Shown here: one piece after another, positions 1 through 64,000 of the stretch | Layout: each line of letters begins with the position of its first letter | How positions within the stretch are numbered: the stretch's first letter is position 1 | Source: Parafannyhessea umbonata | GTDB taxonomy: Bacteria > Actinomycetota > Coriobacteriia > Coriobacteriales > Atopobiaceae | Reading direction: 5' to 3' | Assembly (NCBI RefSeq): GCF_900105025.1 | Contig: NZ_LT629759.1 | Coordinates: forward strand, 1,674,001-1,738,000 | DNA length: 64,000 nucleotides | Program-made: the position numbers and the translations under genes | Notes under the pieces: generated by a model | Databases searched by the model: none | What the model was told of the DNA's origin: nothing | What the model saw: only the letters and a program-made list of their open reading frames with translations

Positions 1-1
1 C

Positions 2-835
2 CTGGGACGCTACGACGACTTCATCGAGAAGAGCCGTGTTGCCAACGAGCAGGAGTACCACATTCCGTCGTGGCTTCGCCTGAGGTCGCTGGTGTTTGAC
101 GAGACGTCCCACGGCATGAAGGTCTACCACGTGGGGACGACCGGCAAGAACGAGCATGCCGTCCTGTACCTGCACGGCGGCGGATACGTGAGCCAGATCA
201 CGCCCGCGCACTGGCGCTTTGTGGACAAGCTGTGCCAGGAGACGGGCGCGGAGATCGTGGTGCCGATCTACCCCTTGGCGCCGGAGCACGACTACGACGA
301 GTCTTACACCCAGCTCACCACCGTGTACGAGAACCTGTGCAAGCGCTACGGCGCGGACGCCATCACGCTTATGGGCGACTCCGCCGGCGGCGGCCTTGCA
401 CTTGGCCTGGCGGAGAGCCTGCCGCAGTACAACCTGGAGCAGCCGGCGAACCTGGTGCTCATAAGCCCGGAGCTTGACCTGTCGATGCGCAACCCCAAGA
501 TCCGCGACTACTTTGACGCGGACCCGGTGCTTGCGCCGTGGGGCATGGCCCAGATGGGCGACCTGTGGGCCGACGGGGACGAGATAGAGAACTTCCGCCT
601 GAGCCCCATTAACGGCGACGTGAGCGCCCTGCGCAACGTGCTTCTGCTTGCCGGCACGCGGGAGATCTACTATCCCGACTGCGCGAGGCTTGCCCAGAAG
701 CTGATCACCGCGGGCGTGAGGTCCGACATGGTGATTGGCGAGGGCATGAACCACGACTGGCCGCTGCTGCCCATCCCGGAGGCACGCAAGGCCCGCAGGC
801 GCATCGCGGAGTGCGTCCTGCGCAAGGTGAACTAG
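2..835 (+). CDS. alpha/beta hydrolase (HSL-type esterase), 5' end cut by window
   Basis: The reading frame is open from base 2, so the true start lies before the window; 277 residues are visible. It is a carboxylesterase/lipase-like serine hydrolase of the hormone-sensitive-lipase group. An oxyanion-hole HGGGY motif lies near residue 60, the nucleophile elbow GDSAGGG about 70 residues later, and a late NHDW motif supplies the likely catalytic His. The acid is probably the Asp in the segment following LLLAGTREI. The ester substrate cannot be told from sequence. A hairpin without a T-run follows at 842-866. Confidence 0.85.
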   Translation: MGRYDDFIEKSRVANEQEYHIPSWLRLRSLVFDETSHGMKVYHVGTTGKNEHAVLYLHGGGYVSQITPAHWRFVDKLCQETGAEIVVPIYPLAPEHDYDESYTQLTTVYENLCKRYGADAITLMGDSAGGGLALGLAESLPQYNLEQPANLVLISPELDLSMRNPKIRDYFDADPVLAPWGMAQMGDLWADGDEIENFRLSPINGDVSALRNVLLLAGTREIYYPDCARLAQKLITAGVRSDMVIGEGMNHDWPLLPIPEARKARRRIAECVLRKVN

Positions 836-841
836 GCACCG

Positions 842-866
842 GGGCCGGCACGCGACGTGTCGGCCC
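842..866. terminator. hairpin after esterase gene
   Basis: Arms of 11 bases (842-852 and 856-866) pair with one G-U and a CGA loop, starting 7 bases after the esterase stop. No T-run follows, so it may be a terminator of the weak GC-rich kind or an mRNA-stabilising hairpin. The remaining bases to 1069 hold no recognisable gene. Confidence 0.45.
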
Positions 867-1069
867 GCACAATGCCGCACTCGGCCGTCGCCTGCACGGG
901 CGGCGCGGTTTCGTGCGGCACGGGGTGGCACGCATGCCGCCGCGGTCGCACGCCGGCCGCAGACGCCCCAATGCGGCACACCCGGCACAAACGCACCACC
1001 GCACCGTTCAAACACACCAACCGCGCCGGGACCCGCTCCCCCGCGAAAACCATAGGAAGGCCCGCTATC

Positions 1070-3391
1070 ATGTCCAGAATCACCGCAGGCAACCGCCTGT
1101 ACCTGTACCGCCTCTTCAAGAACCAGGTAGGAACCGGAAAGCAGGAGCGCATACAGCGCTTCGAGGAGGTGCTGGCGGCAGACGACATAGCCCCGGACGA
1201 CCTTGACTGCAAGGACGTGACGGAGCTTTTGGGCGCCCTGGACGGCATGGTGAAGCTGACCGTGTTCAAGAAGGGGCGCACGTACGCGACGCTCTTGGCG
1301 AACCCAGAGCTGGACGCCGCCCTCGCCGCGGCCGAGGCGCCCTCCGCGCAGAAGAAGGCCGTGCAGAGCGGCAAGTCGTGGAAGCGCAAGAAGTCGGCCA
1401 AGGTGGCAAAGCCCGCAAAGCCACGCCACAAGAAGCAAAAACCGGCGCCAAAGGCAGCGCCGGAACCTGTGGCGAAGACCGACTCGCGGCCAACGGAGGA
1501 GCTGGCAATGCCCGCGGGCGAGAAGGACGAGGCGCCGCAGCCGCAGCACGCAGCCGCTGCCGAGCCCAAAGCCGACGCGTCGGTCACCGCCACCGAGGTC
1601 GAGGCCCCGACGGAGACGACATCCGAGTCCACCCCACAGGAACACGAGGGCATCAAGCTCACGATCACGTACGATCCCACGACCGATCAAGGCGCGGCCT
1701 CTCCGGCGCCGCAGACGCAGCCCGCGCCAGCCCCCAAGCCGGAAGCCGCGGCGCAGGCGGAGCCCGCGCCGGAGCCCGCGCCCGTCGCGACGCCGCAGCC
1801 CGCGCCCACCACGCAGCCCGCCGCGGGTAAGAAGGACCCGGACGCCACGGCAAAGGCCGCTCCAGAGCCCAAGGCGGCGCCCGTGGTCGAGGACGCCCCG
1901 TCCATCTCGCTCACCATCACCTACGACCCGACGCAGGACGAGGAGCCCGCGCCCGAGGGGTCGCTGCCCGCGGAGGGAAGTTTCTCGTTCGAGGAGCAGC
2001 GCCCCGCCGTGCCCGCGCGCCCCGCGCCTCAGCAGCAGGGCGACGCGGTACAGCCGGAGGGCCCCGCCCTCAGCTCCCAGTCCGACCTGCCGCAGACCAT
2101 ATCGCTCGACGTGCACTGCAAGGACGAGTTCCTGCGTGCGCTGTACCAGATGCTGCCGCTGGACGTGGACGTCATGGGCGTGCTTGACGAGGACTGGAGC
2201 GTCGCGCGCTCGACGGCGCTTCTGACCGGCACGCGCAGCCGCGTGACCTTCCCCCTGCGCTACCTGCACGAGGACGACGGCACGCCCGTCACCATCACGC
2301 TGAAGCGCTCTGCCAAGGCCAGCGCCGGCAAGCGCTGGAGCATCAGCTGCATCGACGGGGACGACGGCACGGGTGCCATGCACGAGCCCGTGGGGATCGA
2401 GGGCCTGCCCACGGTGGACGAAGGCGCGTGGAGCGAGCTTTCCGGCCCGTCGCGCGGCACCGCCGCCACGAGCCCCATCCGCGAGCTCGCGCGCTTCGCG
2501 ATGGTGGGCTCGTGGGAGTCCTACCTCGGCGCGCTCGCGACCATGGCGGCGCCGGAGCACTGGGACTACCCCGGCGAGGGCGTCGGCAAGCCCAGCCGCT
2601 ACGGCATCCTGCGCGAGTACCTGTGCGTCACGTTCCACCGCGCCCAGTCTCAGGGTCTTGTGGCGCAGGCGGCCGACGGCTCGCTCGCCGCGTTCGACAC
2701 GGGGCTCTTCACCCCGTTCGGCCAGGACATCTACGCGTGCTTCACGCCCAACAAGGGCGACATCCGCTGGAAGTCCGCCGGCTTCTGCGTCGCGGGCTCC
2801 GGCGAGCTGGGCGGCGAGCTCGTGGCAAGGCTCGACCCCCTGCCCCAGCCCGTCAGCTACCTGCACGCCCTGGGCGACGTGACGCCCGACACCAGCCGCC
2901 TGGCCGTGCTGGACACGGACGCCATCCTCACGCACCGTCTGGGCGTGCTGCCCCGCGCGTTTCTGGAGGACGAGCTTCAGGCGTCGCCCACGGCGCGTGA
3001 CCTGCTGGACAAGGCCGTCGCGGCAGACGGCGCCCCCGCGGGCGAGAAGGACCTCGCCTTGCTTGCGCGCGCCATCAAGTCCGACCCCGGTCTGTATCGC
3101 AGGCTCGGCCGCGCACTGGACGAGGCGCTCGCCCTCACGCTGTGCCGCGTCCGCGCGAGCTACCGTATCGCGGCGCCCGCGTACGATCCCACAACGGACT
3201 CCATCAGGCTGCTGTTGCCGCTGTGCCTGGTAAGCGACTCGCAGGCGGATTGCGCGCTCGTGCTTGCGCCGCAGCCCTCCGGCAACTACCAGGGCACGAC
3301 CATCATGAGCCTTGACCGCGCCCGCGTGTGCGCCCGCGTCATCAGCGCGCAGCAGCCGGCATGGCTCAGCCGCACCACCGTGCAGCAGTAG
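1070..3391 (+). CDS. DUF3825-type protein with long Ala/Pro/Glu-rich linker
   Basis: The 773-residue product is given from ATG 1070, which has AGGAAGG upstream; the frame stays open further upstream but lacks support there. Residues 1-75 form a small basic domain that may be a winged helix. Residues 80-330 are low-complexity Lys/Ala/Pro/Glu-rich linker in which LTITYDPT occurs twice. About residues 470-640 match the DUF3825 pattern (GSWESYLGAL, PEHWDY, ILREYLCVTF, AAFDTGLFTP, IYACF). DUF3825 is of unknown function and often joins nucleic-acid-binding domains. Two in-frame copies of the GGGCGAGAAGGAC repeat (1516, 3040) encode AGEKD, one in the linker and one near the C-terminus. Function unknown. 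Confidence 0.75.
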   Translation: MSRITAGNRLYLYRLFKNQVGTGKQERIQRFEEVLAADDIAPDDLDCKDVTELLGALDGMVKLTVFKKGRTYATLLANPELDAALAAAEAPSAQKKAVQSGKSWKRKKSAKVAKPAKPRHKKQKPAPKAAPEPVAKTDSRPTEELAMPAGEKDEAPQPQHAAAAEPKADASVTATEVEAPTETTSESTPQEHEGIKLTITYDPTTDQGAASPAPQTQPAPAPKPEAAAQAEPAPEPAPVATPQPAPTTQPAAGKKDPDATAKAAPEPKAAPVVEDAPSISLTITYDPTQDEEPAPEGSLPAEGSFSFEEQRPAVPARPAPQQQGDAVQPEGPALSSQSDLPQTISLDVHCKDEFLRALYQMLPLDVDVMGVLDEDWSVARSTALLTGTRSRVTFPLRYLHEDDGTPVTITLKRSAKASAGKRWSISCIDGDDGTGAMHEPVGIEGLPTVDEGAWSELSGPSRGTAATSPIRELARFAMVGSWESYLGALATMAAPEHWDYPGEGVGKPSRYGILREYLCVTFHRAQSQGLVAQAADGSLAAFDTGLFTPFGQDIYACFTPNKGDIRWKSAGFCVAGSGELGGELVARLDPLPQPVSYLHALGDVTPDTSRLAVLDTDAILTHRLGVLPRAFLEDELQASPTARDLLDKAVAADGAPAGEKDLALLARAIKSDPGLYRRLGRALDEALALTLCRVRASYRIAAPAYDPTTDSIRLLLPLCLVSDSQADCALVLAPQPSGNYQGTTIMSLDRARVCARVISAQQPAWLSRTTVQQ

Positions 3392-3420
3392 AGCGCGGCG
3401 TCAGACAAGGCGTATGCCAA

Positions 3421-3458
3421 GAGAGAGGGCTACTCGAGCGTGGCCCTCTCTCTTTTTT
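3421..3458 (+). terminator. rho-independent terminator
   Basis: A 13-bp stem (GAGAGAGGGC and the following TAC, paired to GTGGCCCTCTCTC with one G-U) is followed by six T. It lies 29 bases after the DUF3825 gene and ends that transcript before the insertion sequence. Confidence 0.9.
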
Positions 3459-3592
3459 ACTTTGACATTTTATTGTTCAGAAGAGAGGCCACTCCACAGG
3501 AGCGGCCATATGAAAAGCCCCGGGGCCGACGCGTGAACTGCCTCCCATTTCTTGGACAGGGAAATAGAAGTCCGAGAGATGGGAGGCTTTCC

Positions 3593-4108
3593 ATGTCCGT
3601 CGACCTGAGATTGAGGCACGACCGGTCGCTGCGCGAGCGCGCAGCCGAGATGTTCGAGAGGGGCCTCGGCTACGGGTCCGTCGCAAGGGGGCTTGGCGTG
3701 CCCGCCGAGGCTGTGAGAAACTGGCAGAAGACGTACCGCGCGACCGGGAGGGACGGCCTGCTGAAAATGGGCGAGAAGCACGCGAGATACGACTTCGAGA
3801 CCAAGGTCGCCGCAGCCAGGGCCGTGGTCGACGACGGGATGGCCAAGCCCGAGGCGATGGAGCGCTTCGGCATCGCGAGCGCGACGCCGCTGAAGCAGTG
3901 GTGCAGGCTGTACCGCGGGGGCGGGGCCGAGGCCCTGAGGCCCAAGCCGAAGGGCAGGCCGAGGGGGTCGGGCGCGAAGGCCGCGCCGATGACCCGCGAG
4001 CAGGAGCTCGAGCGCGAGGTCAGGAGGCTCGAGGCGCAGGTGGCGTACCTAAAAAAATCGATAGCCCTGAAGGCGGAGCTGCGCTCCCGAACCGGGAGAA
4101 GGCCCTAG
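3593..4108 (+). CDS. IS150-like transposase OrfA (helix-turn-helix protein)
   Basis: This 171-residue DNA-binding subunit of the IS3-family transposase recognises the IS ends. Two helix-turn-helix-like segments are visible (RERAAEMFERGLGYGSVARG and, later, KPEAMERFGIASATPLKQW), then a basic KPKGRPRG stretch and a leucine-zipper-like segment ending in LKKSIALK. The start ATG 3593 follows a purine-rich GAGAGATGGGAGG. A -1 shift on A-AAA-AAA at 4051-4057 fuses it to OrfB; without the shift it ends at 4108. Confidence 0.9.
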   Translation: MSVDLRLRHDRSLRERAAEMFERGLGYGSVARGLGVPAEAVRNWQKTYRATGRDGLLKMGEKHARYDFETKVAAARAVVDDGMAKPEAMERFGIASATPLKQWCRLYRGGGAEALRPKPKGRPRGSGAKAAPMTREQELEREVRRLEAQVAYLKKSIALKAELRSRTGRRP

Positions 4109-4965
4109 CGGTCGCCGAGCTTTCAGGGCGGCACGACCTCTCCGACCTCCTCGAGGCCGCCGGCCTCCCCAGGTCGAGCTACTACTACGCCGTCTCGCAC
4201 CCCAAGGCCCCCACCAGGCCGGAGCTGCGCGCCAGGGTGACGGAGATCTTCGGCAGGCTCCCCAACGGCGTCGGCCACAGGCAGGTGGCGATGGAGCTGC
4301 GCGCCGTCGACGGCGCGCGGATAGCGGACAAGACCGTGCTCAAGATGATGAACGAGATGGGCCTCAGGTGCGGCATCCGCCGGGAGACCGACCACCACAG
4401 GTACAGCTCCTACAGGGGGAAGGTCGGCGAGACCTTCGAGAACGTGCTCGGCCGCGACTTCGCCGCCGACGGCCCCTGGCAGAAGATGGGCACCGACGTC
4501 ACCGAGTTCAAGTGCGGGTTCGGCAAGGCCTACCTCGCGCCCGTGTACGACTTCGGCAGCAAGGAGATCGTGGCCTGGTCGGTCTCGGAGCATCCGGACC
4601 TCGCTCAGCAGGAGGAGATGCTCTCAATGCTCGTGGCGGCGAAGCCGGAGGGCGCGGCGCCGGTCCTGCACTCCGACATGGGCTGGCAGTACCAGCACGT
4701 GTCCTACGTCGCGAAGCTCAGGGAGAACGGCTTCGTGCAGAGCATGTCGCGCAAGGGCAACTGCATCGACAACGGCGCCACCGAGCAGGTCTTCGGCCAC
4801 CTGAAGGACGAGTTCTACAGGGGCAGGGACTGGGAGACGTTCGAGGAGTTCAAGCGCGACCTCGAGGCGTACATCCACCATTGGAACCATGCGAGGCGCC
4901 AGGCCAAGCTGAAGGGCCTGACCCCGATCGAGTTCCGGGACCAGGCCCTCCGGGGGGCCGCCTAG
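3898..4965 (+). CDS. IS150-like transposase OrfB (DDE integrase core)
   Basis: This is the catalytic half of the transposase, normally made as an OrfAB fusion by -1 frameshifting at 4051-4057; the real contribution starts at that site, giving about 304 residues. It has the HTH_21-like N-terminus (SYYYAVSHPK...GHRQVAMELR) and the rve/DDE core. The catalytic acids are the D in KMGTDVTEF, the D in HSDMGWQY, and the E in DNGATEQVFGHLKDE. The frame upstream of 4051 is open but is the untranslated overlap with orfA. Confidence 0.93.
   Translation: MVQAVPRGRGRGPEAQAEGQAEGVGREGRADDPRAGARARGQEARGAGGVPKKIDSPEGGAALPNREKALAVAELSGRHDLSDLLEAAGLPRSSYYYAVSHPKAPTRPELRARVTEIFGRLPNGVGHRQVAMELRAVDGARIADKTVLKMMNEMGLRCGIRRETDHHRYSSYRGKVGETFENVLGRDFAADGPWQKMGTDVTEFKCGFGKAYLAPVYDFGSKEIVAWSVSEHPDLAQQEEMLSMLVAAKPEGAAPVLHSDMGWQYQHVSYVAKLRENGFVQSMSRKGNCIDNGATEQVFGHLKDEFYRGRDWETFEEFKRDLEAYIHHWNHARRQAKLKGLTPIEFRDQALRGAA
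4051..4057 (+). promoter_or_regulatory. -1 programmed frameshift heptamer A-AAA-AAA
   Basis: Seven A residues are placed so that orfA codons read CTA AAA AAA. Slippage by -1 moves ribosomes into the orfB frame, which reads AAA AAA ATC. This is the standard IS3-family arrangement for making OrfAB. Confidence 0.85.
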
Positions 4966-5011
4966 CGGTTATGATTTATCGCGTCCAAGTTTTGGGGCGC
5001 AGTTCACGCGT

Positions 5012-5653
5012 CTACTCCGAGCAGATCGCGATCGACGCGCTCGCGCCAATGCGGTCCGCACCAGCCGCGATCATGGCGAGGGCCTCCTCGCGCGTGTGGA
5101 TGCCACCCGCGGCCTTGATCTTCAGGCGGTCGCCCACCGTGCGCTTCATGAGCTCCACGTCGTGCACGGTGGCGCCGCCGGTGCTGAAGCCCGTCGAGGT
5201 CTTCACGAACGCGGCCCCCGCGGCCTCGGCGCACTTGCACGCACGCACGATCTGGTCGTCGTCCAGCAGGCAGCACTCCAGGATTACCTTCACGGGGTGC
5301 CCCTGCGCCGCCTCGACCACCGCGGCGATGTCCTTGGTGCAGTAGTCGTCGTCGCCGCTCAGCAGCTTGCCCACGTTCAAGACCATGTCAATCTCCGTGG
5401 TGCCGTCCTCCACGGCCTGCCTGGCCTCCGCCACCTTTCCGGCGGTGCTGCATGCGCCTAGTGGGAAGCTGATGCACGTGGTGATGCCCACGCCAGTGCC
5501 CTTCAGCCGCTCCGCCGCAAACGCCGTCCACGTGCCGTTGATGGACACAGTCTTGAAGTGGTACTCGCGTGCCTCGTCGCACAGCTTCGCCAGCTGCTCC
5601 TGCGTGGCGTTCTGCTTAAGCAGCGTGTGGTCCATGTACTGATTGAGCTCCAT
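5012..5653 (-). CDS. deoC: deoxyribose-phosphate aldolase
   Basis: Cleaves 2-deoxyribose-5-phosphate to glyceraldehyde-3-phosphate and acetaldehyde in deoxynucleoside catabolism. The 213 residues show the family landmarks: MDHTLLK at the N-terminus, the Schiff-base lysine in KTSTGF, and the second active-site lysine in KAAGGIHT. The start ATG at 5653 has GAAGGGA upstream and gives the usual N-terminus; a GTG nine codons earlier is less likely. Two LacI-type palindromes lie just upstream, and the gene of a matching regulator is next. An IS lies one base beyond the target duplication at its 3' end but does not break it. Confidence 0.95.
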   Translation of the reverse strand: MELNQYMDHTLLKQNATQEQLAKLCDEAREYHFKTVSINGTWTAFAAERLKGTGVGITTCISFPLGACSTAGKVAEARQAVEDGTTEIDMVLNVGKLLSGDDDYCTKDIAAVVEAAQGHPVKVILECCLLDDDQIVRACKCAEAAGAAFVKTSTGFSTGGATVHDVELMKRTVGDRLKIKAAGGIHTREEALAMIAAGADRIGASASIAICSE

Positions 5654-5684
5654 CTTGCGCTTCCCTTCCGTCTCACCCACTCAT

Positions 5685-5704
5685 GTGAGTAAACGTTTAC
5701 TCAC
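5685..5704. promoter_or_regulatory. LacI-family operator, perfect 20-bp palindrome
   Basis: GTGAGTAAACGTTTACTCAC is a perfect palindrome with the AAACGTTT core typical of LacI/GalR-family operators. It sits 32 bp upstream of the deoC start and 131 bp downstream of the end of the adjacent regulator gene, so it should control deoC. Confidence 0.85.
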
Positions 5705-5717
5705 TGTTGTCGCCTGC

Positions 5718-5737
5718 AAGGGTAAACGTTTACTCTT
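5718..5737. promoter_or_regulatory. second LacI-family operator upstream of deoC
   Basis: Palindromic core GTAAACGTTTAC with outer arms differing at one position. Its centre is 33 bp (about three helical turns) from that of the 5685-5704 palindrome, suiting cooperative binding by one regulator. Confidence 0.75.
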
Positions 5738-5834
5738 CCCGTGTCAACGTCCTCGGCCCAAAGGCCACGCGATTCTCGCCAGTATGCGCCTCTAGCCAGC
5801 ATGCGCCTCAGACCCGAAGGCTCGCAGGCCGGCG

Positions 5835-6863
5835 CTACGCCACGTTCTGCCCACGCATGGTGGACTCGCGGCGCACCAGACACACGGGCACAAGCTCGTG
5901 GCGGCCCTGCTCAAGCTCCCCCGCCACCATCTGCAGCATGATCTGCGCGGCCAGGCTGCCTATGCGCTCCGGGTCCTGCGCGATGGTCGTCAGCGGCGGG
6001 CGGCCAAACCGCGCGAGTAGGATGTCGTCGTGGCCCACCACGGCAACGTCCTGCGGCACGCGCACGCCGCGCTCGCGCAGCGCCTCCAGCGCACCCATGG
6101 CCAGCCGGTCGGTCTGGGCAAACACGCCGTCGAAGTCGAGCCCCGCATCCAGCGCCGCCGTCACGGCGTCGTGGCCAGAGGGAAAGTCAGTCGCGGGCGG
6201 ATGAATCACGCGCTTCTCATCCAGGGACACGCCCAGGCGCGCAAGCTCCTGCGCAAAGCTGCGCGTGCGCACCTCCGTCACGGGAAAGCCGGCCGTCGCC
6301 GTCAGCACCATCGGGCGCGTACACCCGCAGCGCGCGAGCTCCTGCGCGGCAAGCCGCCCACTTGCCACGTTATCGCTCATCACGGAGCTGACGTTGGGGC
6401 CAAGGCCGCCCTCGGGCACCTCTCGGTCGATGTAGAGCGTCGGCACGTCGCGACGCACGGCCACGCGCACGTCCTCCAGGCTGTTTGCGCTCACGATGCC
6501 CGAAACGCGCTGCGCCGCGAGCGACGCGTGGCACTGGCGCTCCATGTCCGGGTCGTGGTTGGTGTTATAGATCACGATGGAGAGCCCCGCCGCAAACAGC
6601 CCCGCCTGCAGCGTCACGATCATGCGCGAGAAAAACTCGTTGCTGATATTGGGCACGATCACGCCCACGGCTTCCGCGCGCTGCTGGCGCAGGCCGCGCG
6701 CCAGCTGGTTGGGCTGGTAGTGCAGGCGCTCGATCGCGTCGCGCACGCGGGCCTCCGTCTGGGCAGAGAACCGGCCGTTGTGGTTGATCACGCGCGACAC
6801 CGTCGCGACGGAGACGCCCGCCGCACGGGCCACCTCCCTCACCGTCACGCGCGTATCAGTCAT
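5835..6863 (-). CDS. LacI-family transcriptional regulator
   Basis: A 342-residue repressor with an N-terminal helix-turn-helix (TVREVARAAGVSVATVSRVIN, residues about 6-26) and a periplasmic-binding-protein-like sugar domain (VGVIVPNISNEFFSRM, then TDRLAMGALEALRERG and VVGHDD). The start MTDTRVTV at 6863 follows a GGGAGG-like site and gives the standard N-terminus. It lies directly upstream of deoC in the same orientation, with two strong LacI-type palindromes in between, so it probably represses deoC in response to a (deoxy)ribose-type sugar. The effector is inferred. Confidence 0.9.
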   Translation of the reverse strand: MTDTRVTVREVARAAGVSVATVSRVINHNGRFSAQTEARVRDAIERLHYQPNQLARGLRQQRAEAVGVIVPNISNEFFSRMIVTLQAGLFAAGLSIVIYNTNHDPDMERQCHASLAAQRVSGIVSANSLEDVRVAVRRDVPTLYIDREVPEGGLGPNVSSVMSDNVASGRLAAQELARCGCTRPMVLTATAGFPVTEVRTRSFAQELARLGVSLDEKRVIHPPATDFPSGHDAVTAALDAGLDFDGVFAQTDRLAMGALEALRERGVRVPQDVAVVGHDDILLARFGRPPLTTIAQDPERIGSLAAQIMLQMVAGELEQGRHELVPVCLVRRESTMRGQNVA

Positions 6864-6954
6864 GCATCCTCCCCTCCCGCGCGGCACCGCGCCACGTCCC
6901 CTCCATGGTAGGGCAAGCGCCACGACTCGACCGTACGGCGTGCCCCAACGGAAG

Positions 6955-6966
6955 GCAAACGTTTAA
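6955..6966. promoter_or_regulatory. possible LacI-family half-matching operator
   Basis: GCAAACGTTTAA keeps the AAACGTTT core and matches the two deoC operators at 10 of 12 bases. It lies 92 bp upstream of the regulator start, consistent with autoregulation. Confidence 0.45.
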
Positions 6967-6992
6967 ATTGCGCTACAAAACGACGTGGCGCG

Positions 6993-7064
6993 GTACTTCT
7001 CGCCCAGACGGGCGCCAGAAAGCCGCTAGACTAGGGGCGCATGCGGCATCCGGGCGAGAAGTAC
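6993..7064. repeat. inverted pair of the GGGCGAGAAG repeat between lacI-type gene and icd
   Basis: GTACTTCTCGCCC (6993-7005) and GGGCGAGAAGTAC (7052-7064) are perfect 13-bp inverted copies separated by 46 bases, in the divergent spacer between the LacI-type regulator and icd. The rest of the spacer (6864-7164) holds only the possible operator at 6955 and the icd ribosome-binding site. Confidence 0.8.
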
Positions 7065-7164
7065 GCGCGCCCTTGGCCGCCATGCGCACGGATGTGAGGC
7101 TCAACGCTGGTTGGCGCCCGCGGCCGCCGGCCCGGGGCGCCCGGACGCTCGTTCGGAGGTTTCG

Positions 7165-8379
7165 ATGGCCAAGATTCTGATGAAGACCCCCCTCGTCGAG
7201 ATGGACGGGGACGAGATGACGCGCATCATGTGGAAGATGATCAAGGACGACCTGATCCTTCCGTTTGTCGACCTCAAGACCGAGTACTTCGACCTGGGGC
7301 TCGAGAACCGCAACGCCACCGACGACCAGGTCACGATCGACTCCGCCAACGCCACCAAGCGCCTGGGCGTGGCCGTCAAGTGCGCCACCATCACGCCCAA
7401 CGCCGCGCGCATGGAGGAGTACGACCTCAAGAAAATGTGGAAGAGCCCCAACGGCACCATCCGCGCCATGCTGGACGGCACCGTGTTCCGCGCGCCCATC
7501 CTGGTGAAGGGCATCGAGCCGTACGTGCGCACGTGGAAGGCACCCATCACCATCGCGCGTCACGCCTACGGAGACGTGTACCGCGACGTGGAGATGCGCG
7601 TTCCCGGCCCCGGCAAGGTCGAGCTCACGTACACGCCCGCGGACGGCGGCGAGCCCCAGTCCGTGACCGTGCACGAGTTTGCGGGCCCCGGCGTGGTGGA
7701 GGGCATGCACAACCTGGACGATTCCATCACCGGCTTTGCGCACGCGTGCTTTAGCTACGCGCTCGAGACCAGGCAGGACCTGTGGTTTGCCACGAAGGAC
7801 ACCATCAGCAAGACGTACGACCACCGCTTCAAGGACGTGTTCGCGGACCTGTACGAGGCAGAGTACAGGGAGAAGTTCGAGGCTGCGGGCATCGAGTACT
7901 TCTATACCCTGATAGACGACGCCGTGGCCCGCGTCATGCGCTCCGAGGGAGGCTTCATCTGGGCGTGCAAGAACTACGACGGCGACGTGATGAGCGACAT
8001 GGTCTCCACCGCGTTCGGCAGCCTTGCCATGATGACGTCCGTGCTGGTGAGCCCCCACGGCTACTGGGAGTACGAGGCGGCGCACGGCACGGTGCAGCGC
8101 CACTACTACAAGCACCTGAAGGGCGAGAGGACCTCGACGAACTCCGTCGCGACCATCTTCGCCTGGTCCGGCGCCCTGCGCAAGCGCGGCGAGCTGGACG
8201 GCACGCCCGACCTGGTGCGCTTTGCCGACGCGCTCGAGAGGGCGACCATCGGCACCATCGAGAGCGGCAAGATGACGGGCGATCTGGCGCGCATCACCAC
8301 GCTGCCGAACCCGCAGCAGCTTGACACGGAGGAGTTCATCCTCGCAATCGCAGACCGCCTTGCGAAGGAGCTTGCGTAG
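7165..8379 (+). CDS. icd: NADP-dependent isocitrate dehydrogenase (homodimeric, eukaryote-like type)
   Basis: Oxidatively decarboxylates isocitrate to 2-oxoglutarate, giving NADPH and the glutamate precursor. The 404-residue length and motifs ([51 protein letters not shown] with [14 protein letters not shown]) match the dimeric IDH1/IDH2-type subfamily rather than the E. coli type. The start ATG 7165 follows CGGAGG. The next gene's ATG directly follows the stop, so the two are cotranscribed. Confidence 0.96.
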
Positions 8380-9204
8380 ATGGCGGGCACGTACCGCCTG
8401 ATTGCGCTCGACATGGACGGCACCCTCCTGACCACGGACAAGAGGGTGTCGTCCGCTACGTCTGCGGCGCTGCGCCGGCTTACCGACTCCGGCGCGTGTG
8501 CGACCATCGCCACGGGTCGCGCGTACCGCGAGCTCGAGCCGCTCAGGCACGACCTTGCGCCCGTGCGCTATGCCGTGTGCGCAAATGGCGCCGTGGTGAT
8601 GGACCTGTGGGAGCACCGCAGCGTGAGCGTGACCACCATCCCCAACCACGGCGCGATCCAGGCGGTGCGCGCGGGCCTTGCGAACGGCTGTCTGGTGAAC
8701 GTGCTGACTCAGACTGGTGCATACCTTAACCTTGCGGACGTCGAGCGCGCGGACGAGCTGGGGCTTGGCCAGTACAAGGGCCTGTGGGCGCAGGTGAACG
8801 AGCAGATGGACGACCCCGTCGAGTTCCTGCAGGCGCATCCCAACAAGGCCGTCAAGATCAACCTGTATCACTTTACGCAGGAGGCGCGCGAGCGCACGCG
8901 CGCTCAGCTTGCGGGTGCGGACGTGCAGGTCGCGTTTGCGGAGGGTGCATCGGTGGAGATAACGGCGCCCGGCGTGCGCAAGGACAGCGGCATCGCCCAC
9001 CTGTGCGACGAGCTTGGCATCACGATGTCGCAGGTCGTGGCCGTGGGCGACGGCGACAACGACCTGGACATGCTGCGCAGCGCCGGTCTGGGCGTCGCGA
9101 TGGCAAACGCCACGCCGCAGGCGCTGGCGGCCGCAGACGTCCGTACCACGGCCGACTGCGACCACGACGGCGTGGCCGAGACGATCGAGCGCTACTTCCT
9201 GTAG
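8380..9204 (+). CDS. Cof-type HAD phosphatase
   Basis: A 274-residue HAD-superfamily phosphatase with a type IIB cap, likely cytosolic and acting on small phosphorylated metabolites. Motif I is LDMDGTLL near residue 10, motif II is the Thr in ATGRAYRE, and motif IV is VGDGDNDLDML near residue 225, which includes the nucleophile and Mg-binding aspartates. Translation is probably coupled to icd, since ATG follows the icd TAG without a gap. Substrate unknown. Confidence 0.9.
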   Translation: MAGTYRLIALDMDGTLLTTDKRVSSATSAALRRLTDSGACATIATGRAYRELEPLRHDLAPVRYAVCANGAVVMDLWEHRSVSVTTIPNHGAIQAVRAGLANGCLVNVLTQTGAYLNLADVERADELGLGQYKGLWAQVNEQMDDPVEFLQAHPNKAVKINLYHFTQEARERTRAQLAGADVQVAFAEGASVEITAPGVRKDSGIAHLCDELGITMSQVVAVGDGDNDLDMLRSAGLGVAMANATPQALAAADVRTTADCDHDGVAETIERYFL

Positions 9205-9282
9205 GCCGGCAGCTAGGCGCGGGCTGGCGGCTGGGTAGAGCCTGGCGGCTGGGCGCAATCCCACAATTGCCCGAATACAGCC

Positions 9283-10242
9283 CTACACCTGGGCGTGGGT
9301 GGAATCCGGCACGAAGCCCTCGAATATGGCGACACCGCCCTCAGTCTCGGCAGCGGCGAGGTCCTGCAGGTTCTTGATGGTCCAGAACACGGGCTTCGCA
9401 CCCAGGGCCTGAACCAGCCTGAACGCGGGCGTCGAGCGATCCGCGAACTTGTACGCGACGAAATCCGGCCGCGCAAGGGAGTTCGCGGCCATGGACGTCG
9501 CGGCCGCGTCGCGCGCGGCGGCACAGAAGGAGGCCAGGGCTTGCCGGTGTGCGGGCATGCTCTTCTCGCCCGTGCGGGCAGGCGTCGCGGGCTTGGCGGA
9601 CGACGCGAGGAAGTCCTTGCTCAGCTGGCCGCGGACGACCTCTGGGCGGTGACGGCGCAGCCACACAAGCACGCGCGGGTCGAAGCTCTCCACGCAGTAG
9701 CTGACGCAGTGACGGTCGAGCGCGTCCATGGTCTTGCGGCAGAGCTCCGCCACGCGCGGCCACGCAGCGCCCTCGGTCTTCACCTCCACGATGAGCGGCA
9801 GCGGGTCCGCGTCGCCCTCGCAGTCCGCGTCGAACACGGACAGTGCCTCGTCGAGGGTCGGGATGCGCTCGTCCGTGCCGTCCAAGCGAAGCTCGCGCAG
9901 ATCTTGCAGGGCGCTCTTCTCGACCACGAGGGCGCGTCCGCACATGCGCCGCGTGTTGGCGTCGTGGATGACCGCAAGCTGGCCGTCCGCGGTGAGGTGG
10001 ACGTCGAGCTCCACGCCAAAGCCCAGGTCGCGGGCACGCCGGAACGCTGCGAGCGAGTTCTCTGGGATGCCGAGGTCGCGGTCGTGCAAGCCGCGGTGGG
10101 CAAAGCGGTGCCGGCGGATCTTGCCCCAGCGCGCGTCCACGTACGAGTCGTTCTTGCGCGGCGACACCAGGGCGGCGGTCGCGACGACGCCGGCACATGC
10201 GACCGCGGCGGTCCTTGCGAGCGTGGTGGTTGCTTTTCTCAT
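9283..10242 (-). CDS. membrane-anchored glycerophosphodiester phosphodiesterase
   Basis: Hydrolyses glycerophosphodiesters to glycerol-3-phosphate and alcohol. The 319 residues start with a hydrophobic segment (about 5-25, AAVACAGVVATAALV) that is probably a signal anchor. The GDPD barrel follows: FAHRGLHD and PENSLAAF with ELDVHLTADGQ and VIHD give the catalytic His pair and metal ligands. The ATG at 10242 has AGAAGGGA upstream. A copy of the dispersed repeat at 9559-9571 encodes TGEKS inside a variable loop, which suggests an in-frame insertion into the barrel. Confidence 0.88.
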   Translation of the reverse strand: MRKATTTLARTAAVACAGVVATAALVSPRKNDSYVDARWGKIRRHRFAHRGLHDRDLGIPENSLAAFRRARDLGFGVELDVHLTADGQLAVIHDANTRRMCGRALVVEKSALQDLRELRLDGTDERIPTLDEALSVFDADCEGDADPLPLIVEVKTEGAAWPRVAELCRKTMDALDRHCVSYCVESFDPRVLVWLRRHRPEVVRGQLSKDFLASSAKPATPARTGEKSMPAHRQALASFCAAARDAAATSMAANSLARPDFVAYKFADRSTPAFRLVQALGAKPVFWTIKNLQDLAAAETEGGVAIFEGFVPDSTHAQV

Positions 10243-10422
10243 ATGGATGGTCCCTTCTGGCGCCGGTCGCATGTGCGGAGGCGGCATGGGTGTCTTGGCT
10301 GGCGGCACGCCCGGGGGCCGTGGCCCGCGACATGCTCCCTACCATGTTCCGCCTTTGCGGCGGCCGCGCGAGCGACGGAGCGGCAGACGGTTGTGTCAGA
10401 ATGGACCGGACGGAGGTGGCAC

Positions 10423-11346
10423 ATGAAGCTGCAGCAACTGCGATACGTGATCCAGGTGGCGGAATCGGGCTCCCTCACGGCGGCGGCAGAGCGGCTGTTC
10501 ATAGCGCAGCCCAGCCTGTCGAAGGCCGTGGCAGAGCTCGAGCGCGAGATGGGCGTCACGATCTTCACGCGGTCGCGCACGGGCGTCGAGCTGACGGAAG
10601 AGGGCACGCGCTTCCTCTCGTACGCGCGGCAGGTGGTGGAGCAGGCGGACCTTCTGGAGTCTGAGTACAAGGGCGGCACGCGCGTGCGCCGCGTGTTTGG
10701 CGTGTCCGCGCAGCACTACGCGTTCGTGGTGAACGCGTTTGTGCGGCTTGTGCGCGAGCACGACGCCAGCAGCTACGAGTTCTCGCTGCGCGAGTCCACG
10801 ACGGCCGGCATCCTGGACGACGTGCGCGTGCAGCGCAGCGAGCTGGGCATCCTGTACCGAAGCCATTTCAACCACGACGTGATCTCGAACGCGGTGCGCG
10901 CGGCCGGGCTCGCGTTCGAGCCGCTGTTCACGGCAACGCCGCACGTCTTCGTGAGCCGCGACAACCCGTTGGCGCGCCGCGCGTCCGTCACGCTCGCCGA
11001 CCTGCGCCCCTACCCGCGCCTGAGCTACGACCAGGGCATCCACAACTCGCCGTACTTTGCGGAGGAGCTCCACATCACGGAGCCAGCCGAGAAGAGCATC
11101 GTCGTGACCGACCGCGCCACCCTGTTCAACCTCCTCATCGGGCTGGGAGGCTACACCATATCGTCCGGCATCCTCTCCGAGGCGCTGAACGGCAGCCAGA
11201 TCGTGGCCGTGCCGCTCGAGAGCGACGAGCGCATGGAGCTGGGCTACGTGCGGCGACACGACCGGCCGCCCTCACCCATCGCAAGCCGCTACCTCGAGCT
11301 GCTGCGCGGCTATGTCGAGGCATACCGGCAGGGCGACCACAGCTAG
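10423..11346 (+). CDS. LysR-family transcriptional regulator
   Basis: A 307-residue regulator. The winged helix-turn-helix is at residues 1-60 (LRYVIQVAESGSLTAAAERLFIAQPSLSKAVAELE) and a type-2 periplasmic-binding effector domain follows. The ATG at 10423 has GGAGGTG six bases upstream; the long open frame before it is antisense to the glycerophosphodiesterase gene. It is divergent from that gene and convergent with the flavoenzyme gene at 11554, so its target is not obvious. Confidence 0.9.
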   Translation: MKLQQLRYVIQVAESGSLTAAAERLFIAQPSLSKAVAELEREMGVTIFTRSRTGVELTEEGTRFLSYARQVVEQADLLESEYKGGTRVRRVFGVSAQHYAFVVNAFVRLVREHDASSYEFSLRESTTAGILDDVRVQRSELGILYRSHFNHDVISNAVRAAGLAFEPLFTATPHVFVSRDNPLARRASVTLADLRPYPRLSYDQGIHNSPYFAEELHITEPAEKSIVVTDRATLFNLLIGLGGYTISSGILSEALNGSQIVAVPLESDERMELGYVRRHDRPPSPIASRYLELLRGYVEAYRQGDHS

Positions 11347-11400
11347 CGCCGGACGGCGCCATGGTCGCCCCACAGATGCGAGCGGCGCCGAGCCGTCGAA

Positions 11401-11493
11401 GCGCTAACGTAGAATATTATTTCTACACATTTCTGCCAACTGGGAAAACGTGGCCCAAACGTCAACCTTTAATTTAATGTTATACGTTAGCGC
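11401..11493. repeat. 11-bp perfect inverted repeat in an AT-rich convergent spacer
   Basis: GCGCTAACGTA (11401-11411) and TACGTTAGCGC (11483-11493) are perfect complements 71 bases apart. The region between them is AT-rich compared with the surroundings and contains a small GTAGAA/TTCTAC hairpin. It lies between two convergent genes. No terminator T-run is seen, and the role is unknown. Confidence 0.6.
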
Positions 11494-11553
11494 GGCCACA
11501 CCGGGCTAGCAGCGCGCGGCCACGCCCGATCATGACCGCGCGGAATGTGACGG

Positions 11554-13506
11554 CTAGATATCGAGCGCCGCGTGATAGCCCCAGTACACGGCGTTCGTGA
11601 TGGTCGATACGCGCGCGGCGTCGCCAATCACGCGGACGAAGGGTGCACTGTCCCGCAGCGCCTCGACCACGTCCGTCCTGGAACGCTGGCCAAGCGCGCA
11701 GATGACCGTCGTGCCCGGCACCAGGTGCTCGGCGCCGCTTGCGTCAGCGCATACGACGCCCTCGTCGGTTACGCGCAGACCCTTGTAGCCGGTGTGGACG
11801 GTCACGTACTTCTCGACCTCGCGAAGCAGCAGCGGGCGGTGCCGCACGTTCGCATCCGGCGCCAGCTCGTCGCGCATCTCGACAAGATGGACGCGCTTGC
11901 CCTCCTGTCCCAGGTGAATGGCGCACTCGCATCCCGCGAGGCCGCCGCCAAACACCACGACGTCATCGCTCACGCGGTCAACGTTCTTGTAGTAGTCGTT
12001 CACCACGACCACGTTGTCGCCGTCGAGTCCGGGGATGGGCGGCACGAGCGGCGAGGAGCCCACCGCCACGATGAGCGCATCCGCGCCTTCCGCCTCGACC
12101 AGCTCGGGCGTTACCTCGCAGTTCAGGCGAATCTGTACGCCGGCCCTGCGCGCCAGACGCTCGTAGGTTCCCGTGAGCTCGTACATCTCGTGCTTGAACG
12201 GAAGCGCGCGCTCGCTCTTGAGGATGCCTCCGAGCTCGTTCTCCTTCTCGCAAAGCAGCACGTCGTGGCCACGTCGCGCCGCAGTGTACGCCGCGTACAG
12301 GCCGCCGGGGCCGCCGCCCGCGACAAGCACCCTCTTGCAACGGGACTCCGGCACGGGGACGACCTCGTCGCCCTCGGACTCGCGGCCGATGAGCGGGTTC
12401 ACGGTGCAGCGGCGCGTGGACGTTGCCGCGCGCTCCGCCATGCACGTGAAGCAGCGCAGGCAGCGCACGATCTCGTCGTCTCGGCCCTCGGTCACCTTGC
12501 GCGGAAGGAAGGGATCGGCGAGAAGAGCGCGCGCCATGTACACAACGTCCGCCTGCCCTGAAGCCACGATCTTCTCCATTTGTTCCGGATCGTTCAGGCC
12601 TCCGATGGTTGCGACGGGCTTGCTCACGTGGCGCTTGATCTCTGCAGCGAGGTAGACGTTGCGGCCATGGGCCTCGAACATGGAGGGGTGGGTGATGCCG
12701 AACGTCTTCTGGTACGTGCCGGCCGAGACGTGGATGAGATCGACGTAGGGCTCTATCGCCTGGGCAATGCGCACGCCCTCCTCCAGGTCGTAGCCTCCCT
12801 CGCAGAACTCTGCGCCGCTCATGCGGAACTCGATCGGGAAGAACGGCCCCACGGCCTCGCGTACGGACTTGGCCACCTCGACGGCCAGGCGGCAACGGTT
12901 CTCGAGCGATCCGCCGTACTCGTCCGTCCTGTGGTTGAACAGGGGCGAGAGGAACTGGTTGATGAGCCAGCCATGGCCGCCGTGAATCATGAGCATCTCG
13001 AAGCCGGCGCGCTTTGCAAGCCCCGCCACGTGGCCGTAGGCGCGGACGATGTCCGCGATCTGCTCCTGCGAGAGGGCGCGAACGGCGACGCCGTCAGCGC
13101 GGAGGGCATCCGACGGACCCCACTGGTTAAGCCCGTGCTGGCGACTCTTGTCCGTCATGTACGTGCCGGCGAACATGCCGGAGTGCGAAAGCTCCAGCGA
13201 GGGGATGGCACCGTGACGGCGGATGGCGTCGGCGGTATACGTGGCGCACGCCAGGGAGTTGAGGATGGACTCGTCCAGGTGGTAGGCGTGGCTGCCGTCC
13301 GTCTGCGGGTGCACCATGCACTCGGACACGGTGACCGCACCTGCGCCGCCCTTGGCTCGAAGCTCATAGAACGCCGTCGACTTGGGACCGATGCAGCCGT
13401 CGTTCGTGATGTCCGTGCCACCCATGGGCGCGCTGAACATGCGGTTCCTGAACGTGGTCCTCCCAAGGGTGATGGGCTTGCAGAGGTTTGGGTACTTGCG
13501 CCGCAT
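11554..13506 (-). CDS. NADH:flavin oxidoreductase, old-yellow-enzyme/2,4-dienoyl-CoA reductase type
   Basis: A 650-residue flavo-iron-sulfur enoate/dienoyl reductase. Residues 1-330 form the OYE TIM barrel (FRNRMFSAPMGG, HGGHGWLINQFLSPLFNHRTDEYGG, RMSGAEF). A Cys cluster (CLRCFTCM, then a Cys 13 residues on) near residue 350 binds 4Fe-4S. The C-terminal half is an FAD/NAD(P) Rossmann domain (VLVAGGGPGGLYAA and VVVFGGGLAGCECA). It belongs to the group containing BaiCD-like and 2-enoate reductases; the substrate cannot be assigned. ATG 13506 has GGGAG six bases upstream and was preferred to the ATG 18 bases earlier. Confidence 0.88.
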   Translation of the reverse strand: MRRKYPNLCKPITLGRTTFRNRMFSAPMGGTDITNDGCIGPKSTAFYELRAKGGAGAVTVSECMVHPQTDGSHAYHLDESILNSLACATYTADAIRRHGAIPSLELSHSGMFAGTYMTDKSRQHGLNQWGPSDALRADGVAVRALSQEQIADIVRAYGHVAGLAKRAGFEMLMIHGGHGWLINQFLSPLFNHRTDEYGGSLENRCRLAVEVAKSVREAVGPFFPIEFRMSGAEFCEGGYDLEEGVRIAQAIEPYVDLIHVSAGTYQKTFGITHPSMFEAHGRNVYLAAEIKRHVSKPVATIGGLNDPEQMEKIVASGQADVVYMARALLADPFLPRKVTEGRDDEIVRCLRCFTCMAERAATSTRRCTVNPLIGRESEGDEVVPVPESRCKRVLVAGGGPGGLYAAYTAARRGHDVLLCEKENELGGILKSERALPFKHEMYELTGTYERLARRAGVQIRLNCEVTPELVEAEGADALIVAVGSSPLVPPIPGLDGDNVVVVNDYYKNVDRVSDDVVVFGGGLAGCECAIHLGQEGKRVHLVEMRDELAPDANVRHRPLLLREVEKYVTVHTGYKGLRVTDEGVVCADASGAEHLVPGTTVICALGQRSRTDVVEALRDSAPFVRVIGDAARVSTITNAVYWGYHAALDI

Positions 13507-13558
13507 TGAATCTCCCGTCTGCATCGATCTTATTTTGCTGTAAAGTCATGCGCCTATC

Positions 13559-14270
13559 TTACGTTCGGGAGAAGTGCTTCACATCATTACTACAACCGCA
13601 TCGCGAAGGCGTGCGGCGAGCGCCCGCGGCCCCGCCGAGGTTCAGGCCCCAAATGACGGGTCGGCCGATGGCCACAAGGTCCGCGCCGCTCGCCAATGCC
13701 TTGAAGACGTGCTCTCCGCGACGAACGCCGCTGTCGAACACGATGGGCACGCGATGGTCGACGGCAGCCGCGATAGAGGGAAGCACCTCAAAGGAGGCAG
13801 GTCCCCCGTCGAGCTGGCGCCCTCCGCGATTCGACACCCAGACGCCATCCGCGCCGGCATCGATCGAGGCAACGGCGTCCTCCGGCGACTGGATGCCCTG
13901 CACCAGCACGGGAAGGCCAGATATCTGCTTGATCTTCTCGATGTCCGCGGGGACGAAGTCCTGCTTGGCCGCCGCGTAGATCTCGCTGATTCCCTTGCCC
14001 ACGCCATCCGTGTCACTGTACGCAGCAAGGTTGGGCATCGGTAGGGGGAACTGGAACTTCGTGGTAACGTCCTCCTCACGATACCCGCCAAGCGTCGAGT
14101 CCACGGTCATGACGATCGCCTTCACACCGGCCTTGACGGCCTTCCTCACCAGGAACTCGTTGAACGCGTCGTCCTTGCTCATGTACAGCTGGAAGAACTG
14201 CGGCGCTCCAGACGCGGCCACGGCTTCCGCCGCGGCTAATCTGATCCGAATGGCACGTCAAACCATACGA
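13559..14270 (-). pseudogene. remnant of an FMN-dependent lactate oxidase/alpha-hydroxy-acid oxidase
   Basis: About 220 residues match the middle and end of the lactate-oxidase family: FFQLYMSKD, VMTVDSTLGGYREED, LPVLVQGIQSPEDA, WVSNRGGRQLDGGPASFEVLPSI, and DSGVRRGEHVFKALASGADLVAIGRPVIWGLNLGG. The N-terminal third is missing: an in-frame TGA stops the frame about 15 codons upstream of the conserved part, and no start with a ribosome site is seen. The last 25 residues no longer resemble the family, pointing to a 3' frameshift or truncation. Intact relatives have about 370-400 residues. Confidence 0.8.
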
Positions 14271-14380
14271 ATAGAGGAGTCTATTTTATAGTAGGCACCT
14301 CATAGTAACGTAGGTTCCCAATGGATCCTATTGCCGTTTTCCTGCATATTGACAGAATGTAAGCCTCCACAAACGCTTCA

Positions 14381-14415
14381 AGGACCCGCCTCGGAATCCT
14401 TCCGAGACGGGTCCT
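14381..14415. terminator. hairpin downstream of transaldolase
   Basis: A 16-bp stem with one G-U/mismatch position (AGGACCCG then CTCGGAA, paired to TTCCGAG then CGGGTCCT) and a TCC loop. It lies 47 bases beyond the transaldolase stop on the minus strand. No long T-run is present. Confidence 0.6.
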
Positions 14416-14461
14416 GTCGCCGAGGAATCTGCCAAAGGCCCTGCCTAACGCCGGCCCTGCG

Positions 14462-15148
14462 CTACTTGGCCTCGGCGGTGACCTTCGCCCAGTCGGCGGC
14501 GAAGAGCTCCAGGCCGCGGTCGGTGAGCGGGTGGTGCACGCACTTCTTCAGGGCGCCGAACGGCACGGTCGCGATGTCCGCGCCCAGGAGCGCCGCCTGG
14601 GTCACGTGGTGCGGGGTGCGCACGGAGGCGGTGATGATCTCGGGGCCGCCCTCCTCGTCCCAGTAGCCGTACCTGAAGTTGTGGACGGCGGTCACCATCT
14701 CGGCGAGGTGGTCGAGGCCCTCGTCCCCGATGTCGTCGAAGCGGCCGACGAACGGGCTGATGTAGCGCGCGCCGGCGCGGGCGCCGAGGAGCGCCTGGGT
14801 CGCGGAGAACACGAGCGTCATGTTGACGCGGATGCCCTCCTGCGCGAGGTGGTGGATCGCGGGCAGGGACTGCTCGGTCACGGGGAGCTTCACGACGATG
14901 TTCGGCGCGAGGGAGGCGAGGTGCTCCGCCTCGGCGATCATGCCCTCGGTGGTCTCGGCCGTGGACTCCGCGGAGACGGGGAGGCCCTCGCAGATGTGGC
15001 AGATCTCGACCATGTGGTCCTCGAAGTCCGCCAGCTTGCCGCCGGTCTTGGCGTACAGGCTCGGGTTGGTGGTGACGCCGGAGAGGATTCCCCAGCTCGC
15101 AGCCTCGCGGATGTCGTCCAGGTCCGCGGTGTCGATGAAGAACTTCAT
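14462..15148 (-). CDS. tal: transaldolase (fructose-6-phosphate aldolase/TalC subfamily)
   Basis: Transfers a dihydroxyacetone unit between sugar phosphates in the non-oxidative pentose phosphate pathway. At 228 residues it is the short TalC/FSA-type. The core motifs are MKFFIDTADLDDIREA, SGVTTNPSL, the Schiff-base Lys in NIVVKLPVT, and NMTLVFSATQALLGARAGARYISPFVGR. The start ATG at 15148 is at the expected N-terminus. A hairpin terminator follows. Confidence 0.95.
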   Translation of the reverse strand: MKFFIDTADLDDIREAASWGILSGVTTNPSLYAKTGGKLADFEDHMVEICHICEGLPVSAESTAETTEGMIAEAEHLASLAPNIVVKLPVTEQSLPAIHHLAQEGIRVNMTLVFSATQALLGARAGARYISPFVGRFDDIGDEGLDHLAEMVTAVHNFRYGYWDEEGGPEIITASVRTPHHVTQAALLGADIATVPFGALKKCVHHPLTDRGLELFAADWAKVTAEAK

Positions 15149-15307
15149 GTCTAGCCCTTTCTGTCCGAAACCAACTTTCCAGTTTGTTATTGTTACGACC
15201 CTATGGTAACGCTCTTCTCCATAAAGTGGACCAACAATTGGTGGTCAACCAAAATCGACAGGCCGCCACCGCACGTGCCGTATCGGGCGGCGGTCATGTA
15301 CGCGTCC

Positions 15308-16729
15308 CTACTCGCGACCGTCCCAGCAGTACGTGCACACCCTGTCGCGATCGAGGCCGATGGCCTCGAGCAGGCCGTCGAGCGACTGGTAGCGCAGCGA
15401 ATCGAAGCCCATCTCCTCGCAGATGGATCTCAGCAGGCAGCGGCCGCGCTCCGTGGTGTCGTCCGCGTACTCCGCGATGTGGTCCTCGCCGCCGTCGGGC
15501 TCGAGCTCCTTTATCTTGCGGCGGGCGATGAGCTCGTAGTCGGAGTTCGAGCGCGAGAACGAAAGGTACTTGCAACCGTACATGATGGGCGGGCACGCGG
15601 AGCGCATGTGCACCTCGCGGGCGCCCGTGTTGTACAGAAAGTCGACCGTCTCTCGCAGCTGCGTGCCGCGGACGATGGAGTCGTCCACCAGAAGCAGGCG
15701 CTTGCCGTCGATCAGCTCTGGCACGGGAATCTGCTTCATCTTCGCGACGCGGTTGCGAATGGCCTGGTTGGTGGGCATGAACGAGCGCGGCCACGTTGGC
15801 GTGTACTTCACAAACGGGCGCGCGAACGTCTGCCCCGTCTGCATGGCGAAGCCCAGGCCGTGCGGGAGGCCGGAATCAGGCACGCCGGCGACGTAGTCTA
15901 CCTCGGGCAGTGTGCCCTCCACCTCCTCGCGGCGCGCCATGATGCGGCCGTTGCGATAGCGCATGACCTCGACGTTCACACCCTCGTAGTTGGAGTTGGG
16001 ATAGCCGTAGTACACCCACAGGAACGCGCAGATCCGCATGCGGTCGCACGGCTTGGCCAGCACCTCGTAGCCGTCCGGCCCAATGCGCACGATCTCGCCG
16101 GGCCCCAGCTCGTGCTCGTCCGCATAGCCCAGCTTGCCGTACGCGAAGCTCTCGAACGACACGCAGTAGCCGTCGTCGTCCTTCCCCACCAGCACGGGCA
16201 GACGCCCCATGCGGTCGCGCGCGGCAACAAGGTGGCCGTCCTCGGTCATGATGAGCAGCGTCAGCGAGCCCTCGATCTTCTCCTGTGCATAGCGAATGCC
16301 GTCAAGCAGATTGCCCTGGGAGTTCACCAGCGCGGCCACGAGCTCGCACATGTTTACGTTTCCCGAGCTCAAGGCCATAAACTGCGCACCTGCGCTTGTA
16401 AGCTCATCTACCAGCGCGTCAAAGTTCGTGATGTTACCCACGACGGATATTGCATACACGCCCAGGTGCGAGCGCACAAGCAGCGGCTGCGGGTCCATGT
16501 CGCTGATGCAGCCCATGGCGCACGTTCCGCGAAACCCCGGCAGGTCGTGGTCGAAGCGCGTGCGAAACGGCGTGTTCTCGATGGAGTGAATCTCTTTCTT
16601 GAAGCCGCCCTCCGGCAGGCACGACACCATGCCCGCGCGCCGCGTGCCCAGGTGGGAGTGGTAGTCGACGCCAAAGAACACGTCCAGAACGACGTCGCGG
16701 CGCGAGACCGCGCCAAAGAATGCGCCCAT
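15308..16729 (-). CDS. purF: PurF-like amidophosphoribosyltransferase lacking the glutaminase cysteine
   Basis: 473 residues with the full PurF architecture: N-terminal Ntn-type glutaminase fold, then a phosphoribosyltransferase domain with the PRPP-binding motif LLLVDDSIVRGTQL. The Bacillus-type Fe-S cysteines appear kept (RICAFLWVYY, ACPPIMYGC, and CTYC near the C-terminus). Known PurF enzymes begin Met-Cys-Gly, and Cys1 of the mature enzyme is the glutaminase nucleophile. Here the protein begins MGAFFGAVS, so that Cys is Gly. The start is well supported by GGAGG before ATG 16729. It may use free ammonia, partner another amidotransferase, or be a non-biosynthetic paralogue. Confidence 0.85.
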   Translation of the reverse strand: MGAFFGAVSRRDVVLDVFFGVDYHSHLGTRRAGMVSCLPEGGFKKEIHSIENTPFRTRFDHDLPGFRGTCAMGCISDMDPQPLLVRSHLGVYAISVVGNITNFDALVDELTSAGAQFMALSSGNVNMCELVAALVNSQGNLLDGIRYAQEKIEGSLTLLIMTEDGHLVAARDRMGRLPVLVGKDDDGYCVSFESFAYGKLGYADEHELGPGEIVRIGPDGYEVLAKPCDRMRICAFLWVYYGYPNSNYEGVNVEVMRYRNGRIMARREEVEGTLPEVDYVAGVPDSGLPHGLGFAMQTGQTFARPFVKYTPTWPRSFMPTNQAIRNRVAKMKQIPVPELIDGKRLLLVDDSIVRGTQLRETVDFLYNTGAREVHMRSACPPIMYGCKYLSFSRSNSDYELIARRKIKELEPDGGEDHIAEYADDTTERGRCLLRSICEEMGFDSLRYQSLDGLLEAIGLDRDRVCTYCWDGRE

Positions 16730-16833
16730 GTGACCTCCAGGTCAGTCGCCGGGCCGAAAGCGCGTCCGCGCGACGCCGCCCCGCCGGCCCGCCTTGCCAA
16801 GCCGTCAAGAAACCGCATCCAAAAGTATACGGC

Positions 16834-16846
16834 GGGCGAGAAGAAC
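16834..16846 (+). repeat. GGGCGAGAAGAAC dispersed repeat upstream of purF-like gene
   Basis: An intergenic copy of the window-wide repeat, 105 bp upstream of the purF-like start. On the minus strand it is followed four bases later by TATACT, a plausible -10 element for that gene. Confidence 0.7.
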
Positions 16847-16944
16847 AAGGCCCCTTCCCGGCAGGCGCATGCGCGGACGGTAGCTCCCCGTGTCCCTGCG
16901 GCGCGCCCTCGTACCCGCGCGGGCGCCGTCTCGCGCGGGCGCCG

Positions 16945-17484
16945 TCACGCGCGCAGGCACTCCCACCGGTTGCGGCGCAGTACGTTCTCTACCTCCGGAA
17001 GCGTGTAGCCCAGGCGCGTGTCCCCGTTGGGGTCAAGCCGCACGAACTCGAACCCCAGCTTCTGCTGGACGCGTGCCGATCGCGCGTTGCCATCATAGTG
17101 ACAGCACCACACCGCATCGCACCCAAGGTCAGCAAACGCGCGGTCCACCATGCACGAGGCCGCCTCCGTTGCATAGCCGCGGCCCCAGTGCGGACGTCCG
17201 ACCCAGAAGCCGAGCTCGGGCTCCGCGTCCAGGCCAGAGCACGAGTCCTCGCCAAACCTGAGCGCGACGCACCCCACAAGGGTGCCATCGCTCGGCCGAA
17301 CGATGGCATACGTCTCTGGCGCCGCAAGCACGCCGCGGATGGTGCGAAGGCTCTCCCCCACGTCCGCATGTGCCGGCCAGCCAGCGGCGGGCCCCACCTC
17401 CGAATCGCGTGCAAGCCGGTAGAGTGCCTCCGCGTCCGACGGCGCCCACGGGCGCAGCAGGAGCCTCTGAGTCCTCAGTTCCAC
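16945..17484 (-). CDS. GNAT-family N-acetyltransferase (RimJ/RimL type)
   Basis: A 179-residue acetyl-CoA-dependent acetyltransferase. The N-terminus LRTQRLLLRPWAPSDAEALYRLA is typical of the RimJ/RimL group, and the acetyl-CoA-binding loop is GRPHWGRGYATEAA. A GTG start at 17484 with GAAGGGAGAAG upstream is chosen over longer frames. It may acetylate a protein N-terminus or a small amine; the substrate is unknown. Confidence 0.85.
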   Translation of the reverse strand: MELRTQRLLLRPWAPSDAEALYRLARDSEVGPAAGWPAHADVGESLRTIRGVLAAPETYAIVRPSDGTLVGCVALRFGEDSCSGLDAEPELGFWVGRPHWGRGYATEAASCMVDRAFADLGCDAVWCCHYDGNARSARVQQKLGFEFVRLDPNGDTRLGYTLPEVENVLRRNRWECLRA

Positions 17485-17584
17485 GTTCTTCTCCCTTCGC
17501 AAGGTAACGCGGGAATGCGCCGCGCACCACGCGGCACGCAGCGCACGAAACCCCACCCCCGCACCGCGATGTGGCGATTTTATT

Positions 17585-17715
17585 GCACGCGATTGGGTAT
17601 CATCGGTATTAATCGTACACTATATAATATTGCGTTTGTCTTTAGCGCATATAACCAATCCGCCACGAGCTGCCCCGCCATAGACCGACCCGCCACCTGA
17701 CTGCAAGGAGGCCAC
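17585..17715 (+). promoter_or_regulatory. AT-rich promoter region of the ohrR-like gene
   Basis: The 130 bases before the gene are clearly AT-richer than the surroundings and contain TATAAT at about 17622, plus interrupted ATTG/CAAT and TTAGCGCATA-type symmetry that could hold the OhrR operator. A -35 element is not clear, and the exact operator cannot be set by eye. Confidence 0.5.
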
Positions 17716-18207
17716 ATGGAGCAAAACATGCCCGCACACCAGGAGACGCCCTCTCGGGCGCCTGCGAACACCGACCCGCTTGCGCTGGAAAACCAGCTCT
17801 GCTTTCCGCTGTATGCAGCCTCCAAAGAGCTGACCCGCAGGTACAAGCCGTTTCTTGACCCGCTGGGACTAACGTACACGCAGTACGTGACCATGATGGT
17901 CCTGTGGGAGAAGGACGGCATAACCGTGACGGAGCTGGGAAGCCGGCTGTACCTCAACTCCGCCACGCTGACGCCGCTGCTCAAGCGCCTCGAGGCGCAC
18001 GGCTACATCACGCGCACGCGGTCCACCCAGGACGAGCGCGCCGTGATCGTGACGCTGACGCCCGCCGGACACGAGCTTCACGAGCGCGCGCATGACGTGC
18101 CGCACTGCATGGGCAGCTGCGTGAACATGCCCCTTGACGAGGCCATGGAGCTCAAGCGGCTGCTGCTGAAGCTGCTCGACTCGCTCTCGAGCGATGGCGA
18201 GCGCTAG
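17716..18207 (+). CDS. ohrR: MarR-family organic-peroxide sensor (OhrR-like)
   Basis: A 163-residue winged-helix repressor very similar to OhrR: LENQLCFPLYAASKELTRRY carries the peroxide-reactive Cys (Cys29), followed by LTYTQYVTMMVLWE, LYLNSATLTPLLKRLE and TRSTQDERAVIVTLT. Two further Cys occur late (HCMGSC). AAGGAGG precedes ATG 17716. No ohr peroxidase gene is adjacent; the next gene, 105 bp downstream, encodes an ABC exporter, so this copy may control efflux under oxidative stress. That link is inference from position. Confidence 0.88.
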   Translation: MEQNMPAHQETPSRAPANTDPLALENQLCFPLYAASKELTRRYKPFLDPLGLTYTQYVTMMVLWEKDGITVTELGSRLYLNSATLTPLLKRLEAHGYITRTRSTQDERAVIVTLTPAGHELHERAHDVPHCMGSCVNMPLDEAMELKRLLLKLLDSLSSDGER

Positions 18208-18239
18208 CGCGCCGAGCCACCCCGCACACACAAGCAAAC

Positions 18240-18252
18240 GCACTTCTCGCCC
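18240..18252 (-). repeat. GGGCGAGAAGTGC dispersed repeat upstream of ABC exporter
   Basis: A minus-strand copy of the repeat in the 105-bp gap between the OhrR-like gene and the ABC exporter gene. Confidence 0.7.
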
Positions 18253-18312
18253 CGCCCCGCCACGTGCCGACGGGCCAGGGGAGAAACGCGCGACAAACGG
18301 AAAGGAACCACC

Positions 18313-20118
18313 TTGTCTCAACGAAACACCGCCCGCCTCGAGCGTTCGACGATGCGCAGGACCCTGTCCAGGTTCTGGGCCGTCACGCGCATGCAACCCG
18401 GAATCGCGGCGCTCTCCGTCATCGCGAGCGCCGGCTACGTCCTCTTGCTCACCTTCGCGAACACCTACGTGATGGGTCTCGTGGTCGACCGCGTGCAGGC
18501 CTCCCCCGTGCCTGCCGAGCGCGTATTCTCCGTATTCGGTCCGTACGTGCTCGCGCTGGTGCTCGTGAACCTCTTGGGCCAGGTGCTGTCGAAGCTGCAG
18601 GACTACACCGTCTACAAGCTGGAGATCAACGGCAACTACCACCTGTCGCGCCTGTGCTTTGACACGCTGTCCAACCAGTCGATGACGTTCCACACCAGCA
18701 ACTTTGGCGGCGCGCTCGTGAGCCAGACCAGCCGCTTCACGAGCGGGTACAGCCAGCTTGTGGACGTGGTGGTCTACTCGCTCATTCCCATGGTCACGTC
18801 CATCGCGGCCACCATCCTGTCGCTGGCGTGGCAAGTGCCCACGTTCGTGCTCATCCTCGTGGCGATGATGGTGGTGTACATCGCGTTCGTATGGGTCATG
18901 TACAAGAGGATCCTGCCGCTTTCCGAGCGTACGTCCCAGGCGCAGAACCGCCTTTCCGGCGTGCTTTCCGATGCGGTCACCAACATCCTGGCCGTGAAGA
19001 CATGCGGGCGCGAGGACTTCGAGCGCGAGCTGTTTGATGCGGCTGACCGCGACGCCCGCAGCGCCGAGACCGTGAGCATGCGCGCGACCATGCGGCGCAA
19101 CTTCGCAAGCTCTGGCATCATCGTGCTCATCATGGCAGTGGTGTCCGTGTTCATGGTGGGTGGCCACGCGTGGTTTGGCATCGGCGCAAGCACGCTCATC
19201 ATGATGTTCACCTACACGTACAACCTGACGATGCGCCTCAACTACACCAGCTCGATGATGCAGCGCATCAACCGCGCCCTGGGCGACGCCGCCCAGATGA
19301 CGCAGATCCTGGACGAGCCGCGCCTGGTGGAGGACGCGCCGAACGCGAGCGAGCTCACCGTGACGGACGGCGCCATCGACTTCGAGCACCTGGGATTTCG
19401 CTACCACGACGCCGCCGCGGACGACCGCGTGTTTGACGACCTGACGCTCCGCATTCCCGCCGGCCAGCGCGTTGGCCTGGTGGGCCGCTCCGGATCGGGC
19501 AAGACGACGCTGACGAAGCTCCTGCTGCGCCTGGACGACGTGCAGGACGGCCGCGTGCTGGTGGACGGGCAGGACATCAGCCGCTGCACCCAGCAGAGTC
19601 TGCGCCGCCAGATCGCGTACGTGCCGCAGGAGGCGCTGCTGTTCCACCGCAGCATCCGCGAGAACATCGCCTACGGCCGCCCGGACGCCACGGAGGAGCA
19701 GATCCGCGAGGCCTCGCGCCAGGCGAACGCCCTGGAGTTCATAGAGCGGCTGCCGCAGGGCATGGACACCATGGTGGGCGAGCGCGGCGTGAAGCTCTCC
19801 GGCGGACAGCGACAGCGCATCGCGATCGCGCGCGCCATCCTGACGGACGCGCCGATCCTGGTGCTGGACGAGGCCACGTCCGCCCTGGACTCCGAGTCCG
19901 AGGCGCTGGTGCAGCAGGCCCTGGAGCGCCTGATGCACGGCCGCACGTCCATCGTCGTGGCGCACAGGCTCTCGACCGTGGCGTCGCTCGACCGCATCGT
20001 CGTGCTGTCCGGCGGCAAGATCGTGGAGGACGGCACGCACGCGGAGCTGAGCCGCGCCGGCGGCGAGTACGAGCGCCTGTGGGACCGCCAGACCGGCGGC
20101 TTCCTGGAGGCCGAGTAG
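18313..20118 (+). CDS. ABC exporter, fused membrane and ATPase domains
   Basis: A 601-residue half-transporter acting as a homodimer or with a partner. Six membrane helices span about residues 20-310, and an ATPase domain follows with Walker A GRSGSGKTTL, Q-loop YVPQEALLF, signature LSGGQRQRIAIARA, Walker B ILVLDEATSALD and the switch His in VAHRLSTV. It uses a TTG start preceded by GGAAAGGA. All catalytic residues are present. The gene lies behind an OhrR-like regulator. Substrate unknown; a lipid or drug export role is typical. Confidence 0.9.
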   Translation: MSQRNTARLERSTMRRTLSRFWAVTRMQPGIAALSVIASAGYVLLLTFANTYVMGLVVDRVQASPVPAERVFSVFGPYVLALVLVNLLGQVLSKLQDYTVYKLEINGNYHLSRLCFDTLSNQSMTFHTSNFGGALVSQTSRFTSGYSQLVDVVVYSLIPMVTSIAATILSLAWQVPTFVLILVAMMVVYIAFVWVMYKRILPLSERTSQAQNRLSGVLSDAVTNILAVKTCGREDFERELFDAADRDARSAETVSMRATMRRNFASSGIIVLIMAVVSVFMVGGHAWFGIGASTLIMMFTYTYNLTMRLNYTSSMMQRINRALGDAAQMTQILDEPRLVEDAPNASELTVTDGAIDFEHLGFRYHDAAADDRVFDDLTLRIPAGQRVGLVGRSGSGKTTLTKLLLRLDDVQDGRVLVDGQDISRCTQQSLRRQIAYVPQEALLFHRSIRENIAYGRPDATEEQIREASRQANALEFIERLPQGMDTMVGERGVKLSGGQRQRIAIARAILTDAPILVLDEATSALDSESEALVQQALERLMHGRTSIVVAHRLSTVASLDRIVVLSGGKIVEDGTHAELSRAGGEYERLWDRQTGGFLEAE

Positions 20119-20185
20119 CGTCCTCGACCCGCAGGCGCCAGGCGGGCACGCCCGCGCAGGCGCCGCAACAAGGGGTTGCCCAGAG

Positions 20186-20223
20186 GAGAAGGGCCGGCAT
20201 CCGGGGGGATGTCGGCCCTTCTC
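20186..20223. terminator. hairpin between ABC exporter and cstA
   Basis: A 17-bp stem (GAGAAGGGCCGGCATCC paired to its near complement with one G-U) and a GGGG loop, between convergent genes. It probably ends both transcripts. There is no T-run, only CTCGCCTTGCG downstream. Confidence 0.7.
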
Positions 20224-20277
20224 GCCTTGCGTATATATATGTGCGCGCGTGGGCGCGCGCGGGGCGTGGCGCGGGCG

Positions 20278-22179
20278 CTACGCCTGGGCCTGGGCGACCT
20301 TCGCGTCGGAGGCGGCGGCCTGGGCCTCGGCGGCCTCGACGTTCTTGCGGCCGAGCTCGGACCACTCGGGATCCTCGTCTGCCATGGAGCCGGCCTTGAC
20401 GGTGAAGAACTCCTTCAGGCAGTTGTAGGCGACGATGACGCCGAGGACCACGAGCAGGACGGCGACGACGAGCTGCAGGCCCTTGGTGAGGAGCACCGGT
20501 GCGGCAGCGGTGGTCGCGGTCGCGGGGATGGTGCCGAACAGGCCGTAGGTGGCCACGGCGGTCCAGCAGCTGGCGATGCTCATGGCGAGGGAGGTGAAGG
20601 TGCAGCAGAGCAGGAAGGCGACGGGGACGTAGAGCATCCAGCCCTTGCGGCCGGTGACCTTGCAGAACACGGCGAGGGTGATCATGGTCATGCCGCCGAG
20701 CAGCTGGTTGGATGCACCAAAGAGCGGCCAGATGTTCAGATAGCCACCGAAGCAGAGGACGAGGCCGGCGAGCAGGGAGACAGCGGTGGAGAACCAGACG
20801 TTGGTCATGACCTTGCGGACGCCGGTGACCTTCTCGGTGGTCTGGGCGGCGGCGTCGTTGGAGCTGAAGAAGAACTCCTGGAAGCTGCTGCGGGCGATGC
20901 GGGCGACCGCGTCGAGGGAGGTGAGGGCGAGGGCGGAGACGTTCATGGTCATGAAGACGGTCGCGACGGTGTTGTTGACGCCGATGGTCTCCATGCCGCG
21001 GGCGATGCCGGCCGCGAAGATCTGGAACGGGGTGGAGGCGACGCCGGCGTTGAGGGCACCGGTGCCGGCGGTGTTCATATCGCCGAACATGATGCCGGCG
21101 GTGACGATTGCGATGACGCCGACGAAGGACTCGAGCACCATGGCACCGAAGCCGACGGGGAGCATGTCGGTCTCATTGGAGACCTGCTTGGAGGAGGTGC
21201 CGGAGGAGACGAGGCTGTGGAAGCCGGAGAGGGCGCCGCAGGCAACGGAGACGAACATCAGGGGGAAGAGGTACTGGCCGTTGGCAGCGAGCTTTGCCAA
21301 GGTGGCGCTGCTTGCGACCATGGGGGCGGTCATGGTTGCCTTGCCCTGGACGGCGAGCGCGAAGATGCCGAACACGGCGCAGGCGATCATGGTGACCATC
21401 ATGATGGTGGTGAGGTAGTCACGCGGCTGCTTGAGGGTCTGGATGGGCATGGCGCTCGCGAAGACGAGGTAGACCATCACGATGGCGATCCAGCCGTTGA
21501 TGTCGAGGTAGAGGGGGAACTGCATGCCGACGGCGAACATGATGACGATGGACGCGACGGCGACGGCGAACTCCTGCCAGCCCTTGAGGTCGAAGCGCTT
21601 GCGCAGCCAGCCGAAGGCGATGGCGACGAAGGTGAACAGGATGGAGATGGTGCCGGCGCAGCCGGAGGCGTAGGACTTGGTGAAGTCGACGGCGCCGGAG
21701 GCGGCGGGGGTGAACTTGAAGGTGCCTGCGACCATGGAGGTGAACGCCGCGATCACGATGGTGCAGAACAGCCAGCTGAACAGCAGGAACAGGCGGCGGC
21801 CCGTCTTGCCGATGTACTTCTCGATGAGCTGGCCCAGCGACTTGCCGTTGTTCTTGACGGAGGCATACAGCGCGCCGAAGTCATGCACAGCGCCGAAGAA
21901 GATGCCGCCGACAAGGACCCACAACAGAACCGGCAGCCAGCCGAACATCATCGCGACGATGGTGCCGGTGACGGGGCCCGCACCGCAGATCGAGCTGAAC
22001 TGGTGTGCGAACGTGGAGAAGCGCGTTGCGGGAGAGAAGTCCCGGCCGTCCTCCATGCGGCGGGCGGGCGTAATGGCCTGTGGATCGACGCCCCAGCTCT
22101 TGGCCAGCCATCGGCCGTAGACGACGTAGCCGCAGACGAGCGCCACGGCCGCAACCAGTATTACCAGCATTCCGTTCAT
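20278..22179 (-). CDS. cstA: CstA-family carbon-starvation/peptide or pyruvate transporter
   Basis: A 633-residue polytopic membrane protein with about 16-18 hydrophobic segments. Family landmarks are VCGYVVYGRWLAKSWGVD, FSSICGAGPVTGTIVAMMFGWLP, FFGAVHDFGALYASVKNNGKSLG, SGFHSLVSSGTSSKQVSNETD and LFGASNQLLGG. CstA proteins are linked to peptide or pyruvate uptake. ATG 22179 follows GGAGGGAG. The 5' leader has a complete attenuator with an Ile-rich leader peptide, so synthesis should rise when charged isoleucyl-tRNA is scarce, unlike the carbon-starvation control known from E. coli. Confidence 0.92.
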   Translation of the reverse strand: MNGMLVILVAAVALVCGYVVYGRWLAKSWGVDPQAITPARRMEDGRDFSPATRFSTFAHQFSSICGAGPVTGTIVAMMFGWLPVLLWVLVGGIFFGAVHDFGALYASVKNNGKSLGQLIEKYIGKTGRRLFLLFSWLFCTIVIAAFTSMVAGTFKFTPAASGAVDFTKSYASGCAGTISILFTFVAIAFGWLRKRFDLKGWQEFAVAVASIVIMFAVGMQFPLYLDINGWIAIVMVYLVFASAMPIQTLKQPRDYLTTIMMVTMIACAVFGIFALAVQGKATMTAPMVASSATLAKLAANGQYLFPLMFVSVACGALSGFHSLVSSGTSSKQVSNETDMLPVGFGAMVLESFVGVIAIVTAGIMFGDMNTAGTGALNAGVASTPFQIFAAGIARGMETIGVNNTVATVFMTMNVSALALTSLDAVARIARSSFQEFFFSSNDAAAQTTEKVTGVRKVMTNVWFSTAVSLLAGLVLCFGGYLNIWPLFGASNQLLGGMTMITLAVFCKVTGRKGWMLYVPVAFLLCCTFTSLAMSIASCWTAVATYGLFGTIPATATTAAAPVLLTKGLQLVVAVLLVVLGVIVAYNCLKEFFTVKAGSMADEDPEWSELGRKNVEAAEAQAAASDAKVAQAQA

Positions 22180-22204
22180 GTGAAGCTCCCTCCGAGGTTC
22201 AAAC

Positions 22205-22245
22205 AAAAAAGCGGGGCCACTTGGTGGTTTCCAAGCGGCCCCGCA
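22205..22245 (-). terminator. attenuator terminator in the cstA leader
   Basis: On the minus strand, a 14-bp stem (GCGGGGCCGCUUGG paired to CCAAGUGGCCCCGC, loop AAACCA) is followed directly by UUUUUUG. It ends 26 bases before the cstA start codon, so it stops transcription before the gene unless an alternative fold prevents it. Confidence 0.88.
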
Positions 22246-22269
22246 GAAAGACGCCAGCCGCCCGCATGA

Positions 22270-22296
22270 CCGCGGGTCGGCTATACCGACTCGCGG
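22270..22296 (-). promoter_or_regulatory. pause/antiterminator hairpin in the cstA leader
   Basis: CCGCG and GTCGG pair with CCGAC and CGCGG around a five-base loop, with one mismatch. The hairpin begins directly after the leader peptide stop codon, which is where a ribosome stalled on the Ile codons would disturb folding. Confidence 0.65.
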
Positions 22297-22338
22297 CTAG
22301 ATAATAATGATCACCTCTGCTAGCGTGCTGACGCCCAT
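22297..22338 (-). CDS. cstA leader peptide MGVSTLAEVIIII
   Basis: A 13-residue open frame starting at ATG 22338 with TAGGAG eight bases upstream and ending in Val-Ile-Ile-Ile-Ile-stop (GTG ATC ATT ATT ATC TAG). The last 12 bases, ATTATTATCTAG, are identical to the end of the ilvB2 leader peptide at 56346. Followed at once by a hairpin and then a T-run terminator, it has every part of an amino-acid attenuator. Confidence 0.85.
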   Translation of the reverse strand: MGVSTLAEVIIII

Positions 22339-22527
22339 GTTCGAATCTCCTATACCGGGTGCGCCGTCTGCGCACCTCCCTTGCGGTACGGCGCCCATGA
22401 TGGCCTTCCGGAAGCCGGTGAGTGGCCAGATACTCAAAGCGGTAACATGCGGTTAACGAGATGTATGCAATGCAGAAACGGGCGAACGGTTGGTTTTTGC
22501 CGACAAACGATAAATTGCGCACCCAGT
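22339..22527 (-). promoter_or_regulatory. upstream region of the cstA leader
   Basis: This stretch precedes the cstA leader on the minus strand. It contains GTTAAC and GTTACC half-sites ten bases apart at about 22441-22457 and should carry the cstA promoter. I cannot fix a convincing -35/-10 pair and see no gene. Confidence 0.35.
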
Positions 22528-23532
22528 CTAAAGCGAGACCTGCCGAAACCCGTAAAGTCTTGCCGCGTTTTGCCACGCCGCGCCCTCGATTACTTTGGCG
22601 TGCGGACCGTGGAACAGAGCCTCTGCCTTGCGCAGGGCGAGTGGCGCCGGCGTGTACGGCCAGTCGCTCCCGTACAGCAGGTGGGTGGGGTCCGCCACCT
22701 TGAGTAGCGCGTCGAGCATGACGGGCTCCGCATCGCCCGCAAGGTCGAAGTACAGACTGCGCACGGCGAGAAGCACGTCCACGTTGGACATCATGCCCGC
22801 CGGAACGAGCACGTGCGAGATGCCGTCCATGCGATGCGCCACCTCCGGCACGAACGCACCACAGTGCGGAACGACCCACCGCACGTTGGGATAGCGGTCG
22901 AGCACGCCCTCGGTCACGAGGTTGAGCACGGCACGCGTGGTGTCTGCCAGAAACTCGAACAGCGGTGCATGCCGCGCCGCAAACTGCCCCGCCGGCACGG
23001 CCGCGGGCTTGGTGGGATGGATCGTCACGACGGCGTGCCGTGTGTCCAGGTACGCCATGAGCGGGTCGAGGGAGGGGTCTCCCAGGTAGGTGCCGCACGC
23101 GTTTGTGGGAACCTTCACGCCAAGCGCGCCTTGCAGGGCAAGGGCGCGGCGTGCCTCCGCAATGGAGGACGCGACATCAGGCAGTGGCAGCACCGCCGCA
23201 AATCCGCGCGGAGCGTCGCAGCTTGCGCACAGGGAGGACATGTAGTCGTTCAGCGCACGGCAAACCTCCGCGGAAGCGGCGTCGTCACCCCAGTTGACGT
23301 GGGGCGACGATATCGAGAAGAGCGAGAAGCCAATGTTTGCGCCCTCTGCGAAGGCACGCGCGTCCAACTCGTCCCACGAAGGCGTGGGGAAGCCGTCCTC
23401 GCGCGCGGGGTCGATGCCCGCGCGGGCGAGCGCGTCCAGGTATGCCGGGGGTAGCACGTGCTGATGGACGTCGAACAGCCGCGGCAGCCCTTGCGCGGCC
23501 GTGTGCGCGCAGCCGCTATCGCAGGTTGGCAT
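22528..23532 (-). CDS. amidohydrolase 2 family protein (ACMSD-like decarboxylase fold)
   Basis: A 334-residue metal-dependent hydrolase/decarboxylase barrel. FDVHQHVLP near residue 18 supplies the HxH metal ligands, TIHPT a third His region, PHCGAFVPEVAHRMD a further His, and LLYGSDWPY the conserved Asp. These fit the ACMSD/6-methylsalicylate-decarboxylase branch of amidohydrolases. ATG 23532 follows AGGAA and overlaps the preceding small gene by 17 bases, suggesting translational coupling. The substrate is unknown, perhaps an aromatic or cyclic acid. Confidence 0.85.
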   Translation of the reverse strand: MPTCDSGCAHTAAQGLPRLFDVHQHVLPPAYLDALARAGIDPAREDGFPTPSWDELDARAFAEGANIGFSLFSISSPHVNWGDDAASAEVCRALNDYMSSLCASCDAPRGFAAVLPLPDVASSIAEARRALALQGALGVKVPTNACGTYLGDPSLDPLMAYLDTRHAVVTIHPTKPAAVPAGQFAARHAPLFEFLADTTRAVLNLVTEGVLDRYPNVRWVVPHCGAFVPEVAHRMDGISHVLVPAGMMSNVDVLLAVRSLYFDLAGDAEPVMLDALLKVADPTHLLYGSDWPYTPAPLALRKAEALFHGPHAKVIEGAAWQNAARLYGFRQVSL

Positions 23533-23713
23533 CGGGATATTCCTCCGCGATGTAGCGGAGCACCTCGTCCCACTGCTCGCGGGCGACCCCGTCGCGCACC
23601 TTCGCACGGCTGGCCTTTGCCCACAGATACACGCTCCGGGGACTCTCCCCCGCATCGAGCCGGTCGCTTGCCAGGAAGAACGGGTCCTGGTCGTCGAAGA
23701 AGTCGTCTGCCAT
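23516..23713 (-). CDS. small acidic protein of unknown function
   Basis: 65 residues, MADDFFDDQDPFFLASDRLD onward, with a hydrophilic helical C-terminal half (EQWDEVLRYIAEEYPD). The start at 23713 follows GGGTGGTTAC, a weak ribosome site. It overlaps the amidohydrolase start by 17 bases and shares its strand. I do not recognise a family; codon use is normal for the window. Confidence 0.6.
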   Translation of the reverse strand: MADDFFDDQDPFFLASDRLDAGESPRSVYLWAKASRAKVRDGVAREQWDEVLRYIAEEYPDANLR

Positions 23714-23901
23714 GTAACCACCCTGCCGTCGCGGTTGTGCCTGCATACGACCACTATAGCAAGGTGCCGCGACGCTCATGTCGTGCGTCCCTATCCATAC
23801 GGCCGTTGTATGGCTCGCAAGAAAACCTGTATTTTTACTTATGGCTTCGGGCGCCTACAGTGGAGGTCGCACAACAGTTACCCAAACATGGGAGGCACAT
23901 C

Positions 23902-24198
23902 ATGATCCTTGGCATGGGCGCACCCGAGCTTCTTGTCATTCTGCTCGTCACACTGGTCATCTTCGGGCCCAAGAACCTGCCAAAGCTCGGCTCCGCACTT
24001 GGCCAGACGGTCAAGAGCGTGCGCGAGGGCATGGAGGAAGGCGACGCGGCGGCTGCCGAGAAGGTCAAGAGCGAGGTCTCGGAGGCCTCGACCGAGGCCC
24101 AGACCGCGTCCTCGCAGAAGAAGTCCTGCCCGAAGTGCGGCGCCGAGGTCGACGCCGACGCGGCGTTCTGCTCGCACTGCGGCGCCAAGATCGTCTAG
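23902..24198 (+). CDS. tatA: TatA-type twin-arginine translocase subunit with C-terminal zinc ribbon
   Basis: 98 residues. Residues 7-30 are TatA-like: a membrane helix (PELLVILLVTLVIF), the FGPKNLPKLG hinge, then an amphipathic helix (SALGQTVKSVREGMEEG). A charged linker leads to Cys76, Cys79, Cys90 and Cys93 in CPKCGAEVDADAAFCSHCGAK, a typical zinc ribbon. TatA forms the Tat protein-export pore. Zinc ribbons are not part of standard TatA and could bind a partner or sense metal. GGGAGG precedes ATG 23902. No tatC is in the window. Confidence 0.85.
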   Translation: MILGMGAPELLVILLVTLVIFGPKNLPKLGSALGQTVKSVREGMEEGDAAAAEKVKSEVSEASTEAQTASSQKKSCPKCGAEVDADAAFCSHCGAKIV

Positions 24199-24271
24199 CG
24201 CCCCAGCATCAGGCACCACCCGCCCGGCCCTTACGACTCGGTCAGACTTTGGTCAGGCGGCCCCTCTTACC

Positions 24272-24305
24272 GGGCCCGGCATTCGCCCCCTGCGATGCCG
24301 GGCCC
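24272..24305. terminator. bidirectional hairpin between tatA and lysR-type gene
   Basis: GGGCCCGGCAT (24272-24282) and ATGCCGGGCCC (24295-24305) are perfect 11-bp inverted repeats with a 12-base loop between convergent genes. The T-run is poor. Confidence 0.65.
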
Positions 24306-24310
24306 ATGCG

Positions 24311-25246
24311 TTAGCTTTCCGCAGCCCTGCCAGCCGTGCCGTCGTCTGCCGCTTCGTTGCCCGCCACCCCTGGCACGTACGCCGCCTCGAACATGCTCAC
24401 GAAGCGCTCCGCCAAAGGCGACAGCTCCCTTCCCTTCGGCCACACCACGGCCATCCGCGTCACCAGCGAGTCCTCGTCCACGCGCTTCACGGTGGCGCCT
24501 TCCAGGCTCATCAGCTCCAGAAACGACTCCGGCACCAGGCCCACGCCCAGTCCCTTGCACGCCCACGCGCACGTGGTGCGCGCGTCGTCGTTCACGCACG
24601 CCACAAACTCCGGCAGCCCCGCCTGCGCAAACAGCCGCTCCAGGATCTTTTCGAACCTGCGATAGATCACCAGCGGCGCGGCAGAGAGCTCCTCCAGGCC
24701 AACCACGTCCGCACGCTCGCCGCAGGACATCCCGCGCGGAATCACGGCCACCATGGGCTCGGGGTCTGCATAGCGGCACTCCAGCCCCTCCCCCGCAAAC
24801 GGCGTGCGCACCACGCCCAGCTCCACCACGCGCCGGCGCAACATCTCGAGCACCTCGTACGTGTTGCCCTCGTTCAGCACCAGGCTCACGCGCGGGTAGT
24901 CCTTTGCCAGGGCTCGCATCCGGTCGTTCGGCACCTGTCCGCCGGAAGAGCTGATGATCCCGATGGCAAGCGTTCCCTCGCGCCCCAAGCCCACGTCCGC
25001 AACCTCCCGCGCCGCGGATTCCGTCAGCCCCAAGATCGTCGTTGCGCGAGCATACAGCACGCGCCCCGCGTCCGTCAGGTCCACGCCGCGCGGCCTGCGC
25101 ACAAACAGCTTGACGCCCAGCTCCTTCTCAAGCGCGGACACCTCGTAGCTCAGCGGCGGTTGCGTGATGTTAAGGCGCTTCGCCGCCGTGGTGATCTTGC
25201 GCTCCTCCGCCACGGCCACAAAGTACTCCAGCTGCCTCAGGTTCAC
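24311..25246 (-). CDS. LysR-family transcriptional regulator
   Basis: A 311-residue regulator starting at GTG 25246, with GGGAGG six bases upstream. The helix-turn-helix is LRQLEYFVAVAEERKITTAAKRLNITQPPLSYEVSALE, followed by a LysR substrate domain (LAIGIISSSGGQ, SLVLNEGNTYEVLEML, ELGVVRTPF, GLGVGLVPES). A TATGAT -10-like element lies at 25282-25287, immediately downstream of a copy of the dispersed repeat. Its target is not evident; the ClpX-like gene lies just upstream on the same strand. Confidence 0.9.
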   Translation of the reverse strand: MNLRQLEYFVAVAEERKITTAAKRLNITQPPLSYEVSALEKELGVKLFVRRPRGVDLTDAGRVLYARATTILGLTESAAREVADVGLGREGTLAIGIISSSGGQVPNDRMRALAKDYPRVSLVLNEGNTYEVLEMLRRRVVELGVVRTPFAGEGLECRYADPEPMVAVIPRGMSCGERADVVGLEELSAAPLVIYRRFEKILERLFAQAGLPEFVACVNDDARTTCAWACKGLGVGLVPESFLELMSLEGATVKRVDEDSLVTRMAVVWPKGRELSPLAERFVSMFEAAYVPGVAGNEAADDGTAGRAAES

Positions 25247-25293
25247 CTCACGCCTCCCGTCCGCGATATCCAATCTCTGTATATCATACGCAC

Positions 25294-25306
25294 GGGCGAG
25301 AAGAAC
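25294..25306 (+). repeat. GGGCGAGAAGAAC dispersed repeat upstream of lysR-type gene
   Basis: An intergenic copy followed by CGCCCCCTTGGC, an extension also seen after the copy at 27252 and nearly so at 7052. It lies just upstream of the likely -10 of the lysR-type gene. Confidence 0.75.
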
Positions 25307-25352
25307 GCGCCCCCTTGGCGGCAATCCCCCACGTCAACGGCACAGCCACAGG

Positions 25353-27170
25353 CTAGAACATGAGCGTCATGCCAGCGGGAGCCTCCTTGTCCACGGCATC
25401 AGCCACGCCGTTGACGTCCGCGCGCAGCCACGCCGCCTCGCGCTCGGACGTGGCGGCGTCCGTGGCCCTCGCCTGCGCCAGGTGCACGGCCTCCCTGCGC
25501 ACCGCTTCCGGAAACTCCAGGTAGCGCCTGTAGCAGCTCAGCGCACGCACCGCGTCGCAGCTGCAGTACGCGGCATCGAAGCTCGCACGCTCCTCCAGGC
25601 CGCGCAGACCGCACACCTCCACGCGCCCAAAGAACAGCGTGTCCAGGTACGTCCATCCGTCGCGCATGCCAATGTCCGCAAAGCGCAGCAGGGCGCACAC
25701 GTAGCCCAGCGTCTGCCTCATACCCGGGTCGCGGTTCACGGCAAGGTAGCCGCTCACTGCCTCAAGCAGCAGCTCCGCCGCGTCCACGGACCGTGCGTCG
25801 CGCACGCGCCAGCGCTGGTAGTGCGCCAGACGCCTGGCCAAGAGCTCGCGTCCCTCCGCCGTCGCGGCCGCATCCGCCCAGCGCGCGCCCGCCATCGCTC
25901 CGTCCACGGCCGCGATCAGCCGCTCGTTCGGCTCGAACCTGCTTGCGCCCGCACCCGCGGTCACGCCCGCAACAGCAGGGCCGTCCTTCTCGCCCGCACC
26001 CGTCTTGCTAGGCGCGTCACCCGCGCCCGGCACGACGCCCGCGCCTTCCGCCACGCCCTCGTCAAAGCCAAACGCAAGGCACAGGCCGCCGTCCGCGTCC
26101 ACGTCCAGCGTCGCCACGTTGACGGAGTCGTCCGCGTGCAGGCGAACGGTCGCCTCTGCCTCAAAGTGGTTCGCCACCTGGTCGATCCTGCGCGCGCCCA
26201 GGCCGCTCTCATGCGCCTCGCGGGCAATCGCGTCCGCCGCCGCGTCGGAAATCCTGAACGCGCGTCCGGCCCCCAGCAGGTTGCTCACGCGACGCTCCAG
26301 GCTCCGCTCGGAGCCCTTCACGATCTGCCGCAGGCTTGCGAACGTCAGCGTCGGCACGCACACCACCGCGCCAAAGCGCCCCACAAACTCGGGCATGAAC
26401 CCCCAGCTCACAAGGTCCTGCAGGTTCATGCGCGCCCTCAGCTCGTCTGTGGTCAGGAGCCCCGGCGCCGCAGAGCCCGCGCCCGCAAGCTCGAGCCCAC
26501 TGCTCAGCAGGCGCTTCCGCACTATGCCCTCGATCCCCATGAACGCGCCGGCAAACACGTTCAGCACGCGCCCCGCGTCCAGGGTCACCTCGCGCTGGCC
26601 CTGGGCCTCCGGCGCCAGCTCCAGCGTCCCGCCATCCAGAAGCTTCAGGAAGTTGCCCTGGCTGTCAAAGCTCCGGCCGCCCTCGCGCGTCTTGCGCACC
26701 AGCTTGTCCGCCTCGTCCCAAAACGCGAGCACCGGCCGTCCGTCGCTTTTCTCCATCACGCCGGCCACGCGCCTCAGCTCGCTGCTCACGGAGTCGCCAA
26801 CCCATCCGGCGCCTGTGATGCCAGAGCAGTCTATGCTCACCAGCTCCAGCCCCATGACCTTCGCGACCACCTTCATGATGAAGCTCTTGCCGCTTGCCGT
26901 GCTGCCGCTCAGCATGAACGCGCACGCACGAGGCAGGTCCATGTCGTCCACGCCGCGGGCGCGCATCTCCATGCGCTGCAGGCACGAGTACGTCAGCCCC
27001 ACCACCTCGCGGAGCACGTCCTCCTGCCCCACCACGTAGCGCCGGCACTCCGCAAGCACCTCGTCGCGCGGTCTCGCCAGAATGGACTCGATCGCCTCCA
27101 CCGCCCCGGCGGAGTCTCCCGCCGCAGCGAAGCCGCCCGCGGCCGCAGTCCCAAATCGCACGTCCGACAT
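25353..27170 (-). CDS. ClpX-like AAA+ ATPase with a large unknown C-terminal domain
   Basis: 605 residues. About residues 40-330 match the ClpX/HslU AAA+ core: VVGQEDVLREV, Walker A SGSTASGKSF, WVGDSVSSELRR, Walker B PVLAFWDEADKL, and GFMPEFVGRF at sensor 2. No N-terminal zinc-binding domain of true ClpX is present. Residues after about 430 form an unfamiliar helical domain, following an Ala/Gly-rich linker that contains a copy of the dispersed repeat (25983-25995, encoding AGEKDG). Probably a specialised unfoldase or regulator rather than the ClpP partner. The start follows GGGAGG. Confidence 0.8.
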   Translation of the reverse strand: MSDVRFGTAAAGGFAAAGDSAGAVEAIESILARPRDEVLAECRRYVVGQEDVLREVVGLTYSCLQRMEMRARGVDDMDLPRACAFMLSGSTASGKSFIMKVVAKVMGLELVSIDCSGITGAGWVGDSVSSELRRVAGVMEKSDGRPVLAFWDEADKLVRKTREGGRSFDSQGNFLKLLDGGTLELAPEAQGQREVTLDAGRVLNVFAGAFMGIEGIVRKRLLSSGLELAGAGSAAPGLLTTDELRARMNLQDLVSWGFMPEFVGRFGAVVCVPTLTFASLRQIVKGSERSLERRVSNLLGAGRAFRISDAAADAIAREAHESGLGARRIDQVANHFEAEATVRLHADDSVNVATLDVDADGGLCLAFGFDEGVAEGAGVVPGAGDAPSKTGAGEKDGPAVAGVTAGAGASRFEPNERLIAAVDGAMAGARWADAAATAEGRELLARRLAHYQRWRVRDARSVDAAELLLEAVSGYLAVNRDPGMRQTLGYVCALLRFADIGMRDGWTYLDTLFFGRVEVCGLRGLEERASFDAAYCSCDAVRALSCYRRYLEFPEAVRREAVHLAQARATDAATSEREAAWLRADVNGVADAVDKEAPAGMTLMF

Positions 27171-27251
27171 AACGCAAGCCTCCCAGCCCGGCGCACCCGC
27201 GCCGTCCAGGAAAGATTATGCCCCTGCCGCGCCATCCCAAGCGCCTCGCCT

Positions 27252-27264
27252 GGGCGAGAAGAAC
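27252..27264 (+). repeat. GGGCGAGAAGAAC dispersed repeat in a divergent promoter
   Basis: An intergenic copy between the divergent ClpX-like and HNH genes, followed by the CGCCCCCTTGGC extension. It ends 19 bases before a TATAGT -10 element (27284-27289), so it covers the -35 position of the HNH gene promoter. Confidence 0.75.
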
Positions 27265-27283
27265 CCGCCCCCTTGGCCGCGAA

Positions 27284-27301
27284 TATAGTACTCTGGTCGC
27301 A
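27284..27301 (+). promoter_or_regulatory. promoter of HNH gene giving a likely leaderless mRNA
   Basis: TATAGT at 27284-27289 is only 11 bases before ATG 27301, and no Shine-Dalgarno sequence is visible. Transcription would begin at or next to the start codon. Confidence 0.5.
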
Positions 27302-28350
27302 TGATGAGTGAGCCCTTCATACTTGACTGCGACGTGTACGCCCTCTCGCTTGAGCGCGCGAGCGGCCTCGTCCCTCCCGAGTTCCTTTCGGCATACCAGA
27401 GGTTCATCGACTACGAGGGACGCCAGATCCCTCGTCTTCCGCGCGGGGAAGAGGAAATGGCACGCGGCCTTGACGTCAAGCTTGCGTCACAGCGAGGCAT
27501 TCACTCCCCCAACTACGACTCCCTTCCATCCCTCGGGGCAGGCAAGCGCAAGTATGCGCTGTCAATCCACTCGGAGGGCCAGACATACTACGACGACAAG
27601 GACGTCGTTACGCGGCCGGATGGAACGTGGATCCTCGACTACAAGGCTCACCGTCCAGCCGATGGCAAGAAACCAACGGATCAGTCCACGTCATACCTCA
27701 TGAACAATCTGGACGACGGCGTACCAGTCGGCGTAATGATCCGAAACAAATCCGGATACGCTGTCCTCGGCCTCGCATTCGTCGAGCAGTACAACACCGA
27801 GACTGATTCCTTCACCATCCACGGCCCCGTGAACGCTCAGACGGAGGCCGACCGCAAGTTCTATCTGATAAGGGACTCAGACCTCACGCAAGAGGAGCGT
27901 CAGGAGCTCGACCGTCTAAAAGCGCAGATTACCGCCGAGAGGGACGACCGCATCCGTCGCTTCGTCACCTCGGTCGTACGTCAACGTCAGGACTCGTTTC
28001 GCAAGGCACTTCTCGAAGCCTACAACGGCACGTGCCCGGTCACTCATGCGGATGTGAACGAGGCGCTACAGGCGGCACATATCGACCGGTATCGAGGCTC
28101 TAACTCGCAAGTTGTCAGCAACGGCGTCCTCTTGCGCGCCGACATACATAGTCTGTACGACGCAAACCTGCTTTCTATCGAACCAGAGACTCACATCCTC
28201 CGACTCTCTCATCGTCTGGACTCCTCTGCATATCGAGCATTCGCCAATGAGCAGCTCAAGATGCCCACGGGCAAGGCCGCCCCTGACGACGAGCTTTTGG
28301 AAATGCAATACAAGCGCTTTCTGGCCGCTCAGAAGAGCATGGCGTCTTAG
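27301..28350 (+). CDS. HNH endonuclease with SRA/YDG-like N-terminal domain
   Basis: 349 residues. The C-terminal HNH_2-type nuclease reads GTCPVTHADVNEALQAAHID, then NGVLLRADIHSLYDANLL, giving the His-Asn-His metal site. The N-terminal half (GIHSPNYDSLP, YALSIHSEGQTYYDDKDVV, DGVPVGVMIR, YAVLGLAFVEQYN) resembles the modified-base-reading domains of McrA/SRA-HNH proteins, which would make it a modification-dependent (type IV-like) nuclease; that part is inference. The gene is less GC-rich and uses a wider codon set than its neighbours. Its stop overlaps the stop of the convergent helicase gene by three bases. Confidence 0.82.
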   Translation: MMSEPFILDCDVYALSLERASGLVPPEFLSAYQRFIDYEGRQIPRLPRGEEEMARGLDVKLASQRGIHSPNYDSLPSLGAGKRKYALSIHSEGQTYYDDKDVVTRPDGTWILDYKAHRPADGKKPTDQSTSYLMNNLDDGVPVGVMIRNKSGYAVLGLAFVEQYNTETDSFTIHGPVNAQTEADRKFYLIRDSDLTQEERQELDRLKAQITAERDDRIRRFVTSVVRQRQDSFRKALLEAYNGTCPVTHADVNEALQAAHIDRYRGSNSQVVSNGVLLRADIHSLYDANLLSIEPETHILRLSHRLDSSAYRAFANEQLKMPTGKAAPDDELLEMQYKRFLAAQKSMAS

Positions 28351-31300
28351 CTTGCGAGCCTGCTTGTCTTCCGCAGGAACTTCGTTGGCATAGGCCTTTC
28401 GAGATGCCAGACGATGCTCATCGGCCTCGAACCCTCGTGCGAGACATAGTCGACCATCCCCAGGAACGTAAACGGCGCCGTACCGGCAGCATCCTTCTTG
28501 AACTCCCTCACAAAGAGAAGGACCTTCGACCCTCTCTCACCATGATGTATATAGCGCTGGCCGGTCTTGCTTGTATCGCTTGTACTGCTTTGGCTCTGCC
28601 AGTGGAATAGGCTCTCGCTAATGGAGTAGTCCTCGTACATGGTCGATGGCGAGTAGTCTTTCTCCGACTTGTTCAACGTATTGAGGAGCACGTCGCAGCG
28701 CTTTTCTGGCAACCACTTGACTCCAAGTCCCCACATACCCTTTAGATTGAGGTGGTCAAGCCCAACGAGTATCTGGTTGCTTGTATATTGGCAATGAAGA
28801 TCGAGGGGACACTCGAAGCCAGGGTTCACCGGCTCGTCAATGAAGTCGATGTGGTCGAGGTTGAAACGCAGAAGTTCGCAGATCTCCGCAAACATGGTCT
28901 CGTTTCTCAGAAGTCTCCTCAGATCCTCAACCGTCTCCTCTCGAAGCTCTGACTCAGTCGAATTCGGCAGAAGAGTGACCTGAAACATTCTCAGCCAGCT
29001 CATCTCCAACTCTCCAAAGTCACTTTTTCCCTCGGAAATCTGCGGCAGCGCTCGCAGCAGGAACCTGATCCAGCGTCGAGAGTCAATGGAGCAGATGCGC
29101 GCCAAGGCCTTTGTCAAAAGTTCCTCGTCCGGATCGAAGAAGTCGTTCTTCTCACCTGCCTCCACGCACAGCCGAGAAAAGCTGTACTTGCCGAATAGCA
29201 TCTTGTGGTCGACCCCCGTCGACGCAAGAAAGTTGGAAAGCGTGAGATCAAGGCCCGTATCCTCGGTGAAGGTGGAGATCCGGCTCACGAGACCGAACTT
29301 CATGCCATAGGATTGGCTCACGTTCTTTAGGACGAACTCTGCCGCGACCTTCTCGAGGTGTATGTAGCACCCCTTCGGCACAGACGAAAAGCCTTCTTTG
29401 ATCTCTCGATTCATTGGCTTGTGCGTGTTCGAAAGCAGAGCGGAGAACTTGGATTCGAAGTCGTAGTGTTTGTTCTGCTGGCCAATGAAATCCAAGACCG
29501 TGAGGCAATCCTTACCCTCAGAGAGCCTGAGGCCTCGTCCGAGCTGCTGCAGGAACACCGTGAGAGATTCCGTCGGACGGAGGAACAGCACCGTGTTGAC
29601 CTCGGGGATGTCAACGCCTTCGTTGTAGACGTCTACCGTGAAGACGAACTTGATCTCGCCCGTCGCGAGTTGCCGCCTTGCTGCGTTACGCTTGTCCTCC
29701 GGCGTCTGCCCCGTAACAGAGACGGAACTTATCCCATGGTCGTTGAACTGCTTCGCCATGAAGTTGGCGTGCTTGACTGAGACGCAGAATCCGATGCCTC
29801 GCACGGATTCGAGGTCCGTCACGTATCTGTCCAGCGACCGGATAATATGCTCGGCACGTCGTCTTGCCTGATGCTCCTGATACACATACACGTCTTCGAG
29901 CTGGGAAGTTTCGTAACCACCACGCGACCACTTCAGCTGGCTCAGATCGACCTCGTCTGTAACGCCAAAGTACTGGAACGGGCAGAGCAGCTTCCGATCA
30001 ATAGCCTCTGGCAGTCTGATCTCGGCGGCGATCCTGTTGTCGAACCACGGCAGAACGCTCTTGCCATCCATTCGCTCTGGGGTACCCGTGAGGCCCAGCA
30101 GCACCTTTGGCGAGAAGTGCTCCAGTAGCCGTTGGTACGATGGCGCGGGAGCATGATGGAACTCGTCCACCACAATGTAGTCGTAGTAGGTCGGGTCAAG
30201 CGAGCCCGTTAGTCCCCTCGAATTGATAGACTGCACCGACGCAAAAAGATGGTCGAAGCTCTCTGGAGTGTAGGACCCAACGAGGAGGTCGCCGAAGTTC
30301 GCATCGCGGAGAACACTGCGATAGGTCGCAAGAGCCTGCTTAAGGATCTCCTCGCGATGCGCCGCAAACAGCATACGCGCTGGCTTGCCATCGTTGTAAC
30401 GGGCGCAGAACTCCCTGTAGTCAAATGCCGATATGACCGTCTTTCCCGTGCCCGTTGCGGCAATAACAAGGTTTCGCCAGTGATCACCAACCTCGCGCTC
30501 TGCACGGAGCCGGTCGAGGATCTCGCGTTGGAACGGGTACGGTCTGAGATCAAAGAAGTAAACAAGGTCGCTTGGGGTCTTGTCTCCACGCTCCCGCTTT
30601 ACGGCTTCCACAAAGCGATCGTGCTGACTCTTGTCGTAGGGCTCAAAGTCGTTTGACTCCCAATATGACTCGAACGTCGCGCGTATCTTCGCCATCGTGT
30701 CAGGCAGCTCTCGCTGGGCAACCTTCACATTCCACTCGAGACCGCTCGTAATGGCAGGGTTAGACAGATTGGATGAGCCCACGTAAGCGGTCGTGAAGCC
30801 CGTCTTGCGATAGAACACATATGCCTTCGCGTGTAAGCGAGTGCCCCTTGTGTCGTACGATACTTTCACCTCCGCGTTGGGAAGCTCGCTCAGTTCGTCG
30901 ATAGCCTTAACGTCGGTTGCACCTATATATGACGTTGTAATTACTCTGAGTTTGCCGCCCCTTTCGGAGAACTCCCTAAGCTCTGGCAAGATGATGCGAA
31001 GTCCCGGCCACTTGATAAATGAGACGAGCATGTCGATTCGATCCGCCGAGGCAATCTCTTTCTTGAGCTCGGACCCCATTGATGGCTCATGCCTGGATCC
31101 CGTGAAGAGAGAGCTCTGTGACATTGGGGTCTCTGGACGCAGGGTGTCACGTTCGCTCTTCCCACGAATCTGGTGCACCACCTTTGGGACAAGGTAGAGC
31201 AGCTGGTGGGAATCACCCACAAGATCACTCGGCGAATCTAAGGCTCCGATCATCTTGTTGGTGAGCTGTATTTGGTTCTCGAGCGAGTCCTTGCCAGACT

Positions 31301-31475
31301 CGCTGATCCTTGCGAGGGCACTCTCGGCAACCTCAGCGACATATTCAGCAAGGATCTTCGGCGCTTCCGCATCGTCGATTTTGCGAAGCTCGGAGACAAG
31401 CTCATCCTTCTCGGACTCGAGCTCGTCTTTCAGTTCCCTGCTGATAGTTTGCTCATACAGACCCGGCTCCAGCAT
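28347..31475 (-). CDS. PLD-domain, DEAD/DEAH helicase and DUF3427 fusion protein
   Basis: 1042 residues in three parts. A phospholipase-D-like domain (about 130-300) carries RLHAKAYVF and AYVGSSNLSNP. The superfamily-2 helicase (about 330-720) has Walker A IAATGTGKTV, VVDEFHHAP, LLGLTGTPERMDG, VYNEGVDIPEVN and the arginine-finger motif QQLGRGLRLSEGK. A C-terminal DUF3427-type region follows (about 780-1040). Such fusions are found sporadically in defence islands. Codon use and lower GC mark it as acquired together with the convergent HNH gene. ATG 31475 follows GGGATGGGGG. It probably processes foreign or damaged DNA. Confidence 0.9.
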   Translation of the reverse strand: MLEPGLYEQTISRELKDELESEKDELVSELRKIDDAEAPKILAEYVAEVAESALARISESGKDSLENQIQLTNKMIGALDSPSDLVGDSHQLLYLVPKVVHQIRGKSERDTLRPETPMSQSSLFTGSRHEPSMGSELKKEIASADRIDMLVSFIKWPGLRIILPELREFSERGGKLRVITTSYIGATDVKAIDELSELPNAEVKVSYDTRGTRLHAKAYVFYRKTGFTTAYVGSSNLSNPAITSGLEWNVKVAQRELPDTMAKIRATFESYWESNDFEPYDKSQHDRFVEAVKRERGDKTPSDLVYFFDLRPYPFQREILDRLRAEREVGDHWRNLVIAATGTGKTVISAFDYREFCARYNDGKPARMLFAAHREEILKQALATYRSVLRDANFGDLLVGSYTPESFDHLFASVQSINSRGLTGSLDPTYYDYIVVDEFHHAPAPSYQRLLEHFSPKVLLGLTGTPERMDGKSVLPWFDNRIAAEIRLPEAIDRKLLCPFQYFGVTDEVDLSQLKWSRGGYETSQLEDVYVYQEHQARRRAEHIIRSLDRYVTDLESVRGIGFCVSVKHANFMAKQFNDHGISSVSVTGQTPEDKRNAARRQLATGEIKFVFTVDVYNEGVDIPEVNTVLFLRPTESLTVFLQQLGRGLRLSEGKDCLTVLDFIGQQNKHYDFESKFSALLSNTHKPMNREIKEGFSSVPKGCYIHLEKVAAEFVLKNVSQSYGMKFGLVSRISTFTEDTGLDLTLSNFLASTGVDHKMLFGKYSFSRLCVEAGEKNDFFDPDEELLTKALARICSIDSRRWIRFLLRALPQISEGKSDFGELEMSWLRMFQVTLLPNSTESELREETVEDLRRLLRNETMFAEICELLRFNLDHIDFIDEPVNPGFECPLDLHCQYTSNQILVGLDHLNLKGMWGLGVKWLPEKRCDVLLNTLNKSEKDYSPSTMYEDYSISESLFHWQSQSSTSDTSKTGQRYIHHGERGSKVLLFVREFKKDAAGTAPFTFLGMVDYVSHEGSRPMSIVWHLERPMPTKFLRKTSRLAS

Positions 31476-31577
31476 TACGCCCCCATCCCTTGCGCCAATC
31501 TGCACCAGGATCGCGCACGAGCCTCCTGCGTGCAAATCGAAAACCGGGAGCGGGAGACAAGCAATCCAGGTACGCAC

Positions 31578-31590
31578 GTTCTTCTCGCCC
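31578..31590 (-). repeat. GGGCGAGAAGAAC dispersed repeat upstream of helicase gene
   Basis: An intergenic copy about 100 bp upstream of the helicase start and oriented with that gene. Nothing else is recognised between 31476 and 31676. Confidence 0.7.
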
Positions 31591-31676
31591 GGCGCACGGT
31601 GGCGAGGACGGCGGCACGTGCAATGAAGTACCTGGTACGCAGGTTGCGGCTGTCTTGCAGGCTGAGCGCGTAGCGA

Positions 31677-32504
31677 CTATCGCAGCCAGTCCAGGATCGC
31701 GGCGGAAACCTCACCGGGGTAGTCGCGCGGTCCGTTGTGGCCGCCCGGCATGACGGCGGACGTTGCGCCAAGGCCCTGGCACAAAAAGTCCAGGTTGCGC
31801 GCGTGGTAGGTGGCGTCGCTCTGGCGGCCGATGCACAAAAGGACAGGCACGCCGGAGCCATGGATGGCGTCGTAGTCCGGCGCGTAGTCGAACGCCCAGG
31901 TCTCGCGGGAGAAGCTCGTCTGCATGTTGCGCTCGCGGCATTGCAGCTCGCGCTCGGAGTACGGCACGACGGGCTCGCCAATGGACTCGCGCTGGGTGGT
32001 GAGGTAGAGCGCCGTGCTGGAGCGATGCCTTGCAAGTGCCTTGCGGGCGCGCTCGATGTTGGCGAAGACCTCGTCGTCGGGGTCCAGGCCGCAAAAGATG
32101 GGCGGCTCATACGCCACCAGCCTGCGGAAGAGCCGCGGCGCGCGCTCCAGCAGCCGGAGCGCCACCACGGCGCCAAGGCTGTGCGCGACGACGTCTGCCC
32201 GGCCGCCCGCCGCGCGAATTACGGATGCCAGGTCGCGCGCCTGCGCGTCGAGCGACCAGTCGCCGTCCAGTGCGTCCGCGCTTTGACCGCAGCCACGACG
32301 GTCGTAGGCGACGATGCGCCGCGCCGGCGCGCACGCAGCGAAGCTGTCATAAAAGCTGGAATCAACGCCCGCGCCGTGCACCAACACCAGGGGAAGGCCG
32401 TCCGGCCGCGGTGGCACAACGTTGCGCACGAACAACCGGGAGGAGGGGCCATGCTCCCCCGTCACCTGCAGCGGCGTGTCCGTGTGCTGCGGATCTTTGG
32501 CCAT
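31677..32504 (-). CDS. alpha/beta hydrolase
   Basis: A 275-residue serine hydrolase of the epoxide-hydrolase/haloperoxidase-like group. LVLVHGAGVDSSFYDS carries the oxyanion loop, DRRGCGQS a typical turn, VAHSLGAVVAL the nucleophile Ser, and GGHNGPRDYP near the C-terminus the His. AGAGGAAGG lies before ATG 32504. Divergent from the HD-domain gene. Substrate unknown. Confidence 0.87.
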   Translation of the reverse strand: MAKDPQHTDTPLQVTGEHGPSSRLFVRNVVPPRPDGLPLVLVHGAGVDSSFYDSFAACAPARRIVAYDRRGCGQSADALDGDWSLDAQARDLASVIRAAGGRADVVAHSLGAVVALRLLERAPRLFRRLVAYEPPIFCGLDPDDEVFANIERARKALARHRSSTALYLTTQRESIGEPVVPYSERELQCRERNMQTSFSRETWAFDYAPDYDAIHGSGVPVLLCIGRQSDATYHARNLDFLCQGLGATSAVMPGGHNGPRDYPGEVSAAILDWLR

Positions 32505-32722
32505 GGCAGAACCTTCCTCTTGCGCGGAGCGCGTGCGCAGGACATGGTAGCACCGCGGCGCCGGTGCGGCGCAACAAGAAGGTGGCGCGGCGGTTACACA
32601 TGCCTTACAAGGCGGTCGCGCACGCGCGGGCGCGCGGCGAGGCCGTCATACTGACAAGGGACACACAACCGCAGCCGGCCGGCGCACAAGGCACGGCCAG
32701 ACGCCGCAGACAAGGAGGGCGC

Positions 32723-33220
32723 ATGCTCACGGGAGAGGCAATAGCCAAGATGGTGGACTTCTCGGCGGGAAACCTGCACGACGTTGACCACCTGCTACAT
32801 GTGTTTGGCCTGGCAAAGGCCATTGCGGAGGGCGAGGGGCTCGACGCGGAGACCCTGCACGTGATAGAGCTTGCGGCCGTGGTGCACGACATCGCGTGCC
32901 CGCTGTGCCGCAAGAAGTACGGCTCCGCACCCGGCAAGCTGCAAGAGAAGGAGTCCGCGCCGCTCGTGAGGGAGTTCTTTGCGGGAACGGACGAGCCGCA
33001 AGAGACCGTGGAGCGCATTGCGTGGGTCGTGTCGCACCACCACACGTACGAGCCGGTGGAGGGCGCGGTGCACCGGGTGATCCTGGAGGCGGACTGGCTG
33101 GTCAACACGTCCGAGGGCGTGCGCGACGGCAGGCCTGCGCCCACGAGGCCAGCGCCGTTTTTTGCCACGAGGACCGGGCTTGCGCTGTTTGCGGCGATGT
33201 TTCCGCCCGTGGCGCAGTAG
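32723..33220 (+). CDS. HD-domain phosphohydrolase-like protein
   Basis: 165 residues with the HD-superfamily metal pattern: HDVDHLLHVFGLA near residue 19, VVHDIACP near residue 53, then SHHHTYE and EADWLVN. Such proteins are metal-dependent phosphohydrolases for nucleotides or unknown small molecules. AAGGAGG precedes ATG 32723. Its C-terminus (GLALFAAMFPP) resembles the common hypothetical HD proteins of Firmicutes and Coriobacteriia. Confidence 0.87.
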   Translation: MLTGEAIAKMVDFSAGNLHDVDHLLHVFGLAKAIAEGEGLDAETLHVIELAAVVHDIACPLCRKKYGSAPGKLQEKESAPLVREFFAGTDEPQETVERIAWVVSHHHTYEPVEGAVHRVILEADWLVNTSEGVRDGRPAPTRPAPFFATRTGLALFAAMFPPVAQ

Positions 33221-33294
33221 CGGCGCACGGCACACGCGACGAGACGGAGACGGCGCCGCCGCCCGTGGCGCCCACGCGTGAAGCTCGCATTTAT

Positions 33295-33306
33295 TTGACA
33301 TATCAA
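33295..33306. promoter_or_regulatory. MarR operator 1, TTGACATATCAA
   Basis: A perfect 12-bp palindrome in the promoter of the marR-ABC operon and the first of three near-identical sites. Its left half is a consensus -35 hexamer, TTGACA. Confidence 0.75.
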
Positions 33307-33308
33307 CC

Positions 33309-33320
33309 TTGACACGTCAA
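33309..33320. promoter_or_regulatory. MarR operator 2, TTGACACGTCAA
   Basis: Near-palindromic 12-mer 14 bp downstream of the first. TTGACA here, 16 bases before TAGGCT (33331-33336), is the best candidate promoter, so binding would block RNA polymerase. Confidence 0.75.
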
Positions 33321-33352
33321 CCGATGAGAGTAGGCTAGCTGCCGACAAAAGG

Positions 33353-33364
33353 TTGACATGTCAA
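33353..33364. promoter_or_regulatory. MarR operator 3, TTGACATGTCAA
   Basis: A perfect 12-bp palindrome just upstream of the AAGGAG ribosome-binding site of the MarR gene. A repressor here would act as a roadblock downstream of the promoter. Confidence 0.75.
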
Positions 33365-33375
33365 GGAGACGCACT

Positions 33376-33861
33376 ATGCAACAGCGCAGCGACGCGCCGG
33401 CAGAGGGACGCTCCCTCAGCGACGCGCACATGATGCTCTATCGCGCGTTCCACGCGCAGACAAACTTCCTGCGGCCGCGGATGGCCAAGATCGGCCTGGG
33501 GCCCGGCCAGCCCAAGATACTGGGCTACCTTGGGGTGAACGGCCCGTGCAGCCAGCGGACCCTTGCGGAGTACTTCGAGCTTGACCCCGCGGCCGTCAGC
33601 CGCATGCTCGCCTCGCTCAACCAGAGCGGCTTCGTGCGCATGACGCAGGGAGAAGATCGTCGCACCAGGCTTGCGGAGGTCACCGGGGAGGGCAGGGCCG
33701 CCCTGGCCGAGTGGGATCGGTGCTGCGACGAGGAGGGCGCGACCATGCTCGCGGGCTTCTCGCCCGACGAGGTGGCCCAACTGCAGGACTACCTCACGCG
33801 CATCCACGCGAACCTGCGACGCGCGAACCGCGCCACCGCCCCGGACGGGGAGGCGCTGTGA
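33376..33861 (+). CDS. MarR-family regulator of the adjacent ABC exporter pair
   Basis: A 161-residue winged-helix repressor: LGPGQPKILGYLGVNGPCSQRTLAEYFELDPAAVSRMLASLNQSGFVRM is the DNA-binding core and GEDRRTRLAEVT the wing. ATG 33376 follows AAGGAG; an ATG six codons earlier lies inside operator 3 and is less likely. The stop overlaps the next start (TGATG), and the two following genes form an exporter pair. Three TTGAC(A)N2TCAA palindromes upstream indicate autoregulation. The inducer is probably a compound the pump exports. Confidence 0.9.
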   Translation: MQQRSDAPAEGRSLSDAHMMLYRAFHAQTNFLRPRMAKIGLGPGQPKILGYLGVNGPCSQRTLAEYFELDPAAVSRMLASLNQSGFVRMTQGEDRRTRLAEVTGEGRAALAEWDRCCDEEGATMLAGFSPDEVAQLQDYLTRIHANLRRANRATAPDGEAL

Positions 33862-35603
33862 TGGAAGACCTTCGCTATGTAGCGCGCTACCTGCGCGGAT
33901 ATCGGTTGGACATGCTGGCGGCGACGCTACTGATCATGGGCGAGACCGTCGCGGAGCTCGCGATTCCCTTCCTGATGGCACGCATCGTGGACGTGGGCAT
34001 CGCTTCGGGCAGCCTGTCGCTCGTGCTTGCCACGGGGCGCCGGATGGTTGTGGTGGCGCTTCTGGCAGGCGTCTGCGGCCTTGGGTACTCGCGCTTCTCG
34101 GCCAAGGCCGCCATGGGCTTTGGCGCGAACCTGCGCGAGGCGGAGTACGCCCACCTGCAGGAGTACGCGTTCGCAAACCTGGACGAGTTTGAGTCGTCCT
34201 CGCTGGTCACGCGCCTGACCACCGACATCACCGTCATCCAGAACGCGTTCGTGATGGGCGTGAGGCCGCTTCTGCGCAGCCCCGTCATGCTGGTGGCCGG
34301 CCTGGTGCTGGCGTGCGCCATGAGCGCGCGGCTCGCGGTGGTGTTCTTCGTGATCTTGCCGTTTCTTGCGGTTGCCTTGGGGCTCATCGTGCACCACGTA
34401 GCGCCGCAGTATGCGGTGCTGCAGGGCGTGATGGACCGCCTGAACGAGACGCTGCAGGAGGACCTGGTGGCCATACGCGCCATCAAGGCGTACGTGCGCG
34501 AGGGACACGTGGCGAAGCGCTTCGAGGACGTAAACGCCGCGCTTGCGGACACTGCGACGCACACGTTTGGCGGCGCCGTCCTGAACATGCCCGCGTTCCA
34601 GGCGGCCATGGCCGTGGCGAACGTGGGTCTGCTGTGGTTTGGCGGCCAGATGGTCTCCTCCGGCGAGATAGGCGTGGGCACGCTGACCGGCTTCATGAGC
34701 TACGTGCTGCTGATTATGAACTCTCTCAACATGATATCGAGCGTGTTTTTGCTGCTCGCGCGCGCCGTCACGAGCGTGGGACGCGTGTGCGAGGTGCTGC
34801 GCGAGAAGCCGGCCATGGACCCAAACCCCACGGGCGCGAAGGAGGTGACGGACGGCTCCGTGGAGCTTCGCGACGTCTCGTTCAAGTACAGCGCCACCGC
34901 GCGCAGGAACGTGCTGGAGCACGTGTCGCTTCGCTTCGAGCCAGGCTCCACCGTCGGCATCCTGGGCGGCACGGGATCTGGCAAGTCCTCCCTGGTGCAG
35001 CTACTGCCGCGCCTGTACGACGCGACGGAGGGCGCCGTCCTCGTGGGCGGGCGCGACGTGCGCGACTACGACGTGCACGCCCTGCGCGCGGGCGTGGGGA
35101 TGGTGCTCCAGAAGAACGTGCTCTTCTCGGGCACCGTACGCGACAACCTGCGCTGGGGCAACCCCGGGGCGACAGACCAGGAGATCCTGCAGGCGTGCCG
35201 CGTCGCGTGCGTGGACGAGTTCCTGGACCGCATAGGCGGGCTCGACGCGGACCTGGGACACGGCGGGGGCAACGTCTCTGGCGGGCAGAAGCAGCGCCTG
35301 TGCATAGCGCGCACGCTGCTGGCGCACCCCAAGGTGATGGTGTTCGACGACTCCACCAGCGCCGTGGACACCGCGACGGACGCCCGCATACGCGCGGGGC
35401 TCGCACGCCTGCGCGACGTGACGAAGGTGATCATCGCGCAGCGCGTGAGCTCCGTCATGGACGCGGACCAGATCGTGATCTTGGACGACGGGCGCGTGCA
35501 CGCAACGGGGACGCATGCGCAGCTGCTTGCGAGCGACCCCATCTACCAGGAACTCTATCACTCGCAAAACACCACGGGGGATGATGGCAATGGCTCAGAG
35601 TAA
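33861..35603 (+). CDS. ABC half-exporter A, degenerate catalytic site
   Basis: A 580-residue membrane-ATPase fusion: membrane helices in residues 15-300, Walker A GGTGSGKSSL, signature VSGGQKQRLCIAR, Walker B VMVFDDSTSAVD. The usual catalytic Glu after Walker B is Asp, and the switch His is Gln (IIAQRVSSV). That pattern marks the degenerate-site partner of heterodimeric exporters such as TM287/288 and LmrCD. Translationally coupled to marR upstream; overlaps the partner gene downstream by about 20 bases. Confidence 0.93.
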   Translation: MEDLRYVARYLRGYRLDMLAATLLIMGETVAELAIPFLMARIVDVGIASGSLSLVLATGRRMVVVALLAGVCGLGYSRFSAKAAMGFGANLREAEYAHLQEYAFANLDEFESSSLVTRLTTDITVIQNAFVMGVRPLLRSPVMLVAGLVLACAMSARLAVVFFVILPFLAVALGLIVHHVAPQYAVLQGVMDRLNETLQEDLVAIRAIKAYVREGHVAKRFEDVNAALADTATHTFGGAVLNMPAFQAAMAVANVGLLWFGGQMVSSGEIGVGTLTGFMSYVLLIMNSLNMISSVFLLLARAVTSVGRVCEVLREKPAMDPNPTGAKEVTDGSVELRDVSFKYSATARRNVLEHVSLRFEPGSTVGILGGTGSGKSSLVQLLPRLYDATEGAVLVGGRDVRDYDVHALRAGVGMVLQKNVLFSGTVRDNLRWGNPGATDQEILQACRVACVDEFLDRIGGLDADLGHGGGNVSGGQKQRLCIARTLLAHPKVMVFDDSTSAVDTATDARIRAGLARLRDVTKVIIAQRVSSVMDADQIVILDDGRVHATGTHAQLLASDPIYQELYHSQNTTGDDGNGSE

Positions 35604-37476
35604 GGCATCGGGCGGCGTGCGGCCCAAGGACATGCGCCGCACGCTGAGGACGTTCGTGGGCTACATGGGCCACGCAAAGTTCCACATGCTTGCCGTTGCG
35701 CTGCTGGTGACGGTCGCAGGCGCTGGCAACCTCGCGGGCACGTACATGATCAAGCCGGTCGTAAACCGCATCGCCGCTGGCGACGTCGCCGGCTTCACGG
35801 CAGACGTCGTGGCGACGGCGACCATCTACGCTGTGGCCGTGGCGGCAGCGCTCGCGTACACGCAGGTCATGGTGCACGCGGCGCAGCACATCGTGTTCGA
35901 CATCCGCCGTGACCTGTTTGGCCACATCATGCGCCTGCCGGTGTCGTTCTTCGACCGCACGCGCAACGGCGACGTGATGAGCTACTTCACCAACGACGTC
36001 GACACCATAAGCGAGGCGCTCAACAACAGCTTCGCCAACATGATGCAGGCGGCGGTGCAGACGGCGGGCACCCTAGCGCTGCTGCTGGTGCTCAACTGGC
36101 GGCTCACCCTCGTGACGCTCGCGTGCGACGCGGTCGTGGTGCTGTACACGCGCTTCTCGGGCAGGCGCTCCAAGCGCTACTTCGCCGCGCAGCAGACCAC
36201 GCTCGGCGCGCTGGACGGCTATGTGGAAGAGATGATGTCCGGCCAGAAGGTCGTGAAGGTCTTCAACCACGAGGGCGCGAACCTCTCTGGCTTCCGCCGC
36301 CTCAACCAGGACCTGCGCCGCACGGGGACCAGCGCGCAGGCCTACGCCCTCACCATGGTGCCCAGCACCGTCGTAATCGGCTACGTCAACTACGCCGTCG
36401 TCGCCGTGCTCGGCGCGACTATGGCGATCGCCGGCCAGACCGACGTGGGCAGCCTTGCCTCGTACCTGGTGTTCGTGCGCCAGGCCACCATGCCCCTCAA
36501 CCAGCTCACGCAGCTCGGCAACTTCGTGCTCACGGCGCTTGCCGGCGCGGAGCGCGTGTTCGGCGTGATGGAGCTTGCCCCAGAGGCGGACGAGGGCAAG
36601 GTCGTGGTGCAGCGCGCGGACAGGACCGACCGCACGGACAGGCGGCACCAGGACGCGCCGGGCGAGAAGGACCTCCCCCGCCGCATGGCGGCCGGTGCGG
36701 CCGGATGGCGCTGGGTGCTCCCGGGCGGCGGTGCCGTGCCGCTTGCGGGCGACGTGCGCCTGGACGACGTCACCTTTGGCTACGAGGACGGGCAGACGGT
36801 GCTCTCTCACCTGTCGCTCTACGCGAAGCCCGGCCAGAAGATCGCGTTCGTGGGCTCCACGGGCGCGGGCAAGACCACGATCACCAACCTCATAAACCGC
36901 TTCTACGACGTGCGCTCCGGCTCCATCACCTACGACGGCATCGACGTGCAAGACATCCGCAAGGACGACCTCAGATCCACCCTGGGCATCGTGCTGCAGG
37001 ATACGCACCTGTTCAGCGGCACCGTCGCGGACAACATCCGCTTCGGCAAGCTCGACGCCACGGACGAGGAGGTGCGCCACGCCGCGCGCATCGCAAACGC
37101 GGACTCGTTCATACAGAGGCTTCCCAGCGGCTACGACACCAAGATCACGTCCGACGGCGCCAACCTCTCGCAAGGGCAGCGCCAGCTCATCGCCATCGCG
37201 CGCGCCGCGGTGGCAGACCCGCCCGTCCTCATACTGGACGAGGCGACGTCGTCCATCGACACGCGCACCGAGGCCCTCATCGAGCGCGGCATGGACGCCC
37301 TCATGCGCGGGCGCACCGTGTTCGTGATAGCGCACCGGCTCTCCACCGTGCGCAACGCGAACGCCATCATGGTGCTGGAGCACGGCCGCATCGTGGAGCG
37401 CGGCACACACGATGAGCTGCTGGCCCAGCACGGCGAGTACTGGCAGCTCTGCACCGGCAAGCGCGAGCTTGACTAG
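35581..37476 (+). CDS. ABC half-exporter B, catalytically complete
   Basis: A 631-residue partner of the preceding half-exporter. It has six membrane helices (about 25-330), then Walker A GSTGAGKTTI, signature LSQGQRQLIAIARA, Walker B ILILDEATSSID with Glu, and IAHRLSTV with the switch His. The linker before the ATPase domain is unusually long and contains a copy of the dispersed repeat (36660-36672) encoding APGEKDLP; 25 bases here are identical to the OPT transporter gene at 46218-46242. Several ATGs lie within 35581-35592, with GGGGG upstream. Confidence 0.93.
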   Translation: MMAMAQSKASGGVRPKDMRRTLRTFVGYMGHAKFHMLAVALLVTVAGAGNLAGTYMIKPVVNRIAAGDVAGFTADVVATATIYAVAVAAALAYTQVMVHAAQHIVFDIRRDLFGHIMRLPVSFFDRTRNGDVMSYFTNDVDTISEALNNSFANMMQAAVQTAGTLALLLVLNWRLTLVTLACDAVVVLYTRFSGRRSKRYFAAQQTTLGALDGYVEEMMSGQKVVKVFNHEGANLSGFRRLNQDLRRTGTSAQAYALTMVPSTVVIGYVNYAVVAVLGATMAIAGQTDVGSLASYLVFVRQATMPLNQLTQLGNFVLTALAGAERVFGVMELAPEADEGKVVVQRADRTDRTDRRHQDAPGEKDLPRRMAAGAAGWRWVLPGGGAVPLAGDVRLDDVTFGYEDGQTVLSHLSLYAKPGQKIAFVGSTGAGKTTITNLINRFYDVRSGSITYDGIDVQDIRKDDLRSTLGIVLQDTHLFSGTVADNIRFGKLDATDEEVRHAARIANADSFIQRLPSGYDTKITSDGANLSQGQRQLIAIARAAVADPPVLILDEATSSIDTRTEALIERGMDALMRGRTVFVIAHRLSTVRNANAIMVLEHGRIVERGTHDELLAQHGEYWQLCTGKRELD

Positions 37477-37519
37477 CCGCCCCGCCCGCGCGGCGCGCAG
37501 GCCAGGCGTCGTCCGGCGG

Positions 37520-38068
37520 CTACGCCCCCGCCTCGGCGAGAAGGACCACCAGCCTGTCCCGCACCTCCTTCGCAACCGCGAGCTTGTACATGAGCCGCGA
37601 CGGCTGAGGAGCGAGGTGCACGTGGAAGCTGTGGTTCTTCTCGCCCTGGACGTCCTCACCCGAGCCCAGGCAGATGGCGAAGTAGACCTCGCCGGGGGTC
37701 GAGGCCGCGGGGTTCGCGGGGTCGACGTTTCCCATGGTGCCCGTCACGCCGATGCCGATGTTCGCGGCGTACGACCTGCGACACGCCTGCGCCATGGCCT
37801 CGGCCGTCTGGGTGGAGTAGACGGTGTGCGCGCGGATGACCTCGGCCGGCACGCCGCACTTGACCTTCGCGTCGTTGCAGTACGTGACGTACGCGCCCCT
37901 CAGCACGGCCGAGGCGCCCTCCGTATCCGTGATGAGCGACGCGATCTGGCCGCTCGTGGCGCTCTCCATCGTGCTCACTTGCAGCCCGCGCGCGATGAGC
38001 TCGCGCGTGAGGTCTGCGTACTCCGCGCGGATCTGCGCCTCGTCGTAGGTACCCTCCGCCTGTGCCAT
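37520..38068 (-). CDS. pncC: CinA C-terminal domain/PncC-like nicotinamide-nucleotide amidase
   Basis: A 182-residue stand-alone CinA C-terminal domain, the fold that deamidates nicotinamide mononucleotide in pyridine-nucleotide salvage. Visible motifs are ESATSGQIASLI, AYVTYCNDAKVKCGV, VYSTQTAEAMAQAC and GIGVTGTMGNVDP. The start ATG 38068 has GAGAGGA upstream. The repeat copy at 37634-37646 encodes QGEKN in a surface loop, and a partial copy at 37535 lies antisense at the C-terminus. Divergent from nrdD. Confidence 0.82.
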   Translation of the reverse strand: MAQAEGTYDEAQIRAEYADLTRELIARGLQVSTMESATSGQIASLITDTEGASAVLRGAYVTYCNDAKVKCGVPAEVIRAHTVYSTQTAEAMAQACRRSYAANIGIGVTGTMGNVDPANPAASTPGEVYFAICLGSGEDVQGEKNHSFHVHLAPQPSRLMYKLAVAKEVRDRLVVLLAEAGA

Positions 38069-38210
38069 TGCGGTCACGTCCTCTCGCATGCGATGCCCGG
38101 GCGCCGCGCCCAGGCCAACACAGCCAGCCTAGCACGTGGCGCCCGCAGGCGTCGTACGCACGCGGCGGGACGGCCGTCATACATCATCTATTACCATGTA
38201 GAAATCCTCC

Positions 38211-38227
38211 TACCATATATAGTGGTA
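38211..38227. promoter_or_regulatory. candidate NrdR box 1
   Basis: TACCATATATAGTGGTA has perfect five-base arms and agrees with the NrdR-box core (C-w-A-t-A-T-a-T-w-G) at nearly all positions. It is 384 bases before nrdD and 142 before the divergent pncC start. Confidence 0.45.
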
Positions 38228-38424
38228 TTGCGATAGCAATTGCCCCAAATGGACCCCGCCGACGGCCGGAAATCCTTGTCAAGTGGAGATTGTCCGCGTT
38301 CCGAAAAATGAATCAAACAAATTTCTTTTAAGCACTTTCGCAATGCGTGTTGAATCGCGCAATTTTTTGACCTGCAGGGACTCGGGTTTTCATCATGAGT
38401 TTCGGCATGATTGACACAATAGGA

Positions 38425-38440
38425 AACCATATCTGGTGTT
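38425..38440. promoter_or_regulatory. candidate NrdR box 2
   Basis: AACCATATCTGGTGTT fits the NrdR-box pattern, although weaker than the copy at 38211. It is 171 bases before nrdD. Normal NrdR sites are paired about 31 bp apart; the best candidate partner here is the poorer CACCAATTGTGG, with its centre 34 bp away. Confidence 0.4.
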
Positions 38441-38611
38441 TTCAACACAAACACACCACCACCAATTGTGGCATAGTAGTTCCGCACACCAAACGCAGCA
38501 GCAACGCCCAGCAAACGGCGCGTCGCATGGCGCGCATTTTTTGGCTCCAAGCTGCCCGTTTACAACAATAACGTGCGCATGGGCGCACAACTCAGATCGA
38601 GAGGCGACGGC

Positions 38612-40834
38612 ATGAAGATCATCAAGAGGAACGGTTCCGAGGTCGAGTTCGACGTTCAGAAGATCGTGAACGCCATCAAGGCCGCGAACGCCGAGGCCCC
38701 CGCCGACGAGCAGCTCTCGGACCGCGAGGTCAAGTTCGCGTCCTACAACGTTCAGGACGAGTGCGCGGACGCCGGTCACACCGTGACCGTCGAGGAGGTC
38801 CAGGACCTCGTCGAGGACCAGCTCATGGCCCTCGACCGCTTCACCGTCGCCCGCAAGTACATCATCTACCGCTACGTGCAGAACCAGAAGCGCCAGAAGA
38901 ACACGACGGACGACAAGATCCTCAGCCTCATCGAGGCGAACAACGAGGAGGTCAAGCAGGAGAACTCCAACAAGAACCCCACCGTCGTGTCCGTCCAGCG
39001 CGACTACATGGCAGGCGAGGTCTCCAAAGACCTCGCGATGCGCGAGCTGCTTCCCGAGGACGTGGTGAAGGCCCACGAGGAGGGCATCATCCACTTCCAC
39101 GACGCGGACTACTTCGCGCAGCACATGCACAACTGCGACCTGGTGAACCTCGACGACATGCTGCAGAACGGCACCGTCATCTCAGGCACCATGATCGAGA
39201 AGCCCCACAGCTTCAGCACCGCGTGCAACATCGCGACGCAGATCATCGCGCAGGTGGCGTCCTGCCAGTACGGCGGCCAGTCCATCTCGCTCTACCACCT
39301 CGCCAAGTTCGTGGACGTTTCGCGCAAGAAGATCCGTCGCCAGGTCTACGCCGAGATGGAGGCCATCGACGCACACCCCGGCACCGAGAAGATCGACCAG
39401 ATCGTCGAGAAGCGCCTCCACGACGAGATCGCGCGCGGCGTCCAGACCATCCAGTACCAGGTCGTCACCCTCATGACCACCAACGGCCAGGCGCCGTTCA
39501 TCACCGTGTTCATGTACCTCAACGAGGCCCAGAACGCGCAGGAGAAGCACGACCTCGCCCTCTGCATCGAGGAGATGCTGAAGCAGCGCTACCAGGGCGT
39601 GAAGAATGAGGCCGGCGTCTGGATCACCCCCGCGTTCCCGAAGCTCATCTACGTGCTGGAGGAGGACAACGTCCACGAGGGCGACGAGTACTTCTACCTC
39701 ACGAAGCTCGCGGCGAAGTGCACGGCCAAGCGCATGGTGCCCGACTACATCTCCGAGAAGAAGATGCGCGAGTACAAGCTGTCCAAGGGTGAGACCGAGG
39801 GCAACGGCGACGTGTACACCTGCATGGGCTGCCGCTCCTTCCTCACCCCGGACCGCTCCGGCAACGGCTACGACAACGTGGCCCGCGCCAAGAACTACGA
39901 GCCGGGCAAGCCCAAGTACTACGGCCGCTTCAACCAGGGCGTCGTCACCATCAACCTGCCGGACGTCGCGCTGTCCGCCGACCGTGACGTCGACAAGTTC
40001 TGGAAGATCTTCGACGAGCGCCTCGACCTGTGCCACAAGGCCCTGCGCTGCCGTCACGACCGTCTGTGCGGCACGCTGTCCGACGCCGCGCCGATTCTGT
40101 GGCAGTACGGCGCGCTTGCGCGCCTCGACAAGGGCGAGAAGATCGACTCCCTGCTCTACGGCGGCTACTCCACCATCAGCCTCGGCTACGCCGGACTGTA
40201 CGAGTGCGTGAAGGCGCTCACGGGCCACAGCCACACCGATCCCGAGGGCGAGGGGCTCGGCCTTGCCATCATGCAGCACATGAACGACAGGTGCGCGGAG
40301 TGGAAGGCAGCCGAGAACATCGACTACTCCCTGTACGGCACGCCCCTCGAGTCCACCACCTACAAGTTCGCGAAGTGCCTCCAGCGCCGCTTCGGCGTCA
40401 TCCCCGGCATCACGGACAAGAGCTACATCACGAACTCCTACCACGTGCACGTGACCGAGCAGATCGACGCCTTCAGCAAGCTCGCCTTCGAGTCAAAGTT
40501 CCAGCGTCTCTCCCCCGGCGGCGCCATCAGCTACGTCGAGGTCCCGAACATGCAGGACAACCTCGAGGCAGTCGTGAAGGTCATGCAGTTCATCTACGAC
40601 AACATCATGTACGCCGAGCTCAACACCAAGAGCGATTACTGCCAGGTCTGCGGCTACGACGGCGAGATCAGAATCGTGGAGGACGACGGCAAGCTCGTCT
40701 GGGAGTGCCCCAACTGCGGCAACCGCGACCAGTCCAAGATGAACGTCGCGCGTCGCACCTGCGGCTACATTGGCACCCAGTACTGGAACCAGGGCCGCAC
40801 GCAGGAGATAAAGGATCGCGTGCTTCACCTGTAG
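38612..40834 (+). CDS. nrdD: anaerobic ribonucleoside-triphosphate reductase
   Basis: The 740-residue class III glycyl-radical ribonucleotide reductase makes dNTPs without oxygen. An ATP-cone regulatory domain occupies about residues 1-95 (IKRNGSEVEFDVQKIVNAI). The catalytic barrel follows (DADYFAQHMHNCDLVNLDDML, CMGCRSFL), with a C-terminal zinc site (CQVCG and CPNCG) and the glycyl-radical motif RRTCGYIGTQYWNQGR, where the first Gly carries the radical. ATG 38612 with GAGAGGCGA is preferred over the ATG 39 bases earlier. Its activase nrdG follows after a long hairpin. Confidence 0.97.
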   Translation: MKIIKRNGSEVEFDVQKIVNAIKAANAEAPADEQLSDREVKFASYNVQDECADAGHTVTVEEVQDLVEDQLMALDRFTVARKYIIYRYVQNQKRQKNTTDDKILSLIEANNEEVKQENSNKNPTVVSVQRDYMAGEVSKDLAMRELLPEDVVKAHEEGIIHFHDADYFAQHMHNCDLVNLDDMLQNGTVISGTMIEKPHSFSTACNIATQIIAQVASCQYGGQSISLYHLAKFVDVSRKKIRRQVYAEMEAIDAHPGTEKIDQIVEKRLHDEIARGVQTIQYQVVTLMTTNGQAPFITVFMYLNEAQNAQEKHDLALCIEEMLKQRYQGVKNEAGVWITPAFPKLIYVLEEDNVHEGDEYFYLTKLAAKCTAKRMVPDYISEKKMREYKLSKGETEGNGDVYTCMGCRSFLTPDRSGNGYDNVARAKNYEPGKPKYYGRFNQGVVTINLPDVALSADRDVDKFWKIFDERLDLCHKALRCRHDRLCGTLSDAAPILWQYGALARLDKGEKIDSLLYGGYSTISLGYAGLYECVKALTGHSHTDPEGEGLGLAIMQHMNDRCAEWKAAENIDYSLYGTPLESTTYKFAKCLQRRFGVIPGITDKSYITNSYHVHVTEQIDAFSKLAFESKFQRLSPGGAISYVEVPNMQDNLEAVVKVMQFIYDNIMYAELNTKSDYCQVCGYDGEIRIVEDDGKLVWECPNCGNRDQSKMNVARRTCGYIGTQYWNQGRTQEIKDRVLHL

Positions 40835-40842
40835 CGATGATG

Positions 40843-40927
40843 GGGGCCACCCCCTCGTGGACATGCTCGGCGCTCGCGCGTTGCGCTCGCTCGCTTTGCG
40901 ACTCGCCGTCCACGAGGGGGTGGCCCC
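40843..40927. repeat. perfect 20-bp inverted repeat between nrdD and nrdG
   Basis: GGGGCCACCCCCTCGTGGAC (40843-40862) and its exact complement (40908-40927) enclose a 45-base loop rich in GCTCG/GCGCTCGC. It starts 8 bases after the nrdD stop. There is no T-run, so it is more like a mobile palindromic repeat or an mRNA-end protector than a standard terminator. It would form a very stable RNA hairpin that could uncouple nrdD from nrdG. Confidence 0.85.
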
Positions 40928-41054
40928 TTCACGTAGAGCCGGACACCTCTAGCCGGTCTACTCCCATGGCCGCGAAGCCGGTGCGGCGCGTACCTACTGC
41001 CTTACTCCACAACGCTCAGCTCACCACAACCATTTTGTCCAAAGGAACCGCCCG

Positions 41055-41627
41055 ATGAACTACGCCAACATCAAATACTGCGACATCGCCAACGGCATCG
41101 GGGTGCGCACCACGGTCTTCGTGTCCGGGTGCCGCCTGCATTGCAAGGGCTGTTTCAACGCGGAAGCCTGGTCCTTCTCGGCTGGAAAGCCCTTTGACCG
41201 CGAGGTGGAGGACAAGGTGCTGGAGAGCCTGCGGCCCTCGTACGTGAATGGCCTCTCCGTGTTGGGCGGCGAGCCCACGGAGCCGGAGAACGTCGCCGCG
41301 CTCGCGCCCTTCCTCGAGCGCGTACGGGCAGAGCTGCCCGAGAAGGACATCTGGATGTACTCTGGACGTACCTGGGAACAGCTGACAGGCGACGGGGACC
41401 ACGCCTCGCCGGACATGGACCGCGTGCTCTCGTGTCTGGACGTACTGGTGGACGGCCCGTTTGTGCAGGATCTCTACGACATCTCACTGCGTTTCCGCGG
41501 CTCATCCAACCAGCGTCTGATTGACGTGCCCGCCACGCTCAAGGCGCATGCGGACGGAACGCTCTCCGGTGCGAACGACGTGGTGGAGTGGGTGGACGAC
41601 CCCGTGTTCTCAACGCACTCCATGTAG
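41055..41627 (+). CDS. nrdG: anaerobic ribonucleotide reductase activating protein
   Basis: A 190-residue radical-SAM activase that installs the glycyl radical on NrdD. The 4Fe-4S site is CRLHCKGC (Cys26, Cys30, Cys33), with VLGGEPTEPENV as the SAM-binding GGE region and WMYSGRTWEQL typical of NrdG. The start ATG at 41055 follows CAAAGGAAC. Same strand as nrdD, 220 bp downstream. Confidence 0.96.
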   Translation: MNYANIKYCDIANGIGVRTTVFVSGCRLHCKGCFNAEAWSFSAGKPFDREVEDKVLESLRPSYVNGLSVLGGEPTEPENVAALAPFLERVRAELPEKDIWMYSGRTWEQLTGDGDHASPDMDRVLSCLDVLVDGPFVQDLYDISLRFRGSSNQRLIDVPATLKAHADGTLSGANDVVEWVDDPVFSTHSM

Positions 41628-41693
41628 CATTCTGTCTGTTGCTTGCACCTGTCTTGCGCTACATTTGGAACCAGGCCAAGACGAGGAGGCAAG

Positions 41694-42719
41694 ATGTTCT
41701 GCACTAACTGTGGCGCCAAGATCAAACCAGGAACGCGCTTCTGCCCGCAGTGCGGCGCGGACCTCTCTGCCGTCTCGTCCGCGGACGAGACGGCCGCGGA
41801 CGAGACGGCCGCGGACGAGACGGTCGCTGGCGAGGCCCCGGTCGACGCGCAGGACCTGACGCAGCCCATGCCTCCCGCACATGCCTCCTGGAAGCCAAGG
41901 CAGGCCTCGAACGAGGACGCCGGCCAAGACGAACCCTCCGGCCAGGACGAGCTGCAGGCGACGTCACCGCAGGCAATGGTCGGCGGAGCCGTCGCGCCCA
42001 GGGAGGTGCCCCAGGCACCGGCGCGCCCGAAGGCGGGCTCGCTTCGCCCCGACCCGGAGCGCGGCGGGCGCAAGGTCGCCCTCATAGCGCTCGGCGTGCT
42101 CGCGCTCTGCGCGGCGGCCGTCGCGGGCGTGATCCTGGGCGTGATGCCGATGCTCAACGCCAACCACAAGGAGCCCTCCATCGTGAGGACCGATGACTCG
42201 TCCAGCTCCAGCGGCACGAAGAAGATCACGCTCGGCGGCTCCGGCGAGGACGACGCAGGCTCCAGCTCCAGCGAGGAGCACGTGGGCTTCAAGGGCGTCA
42301 CCCGCGCCAGCGCGTCCTCGACGCTGCCGACTGACCAGTACGCAAGCTACGGCGCCCAGAACCTGATTGACGGCAACGTCACGACCTGCTGGGCGGAGGG
42401 TGCAAGCGGGCTTGGCATTGGGGAGTACGTGACTCTTTCCGACGACGAGCGCCAGACCTTCTCGGCATTCTCCATCGCGAACGGCTACCAGAAGTCCGAG
42501 AGCCTGTACCACAAGAATCCGCGCGCAACCAGGCTGGGCGTCTCCGTGGACGGCAAGAAGGTCATGGACGTCGACCTGCCCGACAACGAGTTTGGCTCGA
42601 TCACCCGCTTCGAGCTGCCCGAGCCCGTCGACGGCAACTCCATCACGTTCACGATAGAGGCGGCGACGCCAGGCTCGAAGTACGAGGACACCTCCATCTC
42701 GGAGATCACGGTTTCATAG
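41694..42719 (+). CDS. zinc-ribbon membrane protein with C-terminal NADase-type glycan-binding/discoidin-like domain
   Basis: 341 residues. Cys3, Cys6, Cys20 and Cys23 form a zinc ribbon (FCTNCGAKIKPGTRFCPQCG). A low-complexity acidic linker follows, with ADETA three times from a 15-base tandem repeat at about 41780-41824. One membrane helix at about 127-148 (VALIALGVLALCAAAVAGVIL) and an extracellular Ser-rich stalk lead to a beta-rich domain (ASSTLPTDQYASYGAQNLIDGNVTTCWAEGASGLGIGEYVTL) typical of carbohydrate-binding discoidin-like folds. Probably a surface protein with a cytosolic zinc ribbon. GAGGAGGC precedes ATG 41694. Confidence 0.82.
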   Translation: MFCTNCGAKIKPGTRFCPQCGADLSAVSSADETAADETAADETVAGEAPVDAQDLTQPMPPAHASWKPRQASNEDAGQDEPSGQDELQATSPQAMVGGAVAPREVPQAPARPKAGSLRPDPERGGRKVALIALGVLALCAAAVAGVILGVMPMLNANHKEPSIVRTDDSSSSSGTKKITLGGSGEDDAGSSSSEEHVGFKGVTRASASSTLPTDQYASYGAQNLIDGNVTTCWAEGASGLGIGEYVTLSDDERQTFSAFSIANGYQKSESLYHKNPRATRLGVSVDGKKVMDVDLPDNEFGSITRFELPEPVDGNSITFTIEAATPGSKYEDTSISEITVS

Positions 42720-42754
42720 CGGCGCGTCTGCACGGAAAGAGGGATTGGGAGCAC

Positions 42755-43486
42755 ATGGACCAGGCACGGGACGACATCTGGGCGATCGAGCACCGCCACT
42801 CCGTCAGGCGCTTCACGGGCGAGGCGGTGCCTGCAGACGTTCGCGCCGAGCTTGAGCGGGCCGTTGCCGCAGCGAATGCCACCTCTGGACTGCACATGCA
42901 GCTGGCCTGGGACGAGCCCGAGGCCTTCAAGACCATGCTCGCCCACTACGGAAAGTTCCAGAACGCTTGCAACTACCTTGCGCTGGTGGGGCCAAAGGGC
43001 CCGGACCTCGACGAGCTGTGCGGCTACTTTGGCGAGAAGATCGTGCTCCTTGCGCAGCGGCTTGGCCTTAACAGCTGCTGGGTGGGCGGCACGTTCAGCC
43101 GCAAGAGGACCCGCTGCAACGTGGGCGCAGGCGAGCGGCTCGTGATGGTGGTCGCGCTGGGCCTTGGCGTGGATGACGGACGTCCGCGCAGGTCGAAGGG
43201 CATAAGCGAGCTCAGCAACACCCACGGGCTCGTGATGCCGGACTGGTTTCAGCACGGCATGCAGGCGGCGGCGCTCGCGCCCACGGCCCTGAACCAGCAG
43301 CACTTCATCTTCACGCTGGACCGCGACCGCACCCGCGTGAGGGCGCAGTCCACGGGCGGCTTCTTCAGCAAGGTCGACCTGGGCATCGCGGAGTGCCACT
43401 TCGAGCTTGCAAGCGGACACGCCGTGGAGGACTCCGCCACAAGCCGGCTCGCAGACTCACGCGCGGGCGAGAAGGGCGGCCGTTAG
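42755..43486 (+). CDS. nitroreductase-family flavoprotein
   Basis: 243 residues with the nitroreductase FMN-binding start IEHRHSVRRFTGEAVP and the C-terminal half AALAPTALNQQHFIF followed by FFSKVDLGIAECHFELA, as in the TM1586-like branch. It probably reduces quinones or nitro compounds with NAD(P)H. The final residues AGEKGGR come from a copy of the dispersed repeat (43465-43477) and extend past the usual end. The stop overlaps the convergent phosphatase gene by four bases. Confidence 0.85.
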   Translation: MDQARDDIWAIEHRHSVRRFTGEAVPADVRAELERAVAAANATSGLHMQLAWDEPEAFKTMLAHYGKFQNACNYLALVGPKGPDLDELCGYFGEKIVLLAQRLGLNSCWVGGTFSRKRTRCNVGAGERLVMVVALGLGVDDGRPRRSKGISELSNTHGLVMPDWFQHGMQAAALAPTALNQQHFIFTLDRDRTRVRAQSTGGFFSKVDLGIAECHFELASGHAVEDSATSRLADSRAGEKGGR

Positions 43487-44280
43487 CGACCGATGAGGCC
43501 CAGCCTCACGCACGCGTTGTAGATGCCGTCGCGGTCCACGTCGTCGGTCACGAAATCCGCCTGCTCCTTCACCTCTGGGTTGCCGTTGCCCATGGCGACG
43601 GAGGTGCCGCACACGCCAAACATACCAAGGTCGTTTCCGCCGTCGCCAAAGGCGATGGCCTCGTCTGGCGTGATGCCGTAGAGGTCGAGCACCTTGCGTA
43701 CGGCGCGGTCCTTTCCACCTCCGCGGGGGAACACGTCCACGAACTCGCGGGTCCACCGGGTCATCTTGATGTGGTTGCACGCCTGCTTCACCACGTCGGT
43801 CTGGCCAGGCTCCAGAAAGACGTTCAGCTGGTAGATGTCCGCGTCAAGCGCAAGGGCGGGGTCGTCCTCCTCGTAGGTGAGGCCCACCCTCGCCTCGATG
43901 CTGCGCACCAGGTCGTCGTGGCCGCTCACGAACATGCGCTCTGCCGTCATGAACAGGCACTGGTACATACCGGCCTGCACCTGCCCCACGATCGTGGCGA
44001 TGTCCGCCTTGTCCATCGTCTCCTGGTACAGAATGCCATCGCGGTTGAGGATGAACTGACCGTTGAACAGGATGAACGCCTCGAGGCTGTCCAGGGGCAC
44101 CTCCTCTACGGTATACGGGGCGCGCCCGGTGCACAGGAAGCACTTCACGCCGTTCTGACGCAGCTCCCGCAGCGCCACGAGGGTGGACTCCGGCACGCGG
44201 TGCGTCGCGAAAGAGATCATGGTTCCGTCCGCGTCGAAGAACGCAGCCTTGATGTTCTGGTCGATCTTCCACTCTGACAT
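43483..44280 (-). CDS. Cof-type HAD phosphatase
   Basis: 265 residues. Motif I is FFDADGTMIS near residue 16, motif II the Thr of CTGRAPYTVEE, motif III the Lys of GGGKDRAV, and motif IV FGDGGNDLGMF. The type-IIB cap lies between. Acts on phosphorylated sugars or cofactors; substrate not assignable. 14 bases separate it from coaX upstream, so they are probably cotranscribed. Confidence 0.9.
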   Translation of the reverse strand: MSEWKIDQNIKAAFFDADGTMISFATHRVPESTLVALRELRQNGVKCFLCTGRAPYTVEEVPLDSLEAFILFNGQFILNRDGILYQETMDKADIATIVGQVQAGMYQCLFMTAERMFVSGHDDLVRSIEARVGLTYEEDDPALALDADIYQLNVFLEPGQTDVVKQACNHIKMTRWTREFVDVFPRGGGKDRAVRKVLDLYGITPDEAIAFGDGGNDLGMFGVCGTSVAMGNGNPEVKEQADFVTDDVDRDGIYNACVRLGLIGR

Positions 44281-44294
44281 GTGGCTCTTCTCCC

Positions 44295-45164
44295 CTAGCG
44301 TCGTGTCTTGGTGGCCCTAGGGCCCGTCTTCTGCTGGCGCGCGTTCATAAGGTAGAGCAGGTGCAGGCCGCGCAGCGTGAGCGTGGGGTCCACGGTCGCG
44401 GGATGCCGCAGCAGCCCCGCGATCACCTGCGCGCCGTCGCCGCACATCACGACGGGCGCCTCGCAGCCAAGCTCGCGCTCGATGCCGCGGACGAGCCCGT
44501 CTATGCGGATGGCCTCGCCCAGCACCACGCCGGACAGCATGGCCTCGCGCGTGGACTTGCCTATCACGCGGTCGGGGACCTTCAGCTCTATCTGGGGCAG
44601 CCGCGCCGCCGCGCCCGCGAGCGCACGCACGCCCAGAGCGAGGCCCGGCGCGATGACGCCACCGGCGAACGCGCCGCGGGCGTCCACCACCTCCATGTTC
44701 ACGGTAGTCCCAAGGTCGACCGCAATAGCCGGGCACCCCAGGGTCTCGCGCGCGGAGACAGCGTCCGCTATGCGGTCCGGCCCCACCTCGGACGGGTCGT
44801 GGTAGTCCATGCGGATGCCCGTCTTCAGGCCCGGCCCCACCACAAGCGGCCGTGCGCCGCACGCGGCGGCAAGGCCTCGCGTCCACGGCTCCGTGAGCGA
44901 GGGCACCACGCACGAGAGTATGGCACCCACATGCCCCGTGGCCGCGGCTGGCGCGTTGGCGTCGCGCCCCAGCACCTCGAGTGCGCGCTCCACCAGCAGA
45001 CGCGCCTCGTCCGCGGTCAGGCGCTCCGGGGTCGTTACCTCGAACGTGCCCACGGGCTCCGCGTCACGGGCGGCGTCAGGCGCAAACAGCCCCAGACTCG
45101 TGGTGGTGTTGCCCACGTCCACCGCAAGCGACCCGCATGGCCCGTCCTTCTCGCCCACCTGCAT
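44295..45164 (-). CDS. coaX: type III pantothenate kinase
   Basis: Phosphorylates pantothenate, the first step of coenzyme A synthesis. 289 residues in the acetate-kinase/hsp70 fold: LAVDVGNTTTSLGLF (phosphate 1), IAVDLGTTVNMEVVD (phosphate 2), GGVIAPGLALGVRAL and VMCGDGAQVIAGLL. Typical CoaX starts at the first of these motifs; here about 11 extra residues, MQVGEKDGPCG, come from a copy of the dispersed repeat (45144-45156). ATG 45164 with AAGGACGG seems to be the start, as no good internal one exists. Confidence 0.92.
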   Translation of the reverse strand: MQVGEKDGPCGSLAVDVGNTTTSLGLFAPDAARDAEPVGTFEVTTPERLTADEARLLVERALEVLGRDANAPAAATGHVGAILSCVVPSLTEPWTRGLAAACGARPLVVGPGLKTGIRMDYHDPSEVGPDRIADAVSARETLGCPAIAVDLGTTVNMEVVDARGAFAGGVIAPGLALGVRALAGAAARLPQIELKVPDRVIGKSTREAMLSGVVLGEAIRIDGLVRGIERELGCEAPVVMCGDGAQVIAGLLRHPATVDPTLTLRGLHLLYLMNARQQKTGPRATKTRR

Positions 45165-45381
45165 GGCTCCGTCCTTCGCATACTCGCGCCTGCCTTGCGC
45201 GGACGCATGGCGCAGGCCGCGCGCGGGGGCAGCATGCGTCCCCATGGGTTTCGCACCACGCCCGCCACCTGTATACTCTAACCGTTTGCCCTGCATGTCC
45301 GGCACGGCAGACGGTCCGGTAACCCGACTTCCCGACGCAATCCACGTCAAGGGGAAGCGGATATACGCAAAGGAGCACAAT

Positions 45382-47094
45382 ATGGACAACGGCAACAACC
45401 GCGCCCCGTGGCGCGGGCAGCTCACGCTGCGTGGAGCGATCATCGGCACTATAGGCTGCGTCATCATCACGGCGTCGTCCGCCTACACGGCGCTCAGGCT
45501 GGGGGCGCTGCCCTGGCCCATCGTGTTCGCGGCGGTCATCTCGCTCTTCTTCCTCAGGCTTCTGGGCAACGCCAGCCTGAACGAGGCCAACGTAACCCAC
45601 ACCATCATGTCCGCCGGCGCCATGGTCGCGGGTGGCCTTGCGTTTACGCTGCCCGGCGCGTGGATGCTGGGACTTGCCAACCAGATGGGCTGGGTGCAGA
45701 TGTTTTTGGTGGCGCTGTGCGGCACCGTGCTGGGCCTGGTGTGCACCGCGCTCATACACCGTCACTTCATCGTGGAGGACGAGCTCGAGTTCCCCACCGG
45801 CACCGCCGCGGCCGAGACGCTGCGCGCCACCGAGGCGGGCGGCAGCACCGGCGCCAGGCTGTTCTGGTCCATGGGACTTGCCGGCGCGTACGGCGTGCTG
45901 CGCGACGCCCTGGGCGTGGTCCCCACCATGCTGGCCCAGCTGCCCATCCCCGGCGTCAGCTTCGGCATCTACAACTCGCCCATGATGCTCTCCGTGGGCT
46001 TTCTCGTGGGCTTCGTGCCGCTGGCGTTCTGGTTCGGCGGCGCCGCGTTCGCAAACTTCGGCCTGATAGGCGCAGGCAGCGCCCTTGGCCTGTGGAGCGT
46101 CACAAGCGCCCAGGGCATCGTGAGCAGCCTCGGCATGGGGCTCATGATGGGCTCGGGCATCGCCACCGTCGTCAAGGACATCCTGCCACAGGTGGGCACG
46201 TTCGTGCGTCAGGCCCGCCAGGACGCGCCGGGCGAGAAGGACGACCCCCAGTCGCTGGTATCGGGCAGTCTCCGCACGGACGCCGGGATCTTCGGCGTCG
46301 CCACCGCTGCCGTGGCCGTCCTCGCGTGCCTGGGGCTTGGCCTTTCTCCCGTGGCCTCCGTCGTCGTGGTTGCGCTCACCTTCGTCACCACCATCATGAG
46401 CGCGCAGTCATGCGGCCAGACCGGCATCGACCCCATGGAGATCTTCGGCCTCATCGTGCTTCTGGCCGTAGCGGCGCTCGGCGAGCACAGCCAGGTCAGG
46501 CTGTTTTTCGTCGCGGGCATGGTCGCCGTGGCATGCGGACTCGCCGGCGACGTGATGAACGACTTCCGCGCAGGCCACCTGCTGGGAACGGACCCGCGCG
46601 CGCAGTGGCTTGGCCAGGCCTTGGGCGGCATCGTGGGCGCCGTCGTCGCGGCAGCCGTCATGTGCGCGCTCGTGGCGGCATATGGTCCGGGCGCGTTCGG
46701 CCCGGGCAAGGCGTTCGTCGCGGCACAGGCGTCCGTCGTCGCAACCATGATTTCTGGCATCCCCAGCGTGCCCGCCTTCGCGATCGGCCTTGCCGCCGGC
46801 ATCGCGCTCTACTGGGCAAAGCTCCCCGCCATGATGGTGGGCCTTGGCGTCTACCTGCCGTTCTACATGTCGCTCACCGCGTTTCTGGGCGCGCTCGCGA
46901 AGCTCGCCTACGATGCCGCCTGGCGCCGCCGGAACGCCGCGGCCACCTCGGGAACCGACGATGCGGAGCGCGAGCGCCTCTTTGCGGAGCATGAGCAGAA
47001 CGGCCTCGTCGTCGCATCCGGCGTGCTTGGCGGCGAGTCCATCGTGGGCGTGATCATCGCGTTCGCGTCCGTCATCATGGGACTCGCGGCCTAG
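45382..47094 (+). CDS. OPT-family oligopeptide transporter
   Basis: A 570-residue membrane protein with about 14 helices. The OPT pattern is visible: RGAIIGTIGCVIITASSAYTALRLGALPWPIVF, NASLNEANVTHTIMSAGAMVAGGLAFTLPG, EFPTGTAAAETLRATE and MSAQSCGQTGIDPMEIFG. It probably imports peptides or metal-chelate peptides. AAAGGAG precedes ATG 45382. A cytosolic loop at about residue 284 contains APGEKDDP from the dispersed repeat (46230-46242), 25 bases of which are identical to the linker of ABC half-exporter B. Confidence 0.92.
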   Translation: MDNGNNRAPWRGQLTLRGAIIGTIGCVIITASSAYTALRLGALPWPIVFAAVISLFFLRLLGNASLNEANVTHTIMSAGAMVAGGLAFTLPGAWMLGLANQMGWVQMFLVALCGTVLGLVCTALIHRHFIVEDELEFPTGTAAAETLRATEAGGSTGARLFWSMGLAGAYGVLRDALGVVPTMLAQLPIPGVSFGIYNSPMMLSVGFLVGFVPLAFWFGGAAFANFGLIGAGSALGLWSVTSAQGIVSSLGMGLMMGSGIATVVKDILPQVGTFVRQARQDAPGEKDDPQSLVSGSLRTDAGIFGVATAAVAVLACLGLGLSPVASVVVVALTFVTTIMSAQSCGQTGIDPMEIFGLIVLLAVAALGEHSQVRLFFVAGMVAVACGLAGDVMNDFRAGHLLGTDPRAQWLGQALGGIVGAVVAAAVMCALVAAYGPGAFGPGKAFVAAQASVVATMISGIPSVPAFAIGLAAGIALYWAKLPAMMVGLGVYLPFYMSLTAFLGALAKLAYDAAWRRRNAAATSGTDDAERERLFAEHEQNGLVVASGVLGGESIVGVIIAFASVIMGLAA

Positions 47095-47145
47095 GCTCCC
47101 CACCAGGTACGGCACCGCACCTCGTCAAGTCGACGCGTTACGCAA

Positions 47146-47194
47146 GCCCGCCCGCACCCCGCCGATTGGCGTGGATGCGGGCGGGTCCTTTTGC
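47146..47194. terminator. terminator between OPT gene and leuB
   Basis: GCCCGCCCGCA pairs with TGCGGGCGGG around an imperfect inner stem, followed by TCCTTTTG in the plus direction. It lies between convergent genes and should end both transcripts. Confidence 0.8.
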
Positions 47195-47217
47195 GAGCGA
47201 CCGATCGCTATGCCTTG

Positions 47218-48369
47218 CTACGCCCTGGCCTGGGCTCGTGCCTGGAATGCCGCGATGATCTTGTCACCCATCTGCGAGGTGCTCAGGCGCTTGTCCTCCG
47301 GGGTGTCGTCGTCCGCAAGGTCGGCCGTGCGCCAACCCGCGTTCAGCACGTCCTCCACCGCGCCAGCGACGTCGTCCGCCGCGTCGTCCATCTGGAAGCT
47401 GTAGCGAAGCATGAGCTCGACGGAGAGGATCTGCGCAATGGGGTTCGCTATGCCCTTGCCTGCGATGTCGGGCGCGGAGCCGTGGCTCGGCTCGTACAGG
47501 GCGGTGCCCGTGCCGAGCGATGCGGACGCGAGCATGCCGAGCGAGCCCGTCAGCATGGACGCCTCGTCCGAGAGGATGTCGCCAAACGTGTTCTCCGTCA
47601 CAAGGACGTCAAACTGGGACGGGTTCGCGACCAGCTGCATGGCACAGTTATCCACGAGCATGTCCTCACCCTCGACGTCCGGATACTCCTCGTTCAGACG
47701 GTGGTTCACCTCGCGCCACAGCCTGGAGGTCTCGAGCACGTTTGCCTTGTCCACGGAGGTAACGATGCCGTCGCGGCGAGCTGCCGCCTCGTACGCCCAG
47801 CGGATGACGCGCTCGATCTCGTACTCCGAGTACTCCATGGTGTCGAACGCCTTGTCGCCGGCCGCACCGGCAACGCCTGCCCCCTCGACGCCGTGCTCGC
47901 GACGGTGCTCGCCAAAGTACAGGCCACCCGTGAGCTCGCGCACGATGAGCAAATCTACGCCATCAAGCCTGTCCTCGCGCAGCGGAGATGCATCGCGAAG
48001 CGCCTCGTACACGCGAACGGGACGCAGGTTGAGGTACAGGCCCAGGTTCTTGCGGATGGCAAGCAGGCCCTGCTCCGGACGCACGGCGCCGGGGCGGGTG
48101 TCGTTCCACTTCGGGCCGCCGACGGCCGCAAGCAGCACCGCGTCCGCCGCCTCCGCCGCGGCGAGCGTCGCAGGGGGAAGCGCGCTCACGTCCTCGCCGG
48201 CCTCGCGGGTCGCGTCGATCGCGGCGCCGCCTATGAGCTGGTCCTCGCACGCAAACTCCACGTCGCACGCAGTGCCGACCGCCTCGAGCAGCCGTTTCGC
48301 CTCCGCGATGATCTCCGGGCCGATCCCGTCGCCCGGGAGCGTGCATATCCTGTACGTCTTCGACGCCAT
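47218..48369 (-). CDS. leuB: 3-isopropylmalate dehydrogenase
   Basis: Third enzyme of leucine synthesis: oxidises and decarboxylates 3-isopropylmalate to 2-ketoisocaproate with NAD+. 383 residues with LPGDGIGPEI, LLAAVGGPKWN, LLIVRELTGGLYFGEHR (substrate Arg/Tyr), DKANVLETSRLWR (catalytic Lys/Asp), TENTFGDILSDEASM and HGSAPDIAGKGIANPIA. A clear GAAGGAGG precedes ATG 48369. It is the last gene of the ilvB2-ilvA-ilvD-DUF815-leuCDB transcript, 68 bases after leuD. Confidence 0.97.
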   Translation of the reverse strand: MASKTYRICTLPGDGIGPEIIAEAKRLLEAVGTACDVEFACEDQLIGGAAIDATREAGEDVSALPPATLAAAEAADAVLLAAVGGPKWNDTRPGAVRPEQGLLAIRKNLGLYLNLRPVRVYEALRDASPLREDRLDGVDLLIVRELTGGLYFGEHRREHGVEGAGVAGAAGDKAFDTMEYSEYEIERVIRWAYEAAARRDGIVTSVDKANVLETSRLWREVNHRLNEEYPDVEGEDMLVDNCAMQLVANPSQFDVLVTENTFGDILSDEASMLTGSLGMLASASLGTGTALYEPSHGSAPDIAGKGIANPIAQILSVELMLRYSFQMDDAADDVAGAVEDVLNAGWRTADLADDDTPEDKRLSTSQMGDKIIAAFQARAQARA

Positions 48370-48437
48370 GACAACCTCCTTCGGCGCACCCGTGCGGCGC
48401 GCCGTCGACAAACTTCCCGAGGGGCCATCCGCCCCGG

Positions 48438-48941
48438 CTACGCGTTCTTCTCGGCCATCTGACGCTTCGTGCGCGCCACCAGGCCACCCTCGTTGATGAT
48501 TTCCTGGATGAACGGCGGGAACGGCTGCGCCTGGAACGTGGCACCCGTGGTCTCGTCCCTCACGACGCCGGTGTCCGCGTCCACGTACACCACGTCGCCG
48601 TCAGAAATCGCGTCCGCCGCCTCCGGGCACTCCATGATGGGCAGTCCGATGTTGATGGCGTTGCGATAGAAGATGCGCGCAAAGCTCTTCGCGATGACCA
48701 CGCTCACGCCGGCCGCCTTGATGGCCACGGGCGCATGCTCGCGAGAAGAGCCACAGCCAAAGTTCTCGTCCGCGACTATGATGTCGCCCCTCTTGACTCT
48801 GCCCACGAACGTGGGGTCGAGGTCCTCCAGGCAGTGCTTCGCGAGCTCTGCCGGATCCGAGGTGTTGAGGTAGCGGGCGGGGATGATCACGTCCGTGTCG
48901 ACGTCGCGCCCGTAGCGAAATGCGGTTCCCTTGAACTTCAT
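48438..48941 (-). CDS. leuD: 3-isopropylmalate dehydratase small subunit (type 2)
   Basis: 167 residues, the short LeuD form that pairs with type-2 Leu[19 protein letters not shown] is the conserved start, and [19 protein letters not shown] with [15 protein letters not shown] is the swivelling-domain active region. Works with LeuC to isomerise 2-isopropylmalate to 3-isopropylmalate. 13 bases after leuC. Confidence 0.96.
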
Positions 48942-48954
48942 GATGCTATCTCCC

Positions 48955-50226
48955 TTAGGCTTGGTCGAGGTCGGACGGCAGCGCGATGTGACCGGCGACG
49001 GCAGACGCCGCGCACACGGCGGGGCTAGCCAGGTACACTTCGGACGTGGGGTCTCCCATGCGACCCACGAAGTTGCGGTTCGTCGAGCTCACGCACCGCT
49101 CGCCTGCGGCAAGGATGCCCATGTAGCCGCCGAGGCACGGACCGCACGTGGGGGTGGACACCACGCAGTGCGCATCGATGAACACGTCCATGAGACCCTC
49201 GTGCACGCACTGCAGCCAGACGCCCTGCGTCGCGGGAATCACGATGCAGCGTACGTTCGGGTCAACGGTGCGCCCGCGCAGGACGTCCGCGGCAGCGCGC
49301 ATGTCTTCGATGCGGCCGTTGGTACAGCTGCCGATGACGGCCTGGTCGATGGCAATGTCGCGACTCTCGGCGACCGGATGCGTGTTGCTTGGCAGGTGCG
49401 GCCAGGAGACCTGCGGCACGACGTCTGCCGCATCGATTCTCACCACCTGCTTGTACGTGCAGTCGGGATCCGCGTGATACTCCTTGTACGGGCGCTCGCA
49501 GCGGCCGTCCAGCCAGGCGCGCGCAACGTCGTCCACCTCGAAGAGCCCCGCCTTGCCGCCTGCCTCGATCGCCATGTTCGCGATGGTGAGACGACCCTCC
49601 ACGGAGAGGTTCCGGATGGTGGAGCCGGCAAACTCCATGGCGCAGTACAGCGCGCCGTCCACGCCGATCTTGCCGATCACGTACAGGATGATGTCCTTCG
49701 CGGAGGCGCCAGCCGGCAGCTCCCCGTCCACCTGGATGCGAATGGTCTCGGGCACCTTGAACCATGCGCGTCCGGTCGCCATGCCGACGCCGGCGTCCGT
49801 GGAGCCAACGCCCGTGCTGAACGCGCCGATGCCGCCGTACGTGCAGGTGTGGGAGTCCGCGCCTATGATGAGGTCGCCGGGGCCGACGATGCCCTTCTCG
49901 GGGAGAAGAGCGTGCTCGATGCCCATGCACCCCTGCTCGAAGTAGTGGGTGATGCCCATCTCGTGGGCAAAGTCGCGCGTGACCTTCGTCTGCTCCGCGC
50001 TCTTGATGTCCTTGTTCGGGCTGTAGTGGTCCGGAACGAGGAAGATCTTCGTCGGGTCGAAGACGCCTGCTCCAATCTCGCGCACCGTCTTGATGGCGAT
50101 TGGTGCCGTAATGTCGTTGGCGAGCACGCCGTCGAGGTCGCACTCGATAAGCTGGCCGGGGACGACCTCGTCGAGGCCTGCATGGTCGGCGAGGATCTTC
50201 TCTGCCATCGTCATGGGACGTGCCAT
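48955..50226 (-). CDS. leuC: 3-isopropylmalate dehydratase large subunit (type 2)
   Basis: A 423-residue aconitase-family subunit binding a 4Fe-4S cluster through the Cys of GSCTNGR and the pair in CGPCLGG. Other landmarks: [36 protein letters not shown] and [12 protein letters not shown]. The length and DHYSPN motif place it in the LeuC2 subfamily. Second step of leucine synthesis with LeuD. GGAGCAAC lies upstream of ATG 50226, 12 bases after the DUF815 gene. Confidence 0.96.
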
Positions 50227-50238
50227 GGTTGCTCCTTC

Positions 50239-51495
50239 CTAGTTGAGCGTGTCGGGCGTCGCCAGAAGCGAGTCCACAAACTGTCGCGCCCCGCGGGCGG
50301 AACGGCCGCCGCGCCTGGTTGCGAAGCGCTCGGCGGCAAGGTCAAGCTGGCCCTCGTCCATAGAGATGCCCCTGTCCGCGGCAAGCTTGTGGACAATGTC
50401 AAGGTAGACGCCCTTGTCGGGCTTGTAGAACGTAAGGTGGATGCCAAAGCGGTCGGAAAGCGAGACGATCTCCTGAATCGTGTCGCGCTGGTGCACGTCG
50501 TCGCCGTCGCGGTCGCTGAAACGCTCGCGCACCAGATGGCGGCGGTTGCTCGTCGCATAGATCACGACGTTGTCGGACTTCGCGGACACGGAGCCCTCCA
50601 GAATGGCCTTCAGCGCCGCGAAGTTGTCGTCGTCCGCCGAGAACGACAGGTCGTCGATGAAGATGACGAACTTCAGCGGGTTCTGCGTGAGCTGGTCCAG
50701 GATCGCCGGGATGGCGCGCAGCTGCTCCTTGCGGACCTCCAGGATGCGCAGCCCCTCCGGCGCAAGCGCGTTTGCCACGGCCTTGACCGTGGAGCTCTTG
50801 CCCGTGCCGGCATCCCCCGTGAGCAGGATGTTCGCGGCGGGAAGCCCGCGCAGCAGCGCACGCGTGTTCTCCAGGATGGCGTTGCGCTGGCGCTCGTAGT
50901 CCACGAGGTCCTCCAGTCGCTGCGGGTCAGGGTAGCGCACGGGCACGATCTGTCCTTGGTCCACGCGAAACACGTGGTAGCGGGCATACATGCCCCAGCC
51001 CGTGCGACCGATGCTCGCCGCCCTCTCCGCGTAGGCCGCGGGGAGGTCGATGCTGGAGTTGGCAAAGTGGGGCAACAGCGCGCGAAGGTCCTTCTCGCCC
51101 ACCGGGGCGAGAAGGACTTCCGCCGTGAGGTTCGCCATCATGCCAAGCGTCTCGAGCTCGCTTGACGCGGCATCCTCAAGCTCCTGAGCGACGTGTCCCC
51201 CCGCACCGAGGCGCCTGAGGTATGCGTTCTCATCGTCAAGGACCACGGTGCGCACGTGGGTGGCGAGGTCGGCGTCGCCCGTGGCGAGCAGCGTCGCCAC
51301 CAGCCGCGCATACGCGTCCGCGTACTCGTGCTCCAGACCGGGACGCGCGGGGTCCGCCTCAAGCCGGTTTCCCAGCTCGGCGCAGCGCGCGACCGCGGCG
51401 ATCACGTCGTCTTCGAGCACGCCCCTGAAGACCGCGAGCGAGAGCAGGCCGAGGCGGAGCCTCCTGAACGTCACCCCCGTGTCCCACGCGGCCAT
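50239..51495 (-). CDS. DUF815-family AAA+ ATPase inside the ilv-leu operon
   Basis: 418 residues. Walker A is LLTGDAGTGKSSTVKAV near residue 225, Walker B KFVIFIDDLSFSADDDN, and sensor-1-like YATSNRRHL, all typical of DUF815 (COG2607) ATPases. DUF815 function is not established. The ATG is only one base beyond the ilvD stop, so it is translated with the branched-chain enzymes. Two inverted copies of the dispersed repeat (51088-51100, 51105-51117) form a palindrome inside the gene, encoding LLAPVGEKDL at about residue 135. Confidence 0.88.
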   Translation of the reverse strand: MAAWDTGVTFRRLRLGLLSLAVFRGVLEDDVIAAVARCAELGNRLEADPARPGLEHEYADAYARLVATLLATGDADLATHVRTVVLDDENAYLRRLGAGGHVAQELEDAASSELETLGMMANLTAEVLLAPVGEKDLRALLPHFANSSIDLPAAYAERAASIGRTGWGMYARYHVFRVDQGQIVPVRYPDPQRLEDLVDYERQRNAILENTRALLRGLPAANILLTGDAGTGKSSTVKAVANALAPEGLRILEVRKEQLRAIPAILDQLTQNPLKFVIFIDDLSFSADDDNFAALKAILEGSVSAKSDNVVIYATSNRRHLVRERFSDRDGDDVHQRDTIQEIVSLSDRFGIHLTFYKPDKGVYLDIVHKLAADRGISMDEGQLDLAAERFATRRGGRSARGARQFVDSLLATPDTLN

Positions 51496-51496
51496 G

Positions 51497-53188
51497 CTAC
51501 TCCCCCGCCGAGAGGACGGCGCCGTTTGCGCCGGAGCCCACGAGCGCGGCATAGCGCTTGAGATAGCCGTGAAGCTCCTTCTTCTTGGGCACGAATGCCG
51601 CCATGCGGCGCTCGTACTCCGCGTTGTCGATCTTGAGCTCGATGCGGTTATTCGGGATGTCGATCAGGATGGTGTCACCCTCCTCCACGATGCCGATCGG
51701 GCCGCCGCTTGCCGCCTCGGGGGAAACGTGACCCACGCAGGCGCCGCGCGTCGCGCCTGAGAAGCGGCCGTCCGTGATGAGCGCGACGGACTCGCCAAGG
51801 CCGCGGCCCATGATCGCGGAGGTGGGGTTCAGCATCTCGCGCATGCCGGGGCCGCCCTTCGGGCCCTCGTAGCGGATGACCACGACGTCGCCCGCGACGA
51901 TCTTGCCCTCGTCGATGGCCTGCTGCGCGGCCTCCTCGCTCTCGAACACGCGGGCCGGACCCTCGTGGACGAGCATGTTGGGCGCGACGGCCGCCCGCTT
52001 GACGACCGACCCCTCCGGCGCGAGGTTGCCGCGCAGGACGGCGATGCCGCCAGTGGCAGAGTACGGGTCGTCCACCGGGCGGATCACGTCGTGGTCGAGC
52101 ACGGGGTGGTTCGCGATGTTCTCGCCCACGGTCTTGCCGGTGACCGTCATGCAGTCGAGGTTGAGCAGGCCCTTCTTGGAGAGCTCGTTCATGACGGCGT
52201 AGATGCCGCCCGCCTCGTTGAGGTCCTCCATGTACGTGCGGCCAGCCGGTGCCAGGTGGCAGATGTTCGGCGTGCGGGCCGACATCTCGTTCGCGTTGTC
52301 GAGGTTGAGATCGATGCCGCACTCGTGCGCGATGGCGGGCAGGTGGAGCATCGTGTTGGTGGAGCAGCCGAGGGCCATGTCGACGGTGAGCGCGTTCGCG
52401 AACGCCTCCCTCGTCATGATGTCGCGCGGGCGTATGTCGCGGCGAAGCATCTCCATGACGGCCATGCCGGCGTGCTTCGCGAGCTCCAGGCGCGCGGAGT
52501 ATACGGCGGGGATGGTGCCGTTGCCAGAGAGGCCCATGCCGATGACCTCGGTCAGGCAGTTCATTGAGTTCGCGGTGTACATGCCAGAGCACGAGCCGCA
52601 CGTCGGGCACACCTTTCGCGCGTAGTCCTCCAGGTCCTCCTCGCTCATCTTGCCGGCGGAGTAGCTGCCCTGCGCCTCGAACATGGACGAGAGGCTGGTC
52701 TTGCAGCCGTGGACGTGACCGGCGAGCATGGGACCGCCAGACACGAGCACCGTGGGCACGTTCACGCGTGCCGCTGCCATGAGCAGGCCGGGAACGTTCT
52801 TGTCGCAGTTCGGGACCATCACGAGCGCGTCGAAGCCATGCGCGAGCGCCATGCACTCCGTGGAGTCCGCGATAAGGTCGCGCGTGACGAGGCTGTACTT
52901 CATGCCGGTGTGGCCCATGGCGATGCCGTCGCACACAGCAATCGCGGGGAACACCACGGGCATGCCACCGGCCATGGCAACGCCCATCTTGACGGCCTCG
53001 ACGATCTTGTCGATGTTCATGTGGCCGGGGACGATCTCGTTCTGGGAACTCACGATGCCCACGATGGGGCGGTGCATCTCCTCCTCGGTCCAACCGAGCG
53101 CATGGAACAGCGAGCGATGCGCCGCGTTGCGCGCGCCAAACTTAATCTCATCGCTCGCGAAATGCTCGCGATCCGGAGCCTCTTCCAT
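51497..53188 (-). CDS. ilvD: dihydroxy-acid dehydratase
   Basis: Dehydrates 2,3-dihydroxyisovalerate and the isoleucine homologue to keto acids. 563 residues: [29 protein letters not shown] and [21 protein letters not shown] (Fe-S cysteines), [23 protein letters not shown], and [25 protein letters not shown] 53188 follows AAGGAGG; a GTG 27 bases earlier is part of the dispersed repeat and is rejected. Third gene of its operon. Confidence 0.97.
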
Positions 53189-53200
53189 TGGTTCCTCCTT

Positions 53201-53213
53201 GTTCTTCTCGCCC
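53201..53213 (-). repeat. GGGCGAGAAGAAC dispersed repeat in the ilvA-ilvD spacer
   Basis: A copy oriented with the operon, ending just before the AAGGAGG ribosome site of ilvD. An additional ACCGGGGGCGC follows it on the plus strand, as after the palindromic pair at 51088. Confidence 0.75.
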
Positions 53214-53242
53214 ACCGGGGGCGCGCATTATTACCTCTTTAA

Positions 53243-54439
53243 CTAGTTCGCAAGCGAGAAGCCCGCGTCCTGCAGGTGCTGGCGGATCTCCTCTATCTGC
53301 TTGTTGTCACGGGTCTCCATGCCCACGCGCAGGATGCAGCTCGAGATGGGCAGGTCGGGATCGGTCAGGTCGTAGTCGACGGACACAACGTTCGCGCCGA
53401 GCTCCGCGATGATGTGGCTGACCTGCTCCAGCTGGCCCGGCTTGTCCGTGAGCTTAAGCGAGAGCGTGACCTTGCGGCCACTCATGGCAAGGCCGCGGTT
53501 GATGACGCGCGACAGGATGTTCACATCGATGTTGCCACCGCTTATGACGCAGACGACGCGCTTGCCCTCGACGGGCAGGTGACCGAACATGCAGGCCGCG
53601 ACCGGCGTCGCACCCGCGCCCTCCGCGACGAGCTTCTGGCGTTCCATGAGCGCGAGAATCGCGGCGGCGATCTCGTCGTCCGAGACGGTCACGATGTCGT
53701 CGACGTACTTCTCGACCATCTCGAAGTTCAGGGTGCCGGGGACCTTGACCTGGATGCCGTCCGCGAACGTGACGGCGGAGTCGGAGGCGGCCCACTTGTC
53801 CTGGCGGAACGCGTCCGCGAACGCGGAGGCACCCTCCGCCTGGACGCCGTAGACCTTGCACTGCGGGCGTAGGCTCTTGATGGCGAGCGCGACGCCTGAG
53901 ATGAGCCCGCCACCGCCGACGGGAACGACGACCGCGTCCACGCCGTCGAGCTGATCGAGGATCTCGAGGCCGATGGTGCCCTGGCCTGCGATCACGTCCT
54001 CGTCGTCGTACGGGTGAATGAACGTTGCGCCCGTCTCCTCCTGCAGGCGGACGGCCTCGTCGTGGGCATCATCGTACGTGCCCTTGACCAGGCGCACCTC
54101 CGCACCGAGCCTGCGCGTGTTCTCCACCTTCATGATGGGGGCGCCGTCCGGCATGCACACGACGCTCTTGACGCCCAGGCGCGTCGCCGCAAGGGCGACG
54201 CCCTGCGCGTGGTTGCCCGCACTGCACGCGATGATGCCGCGGGACAGCTCGTCCTTGCTGAGACGATTGATCTTGTAGTATGCGCCGCGAATCTTGAACG
54301 AGCCGGTGACCTGCAGGTTCTCCGTCTTCAGGTGCAGGTCCATCCCTTCGACCAGGTTGGGTGCCGCAATGAGGTCGGTCTTTCGAGCGACCCCGCGCAG
54401 AGCGTATGCTGCGTTGTACACCTTGTCCAGTGAGAGCAT
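53243..54439 (-). CDS. ilvA: threonine ammonia-lyase (biosynthetic, with ACT-like domain)
   Basis: Deaminates threonine to 2-oxobutyrate, the committed step to isoleucine. A 398-residue PLP enzyme with LKTENLQVTGSFKIRGAYYK (PLP Lys in the SFKIRGA motif), CSAGNHAQGVA, VVPVGGGGLISGVALA and CVISGGNID. A single ACT domain at about 325-398 (KPGQLEQVSHIIAELGANVVSV) may bind Ile or Val. Second gene after ilvB2, 59 bases downstream. Confidence 0.96.
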   Translation of the reverse strand: MLSLDKVYNAAYALRGVARKTDLIAAPNLVEGMDLHLKTENLQVTGSFKIRGAYYKINRLSKDELSRGIIACSAGNHAQGVALAATRLGVKSVVCMPDGAPIMKVENTRRLGAEVRLVKGTYDDAHDEAVRLQEETGATFIHPYDDEDVIAGQGTIGLEILDQLDGVDAVVVPVGGGGLISGVALAIKSLRPQCKVYGVQAEGASAFADAFRQDKWAASDSAVTFADGIQVKVPGTLNFEMVEKYVDDIVTVSDDEIAAAILALMERQKLVAEGAGATPVAACMFGHLPVEGKRVVCVISGGNIDVNILSRVINRGLAMSGRKVTLSLKLTDKPGQLEQVSHIIAELGANVVSVDYDLTDPDLPISSCILRVGMETRDNKQIEEIRQHLQDAGFSLAN

Positions 54440-54498
54440 CCTGAGGTTCCTTTCTTGGGTTTGAACTGGGGTTTCCCACTTTTGCTACTGGCGGTTTG

Positions 54499-56217
54499 CT
54501 AGACCGCGAGGAAGTTCGTGATGTGCTGGCCGCCGGGGACCATGGGACGCACCATCTCGTCACGGTCGAGCACCACGTCGATCACGTAGCCGTGACCACA
54601 GCCGAGCGCCTCGCGCAGCGCCGCCTCGAAGTCCGCGACGGTCGAGACGCGCCTGCCGTCCAGGCCGTAGGCGCGAGCCAGGTCCGGCCACGAGGGCGGG
54701 CGGTCGAGGTTCGTCTGGGAGTAGTGCCCGTTGTAGATGAGCGTCTGCCACTGGTGCACCATACCCAGGACCTCGTTGTCGTAGATGATGGTGATGATGG
54801 GCAGCTTGTAGTGCTCCTCGGTCGCGAGCTCGATGCAGTTCATGCGGAACGAGCCGTCGCCCGTGACGTGGATGACGCGCTTTGTGGGGTTGCCCACCTG
54901 CGCGCCAATGGCAGCACCCAGGCCAAAGCCCATGGTGCCGAACCCGCCCGAAGTGAGCAGCTGGCCGGGATAGTCGTAGTGGAAGTGCTGGATGGCCCAC
55001 ATCTGGTGCTGACCGACGTCCGTCGTCACGATGGTGTCCTGCGGACACAGGCGTGCGACGACGTCATCCACCTGCTTCGGGGTGAGGTGGCCCTCCTCCT
55101 CGTCGTACACCGTCTCGGTGGGATACGAGAACACGAACTCCTTCCACTCCGAGTGGTCGAGCTGCCCCGCGGACTCGAGTCGCTTGAGCAGCAGCTGGAG
55201 CACCTGTCGCACGTCGCCCTGGATGCCCTTCTCGCAGTGGACGTTCTTGCCGATCTCGGCCGGGTCGATGTCGATCTGGACGATCTTCGCCTTCGAGGCG
55301 AACGTGTCGGGCTTGAGGGCGATGCGGTCCGAGAACCTGCAGCCAAGCGCAAGCAGCAAATCGCAGTTGTCGACGGCCATGTTCGAGGCCTGGGAGCCGT
55401 GCATGCCAATCATGCCCGTGGTCAGGGGGTCGCGTCCCCTGAAGCCGCCACCGCCCATGACCGTGATGGCAACGGGCGCGTCGATCTGGTTCGCAAAGCG
55501 GTTGAGCTCGCCGTTGGCCCTGCTGCGCACCACGCCGCCGCCGCAGATGATCATCGGGCGCTTCGACTCCAGCACCATCTGGACTACCTCGTCTACGTCC
55601 GCCGCGTCGACCGCGGGCGGCTCGAGCGACGCGCGAAGCTCGTCGGGCAGAAGGCCGGGCGCAAGGTGCGAGAGGTGCTCGGAAAGGTGGACGGGCGCAT
55701 ACGAGGTGAACGTCTGGGTGACGTCCTTCGTGATGTCCAGGAACACGGGACCAGGCCTGCCGGAGCGCGCTACCAAAAACGCCGCGCGCACGACGGAGGC
55801 GAGCTCGCTCACGTCGGACACCTGGCGCGTCCACTTCGTGATCGGCTTCATGACCGCGGTGCTGTCCACCTCTTGGAACGAGTTCTTGCCCAGCAGCTGG
55901 GACGTGACGTTGCAGCTGATGGCCACCACGGGCGAGCTGTCCGCCATCGCGGTTGCGATGCCGGTCGTCAGGTTCGTGGCGCCGGGACCGGACGTCGCAA
56001 AGCACACGCCCACGCGCCCCGTGGAGCGAGCGTAGCCGTCCGCGGCGTGAGCGGCACCCTGCTCGTGGCTCACAAGATAGTGGTTGATGCCGCTCGTCTG
56101 GTACAGAGCGTCGTATACGTCCAGAATCGTGCCGCCGGGATACCCAAAGACGGTGTCCACTCCCTGCTCCTTGAGGCATTCCAGCAGAATCTGAGCCCCT
56201 GTCAGCTGCAGTTCCAT
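54499..56217 (-). CDS. ilvB: acetolactate synthase large subunit, second copy
   Basis: A 572-residue TPP- and FAD-dependent enzyme making acetolactate or acetohydroxybutyrate. It has VDTVFGYPGGTILDVYD, the catalytic Glu in VSHEQGAAHAADGYARS, FATSGPGATNLTTGIATA, and the TPP/Mg motif VTGDGSFRMN. No small subunit gene accompanies it; the only ilvN in the window belongs to the other operon. First gene after an Ile/Leu attenuator leader; with ilvA downstream, it is probably directed to isoleucine. Confidence 0.95.
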   Translation of the reverse strand: MELQLTGAQILLECLKEQGVDTVFGYPGGTILDVYDALYQTSGINHYLVSHEQGAAHAADGYARSTGRVGVCFATSGPGATNLTTGIATAMADSSPVVAISCNVTSQLLGKNSFQEVDSTAVMKPITKWTRQVSDVSELASVVRAAFLVARSGRPGPVFLDITKDVTQTFTSYAPVHLSEHLSHLAPGLLPDELRASLEPPAVDAADVDEVVQMVLESKRPMIICGGGVVRSRANGELNRFANQIDAPVAITVMGGGGFRGRDPLTTGMIGMHGSQASNMAVDNCDLLLALGCRFSDRIALKPDTFASKAKIVQIDIDPAEIGKNVHCEKGIQGDVRQVLQLLLKRLESAGQLDHSEWKEFVFSYPTETVYDEEEGHLTPKQVDDVVARLCPQDTIVTTDVGQHQMWAIQHFHYDYPGQLLTSGGFGTMGFGLGAAIGAQVGNPTKRVIHVTGDGSFRMNCIELATEEHYKLPIITIIYDNEVLGMVHQWQTLIYNGHYSQTNLDRPPSWPDLARAYGLDGRRVSTVADFEAALREALGCGHGYVIDVVLDRDEMVRPMVPGGQHITNFLAV

Positions 56218-56275
56218 CGGTCCCCTTTCCCCTTTTGCCCTGTCGCGTCGCTTCCTCGAACCTCATCTGATGTCT

Positions 56276-56306
56276 AATAAAAAGAGTCCCCGCCCCTGGC
56301 GAAGAC
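56276..56306 (-). terminator. attenuator terminator upstream of ilvB2
   Basis: On the minus strand, GUCUUCGCC-AGG-GGCGGGGAC (nine pairs, two of them G-U) is followed by UCUUUUUAUU. It lies between the leader peptide and ilvB2. Confidence 0.85.
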
Positions 56307-56314
56307 CCACATGC

Positions 56315-56346
56315 GTTGCAACCCCTTTGTAAAAAGAGGCTGCAAC
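56315..56346 (-). promoter_or_regulatory. pause/antiterminator stem in the ilvB2 leader
   Basis: 14-base arms (GTTGCAACCCCTTT and AAAGAGGCTGCAAC on the plus strand) pair nearly completely. The stem overlaps the leader peptide stop codon, so a ribosome stalled on the Ile codons would open it and change the downstream fold. Confidence 0.7.
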
Positions 56347-56414
56347 TAGATAATAATTAGGATTTCAGCGGAGAAGACCATGTGTCCGCGACCGTTAGAC
56401 CTTGCCTCCGTCAT
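56346..56414 (-). CDS. ilvB2 operon leader peptide, 22 residues ending in EILIII
   Basis: Starts at ATG 56414 with a strong GGAGGAGG site and reads MTEARSNGRG, then HMVFSAEILIII and stop. The codons ATC CTA ATT ATT ATC TAG form an Ile/Leu run. It is followed by a stem and a T-run terminator before ilvB2, so it is a transcription-attenuation leader. It ends in the same 12 bases as the cstA leader. Confidence 0.88.
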   Translation of the reverse strand: MTEARSNGRGHMVFSAEILIII

Positions 56415-56567
56415 CGGGCATCCTCCTCCAAACGTCTGAATCGTTACGAACCGTGAACACCTATATTTGCACACCACGACACGCTTCTCCATAGATGCTC
56501 CGCGCTCGTAACAAAGTGGTTGCATTGCCATCAGCCGAGTCACAAAGCGGCTGGTAGAGACCAAAAA

Positions 56568-56606
56568 GGGAACGCGGCCCAGGACAGATGCCCAAGCCGC
56601 GTTCCC
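56568..56606 (-). terminator. rho-independent terminator after ilvC
   Basis: GGGAACGCGGC/GCCGCGTTCCC 11-bp stem with a run of A on the plus strand (T on the minus), 40 bases beyond the ilvC stop. It ends the leuA-ilvB-ilvN-ilvC transcript ahead of the next operon. Confidence 0.9.
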
Positions 56607-56645
56607 ACGCTCTTCTCACGGTCTATCCGGCCGTCGAAGGACCCC

Positions 56646-57665
56646 CTAGTTGTTCAGGAGCTTGTCCTCGTCGTTCCACGCATACAGGGCGCGGATCTTC
56701 TTGCCGGTCTCCTCCATCAGGGTCTCGGCCTGCTGCCGACGCATCGCCTTGAAGTGGACCTGGTGGCTCTCCTCGGACATGTCAAGCAGGAACTCCTTGG
56801 CGAACTCGCCATTCTGGATGCGCTTCAGGTTGTAGCGCATGCCCTCCTTGGCGGCCTCGGTGATCACGTGCGGACCGGCGGTGTAGTCGCCGTACTCCGC
56901 GGTGTTGGAGATGGAGGAGCGCATGCCAGCGAAGCCGCTCTCGTAGATGAGGTCGACGATCAGCTTCATCTCGTGGATGCACTCGAAGTAGGCGTTGCGA
57001 GGATCGTAGCCCGCCTCGACCAGCGTGTTGAAGCCGGCCTCCATCAGGTCGGTCACGCCGCCGCAGAGGACGTTCTGCTCGCCAAAGAGGTCGGTCTCGG
57101 TCTCGGTCTTGAAGTCGGTCTCGAGAAGTGCCGCGCGAGCTCCGCCGATGGCAGCGCCGTAGGCCAGGGCGAGGTCGAACGCGTCGCCGGTGGCGTCCTG
57201 GTGGGCGCAGACCAGGCACGGGGTGCCCTTGCCCTCGACGTAGGTGGAGCGGACGGTGTGGCCGGGAGCCTTGGGGGCAACCATGATCACGTTGCAGTCC
57301 GGGCGGACGGTGATGCAGCCGTAGTGGATGTTGAAGCCGTGCGCAAAGGCGATGGTCTTACCCGGGGCGAGGTTCGGCTCGATGTCCTCCTTGTACATCT
57401 TGGCCTGATACTCGTCGTTGATCAGGATCATGATGATGTCAGCCCACTTGGCGGCCTCGGCGTTAGAGACGACCTCGAGGCCCTGCTTCTCGGCCTTCGC
57501 CTTAGACTTGGAACCGGGGCGCAGACCAACCTTCACGTCCACGCCGGAATCCTTCAGGTTCAGCGCGTGCGCGTGACCCTGAGAGCCGTAGCCAATGATT
57601 GCGACCTTCTTGCCGTCGAGCTTGCTGACGTCGCAATCCTGCTCGTGGAACATCCTGAATGCCAT
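56646..57665 (-). CDS. ilvC: ketol-acid reductoisomerase (class I)
   Basis: Isomerises and reduces acetolactate with NADPH. 339 residues: [37 protein letters not shown] (NADPH site, with Arg and Ser contacting the phosphate), [42 protein letters not shown] and SNTAEYGDY. Length fits class I. ATG 57665 follows GAAAGGAAAA. Last gene of the leuA operon; a GACTCCC-ATG-GGGAGTC hairpin lies in the 122-bp gap after ilvN. Confidence 0.98.
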
Positions 57666-57787
57666 CTGTTTTCCTTTCGTTCGATGGATGGTACGGAAAC
57701 TCTATGTGACAGAGACTCCCATGGGGAGTCTGGGTCTCCCTTTGTTAACACGCTTGCGATGTGCGGCACATATCCTTCAAATCGCGC

Positions 57788-58294
57788 CTAGACGCTCGCC
57801 ACGTCCCTCATCACGCTCGGACCGCGCTCCAGGCTCACGACCCCCGTACGACACACCTCAAGAATCTCGAAGTCGCGCATCAGATCGATGAAGTTGTCGA
57901 TGCGCCTGCTTCCCCCAGCAATCCTGAAGACGATGGAGTCGCGGGTGTAGTCCACGATCTTCGCCCTGAACGCGTCCGCCGCGTCAAGCACCTGCGAGCG
58001 CGTCTCGTTGCGGTTCGCCATCTTGATCAGCAGCAGCTCACAGCTGATGGAGTCCTCCGGGTCGAACTCCTTCCACGAGATGACGTCCGGCAGCTTGGCA
58101 AGCTGTGCGACAAGCTGGCGCTTCGAGCGCTCCTCGCCCTCATACTGCACCGTGATGCGGCTCAGCCTCTCCGTCTCGGTCTCGGACACCGTCAGGCTCA
58201 GGATGTTGAACTGCCTGCGCCTGAACATGCTGGTAACACGATTGAGGACGCCGTACTCGTTCCTGACCATGATGGCGATGTTGTACGTGGTCAT
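57788..58294 (-). CDS. ilvN: acetolactate synthase small subunit
   Basis: A 168-residue regulatory subunit. The N-terminal ACT domain begins YNIAIMVRNEYGVLNRVTSMFRRRQFNILSLTV and a second ACT-like half follows (VLDAADAFRAKIVDYTRDSIVFRIAG). It activates the large subunit and confers valine inhibition. ATG 58294 with GGGGAGG is four bases after the ilvB stop, indicating coupled translation. Confidence 0.95.
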   Translation of the reverse strand: MTTYNIAIMVRNEYGVLNRVTSMFRRRQFNILSLTVSETETERLSRITVQYEGEERSKRQLVAQLAKLPDVISWKEFDPEDSISCELLLIKMANRNETRSQVLDAADAFRAKIVDYTRDSIVFRIAGGSRRIDNFIDLMRDFEILEVCRTGVVSLERGPSVMRDVASV

Positions 58295-58298
58295 CCGT

Positions 58299-60011
58299 CT
58301 ACCTCCCCATCCTGGCACGGACGTCGTCCATGTTCACAATCAGCTCGTCCATGGACGCCCCGATCCTCAGCACGGGCGTGACGAACTCGTCCTTGTCTAT
58401 CGGCACCTCGATGAGCTTCGGCCCCGCCGTCGCAGGGTCGCCCTGGGCGAGAAGTGCCCGCCCCAAGGCTTCGGAGAACTCCTCGATCGTCTGGACCCTC
58501 GTTGCCTCGGCCCCCATCCCCCGAGCAATCGCACAGAAGTCTGCACCGCCATGCCTCAGGGTGGTCATGGCATAGCGCTGCCCCTTGAAGAGCGACTGCA
58601 TCTGGCGGACCATTCCGAGCACCCCGTTGTTCAGAAGCACGATGCACACGGGTATGTGGTGGTCCGCCGCCGTGATCATCTCCGCCATGTCCATGGCGAA
58701 GGAGCCGTCGCCGGTCACCAGGATGGAGGGCCTGCCGGTCGCCAGCGCAACCCCGTTCGCGGCACCAAGGCCAAAGCCCATCGTCCCCAGGCCGCCAGAG
58801 GTGATGAACGTCCTTGGCCTCGTGAAGCGCAGGTACTGCGCGGCCCACATTTGGTGCTGACCGACGTCAGTCACGACTGCCACGTCCTCTGAGCGCGCCG
58901 CGTCTATGGCCTCCATTACGTTCTTGGGGGTCAGCCCTTCTCGATAGTCCGCGTAGCCGCGTTCCTGGGCACGAAGCTCTCGCACGTGGCGTACCCACTC
59001 CTCGTGGGTGTTGGGCTCTATGAGCTCGGCCACGTCCTCCAAGAAGGCCCGCACGTCGCTCTTGACCTCCACCTGGTCCTCGAGGCTCTTCGAGAACTCG
59101 GACGTGTCGACGTCCACGTGGACGACCTTGCCACTTGGGGCGAACTTCGTGCGGTCACCCGTAGACCTGTCGTTGAAGCGGGCACCAAGCGCGATGAGGC
59201 AGTCGCACTCGTACATCGCCCTCGTGCTGGCGAAGTGCCCGTGCATGCCCTCCATGCCCAGGAAGCCGGGCGCGTCGGTCGGGACGCCCGAGACGCCCAT
59301 GAGCGAGCACCCGATGGGAGCTCCGATCTTCTTCGCGAAGTCGATGATCTCCTGCGACGCACCGGACCAGACGGCCCCGCCACCGAAGTACACGAACGGC
59401 CTGCGAGACCTGTTTATCGCTGTGGCAGCTGCCTCAAGCTCATCTCTGGACGCACGGGGAGGCTCGTCGGCGGGAAGCGGCCCCGCATCCTGCCAGTCGA
59501 TCATCGCACGCTGGACGTCGGCGGGAATGTCCACGAGGACGGGGCCCCGCCTGCCAGAGTTCGCAAGTCGGAACGCCTCGCGCAGCACCTCCTGCAGGCG
59601 GTTCGCGTCGCGCACGAAGTAGTTGTGCTTCGTGATTGGCAGCGTGACGCCCGTGATGTCAAGCTCCTGGAACGCATCCGTTCCGATCATCTGGTTCGAC
59701 ACGTTGCCCGTAATGGCAATCAGCGGTACGGAGTCCAGGTACGCCGTGGCAATGCCCGTCACCAGGTTCGTCGCGCCCGGACCGGAGGTCGCGATCACGA
59801 CGCCCGTCTTTCCAGTCGCCCGAGCGTAGCCGTCCGCCGAGTGGCAGCCATGCTGCTCGTGCGTCGGCTCGATGACCCGAATCTTGTCCGTCGCATCGTA
59901 GAGAGCGTCGAACAGCTCGAGCACGGTCCCGCCCGGATAGCCAAACACGGTGTCGACACCCTCGGAGACGAGGGTCTCGACAATGCCCTGTGCGCCAGAG
60001 ATTCGCCTCAT
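58299..60011 (-). CDS. ilvB: acetolactate synthase large subunit, partnered with IlvN
   Basis: A 570-residue TPP/FAD enzyme with VDTVFGYPGGTVLELFD, the catalytic Glu in PTHEQHGCHSADGYARA, ATSGPGATNLVTGIATAY and the TPP motif VTGDGSFAMD. It forms the holoenzyme with the IlvN encoded four bases downstream. ATG 60011 is one base after the leuA stop. An antisense copy of the dispersed repeat (58445-58457) encodes part of ALLAQGDPAT near the C-terminus. Confidence 0.95.
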   Translation of the reverse strand: MRRISGAQGIVETLVSEGVDTVFGYPGGTVLELFDALYDATDKIRVIEPTHEQHGCHSADGYARATGKTGVVIATSGPGATNLVTGIATAYLDSVPLIAITGNVSNQMIGTDAFQELDITGVTLPITKHNYFVRDANRLQEVLREAFRLANSGRRGPVLVDIPADVQRAMIDWQDAGPLPADEPPRASRDELEAAATAINRSRRPFVYFGGGAVWSGASQEIIDFAKKIGAPIGCSLMGVSGVPTDAPGFLGMEGMHGHFASTRAMYECDCLIALGARFNDRSTGDRTKFAPSGKVVHVDVDTSEFSKSLEDQVEVKSDVRAFLEDVAELIEPNTHEEWVRHVRELRAQERGYADYREGLTPKNVMEAIDAARSEDVAVVTDVGQHQMWAAQYLRFTRPRTFITSGGLGTMGFGLGAANGVALATGRPSILVTGDGSFAMDMAEMITAADHHIPVCIVLLNNGVLGMVRQMQSLFKGQRYAMTTLRHGGADFCAIARGMGAEATRVQTIEEFSEALGRALLAQGDPATAGPKLIEVPIDKDEFVTPVLRIGASMDELIVNMDDVRARMGR

Positions 60012-60012
60012 A

Positions 60013-61548
60013 CTACTTTCCTTCGTTCGAGCGCTGCGTCTGAATCATGCGGTTGATTGCGTTAACGTATGCCTTCGCGGAAGATACGACGATGTCGTTG
60101 TCGGAGCCGCGGCCAGTGAATACTCGACCGTCTTCGGCCTGGATGCGTACGGTCACCTCCCCCAGCGCGTCGATGCCGCGCGTGACGGCCTTGACGGAGA
60201 ACTCCTGCAGGTCACCGTGGACGCTGACGACCTGGTCGACCGCCTTGTACGCGGCGTCCACGGGGCCGGTGCCAGTCGCGCACACCACGTGCTTCTCGCC
60301 CGACTCGTCGCTGATGGTCGCCGTCGCCGTCGGAACCAGCGGGTCGCCGCAGGAGACCTGAAGCGCGTCGAGGGTGTAGATGGCAGATGCGTCGCGCTGA
60401 CGCTCCTGCACCATGGACTCGAGGTCCTCGTCGTACACTTCCTTCTTCTGGTCCGCAATCTCCAGGAAGCGCTGGTAAATCTCATCGAACTCGTTGTCCG
60501 GAAACGTGTAGCCCAGCTCTGCCAGACGGTGCTTCAGAGCCGCGTGGCCACTGCGTGCGCTCAGGATGATCTCCGAACCGGCCGCACCCACGTCCGCGGG
60601 ATCGAGAATCTCGTAGGTGTCGCGCGCCTTCAGCACGCCGTCCTGGTGGATGCCGGAAGAGTGCGCGAAGGCGTTGGAGCCAACGATGGCCTTGTTCGCC
60701 TGCACGTTCATGCCGGTGATGCGGCTGACCAGGTGGCTTGCCCTCGTGAGCTCCTGGGTTACGATGCCGGTGTGCGCATCGAGCTCGTCGCCGTGCATCT
60801 TGATGGCCATTACGACCTCTTCGAGGGCGGTGTTGCCCGCACGCTCGCCCAGGCCGTTGATGGTGCACTCGATCTGCGTGGCGCCGTTCTTGACGCCCGC
60901 GAGCGCCAGTGCCGTCGCCATGCCCAGGTCATTGTGGGTATGAACGCTGATGGTCACGTTCTCGATGCCACGCACGTTGTCGCAGAGGCCCTTGATGCGC
61001 GCGCCAAAGTCGTCGGGCATCTGGTAGCCCGTCGTATCGGGGATGTTCACGACGGTCGCACCTGCGTCGACGGCGGCCTGGATCACGCGCTCGAGGAACT
61101 TCTGGTCGGCACGACCAGCGTCCTCGGCGTAGAACTCGACGTCGTCCACGTACTTCTTGGCGTACTTGACGCAGTGGATCGCACGCTCGATGCACTCGTC
61201 CTCGCTAATGCGCAGCTTCTCTTGCAGATGCTGGGGAGAAACGCCGAGTCCGGTGTGTATGCGGGGACGCTTGGCGGTCTTCAGAGCCTCGGCAGCACGG
61301 TCGATGTCCTTGTCCACTGCGCGCGTGAGGCCAACTACGACGGCATCGTCGCCCGCCAGGCGACCGATTTCCTGGACAGAGCGGAAGTCGCCAGGAGACG
61401 AGATGGGGAAACCGGCCTCGATTACGTCCACGTTCATCCGGAGCAACTGCTGGGCAATAACGAGCTTCTCCTCGGTGTTCATCGATGCGCCAGGCGACTG
61501 CTCGCCGTCTCGCAACGTGGTGTCGAAGATGTTGATCTTGCGGGTCAT
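60013..61548 (-). CDS. leuA: 2-isopropylmalate synthase
   Basis: Condenses acetyl-CoA with 2-ketoisovalerate, committing to leucine. 511 residues: [22 protein letters not shown] (catalytic metal site), [30 protein letters not shown] and [21 protein letters not shown], with a C-terminal LeuA-dimer/allosteric domain from about 400 that normally binds leucine. GAGAGGAG precedes ATG 61548. First gene of the operon, behind a Leu/Val-type leader. Confidence 0.97.
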
Positions 61549-61600
61549 GAAATGACTCCTCTCGGACGGTGCGACACGTCAATAGATACGCAAACAACCA

Positions 61601-61714
61601 TCCGTCGGATAGAGCCGACGCCGCACTATGTGAAAACGGGATGCGAGCGCCAAACCCACGTTCCGGCGGGTCAAACATTACGCGCTAGCAGCAACCTACG
61701 TGCAGCCTAGCGCG
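61601..61714 (-). promoter_or_regulatory. leuA leader attenuator structures
   Basis: Two stems are visible in the minus-strand leader: CGCGCTAG/CTAGCGCG (61681-61714), overlapping the leader peptide stop, and CGTCGG-CTCTAT-CCGACG (61603-61620), followed by GGAUGGUUGUUUG. The second would be a weak terminator. Together with the leader peptide they suggest attenuation, less clearly than in the ilvB2 leader. Confidence 0.55.
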
Positions 61715-61808
61715 CGCTCGCTAGTAGGAGCGAGGAAACGACACCAAGTACCACGCGGCTGGCCGCGAGGTCGGTGAAGTCCTTGTATGCGACGAAGTCG
61801 TTGGTCAT
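61707..61808 (-). CDS. leuA operon leader peptide, 33 residues
   Basis: ATG 61808 with AAGGAGCG upstream. It reads MTNDFVAYKDFTDLAASR, then VVLGVVSSLLLASAR and stop, dense in Val and Leu codons (GTG GTA CTT GGT GTC GTT, then CTC CTA CTA). The position 158 bp before leuA and the codon content fit a leucine/valine-sensing attenuator. A CGCATCC-GTGT-GGATGCG hairpin lies just upstream (61831-61848). Confidence 0.75.
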   Translation of the reverse strand: MTNDFVAYKDFTDLAASRVVLGVVSSLLLASAR

Positions 61809-61991
61809 CGCTTTCGCTCCTTAAACATTCGCATCCACACGGATGCGTTGATGGACAATATGCCACAGCGTGGGACGCTGGTCGAGAAAAACTCCTCCCG
61901 CTTCTCCAAGCGGAAACAATTGGTCGGGAAGCATCGTTACCGCAATGGCACAGTCCTAGCCATCTCGCATTTGTCTGCAGCAAATTCCCTG

Positions 61992-62020
61992 TTGCAAAGG
62001 GGTGTGCGGCATGCTATAGT
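61992..62020 (+). promoter_or_regulatory. promoter of the Rpn-type gene
   Basis: TTGCAA (61992-61997), a 17-base spacer and TATAGT (62015-62020) form a good vegetative promoter. Transcription should begin around 62027, just at the LexA-type box. Confidence 0.75.
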
Positions 62021-62029
62021 TCAACAATA

Positions 62030-62041
62030 GAACGTTTGTTC
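62030..62041. promoter_or_regulatory. LexA/DinR-type SOS box
   Basis: GAACGTTTGTTC matches the Gram-positive LexA consensus GAAC-N4-GTTC in both half-sites. It begins ten bases downstream of the -10 element, where a bound repressor would block transcription start. Confidence 0.65.
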
Positions 62042-62064
62042 GATTCATGGAGAGGAGCGCACAC

Positions 62065-63038
62065 ATGGAGCAGGACATCAGAAATCTGGTGCAGGAGTCG
62101 AGGCTCGTTGGAAGTCACTCACCATTGCGAACGATTTCGTCTTCGGAAAGGTCATGCTCGACGAGGACCTCTGCAAGGAGGTGCTCGAGGCAATTCTCGC
62201 CACTGACATCGAGAAGATCGAGTACGTTGGGCGTCAGGATGCCATCGATGTGACCGAAGACGGACACGGCGTACGTCTTGACGTCTACGTCCGTGATGAC
62301 AGGGGAACGGTCTACAGCGTCGAGATGCAGGCAACTGATACGCATGAGCTTCCGCAACGCTCACGCTACTATCACGCGATGCTTGCCCTCTCCCAGATTG
62401 GCAAGGGTGCCCCTTACCGCTCTCTTAGGGATTCCTACGTCATATTCATCTGCGGGTTCGATTTATTTGGGTTGGGACGCAGGGTATACTCATTCCAAAG
62501 CCGTTGCGAGGACGATTCAGACCTCTGTCTGAACGACGGAGTGCATACCATCTTTCTCGCAGCCACTTCGCCCACGGAACCGCAGGAGGGCCCACGGGTA
62601 AACGAGCTCCTTGACTACATTTCCTCTCGAAAGGTCACGGGAGAGCTCTCCTCAAGGCTCAACGAGGCCGTGGAGCACGTCCTCGACAACCGCAAATGGA
62701 GGCTTGAGTTCATGATGCAGGCAATCAAGGATCAGCTCAATGTCGACAAGGGTCGCGAGCTCGGTCTCGAGGAAGGCCGCAAGCTTGGTCTTGAGGAAGG
62801 TCGTCGGCTGGGGCTCGACGAGGGACGAAAGCTTGGCCTAGACGAGGGGCACAAGCTCGGGTTAGATGAGGGACACAAGCTCGGGCTCGAAGAAGGCCAG
62901 ACCATCGGCGAGGAACGGCTTGCGGAGCTTGTTGCACGACTTCACGAAGACGGGCGACAAGATGACATCGTTCGCGCAGCTGCGGACCCCGCGTTTAGGG
63001 CGAACCTATTCAGCGAATACTCCATCGGCTTGGAATAA
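62065..63038 (+). pseudogene. Rpn-family PD-(D/E)XK nuclease/putative transposase, frameshifted at N-terminus
   Basis: The main frame, 62154-63038 (294 residues), is an Rpn-type recombination-promoting nuclease: RLDVYVRDDRGTVYSVEMQATD holds the catalytic Asp and Glu-x-Gln, and RSRYYHAML follows. The family's N-terminal WKSLTIANDFVFGKVM is encoded in the same frame from 62109, before ATG 62154. The well-placed start with GAGAGGAG is ATG 62065, in another frame (MEQDIRNLVQESR); a one-base loss near 62095-62109 would explain this. Internal initiation at 62154 is possible. Near the end, about seven eight-residue units of the type KLGLDEGH form a helical repeat. Confidence 0.75.
62750..62905 (+). 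repeat. 24-bp tandem coding repeats in the Rpn-type gene
   Basis: Units of 24 bases encoding LGLxEGRK or LGLxEGHK are repeated about seven times with synonymous and small changes. Such repeats are common at the C-terminus of Rpn-family proteins and can change copy number. Confidence 0.8.
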
Positions 63039-63127
63039 CGCATAGCGTCTATAGACCGCTGTACCAAGTCCACGTATAGGCACGCACATAGCAACTAGCC
63101 GGGGGCGGCACGCCGCCCCCCACCGCG

Positions 63128-63754
63128 CTAATTGACTGGCCTGAACTTCTCCGCCTTTACCGGCATACACACGAGCTCGAATTCGCCATCCGTCGCCACG
63201 ATGGTTGCAATACCCGCATTTGGCACGCGCATGGTGGTGCTTACCAACCTCCGGGAGAAACCGGACATCTTTGCGAACTCTAGCACCACATACCGCAGGT
63301 AGGCGCCATGCCCAACCACCAAAATGTTGTCGCCATCGGCACTCTCTTTGTACATCTTCTTGAAGGCGCGCCTCACGCGTTCGCGCACCTCTTTCCCGCT
63401 CTCGCCACCCACGGACGAGAAGTCCTGACGAAGGAAGCAGCGAGTAAACGTACCCCTGTTGTCCTTATAGGGCTTGCCGTCGATGTCACCAAAGTCGAAC
63501 TCACGGAGATTCGCATTCACCCTTGTCTCGACGTTCCTCCCCGCGAGCAGCACCTCTGCCGTCTGATGGGTGCGGTTTAGGGGTGAGACGTAGCACCTCG
63601 CAAACTCTATCTGCGAAAGGGCTTTTGCACTCCTCTCGATCGCGGGAACGCTCTCGGACACAAGGGGCGAGTCGACCCTACCCCCCTGGATTATCTTGTC
63701 GCGGTTGAACTCGGTTCTTCCGTGGCGAACATAGTAGAAAGTGACCTTTTTCAT
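63128..63754 (-). CDS. histidine phosphatase (phosphoglycerate-mutase-like) family protein
   Basis: 208 residues with the catalytic FYYVRHGRTEFN (phospho-accepting His) near residue 10, SPLNRTHQTAE, NLREFDFGDIDGK, and the second His in LVVGHGAYLRY. Probably a cytosolic phosphomonoesterase of the broad PGM/phosphatase family. Substrate unknown. Confidence 0.88.
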   Translation of the reverse strand: MKKVTFYYVRHGRTEFNRDKIIQGGRVDSPLVSESVPAIERSAKALSQIEFARCYVSPLNRTHQTAEVLLAGRNVETRVNANLREFDFGDIDGKPYKDNRGTFTRCFLRQDFSSVGGESGKEVRERVRRAFKKMYKESADGDNILVVGHGAYLRYVVLEFAKMSGFSRRLVSTTMRVPNAGIATIVATDGEFELVCMPVKAEKFRPVN

Positions 63755-63793
63755 GCATGCACATCCTTATTGAAATCATCGGGTCGACAGTGG

Positions 63794-64000
63794 CTACTGA
63801 ACGCCATTCGCGACCGTCGAGGGGTCCCCTCCCTGGTTGACAACCTGCATCATGGTCGCCGTGGCCTGCTCGTCCGCCACGACGTAGGAAACGCCGCCTA
63901 TCGTCTGTGGACTCGAGGGAATGGAGGCACTGTATATCGTGGGCCCACCAATCGCAAAGCGGGTGAGGAGCGGAATGATGTTGTAGCAGCGCATCGTTGT
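63794..64000 (-). CDS. C-terminal end of an LCP/LytR-like cell-envelope protein, cut by window
   Basis: The frame runs out of the window at 64000. The visible part, about 67 residues, has SSPQTIGGVSYVVADEQATATMMQVVNQGGDP, which resembles the C-termini of LytR-CpsA-Psr family proteins that attach polymers to peptidoglycan. The call rests on this short stretch only. Confidence 0.4.
   Translation of the reverse strand, partial: TTMRCYNIIPLLTRFAIGGPTIYSASIPSSPQTIGGVSYVVADEQATATMMQVVNQGGDPSTVANGVQ

Follow-up and report, generated by a model that had tools for sequence, protein, structure and literature searches.

The window analysed here is a stretch of 64,000 nucleotides from Parafannyhessea umbonata (contig NZ_LT629759.1, positions 1,674,001 to 1,738,000), in which cstA lies on the minus strand. 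The gene product matches the CstA profile PF02554 above the gathering score (472 bits, E 3.8e-141) and scores 195 bits against the CstA equivalog PRK15015. This value is far under the equivalog cut-off of 1188, and therefore the substrate of the protein cannot be transferred by name. The original prediction had placed a leader open reading frame (ORF), a ribosome-binding site, a hairpin and a T-run terminator before cstA, and our reading of the window sequence found each of these elements at its predicted position in a leader that runs on the minus strand from 22338 to 22205. The leader ORF (MGVSTLAEVIIII) has 13 codons, with its ATG at 22338 and its TAG at 22299-22297, and a hairpin (22296-22269) starts right after the stop codon. 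The hairpin is followed by a conserved GGGCGGCT element, an intrinsic terminator and then cstA. The terminator consists of a 14-bp stem (22244-22211) and six T residues, and lies 25 nt 5' of cstA. The coordinates of all features are collected in the table below.

Features of the cstA and ilvB2 leaders in the window (window coordinates)
Feature	Coordinates	Strand	Basis
Shine-Dalgarno sequence of leader ORF (AGGAG)	22347..22351	-	sequence
Leader ORF MGVSTLAEVIIII + TAG; sensor codons CTA, ATC ATT ATT ATC	22297..22338	-	sequence; conserved peptide family
Segment 0 (GGCGTCAGC, within the coding sequence); possible partner is the 3' extension of segment 3	22327..22335	-	duplex permutation, which ignores relatedness
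Segment 1 (CCGCGAGTCGGT); abuts the stop codon and would be masked by a ribosome there	22285..22296	-	
Segment 2 (GCCGACCCGCGGT); partner is segment 1 or 3	22269..22281	-	1:2 and 2:3 covariation
Segment 3 (GCGGGCGGCT); partner is segment 2 (terminating state) or 4 (antiterminator)	22256..22265	-	
3' extension of segment 3 (GGCGTC); complementary to segment 0	22250..22255	-	
Segment 4, terminator 5' arm	22231..22244	-	
Segment 5, terminator 3' arm	22211..22224	-	
Intrinsic terminator T-run (TTTTTT)	22205..22210	-	
cstA, predicted target gene, 633 aa, PF02554	20278..22179 (ATG 22179)	-	profile match, E 3.8e-141
ilvB2 leader peptide MVFSAEILIII + TAG; separate Ile/Leu attenuator without the GGGCGGCT element	56346..56381	-	
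ilvB2 post-stop hairpin and terminator (approximate ends)	56278..56345	-	

A run of four Ile codons occurs once in the window, compared to 0.02 expected from shuffled sequences, and none of 200 shuffles was as stable as the native leader fold (-83 kcal/mol, z = -8). Upstream of the leader, an amidohydrolase-like ORF that ends at 22528 reads toward cstA. Farther upstream, the plus strand (23902-24198) encodes a TatA-like protein with a zinc-ribbon-like C-terminal end (CPKCGAEVDADAAFCSHCGAKI), which is an unusual fusion.

The best match to the window cstA (98%) agrees with a genome close to Parafannyhessea umbonata. We collected CstA orthologues with at least 69% identity across the class Coriobacteriia and read the DNA upstream of each gene. 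A covariance model, R1, was built from 41 cstA leaders. Searches with R1 identified a full-length leader at 71 of the 110 close-orthologue cstA loci, a count that includes the 41 training leaders, which match by construction and had been recognized by their peptide and terminator before the model was made. The Ile-rich peptide is generally retained at these loci, as the original prediction had led us to expect. The leader precedes cstA at all 58 loci from the sister family Coriobacteriaceae (Collinsella and its relatives), at 10 of 48 loci from the Atopobiaceae and at three of four loci from another family (f2); most cstA genes of the Atopobiaceae, the window's own family, lack it. When mapped onto a phylogeny of 38 CstA proteins, presence of the leader needs three changes. 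R1 matched 94 of 398 class genomes at E <=0.05, almost always at cstA, with the weakest matches being partial or chance-like, and when 396 genomes sampled from the phylum were searched, its matches were confined to the order to which the window belongs. Three families keep the leader together with its frame and spacing despite differing upstream genes, for example a ribonucleotide reductase-like gene in C. vaginalis and ilvE at one locus of Collinsella provencensis.

The leader peptides differ among relatives (for example MTAQLSIISVVII, MNKQLSIIEVVII, MRTDLLSIIREII and MHAYLLISGEIIS), and indels in the ORF come in lengths divisible by three. Ile accounts for 174 of the 572 codons (30%) in 45 distinct leaders, compared to 5% of CstA residues, and 43 of the 45 have Ile within the last three codons. 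The Leu codon CTA is found in 42 of the distinct leaders and supplies 48 of their 80 Leu codons; in nine genes of the window it represents one of 391 Leu codons. CTA sits elsewhere in the peptide of one leader (L102), suggesting that the codon, and not a base pair, is kept. The leader peptide from one genus of the f2 family (g53) is rich in Leu and Val and uses CTG. A second copy of this Leu/Val-type leader (L163) lies near a contig end (genome G237, contig C42). From these features, the leader ORF appears to be a short, translated ORF rich in Ile codons and, to judge from codon rarity alone, very probably senses Leu through CTA.

Downstream of the stop codon, the leader RNA is composed of five segments. 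RNAalifold misplaced the 2:3 helix because of a one-base bulge, and we counted explicit alignment columns instead. Helices 1:2 and 4:5 were 93.6% paired and contained 103 double-change cells, compared to 31 in shuffled alignments and no more than 23 in slid versions. The 2:3 helix was 90.2% paired with 22 double-change cells, compared to 5.7 in shuffles. Native 2:3 duplexes were 2.2 kcal/mol better than swapped duplexes (0 of 5000 permutations), though this test, like our other duplex permutations, takes the leaders without correction for relatedness. Segments 3 and 4 were complementary in 96.5% of cells from cstA leaders, and no compensatory change was found in 3:4 among the cstA leaders alone because the sequence of either strand hardly varies there. 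The leaders that precede other genes show coupled changes on the two sides of 3:4 (GGGCAGCT with GGCTGTTT and GCGGTCGATG with CAGCGACTGC, for example), and a permutation test across the full set of 62 leaders favored the native 3:4 pairs (-14.5) over permuted ones (-13.9; P 0.0006). The GCGGGCGGCT element (22265-22256), which was absent from the original prediction, as was the rare CTA codon, is the pivot of the proposed switch.

In 46 of 48 leaders, no more than 0-2 nt separate the stop codon from the base at which 1:2 pairing begins, and therefore a ribosome at the stop codon would cover segment 1. In simulated folding, 37 of 48 leaders (raw tally) formed 1:2 together with 3:4 when segment 1 was free, and 36 of 48 (raw tally) formed 2:3 without 3:4 when segment 1 was masked. 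The other 11 unmasked leaders did not adopt 1:2 plus 3:4 at equilibrium and mostly formed 2:3, so transcription order must decide the outcome in these RNAs. In thermodynamic terms, 3:4 is far weaker than the terminator, indicating that read-through must be kinetic. The region between the leader ORF and cstA holds an intrinsic terminator (14-bp stem and T6) that covaries in relatives, and the 2:3 and 3:4 pairings and the stop spacing provide a mutually exclusive antiterminator that can be selected by ribosome position.

Conservation, compensatory base pairs, the Ile-rich peptide and the rare CTA codon together indicate that the leader before cstA is not there by chance. With high confidence, we propose that cstA is governed by a transcription attenuator in which the translating ribosome reports the charging of tRNA-Ile and, through the rare CTA codon, very probably that of tRNA-Leu. 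When Ile (or Leu) is short, a ribosome would stall at leader codons 5' of segment 1. Helix 1:2 would then form, leaving segment 3 free to pair with segment 4, and the withdrawal of this terminator arm would allow transcription of cstA. When Ile is plentiful, the ribosome would reach the stop codon and mask segment 1, such that 2:3 and 4:5 form and transcription ends before cstA. In an untranslated leader, segment 0 could base pair with the 3' flank of segment 3, an arrangement expected to favor termination. The Ile-rich ORF, the 1:2, 2:3 and 4:5 helices and the conserved 3:4 complementarity are supported by comparison among leaders, and from these we infer that the ribosome stalls, that the response depends on Ile and that an untranslated leader is switched off. 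An Ile-type attenuator before cstA, the central claim of the original prediction, is thus strongly supported by conservation and covariation across three families.

Two other accounts of the hairpins can be weighed against attenuation. Because the amidohydrolase-like ORF is transcribed toward cstA, the hairpin could simply be the terminator of this upstream gene and the short ORF accidental. However, the leader, frame and spacing persist next to unrelated upstream genes, helices 1:2 and 2:3 covary, and the same leader RNA also precedes genes other than cstA. Conservation, covariation and this reuse refute an upstream-gene terminator as the main account, and we regard it as extremely improbable. 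The leader could also be a riboswitch or a protein-binding attenuator in which the peptide codons carry little weight. The near invariance of segment 3 (GGGCGGCT) would suit a binding site, and codon changes in the ilvB leader of Streptomyces coelicolor had no effect (cited in PMC1262725). Yet the invariance is accounted for by the two partners of segment 3 (segments 2 and 4), and segment 3 co-changes in the leaders of other genes. The enrichment of Ile, the bias toward a rare codon, the in-frame indels and the fixed spacing between stop codon and hairpin all point to a translating ribosome, and no Rfam riboswitch or T-box was detected at threshold. We therefore consider a ligand- or protein-responsive leader to be quite improbable, and favor the ribosome-mediated attenuator.

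The original prediction also related the cstA leader to the attenuator of the ilv operon. The window contains an ilv cluster (49k-60k) with the order ilvB1-ilvN-ilvC-[leader]-ilvB2-ilvA-ilvD, in which the second of two genes for the large subunit of acetohydroxyacid synthase (AHAS) lies behind an internal attenuator that three genomes of the genus have in common. The ilvB2 leader ends with CTA ATT ATT ATC TAG and shares the rare CTA with cstA leaders. The 12-base match (ATTATTATCTAG) that had been noted between the two leaders is real, but the two nearest relatives carry CTAGCTATTATTTAG and CTAGCTATTATCTAG at this site, with leader ends of CTA GCT ATT ATT TAG and CTA GCT ATT ATC TAG. The identity is therefore most likely coincidental, a product of the Ile codons that both leaders use. 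R1 had no match in the window other than the cstA leader up to E = 5 and none in 11 ilvC-centered loci of relatives, and a scan for Ile leaders before the ilv operons of other genera returned one unconvincing match. From the R1 searches and the unconserved 12-base identity, we rejected homology between the cstA and ilvB2 leaders: none is detectable, and of the proposed kinship only the common signal stands.

Most R1 matches at genes other than cstA had E values from 2e-10 to 0.003. Six f2 genomes and three Atopobiaceae genera, g7, g12 and g20, have the leader before a gene for an MHS-type metabolite:H+ symporter, for which the best model, TIGR00883, scored below its cut-off (L167-L169, L171-L176, L180). 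In these three genera, cstA has no leader. The contig of one g12 genome stops before the gene downstream of the leader. The leader also precedes a 2-keto-4-pentenoate-hydratase-like gene in two genomes (G080 and G088), with a probable truncated copy in a third (G172), and PanE/ApbA-like reductase genes in G080 (loci L164 and L165 in G080, L166 in G088 and L170 in G172). The hydratase-like gene has no Pfam match and weak NCBIfam hydratase matches. Collinsella provencensis carries two leader-cstA pairs (L012, L022), each with a class IV aminotransferase gene immediately 5', and the genome with these two cassettes lacks ilvC and ilvD. The presence of this leader family before MHS symporter, hydratase-like and PanE-like genes suggests a role in the uptake and use of 2-keto acids (or peptides).

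We then considered what CstA may import. A pyruvate importer that feeds branched-chain amino acid (BCAA) synthesis, as had been suggested, would agree with the full ilv set of the window genome and with E. coli CstA, which imports pyruvate and was earlier called a peptide transporter (PMC5847655, PMC7730263). However, 15 of 40 leader-bearing genomes had no ilvC match above cut-off, compared to 7 of 40 leader-less genomes, and none of these 15 had an ilvD match above cut-off, which would bar the usual route to Ile, Leu and Val, although a gene missing from a draft genome may still be present in the organism. A positive association between leader and ilvC was not found in this comparison of 40 and 40 genomes, where the trend was rather the opposite. 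A class IV aminotransferase, of a family that is not specific to IlvE, is kept in 14 of the 15. The 15 genomes without ilvC and ilvD matches argue that supplying pyruvate for BCAA synthesis cannot be a general purpose, and this part of the original prediction is disfavored; we hold the pyruvate route to be unlikely. Import of peptides as a BCAA source for auxotrophs is a somewhat better, still tentative, candidate. Work in E. coli and Campylobacter has linked CstA to the use of peptides (cited in PMC5847655), and the leader is found in genomes without ilvC and ilvD, but the other leader-bearing genes resemble 2-keto-acid enzymes or belong to an organic-acid/H+ symporter family and are not peptidases or peptide ABC systems. 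On gene content, import of branched 2-keto acids or peptides fits better than pyruvate. The link between cstA and BCAA supply is supported, and we infer that CstA in these bacteria helps supply BCAAs in the form of branched 2-keto acids or peptides. One possible scheme, which we advance with reserve, is that the RNA marks a BCAA-starvation regulon in which CstA, or the MHS symporter in genera where cstA has no leader, imports branched 2-keto acids for conversion to Ile, Leu and Val by the conserved IlvE-type aminotransferase, and which also includes the hydratase-like and PanE-like proteins. If so, branched-chain 2-keto acids would be a new physiological substrate for CstA proteins.

CstA takes its name from carbon starvation, and either peptides or pyruvate have been argued to be its substrate. 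A switch governed by the charging of tRNA-Ile and tRNA-Leu would be an independent clue to what is imported, and it appears to tie this supposed "carbon starvation" or pyruvate transporter of gut and oral Coriobacteriia to amino-acid supply. The clue concerns Collinsella and other abundant gut bacteria, many of which seem unable to make BCAAs, and the leader RNA would group other transporters and enzymes of obscure role into one BCAA response. At the gathering threshold, no Rfam family matched in the window, including Collinsella-1 (RF01700), T-box and amino-acid leaders, and Rfam searches of the leader region and six relatives gave weak, chance-like matches only. We found no published cstA attenuation or cstA leader peptide in the open-access literature. 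The leader is a structured-RNA family absent from Rfam and so a new one for annotation; the attenuator is of a known kind, and its cstA target is unexpected.

The closest parallel in design is the his operon attenuator of enterobacteria, in which ribosome position selects either B:C and D:E (read-through) or C:D and E:F (termination) from segments A-F. The cstA leader has the same alternating chain of pairings, with segments 1-5 corresponding to B-F and segment 0 to A. It differs in having Ile and Leu codons in place of His codons and a transporter gene as its target; in addition, a ribosome at the stop codon would mask segment 1 only, and the partner of segment 0 would be the 3' side of segment 3. 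Rare CUA Leu codons act as a sensitive sensor in the leader of the leu operon in Salmonella and E. coli. The cstA leader also uses a rare Leu codon, usually as one CTA among Ile codons, whereas the leu leader has a run of Leu codons. Within the window, the ilvB2 leader likewise ends with Ile codons and TAG and is followed by a post-stop hairpin and terminator, but it lacks the GGGCGGCT element and is unmatched by R1 up to E = 5. Attenuators of AHAS genes have been described in actinobacterial ilvB leaders (PMC1262725) and in the Corynebacterium ilvB-II motif (PMC10272879), which resemble the cstA leader in placing a short Ile/Leu/Val-rich ORF 5' of an intrinsic terminator. Unlike the cstA leader, the ilvB ORFs overlap candidate terminator hairpins and the ilvB-II ORF spans the first hairpin, and neither study included Coriobacteriia or cstA. 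The HisR regulon of His-auxotrophic Collinsella intestinalis, in which an amino-acid regulator controls a transporter and no biosynthetic genes (PMC9413887), resembles the proposed cstA switch in that an amino-acid signal governs a transporter, but it relies on a DNA-binding repressor, histidine and an ABC transporter.

Follow-up and report, generated by a model that had tools for sequence, protein, structure and literature searches.

Two convergent genes of Parafannyhessea umbonata, called P1 and P2 here, probably encode two separate modification-dependent (type IV-like) restriction enzymes, housed in a chromosomal defence hotspot and directed against DNA that carries 5mC or 5hmC. We propose that P1 would flip out and read 5mC or 5hmC with its SRA domain and that its HNH nuclease would cut close by, as a dimer and independently of NTP. 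In P2, the DUF3427 region would house an SRA-like reader for modified cytosine and the SF2 part would be a motor that translocates on ATP, with cleavage by paired PLD domains at the meeting point of two motors. Two independent routes would restrict plasmids with C5 methylation and phage DNA that is methylated or hydroxymethylated. We infer the modification that is read, the cleavage and the benefit of carrying both P1 and P2; the idea that modified DNA is destroyed here, put forward in the first-pass annotation, gains support from the membership of both genes in modification-dependent restriction families.

Results and discussion

Layout and composition of the pair

The window, by which we mean the whole stretch of 64,000 nucleotides that was analysed (G000:C1:1674001-1738000), comes from a one-contig genome of 2.35 Mb, that of what we take to be a gut-type bacterium. 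P1 is an open reading frame of 349 amino acids on the plus strand (27301-28350), and P2 one of 1042 amino acids on the minus strand (28347-31475), with an ATG start at 31475 and a longer frame that opens at 31577. The two meet in a four-base overlap (28347-28350), the stop codon of P1 (TAG) occupying 28348-28350 and that of P2 (TAA) being read from 28349 to 28347. In a sister species (G001, locus L032) the genes are spaced by about 9 bases and do not overlap, P2 ending at 11879 and P1 at 11889. The GC content of P1 (0.58) and P2 (0.55) is to be set against 0.67-0.70 in five neighbour genes, and their GC3 (0.71 and 0.69, respectively) against 0.86-0.92 in five neighbour genes, so that the earlier description of 27301-31475 as a tail-to-tail pair with overlapping stops and a composition lower in GC and GC3 than its GC-rich neighbours is confirmed.

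P1 joins a predicted SRA-like fold to an HNH nuclease

In P1, Pfam sees HNH_2 alone (1.5e-8); the SRA-like region of P1 itself has no Pfam match, and SAD_SRA appears weakly in some of its relatives, with a best E of 0.016 in one set (2 of 19 relatives) and of 0.07 in another (3 of 34). A structure prediction from the single sequence (pLDDT 37) was replaced by an AlphaFold2 model built with 34 related sequences, with pLDDT 87.9 and pTM 0.78. Foldseek placed TagI first among the matches to this model (2.1e-7), followed by VcaM4I and the SRA complexes of SUVH6 and SUVH5 (the latter with 5mC DNA). With VIA-align, residues 27-182 of the model matched the SUVH5 SRA-DNA complexes with Z 12.2 (rmsd 3.0-3.1 A over 127-130 residues) and the HNH half matched VcaM4I with Z 12.3; the SRA of SauUSI gave only Z 5.1. 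TagI itself reached Z 12.9 with an rmsd of 14.0 over both domains, which means that the single domains match and that their mutual placement does not. At the level of sequence, profiles of the P1 family searched against PDB sequences found the HNH of VcaM4I as the sole entry, TagI and the SRA domains being absent.

The predicted SRA domain spans about residues 25-184 (27373-27852, plus strand), and in the 34 sequences G66, I67, P70, W110, P142, L158 and F171 are invariant within it. The HNH nuclease, recognised by HNH_2 and by the match to VcaM4I, spans about residues 226-342 (27976-28326, plus strand); H260, N274, H283 and D287 (codons at 28078, 28120, 28147 and 28159) are invariant in 34/34 sequences, and the spacing of N274, H283 and D287 is that of N245, H254 and D258 as reported for TagI (PMC6212794). 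The model matches support an SRA-like reader fold for the N-terminal region, and the first reading of P1 as an SRA-like reader joined to an HNH nuclease is borne out by HNH_2 together with the likeness of the model to TagI and to SRA domains. P1 is a member of a known SRA-HNH kind, in a branch that sequence libraries label merely as "HNH endonuclease" and that is spread over Atopobiaceae, Collinsella, Rhizobium, Caballeronia and a Vibrio phage. For many genes of this branch, a label as probable enzymes dependent on 5mC/5hmC can now replace the present one.

Two relatives show other arrangements. In Sinorhizobium (L102:4251-5390) a DUF3427-like region is fused to the same kind of HNH, which indicates that this HNH has different readers. 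At L048:6101-9964 one long frame holds both a Sau3AI-type enzyme and a C5-methyltransferase and adjoins a P1-like protein, which, with its HNH residues changed, is possibly a nuclease-less reader.

P2 is a SauUSI-type enzyme

All the Pfam domains of P2 lie above the Pfam cut-off and follow one another on the minus strand: a PLDc_2 nuclease domain at 30660-31058 (6.9e-12; the HxK motif, HAKAY, at 30833-30819), an SF2 helicase made of ResIII and Helicase_C at 29523-30545 (5.3e-30 and 5e-14; Walker A, ATGTGKT, at 30458-30438, and the DEFHH box at 30170-30153), and a C-terminal DUF3427 part at 28374-28934 (1.9e-22) that is conserved across 12 close relatives. The best full-length model is mREase_IV of PADLOC (PDLC03659, 757 bits over residues 110-1031 of 1041), and a search of PDB sequences with P2 returned 7clg, SauUSI, at 5e-93. 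The combination of a PLD nuclease-like domain, an SF2 helicase and DUF3427 read from the sequence in the first-pass annotation is thus upheld, and where that annotation had proposed comparing the genes with known type IV and helicase-nuclease systems, P2 matches SauUSI and mREase_IV, and the P1 model matches TagI.

In SauUSI the target-recognition domain at the C-terminus is reported to be an SRA fold that lies, alongside a coupler, in the DUF3427 region (PMC7913695), and the enzyme is described as an ATP-driven motor that translocates while the PLD domains cut (PMC7913695, PMC3874153). From DUF3427 homology and this structure paper, the C-terminus of P2 would likewise be an SRA fold.

One may ask whether P1 and P2 are simply unrelated nucleases of a hotspot, without a role in defence, for instance DNA repair genes or remnants in decay. 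The helicase of P2 does score with RadD and type I R profiles too, which such a view could invoke, but mREase_IV remains the best model over the full length of P2, the reading frames and catalytic residues of both genes are intact, and dN/dS between the two species (0.12 for P1 and 0.07 for P2) indicates purifying selection on both; we consider this explanation extremely improbable.

Self-tolerance and methyltransferases

The window genome has no match to the C5-methyltransferase family PF00145 at 1e-10 and none to the methyltransferase family PF01555; PF02384 (N6_Mtase) has two matches, both away from the pair, and Pfam found no methyltransferase among the scanned neighbour proteins of P1 and P2. 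That no C5-methyltransferase could be detected in the host fits a pair of 5mC-dependent enzymes. Against this reading, the sister species G001 carries P1, P2 and one C5-methyltransferase, so that there the specificities would have to differ, or else one of the partners would be silent; in Pectobacterium, a conflict between a restriction-modification system and a methylation-dependent enzyme of the same genome is reported to have been resolved by silencing (PMC8989522).

Also against it, across 150 relatives, genomes with P1 show no significant depletion of C5-methyltransferases (11/20 against 10.7 expected, p=1.0), in a set of 20 genomes, two of them partial, whose match extends over the SRA region. 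For SauUSI-like genomes, defined by a best E of at most about 1e-65 (40 genomes, after nine weaker matches had been dropped as other helicases), the depletion is not significant (17/40 against 21.3 expected, p=0.14). In practical terms, the proposal means that these anaerobes should be transformed with dcm-minus DNA.

A different role for P1 is also conceivable, that of a conventional type II enzyme that uses its SRA-fold domain to read a sequence protected by a C5-methyltransferase. Six loci speak for it, in which a C5-methyltransferase piece adjoins P1-like genes (L041, with a remnant of 53 residues, L044, L045, L048, L126 and L151), one of them, L048, being the locus of Sau3AI and methyltransferase where the HNH residues of the P1-like protein are changed. 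Against this, the genome of the window has no PF00145 match, and at most P1-like loci no methyltransferase was found alongside (one query, 1e-4). We think that a type II role for P1 is quite unlikely; we keep it open for part of the P1 family, but not for the copy in the window, for which modification-dependent restriction is our preferred reading.

Does the pair recur as a module?

The first-pass annotation saw in the two genes a candidate module and asked whether they recur together in other genomes. They do so in the sister species G001 and in G053, and are not paired at most other P1 or P2 loci. A P1-like match covering the SRA region is present in 20 of the 150 relatives, and in 2 of the 19 of these that are not the window's own genome (G001 and G053) a P2-like gene adjoins it. 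A contig scan gave 1/80 among the matches listed, G001 again, with 40 of the 80 matches listed covering the SRA region; at L168 a weak helicase match (23%) stands beside a P1-like gene. Seen from the other side, 2 of 12 close P2 loci have a P1-like gene as neighbour, as do none of the P2-type genes at 22 loci of a phylum-wide sample, where the view extended about half a kilobase past the end of the helicase. These searches covered flanks of up to 10 kb, on contigs some of which are short.

G053 belongs to the same family as the window genome, and its pair is again tail-to-tail, with stops about 4 bases apart; its P1-like and P2-like proteins are 32% and 34% identical to those of the window, and both genes come from other branches than the window's. 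Over the 150 genomes, P1 and all SauUSI-like genes co-occur in 8 of 20 genomes (5.3 expected, p=0.18), and P1 and the close P2 branch in 5 genomes (1.6 expected, p=0.011, uncorrected for kinship).

These data bear on the hypothesis that P1 and P2 form one cooperating system, in which, for example, P2 would translocate and P1 would nick or finish at modified sites. The gene order shared by two species of the genus, the second tail-to-tail pairing in G053 from different branches of both families, and the excess of P1 with close P2 relatives (with the caveat on kinship given above) are what one would expect from it. However, adjacency is rare in every sample (2/19, 1/80 among the matches listed, 2/12 and 0/22), the co-occurrence of P1 with all SauUSI-like genes has a p of 0.18, and SauUSI and TagI are each reported to work alone. 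We therefore regard cooperation as unlikely, while granting that two independent tail-to-tail pairings leave it a small chance of being real. A dedicated two-gene module, recurring in one sister species and in G053, with P1-type and P2-type genes found alone elsewhere, is not supported; the pairing is better described as a rare hotspot neighbourhood than as a demonstrated or conserved two-gene system, and we retain the reading of two separate enzymes.

A slot with swappable contents

The pair sits between two genes of the minus strand, a ClpX-like AAA+ gene (25353-27170, a Pfam/profile match), which lies outside the pair and is found in 7 of 150 genomes, and an alpha/beta hydrolase (ABH) gene (31677-32504), which is kept on the same side in two other species of the genus. 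G001 has the order of the window (ABH, P2, P1, ClpX-like, LysR). In a third species of the genus (G002) the ClpX-like gene (79%) and the ABH gene (54%) are conserved as flanks, and the slot between them (L033:9904-13483) is filled by genes for an endonuclease that NCBIfam assigns to the Sau3AI family (407 bits), for a C5-methyltransferase of the Dcm type and for a further HNH protein. Nucleotide similarity at the slot ends on the left at 27280 and returns on the right at 31708. Since the flanks are kept and the contents swapped, we see in the ClpX-like gene a border of the slot that stands outside it; the suggestion that it might belong to the module is not supported, the pair being adjacent in 2 of the 7 carrier genomes and absent alongside in the other 5. 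The slot is a swappable defence hotspot holding two known enzyme kinds. Two species carry the modification-dependent pair there and the third a restriction-modification system that makes 5mC, which is a natural example of how two such kinds of defence conflict.

Two proteins of the slot region deserve mention in their own right. The C-terminal part of the HNH protein at L033 resembles phosphorothioate-DNA restriction enzymes, and the ClpX-like protein (25353-27170), whose 7 carrier genomes belong to three genera, has a C-terminal part of about 230 residues outside any Pfam family.

Between G000 and G001 the ClpX-like gene has a synonymous divergence of 0.24, against 1.47 in P1 and 0.66 in P2, which suggests that the island genes may differ in history from the core, codon bias being a possible confounder of this comparison. 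The window contains no tRNA, and a search for an integration signature found none, direct repeats shared by the two ends of the island reaching 11 bases at most.

P1 and P2 are each preceded by a short motif, GGGCGAGAAGAAC, at 27253 and at 31589 (minus strand), respectively. It occurs, often followed by CCCCCTTGG, in or near intergenic gaps, namely at 16835, 25295, 27253 and 31589 of the window and also in L032 and L033, and its 12-base core has 112 copies in the genome. A reversed-pattern control has 4 copies, a control that is unfair because some of the core copies are preferred codons for Gly-Glu-Lys-Asn. We considered GGGCGAGAAGAAC as a 13-base inverted repeat bounding the island and rejected this, given its presence in other gaps and the 112 copies of the core. 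It is a candidate regulatory motif, such as a shared promoter element.

NUDIX hydrolases beside SauUSI relatives

Relatives of SauUSI from another branch, that of model PDLC03658, have a neighbour of their own. At Coriobacteria-type loci (L064-L081, L100) a NUDIX hydrolase gene adjoins them in 12 of 18 cases (11 from the short stretches, plus L073 by way of the wider stretch L100); 10 of these are tail-to-tail, and in the other 2 it is upstream. Among plasmids of Bacillota and Bacteroidota (L200-L204) it lies directly upstream in 5 of the 6 loci examined; the sixth is a Fusobacterium record without annotation, in which no NUDIX was seen. Beside genes of the P2 branch it was found at none of 12 close P2 loci and none of 22 phylum loci, and the window genome has one such NUDIX hydrolase, unlinked to P1 and P2. 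The best model for the Staphylococcus copy is the pyrimidine (d)NTP diphosphatase of the E. coli NudG type, and for the Coriobacteria-type copy general Nudix and MutT, all of them below their cut-offs.

On the Lactobacillaceae plasmids L203 (5359-5679) and L204 (5382-5693) a MazG-like nucleotide pyrophosphohydrolase gene lies downstream of the SauUSI homologue, so that the helicase has a pyrophosphohydrolase gene on either side, the other being the NUDIX gene; the MazG-like copy of L203 has no NCBIfam match.

It is possible, though we hold it rather doubtful, that the neighbour of a SauUSI-type gene is its working partner: the NUDIX enzyme would clear 5-methyl-dCTP, so that salvaged 5mC is not built into host DNA and then cut, and in Parafannyhessea and G053 the SRA-HNH protein, in the same tail-to-tail position, would be a second cutter acting on the same mark. 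The role in clearing 5-methyl-dCTP is drawn by analogy from the biochemistry of Orf135, which is reported to hydrolyse this nucleotide (PMC10742078). MutT homologues beside SauUSI homologues are already in print for Streptococcus, in a figure legend (PMC7641849); our searches, which covered open-licence PMC papers, turned up no proposal that the SauUSI-linked NUDIX clears 5-methyl-dCTP.

Comparison with known systems

P1 is alike to TagI, ScoA3IV (Sco5333) and TbiR51I, as these are described (PMC6212794), in having an SRA fold (in P1 a predicted one) at the N-terminus, an HNH at the C-terminus and no NTPase. It differs from the TagI type in that its SRA part has no match at the level of sequence, in an extra N-terminal stretch, in a long helical linker and in the placement of the domains in the model. 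P2 resembles SauUSI and its homologue ScoA3I (Sco2863), which are reported to carry the PLD nuclease, the SF2 motor and the DUF3427-SRA end in one chain (PMC7913695, PMC3874153), and differs from SauUSI by about 110 extra residues at the N-terminus. The best model of P2 is PDLC03659 and that of the NUDIX-linked SauUSI branch is PDLC03658, which places them in different branches; ScoA3I would belong with P2 to the former.

The closest parallel for the co-residence of the two types is Streptomyces coelicolor A3(2), for which SauUSI-like, SRA-HNH and McrA enzymes are reported in a single genome (PMC6212794). The likeness is one of co-residence. P1 and P2 of the window are adjacent and convergent, and each of them is of a known enzyme kind.
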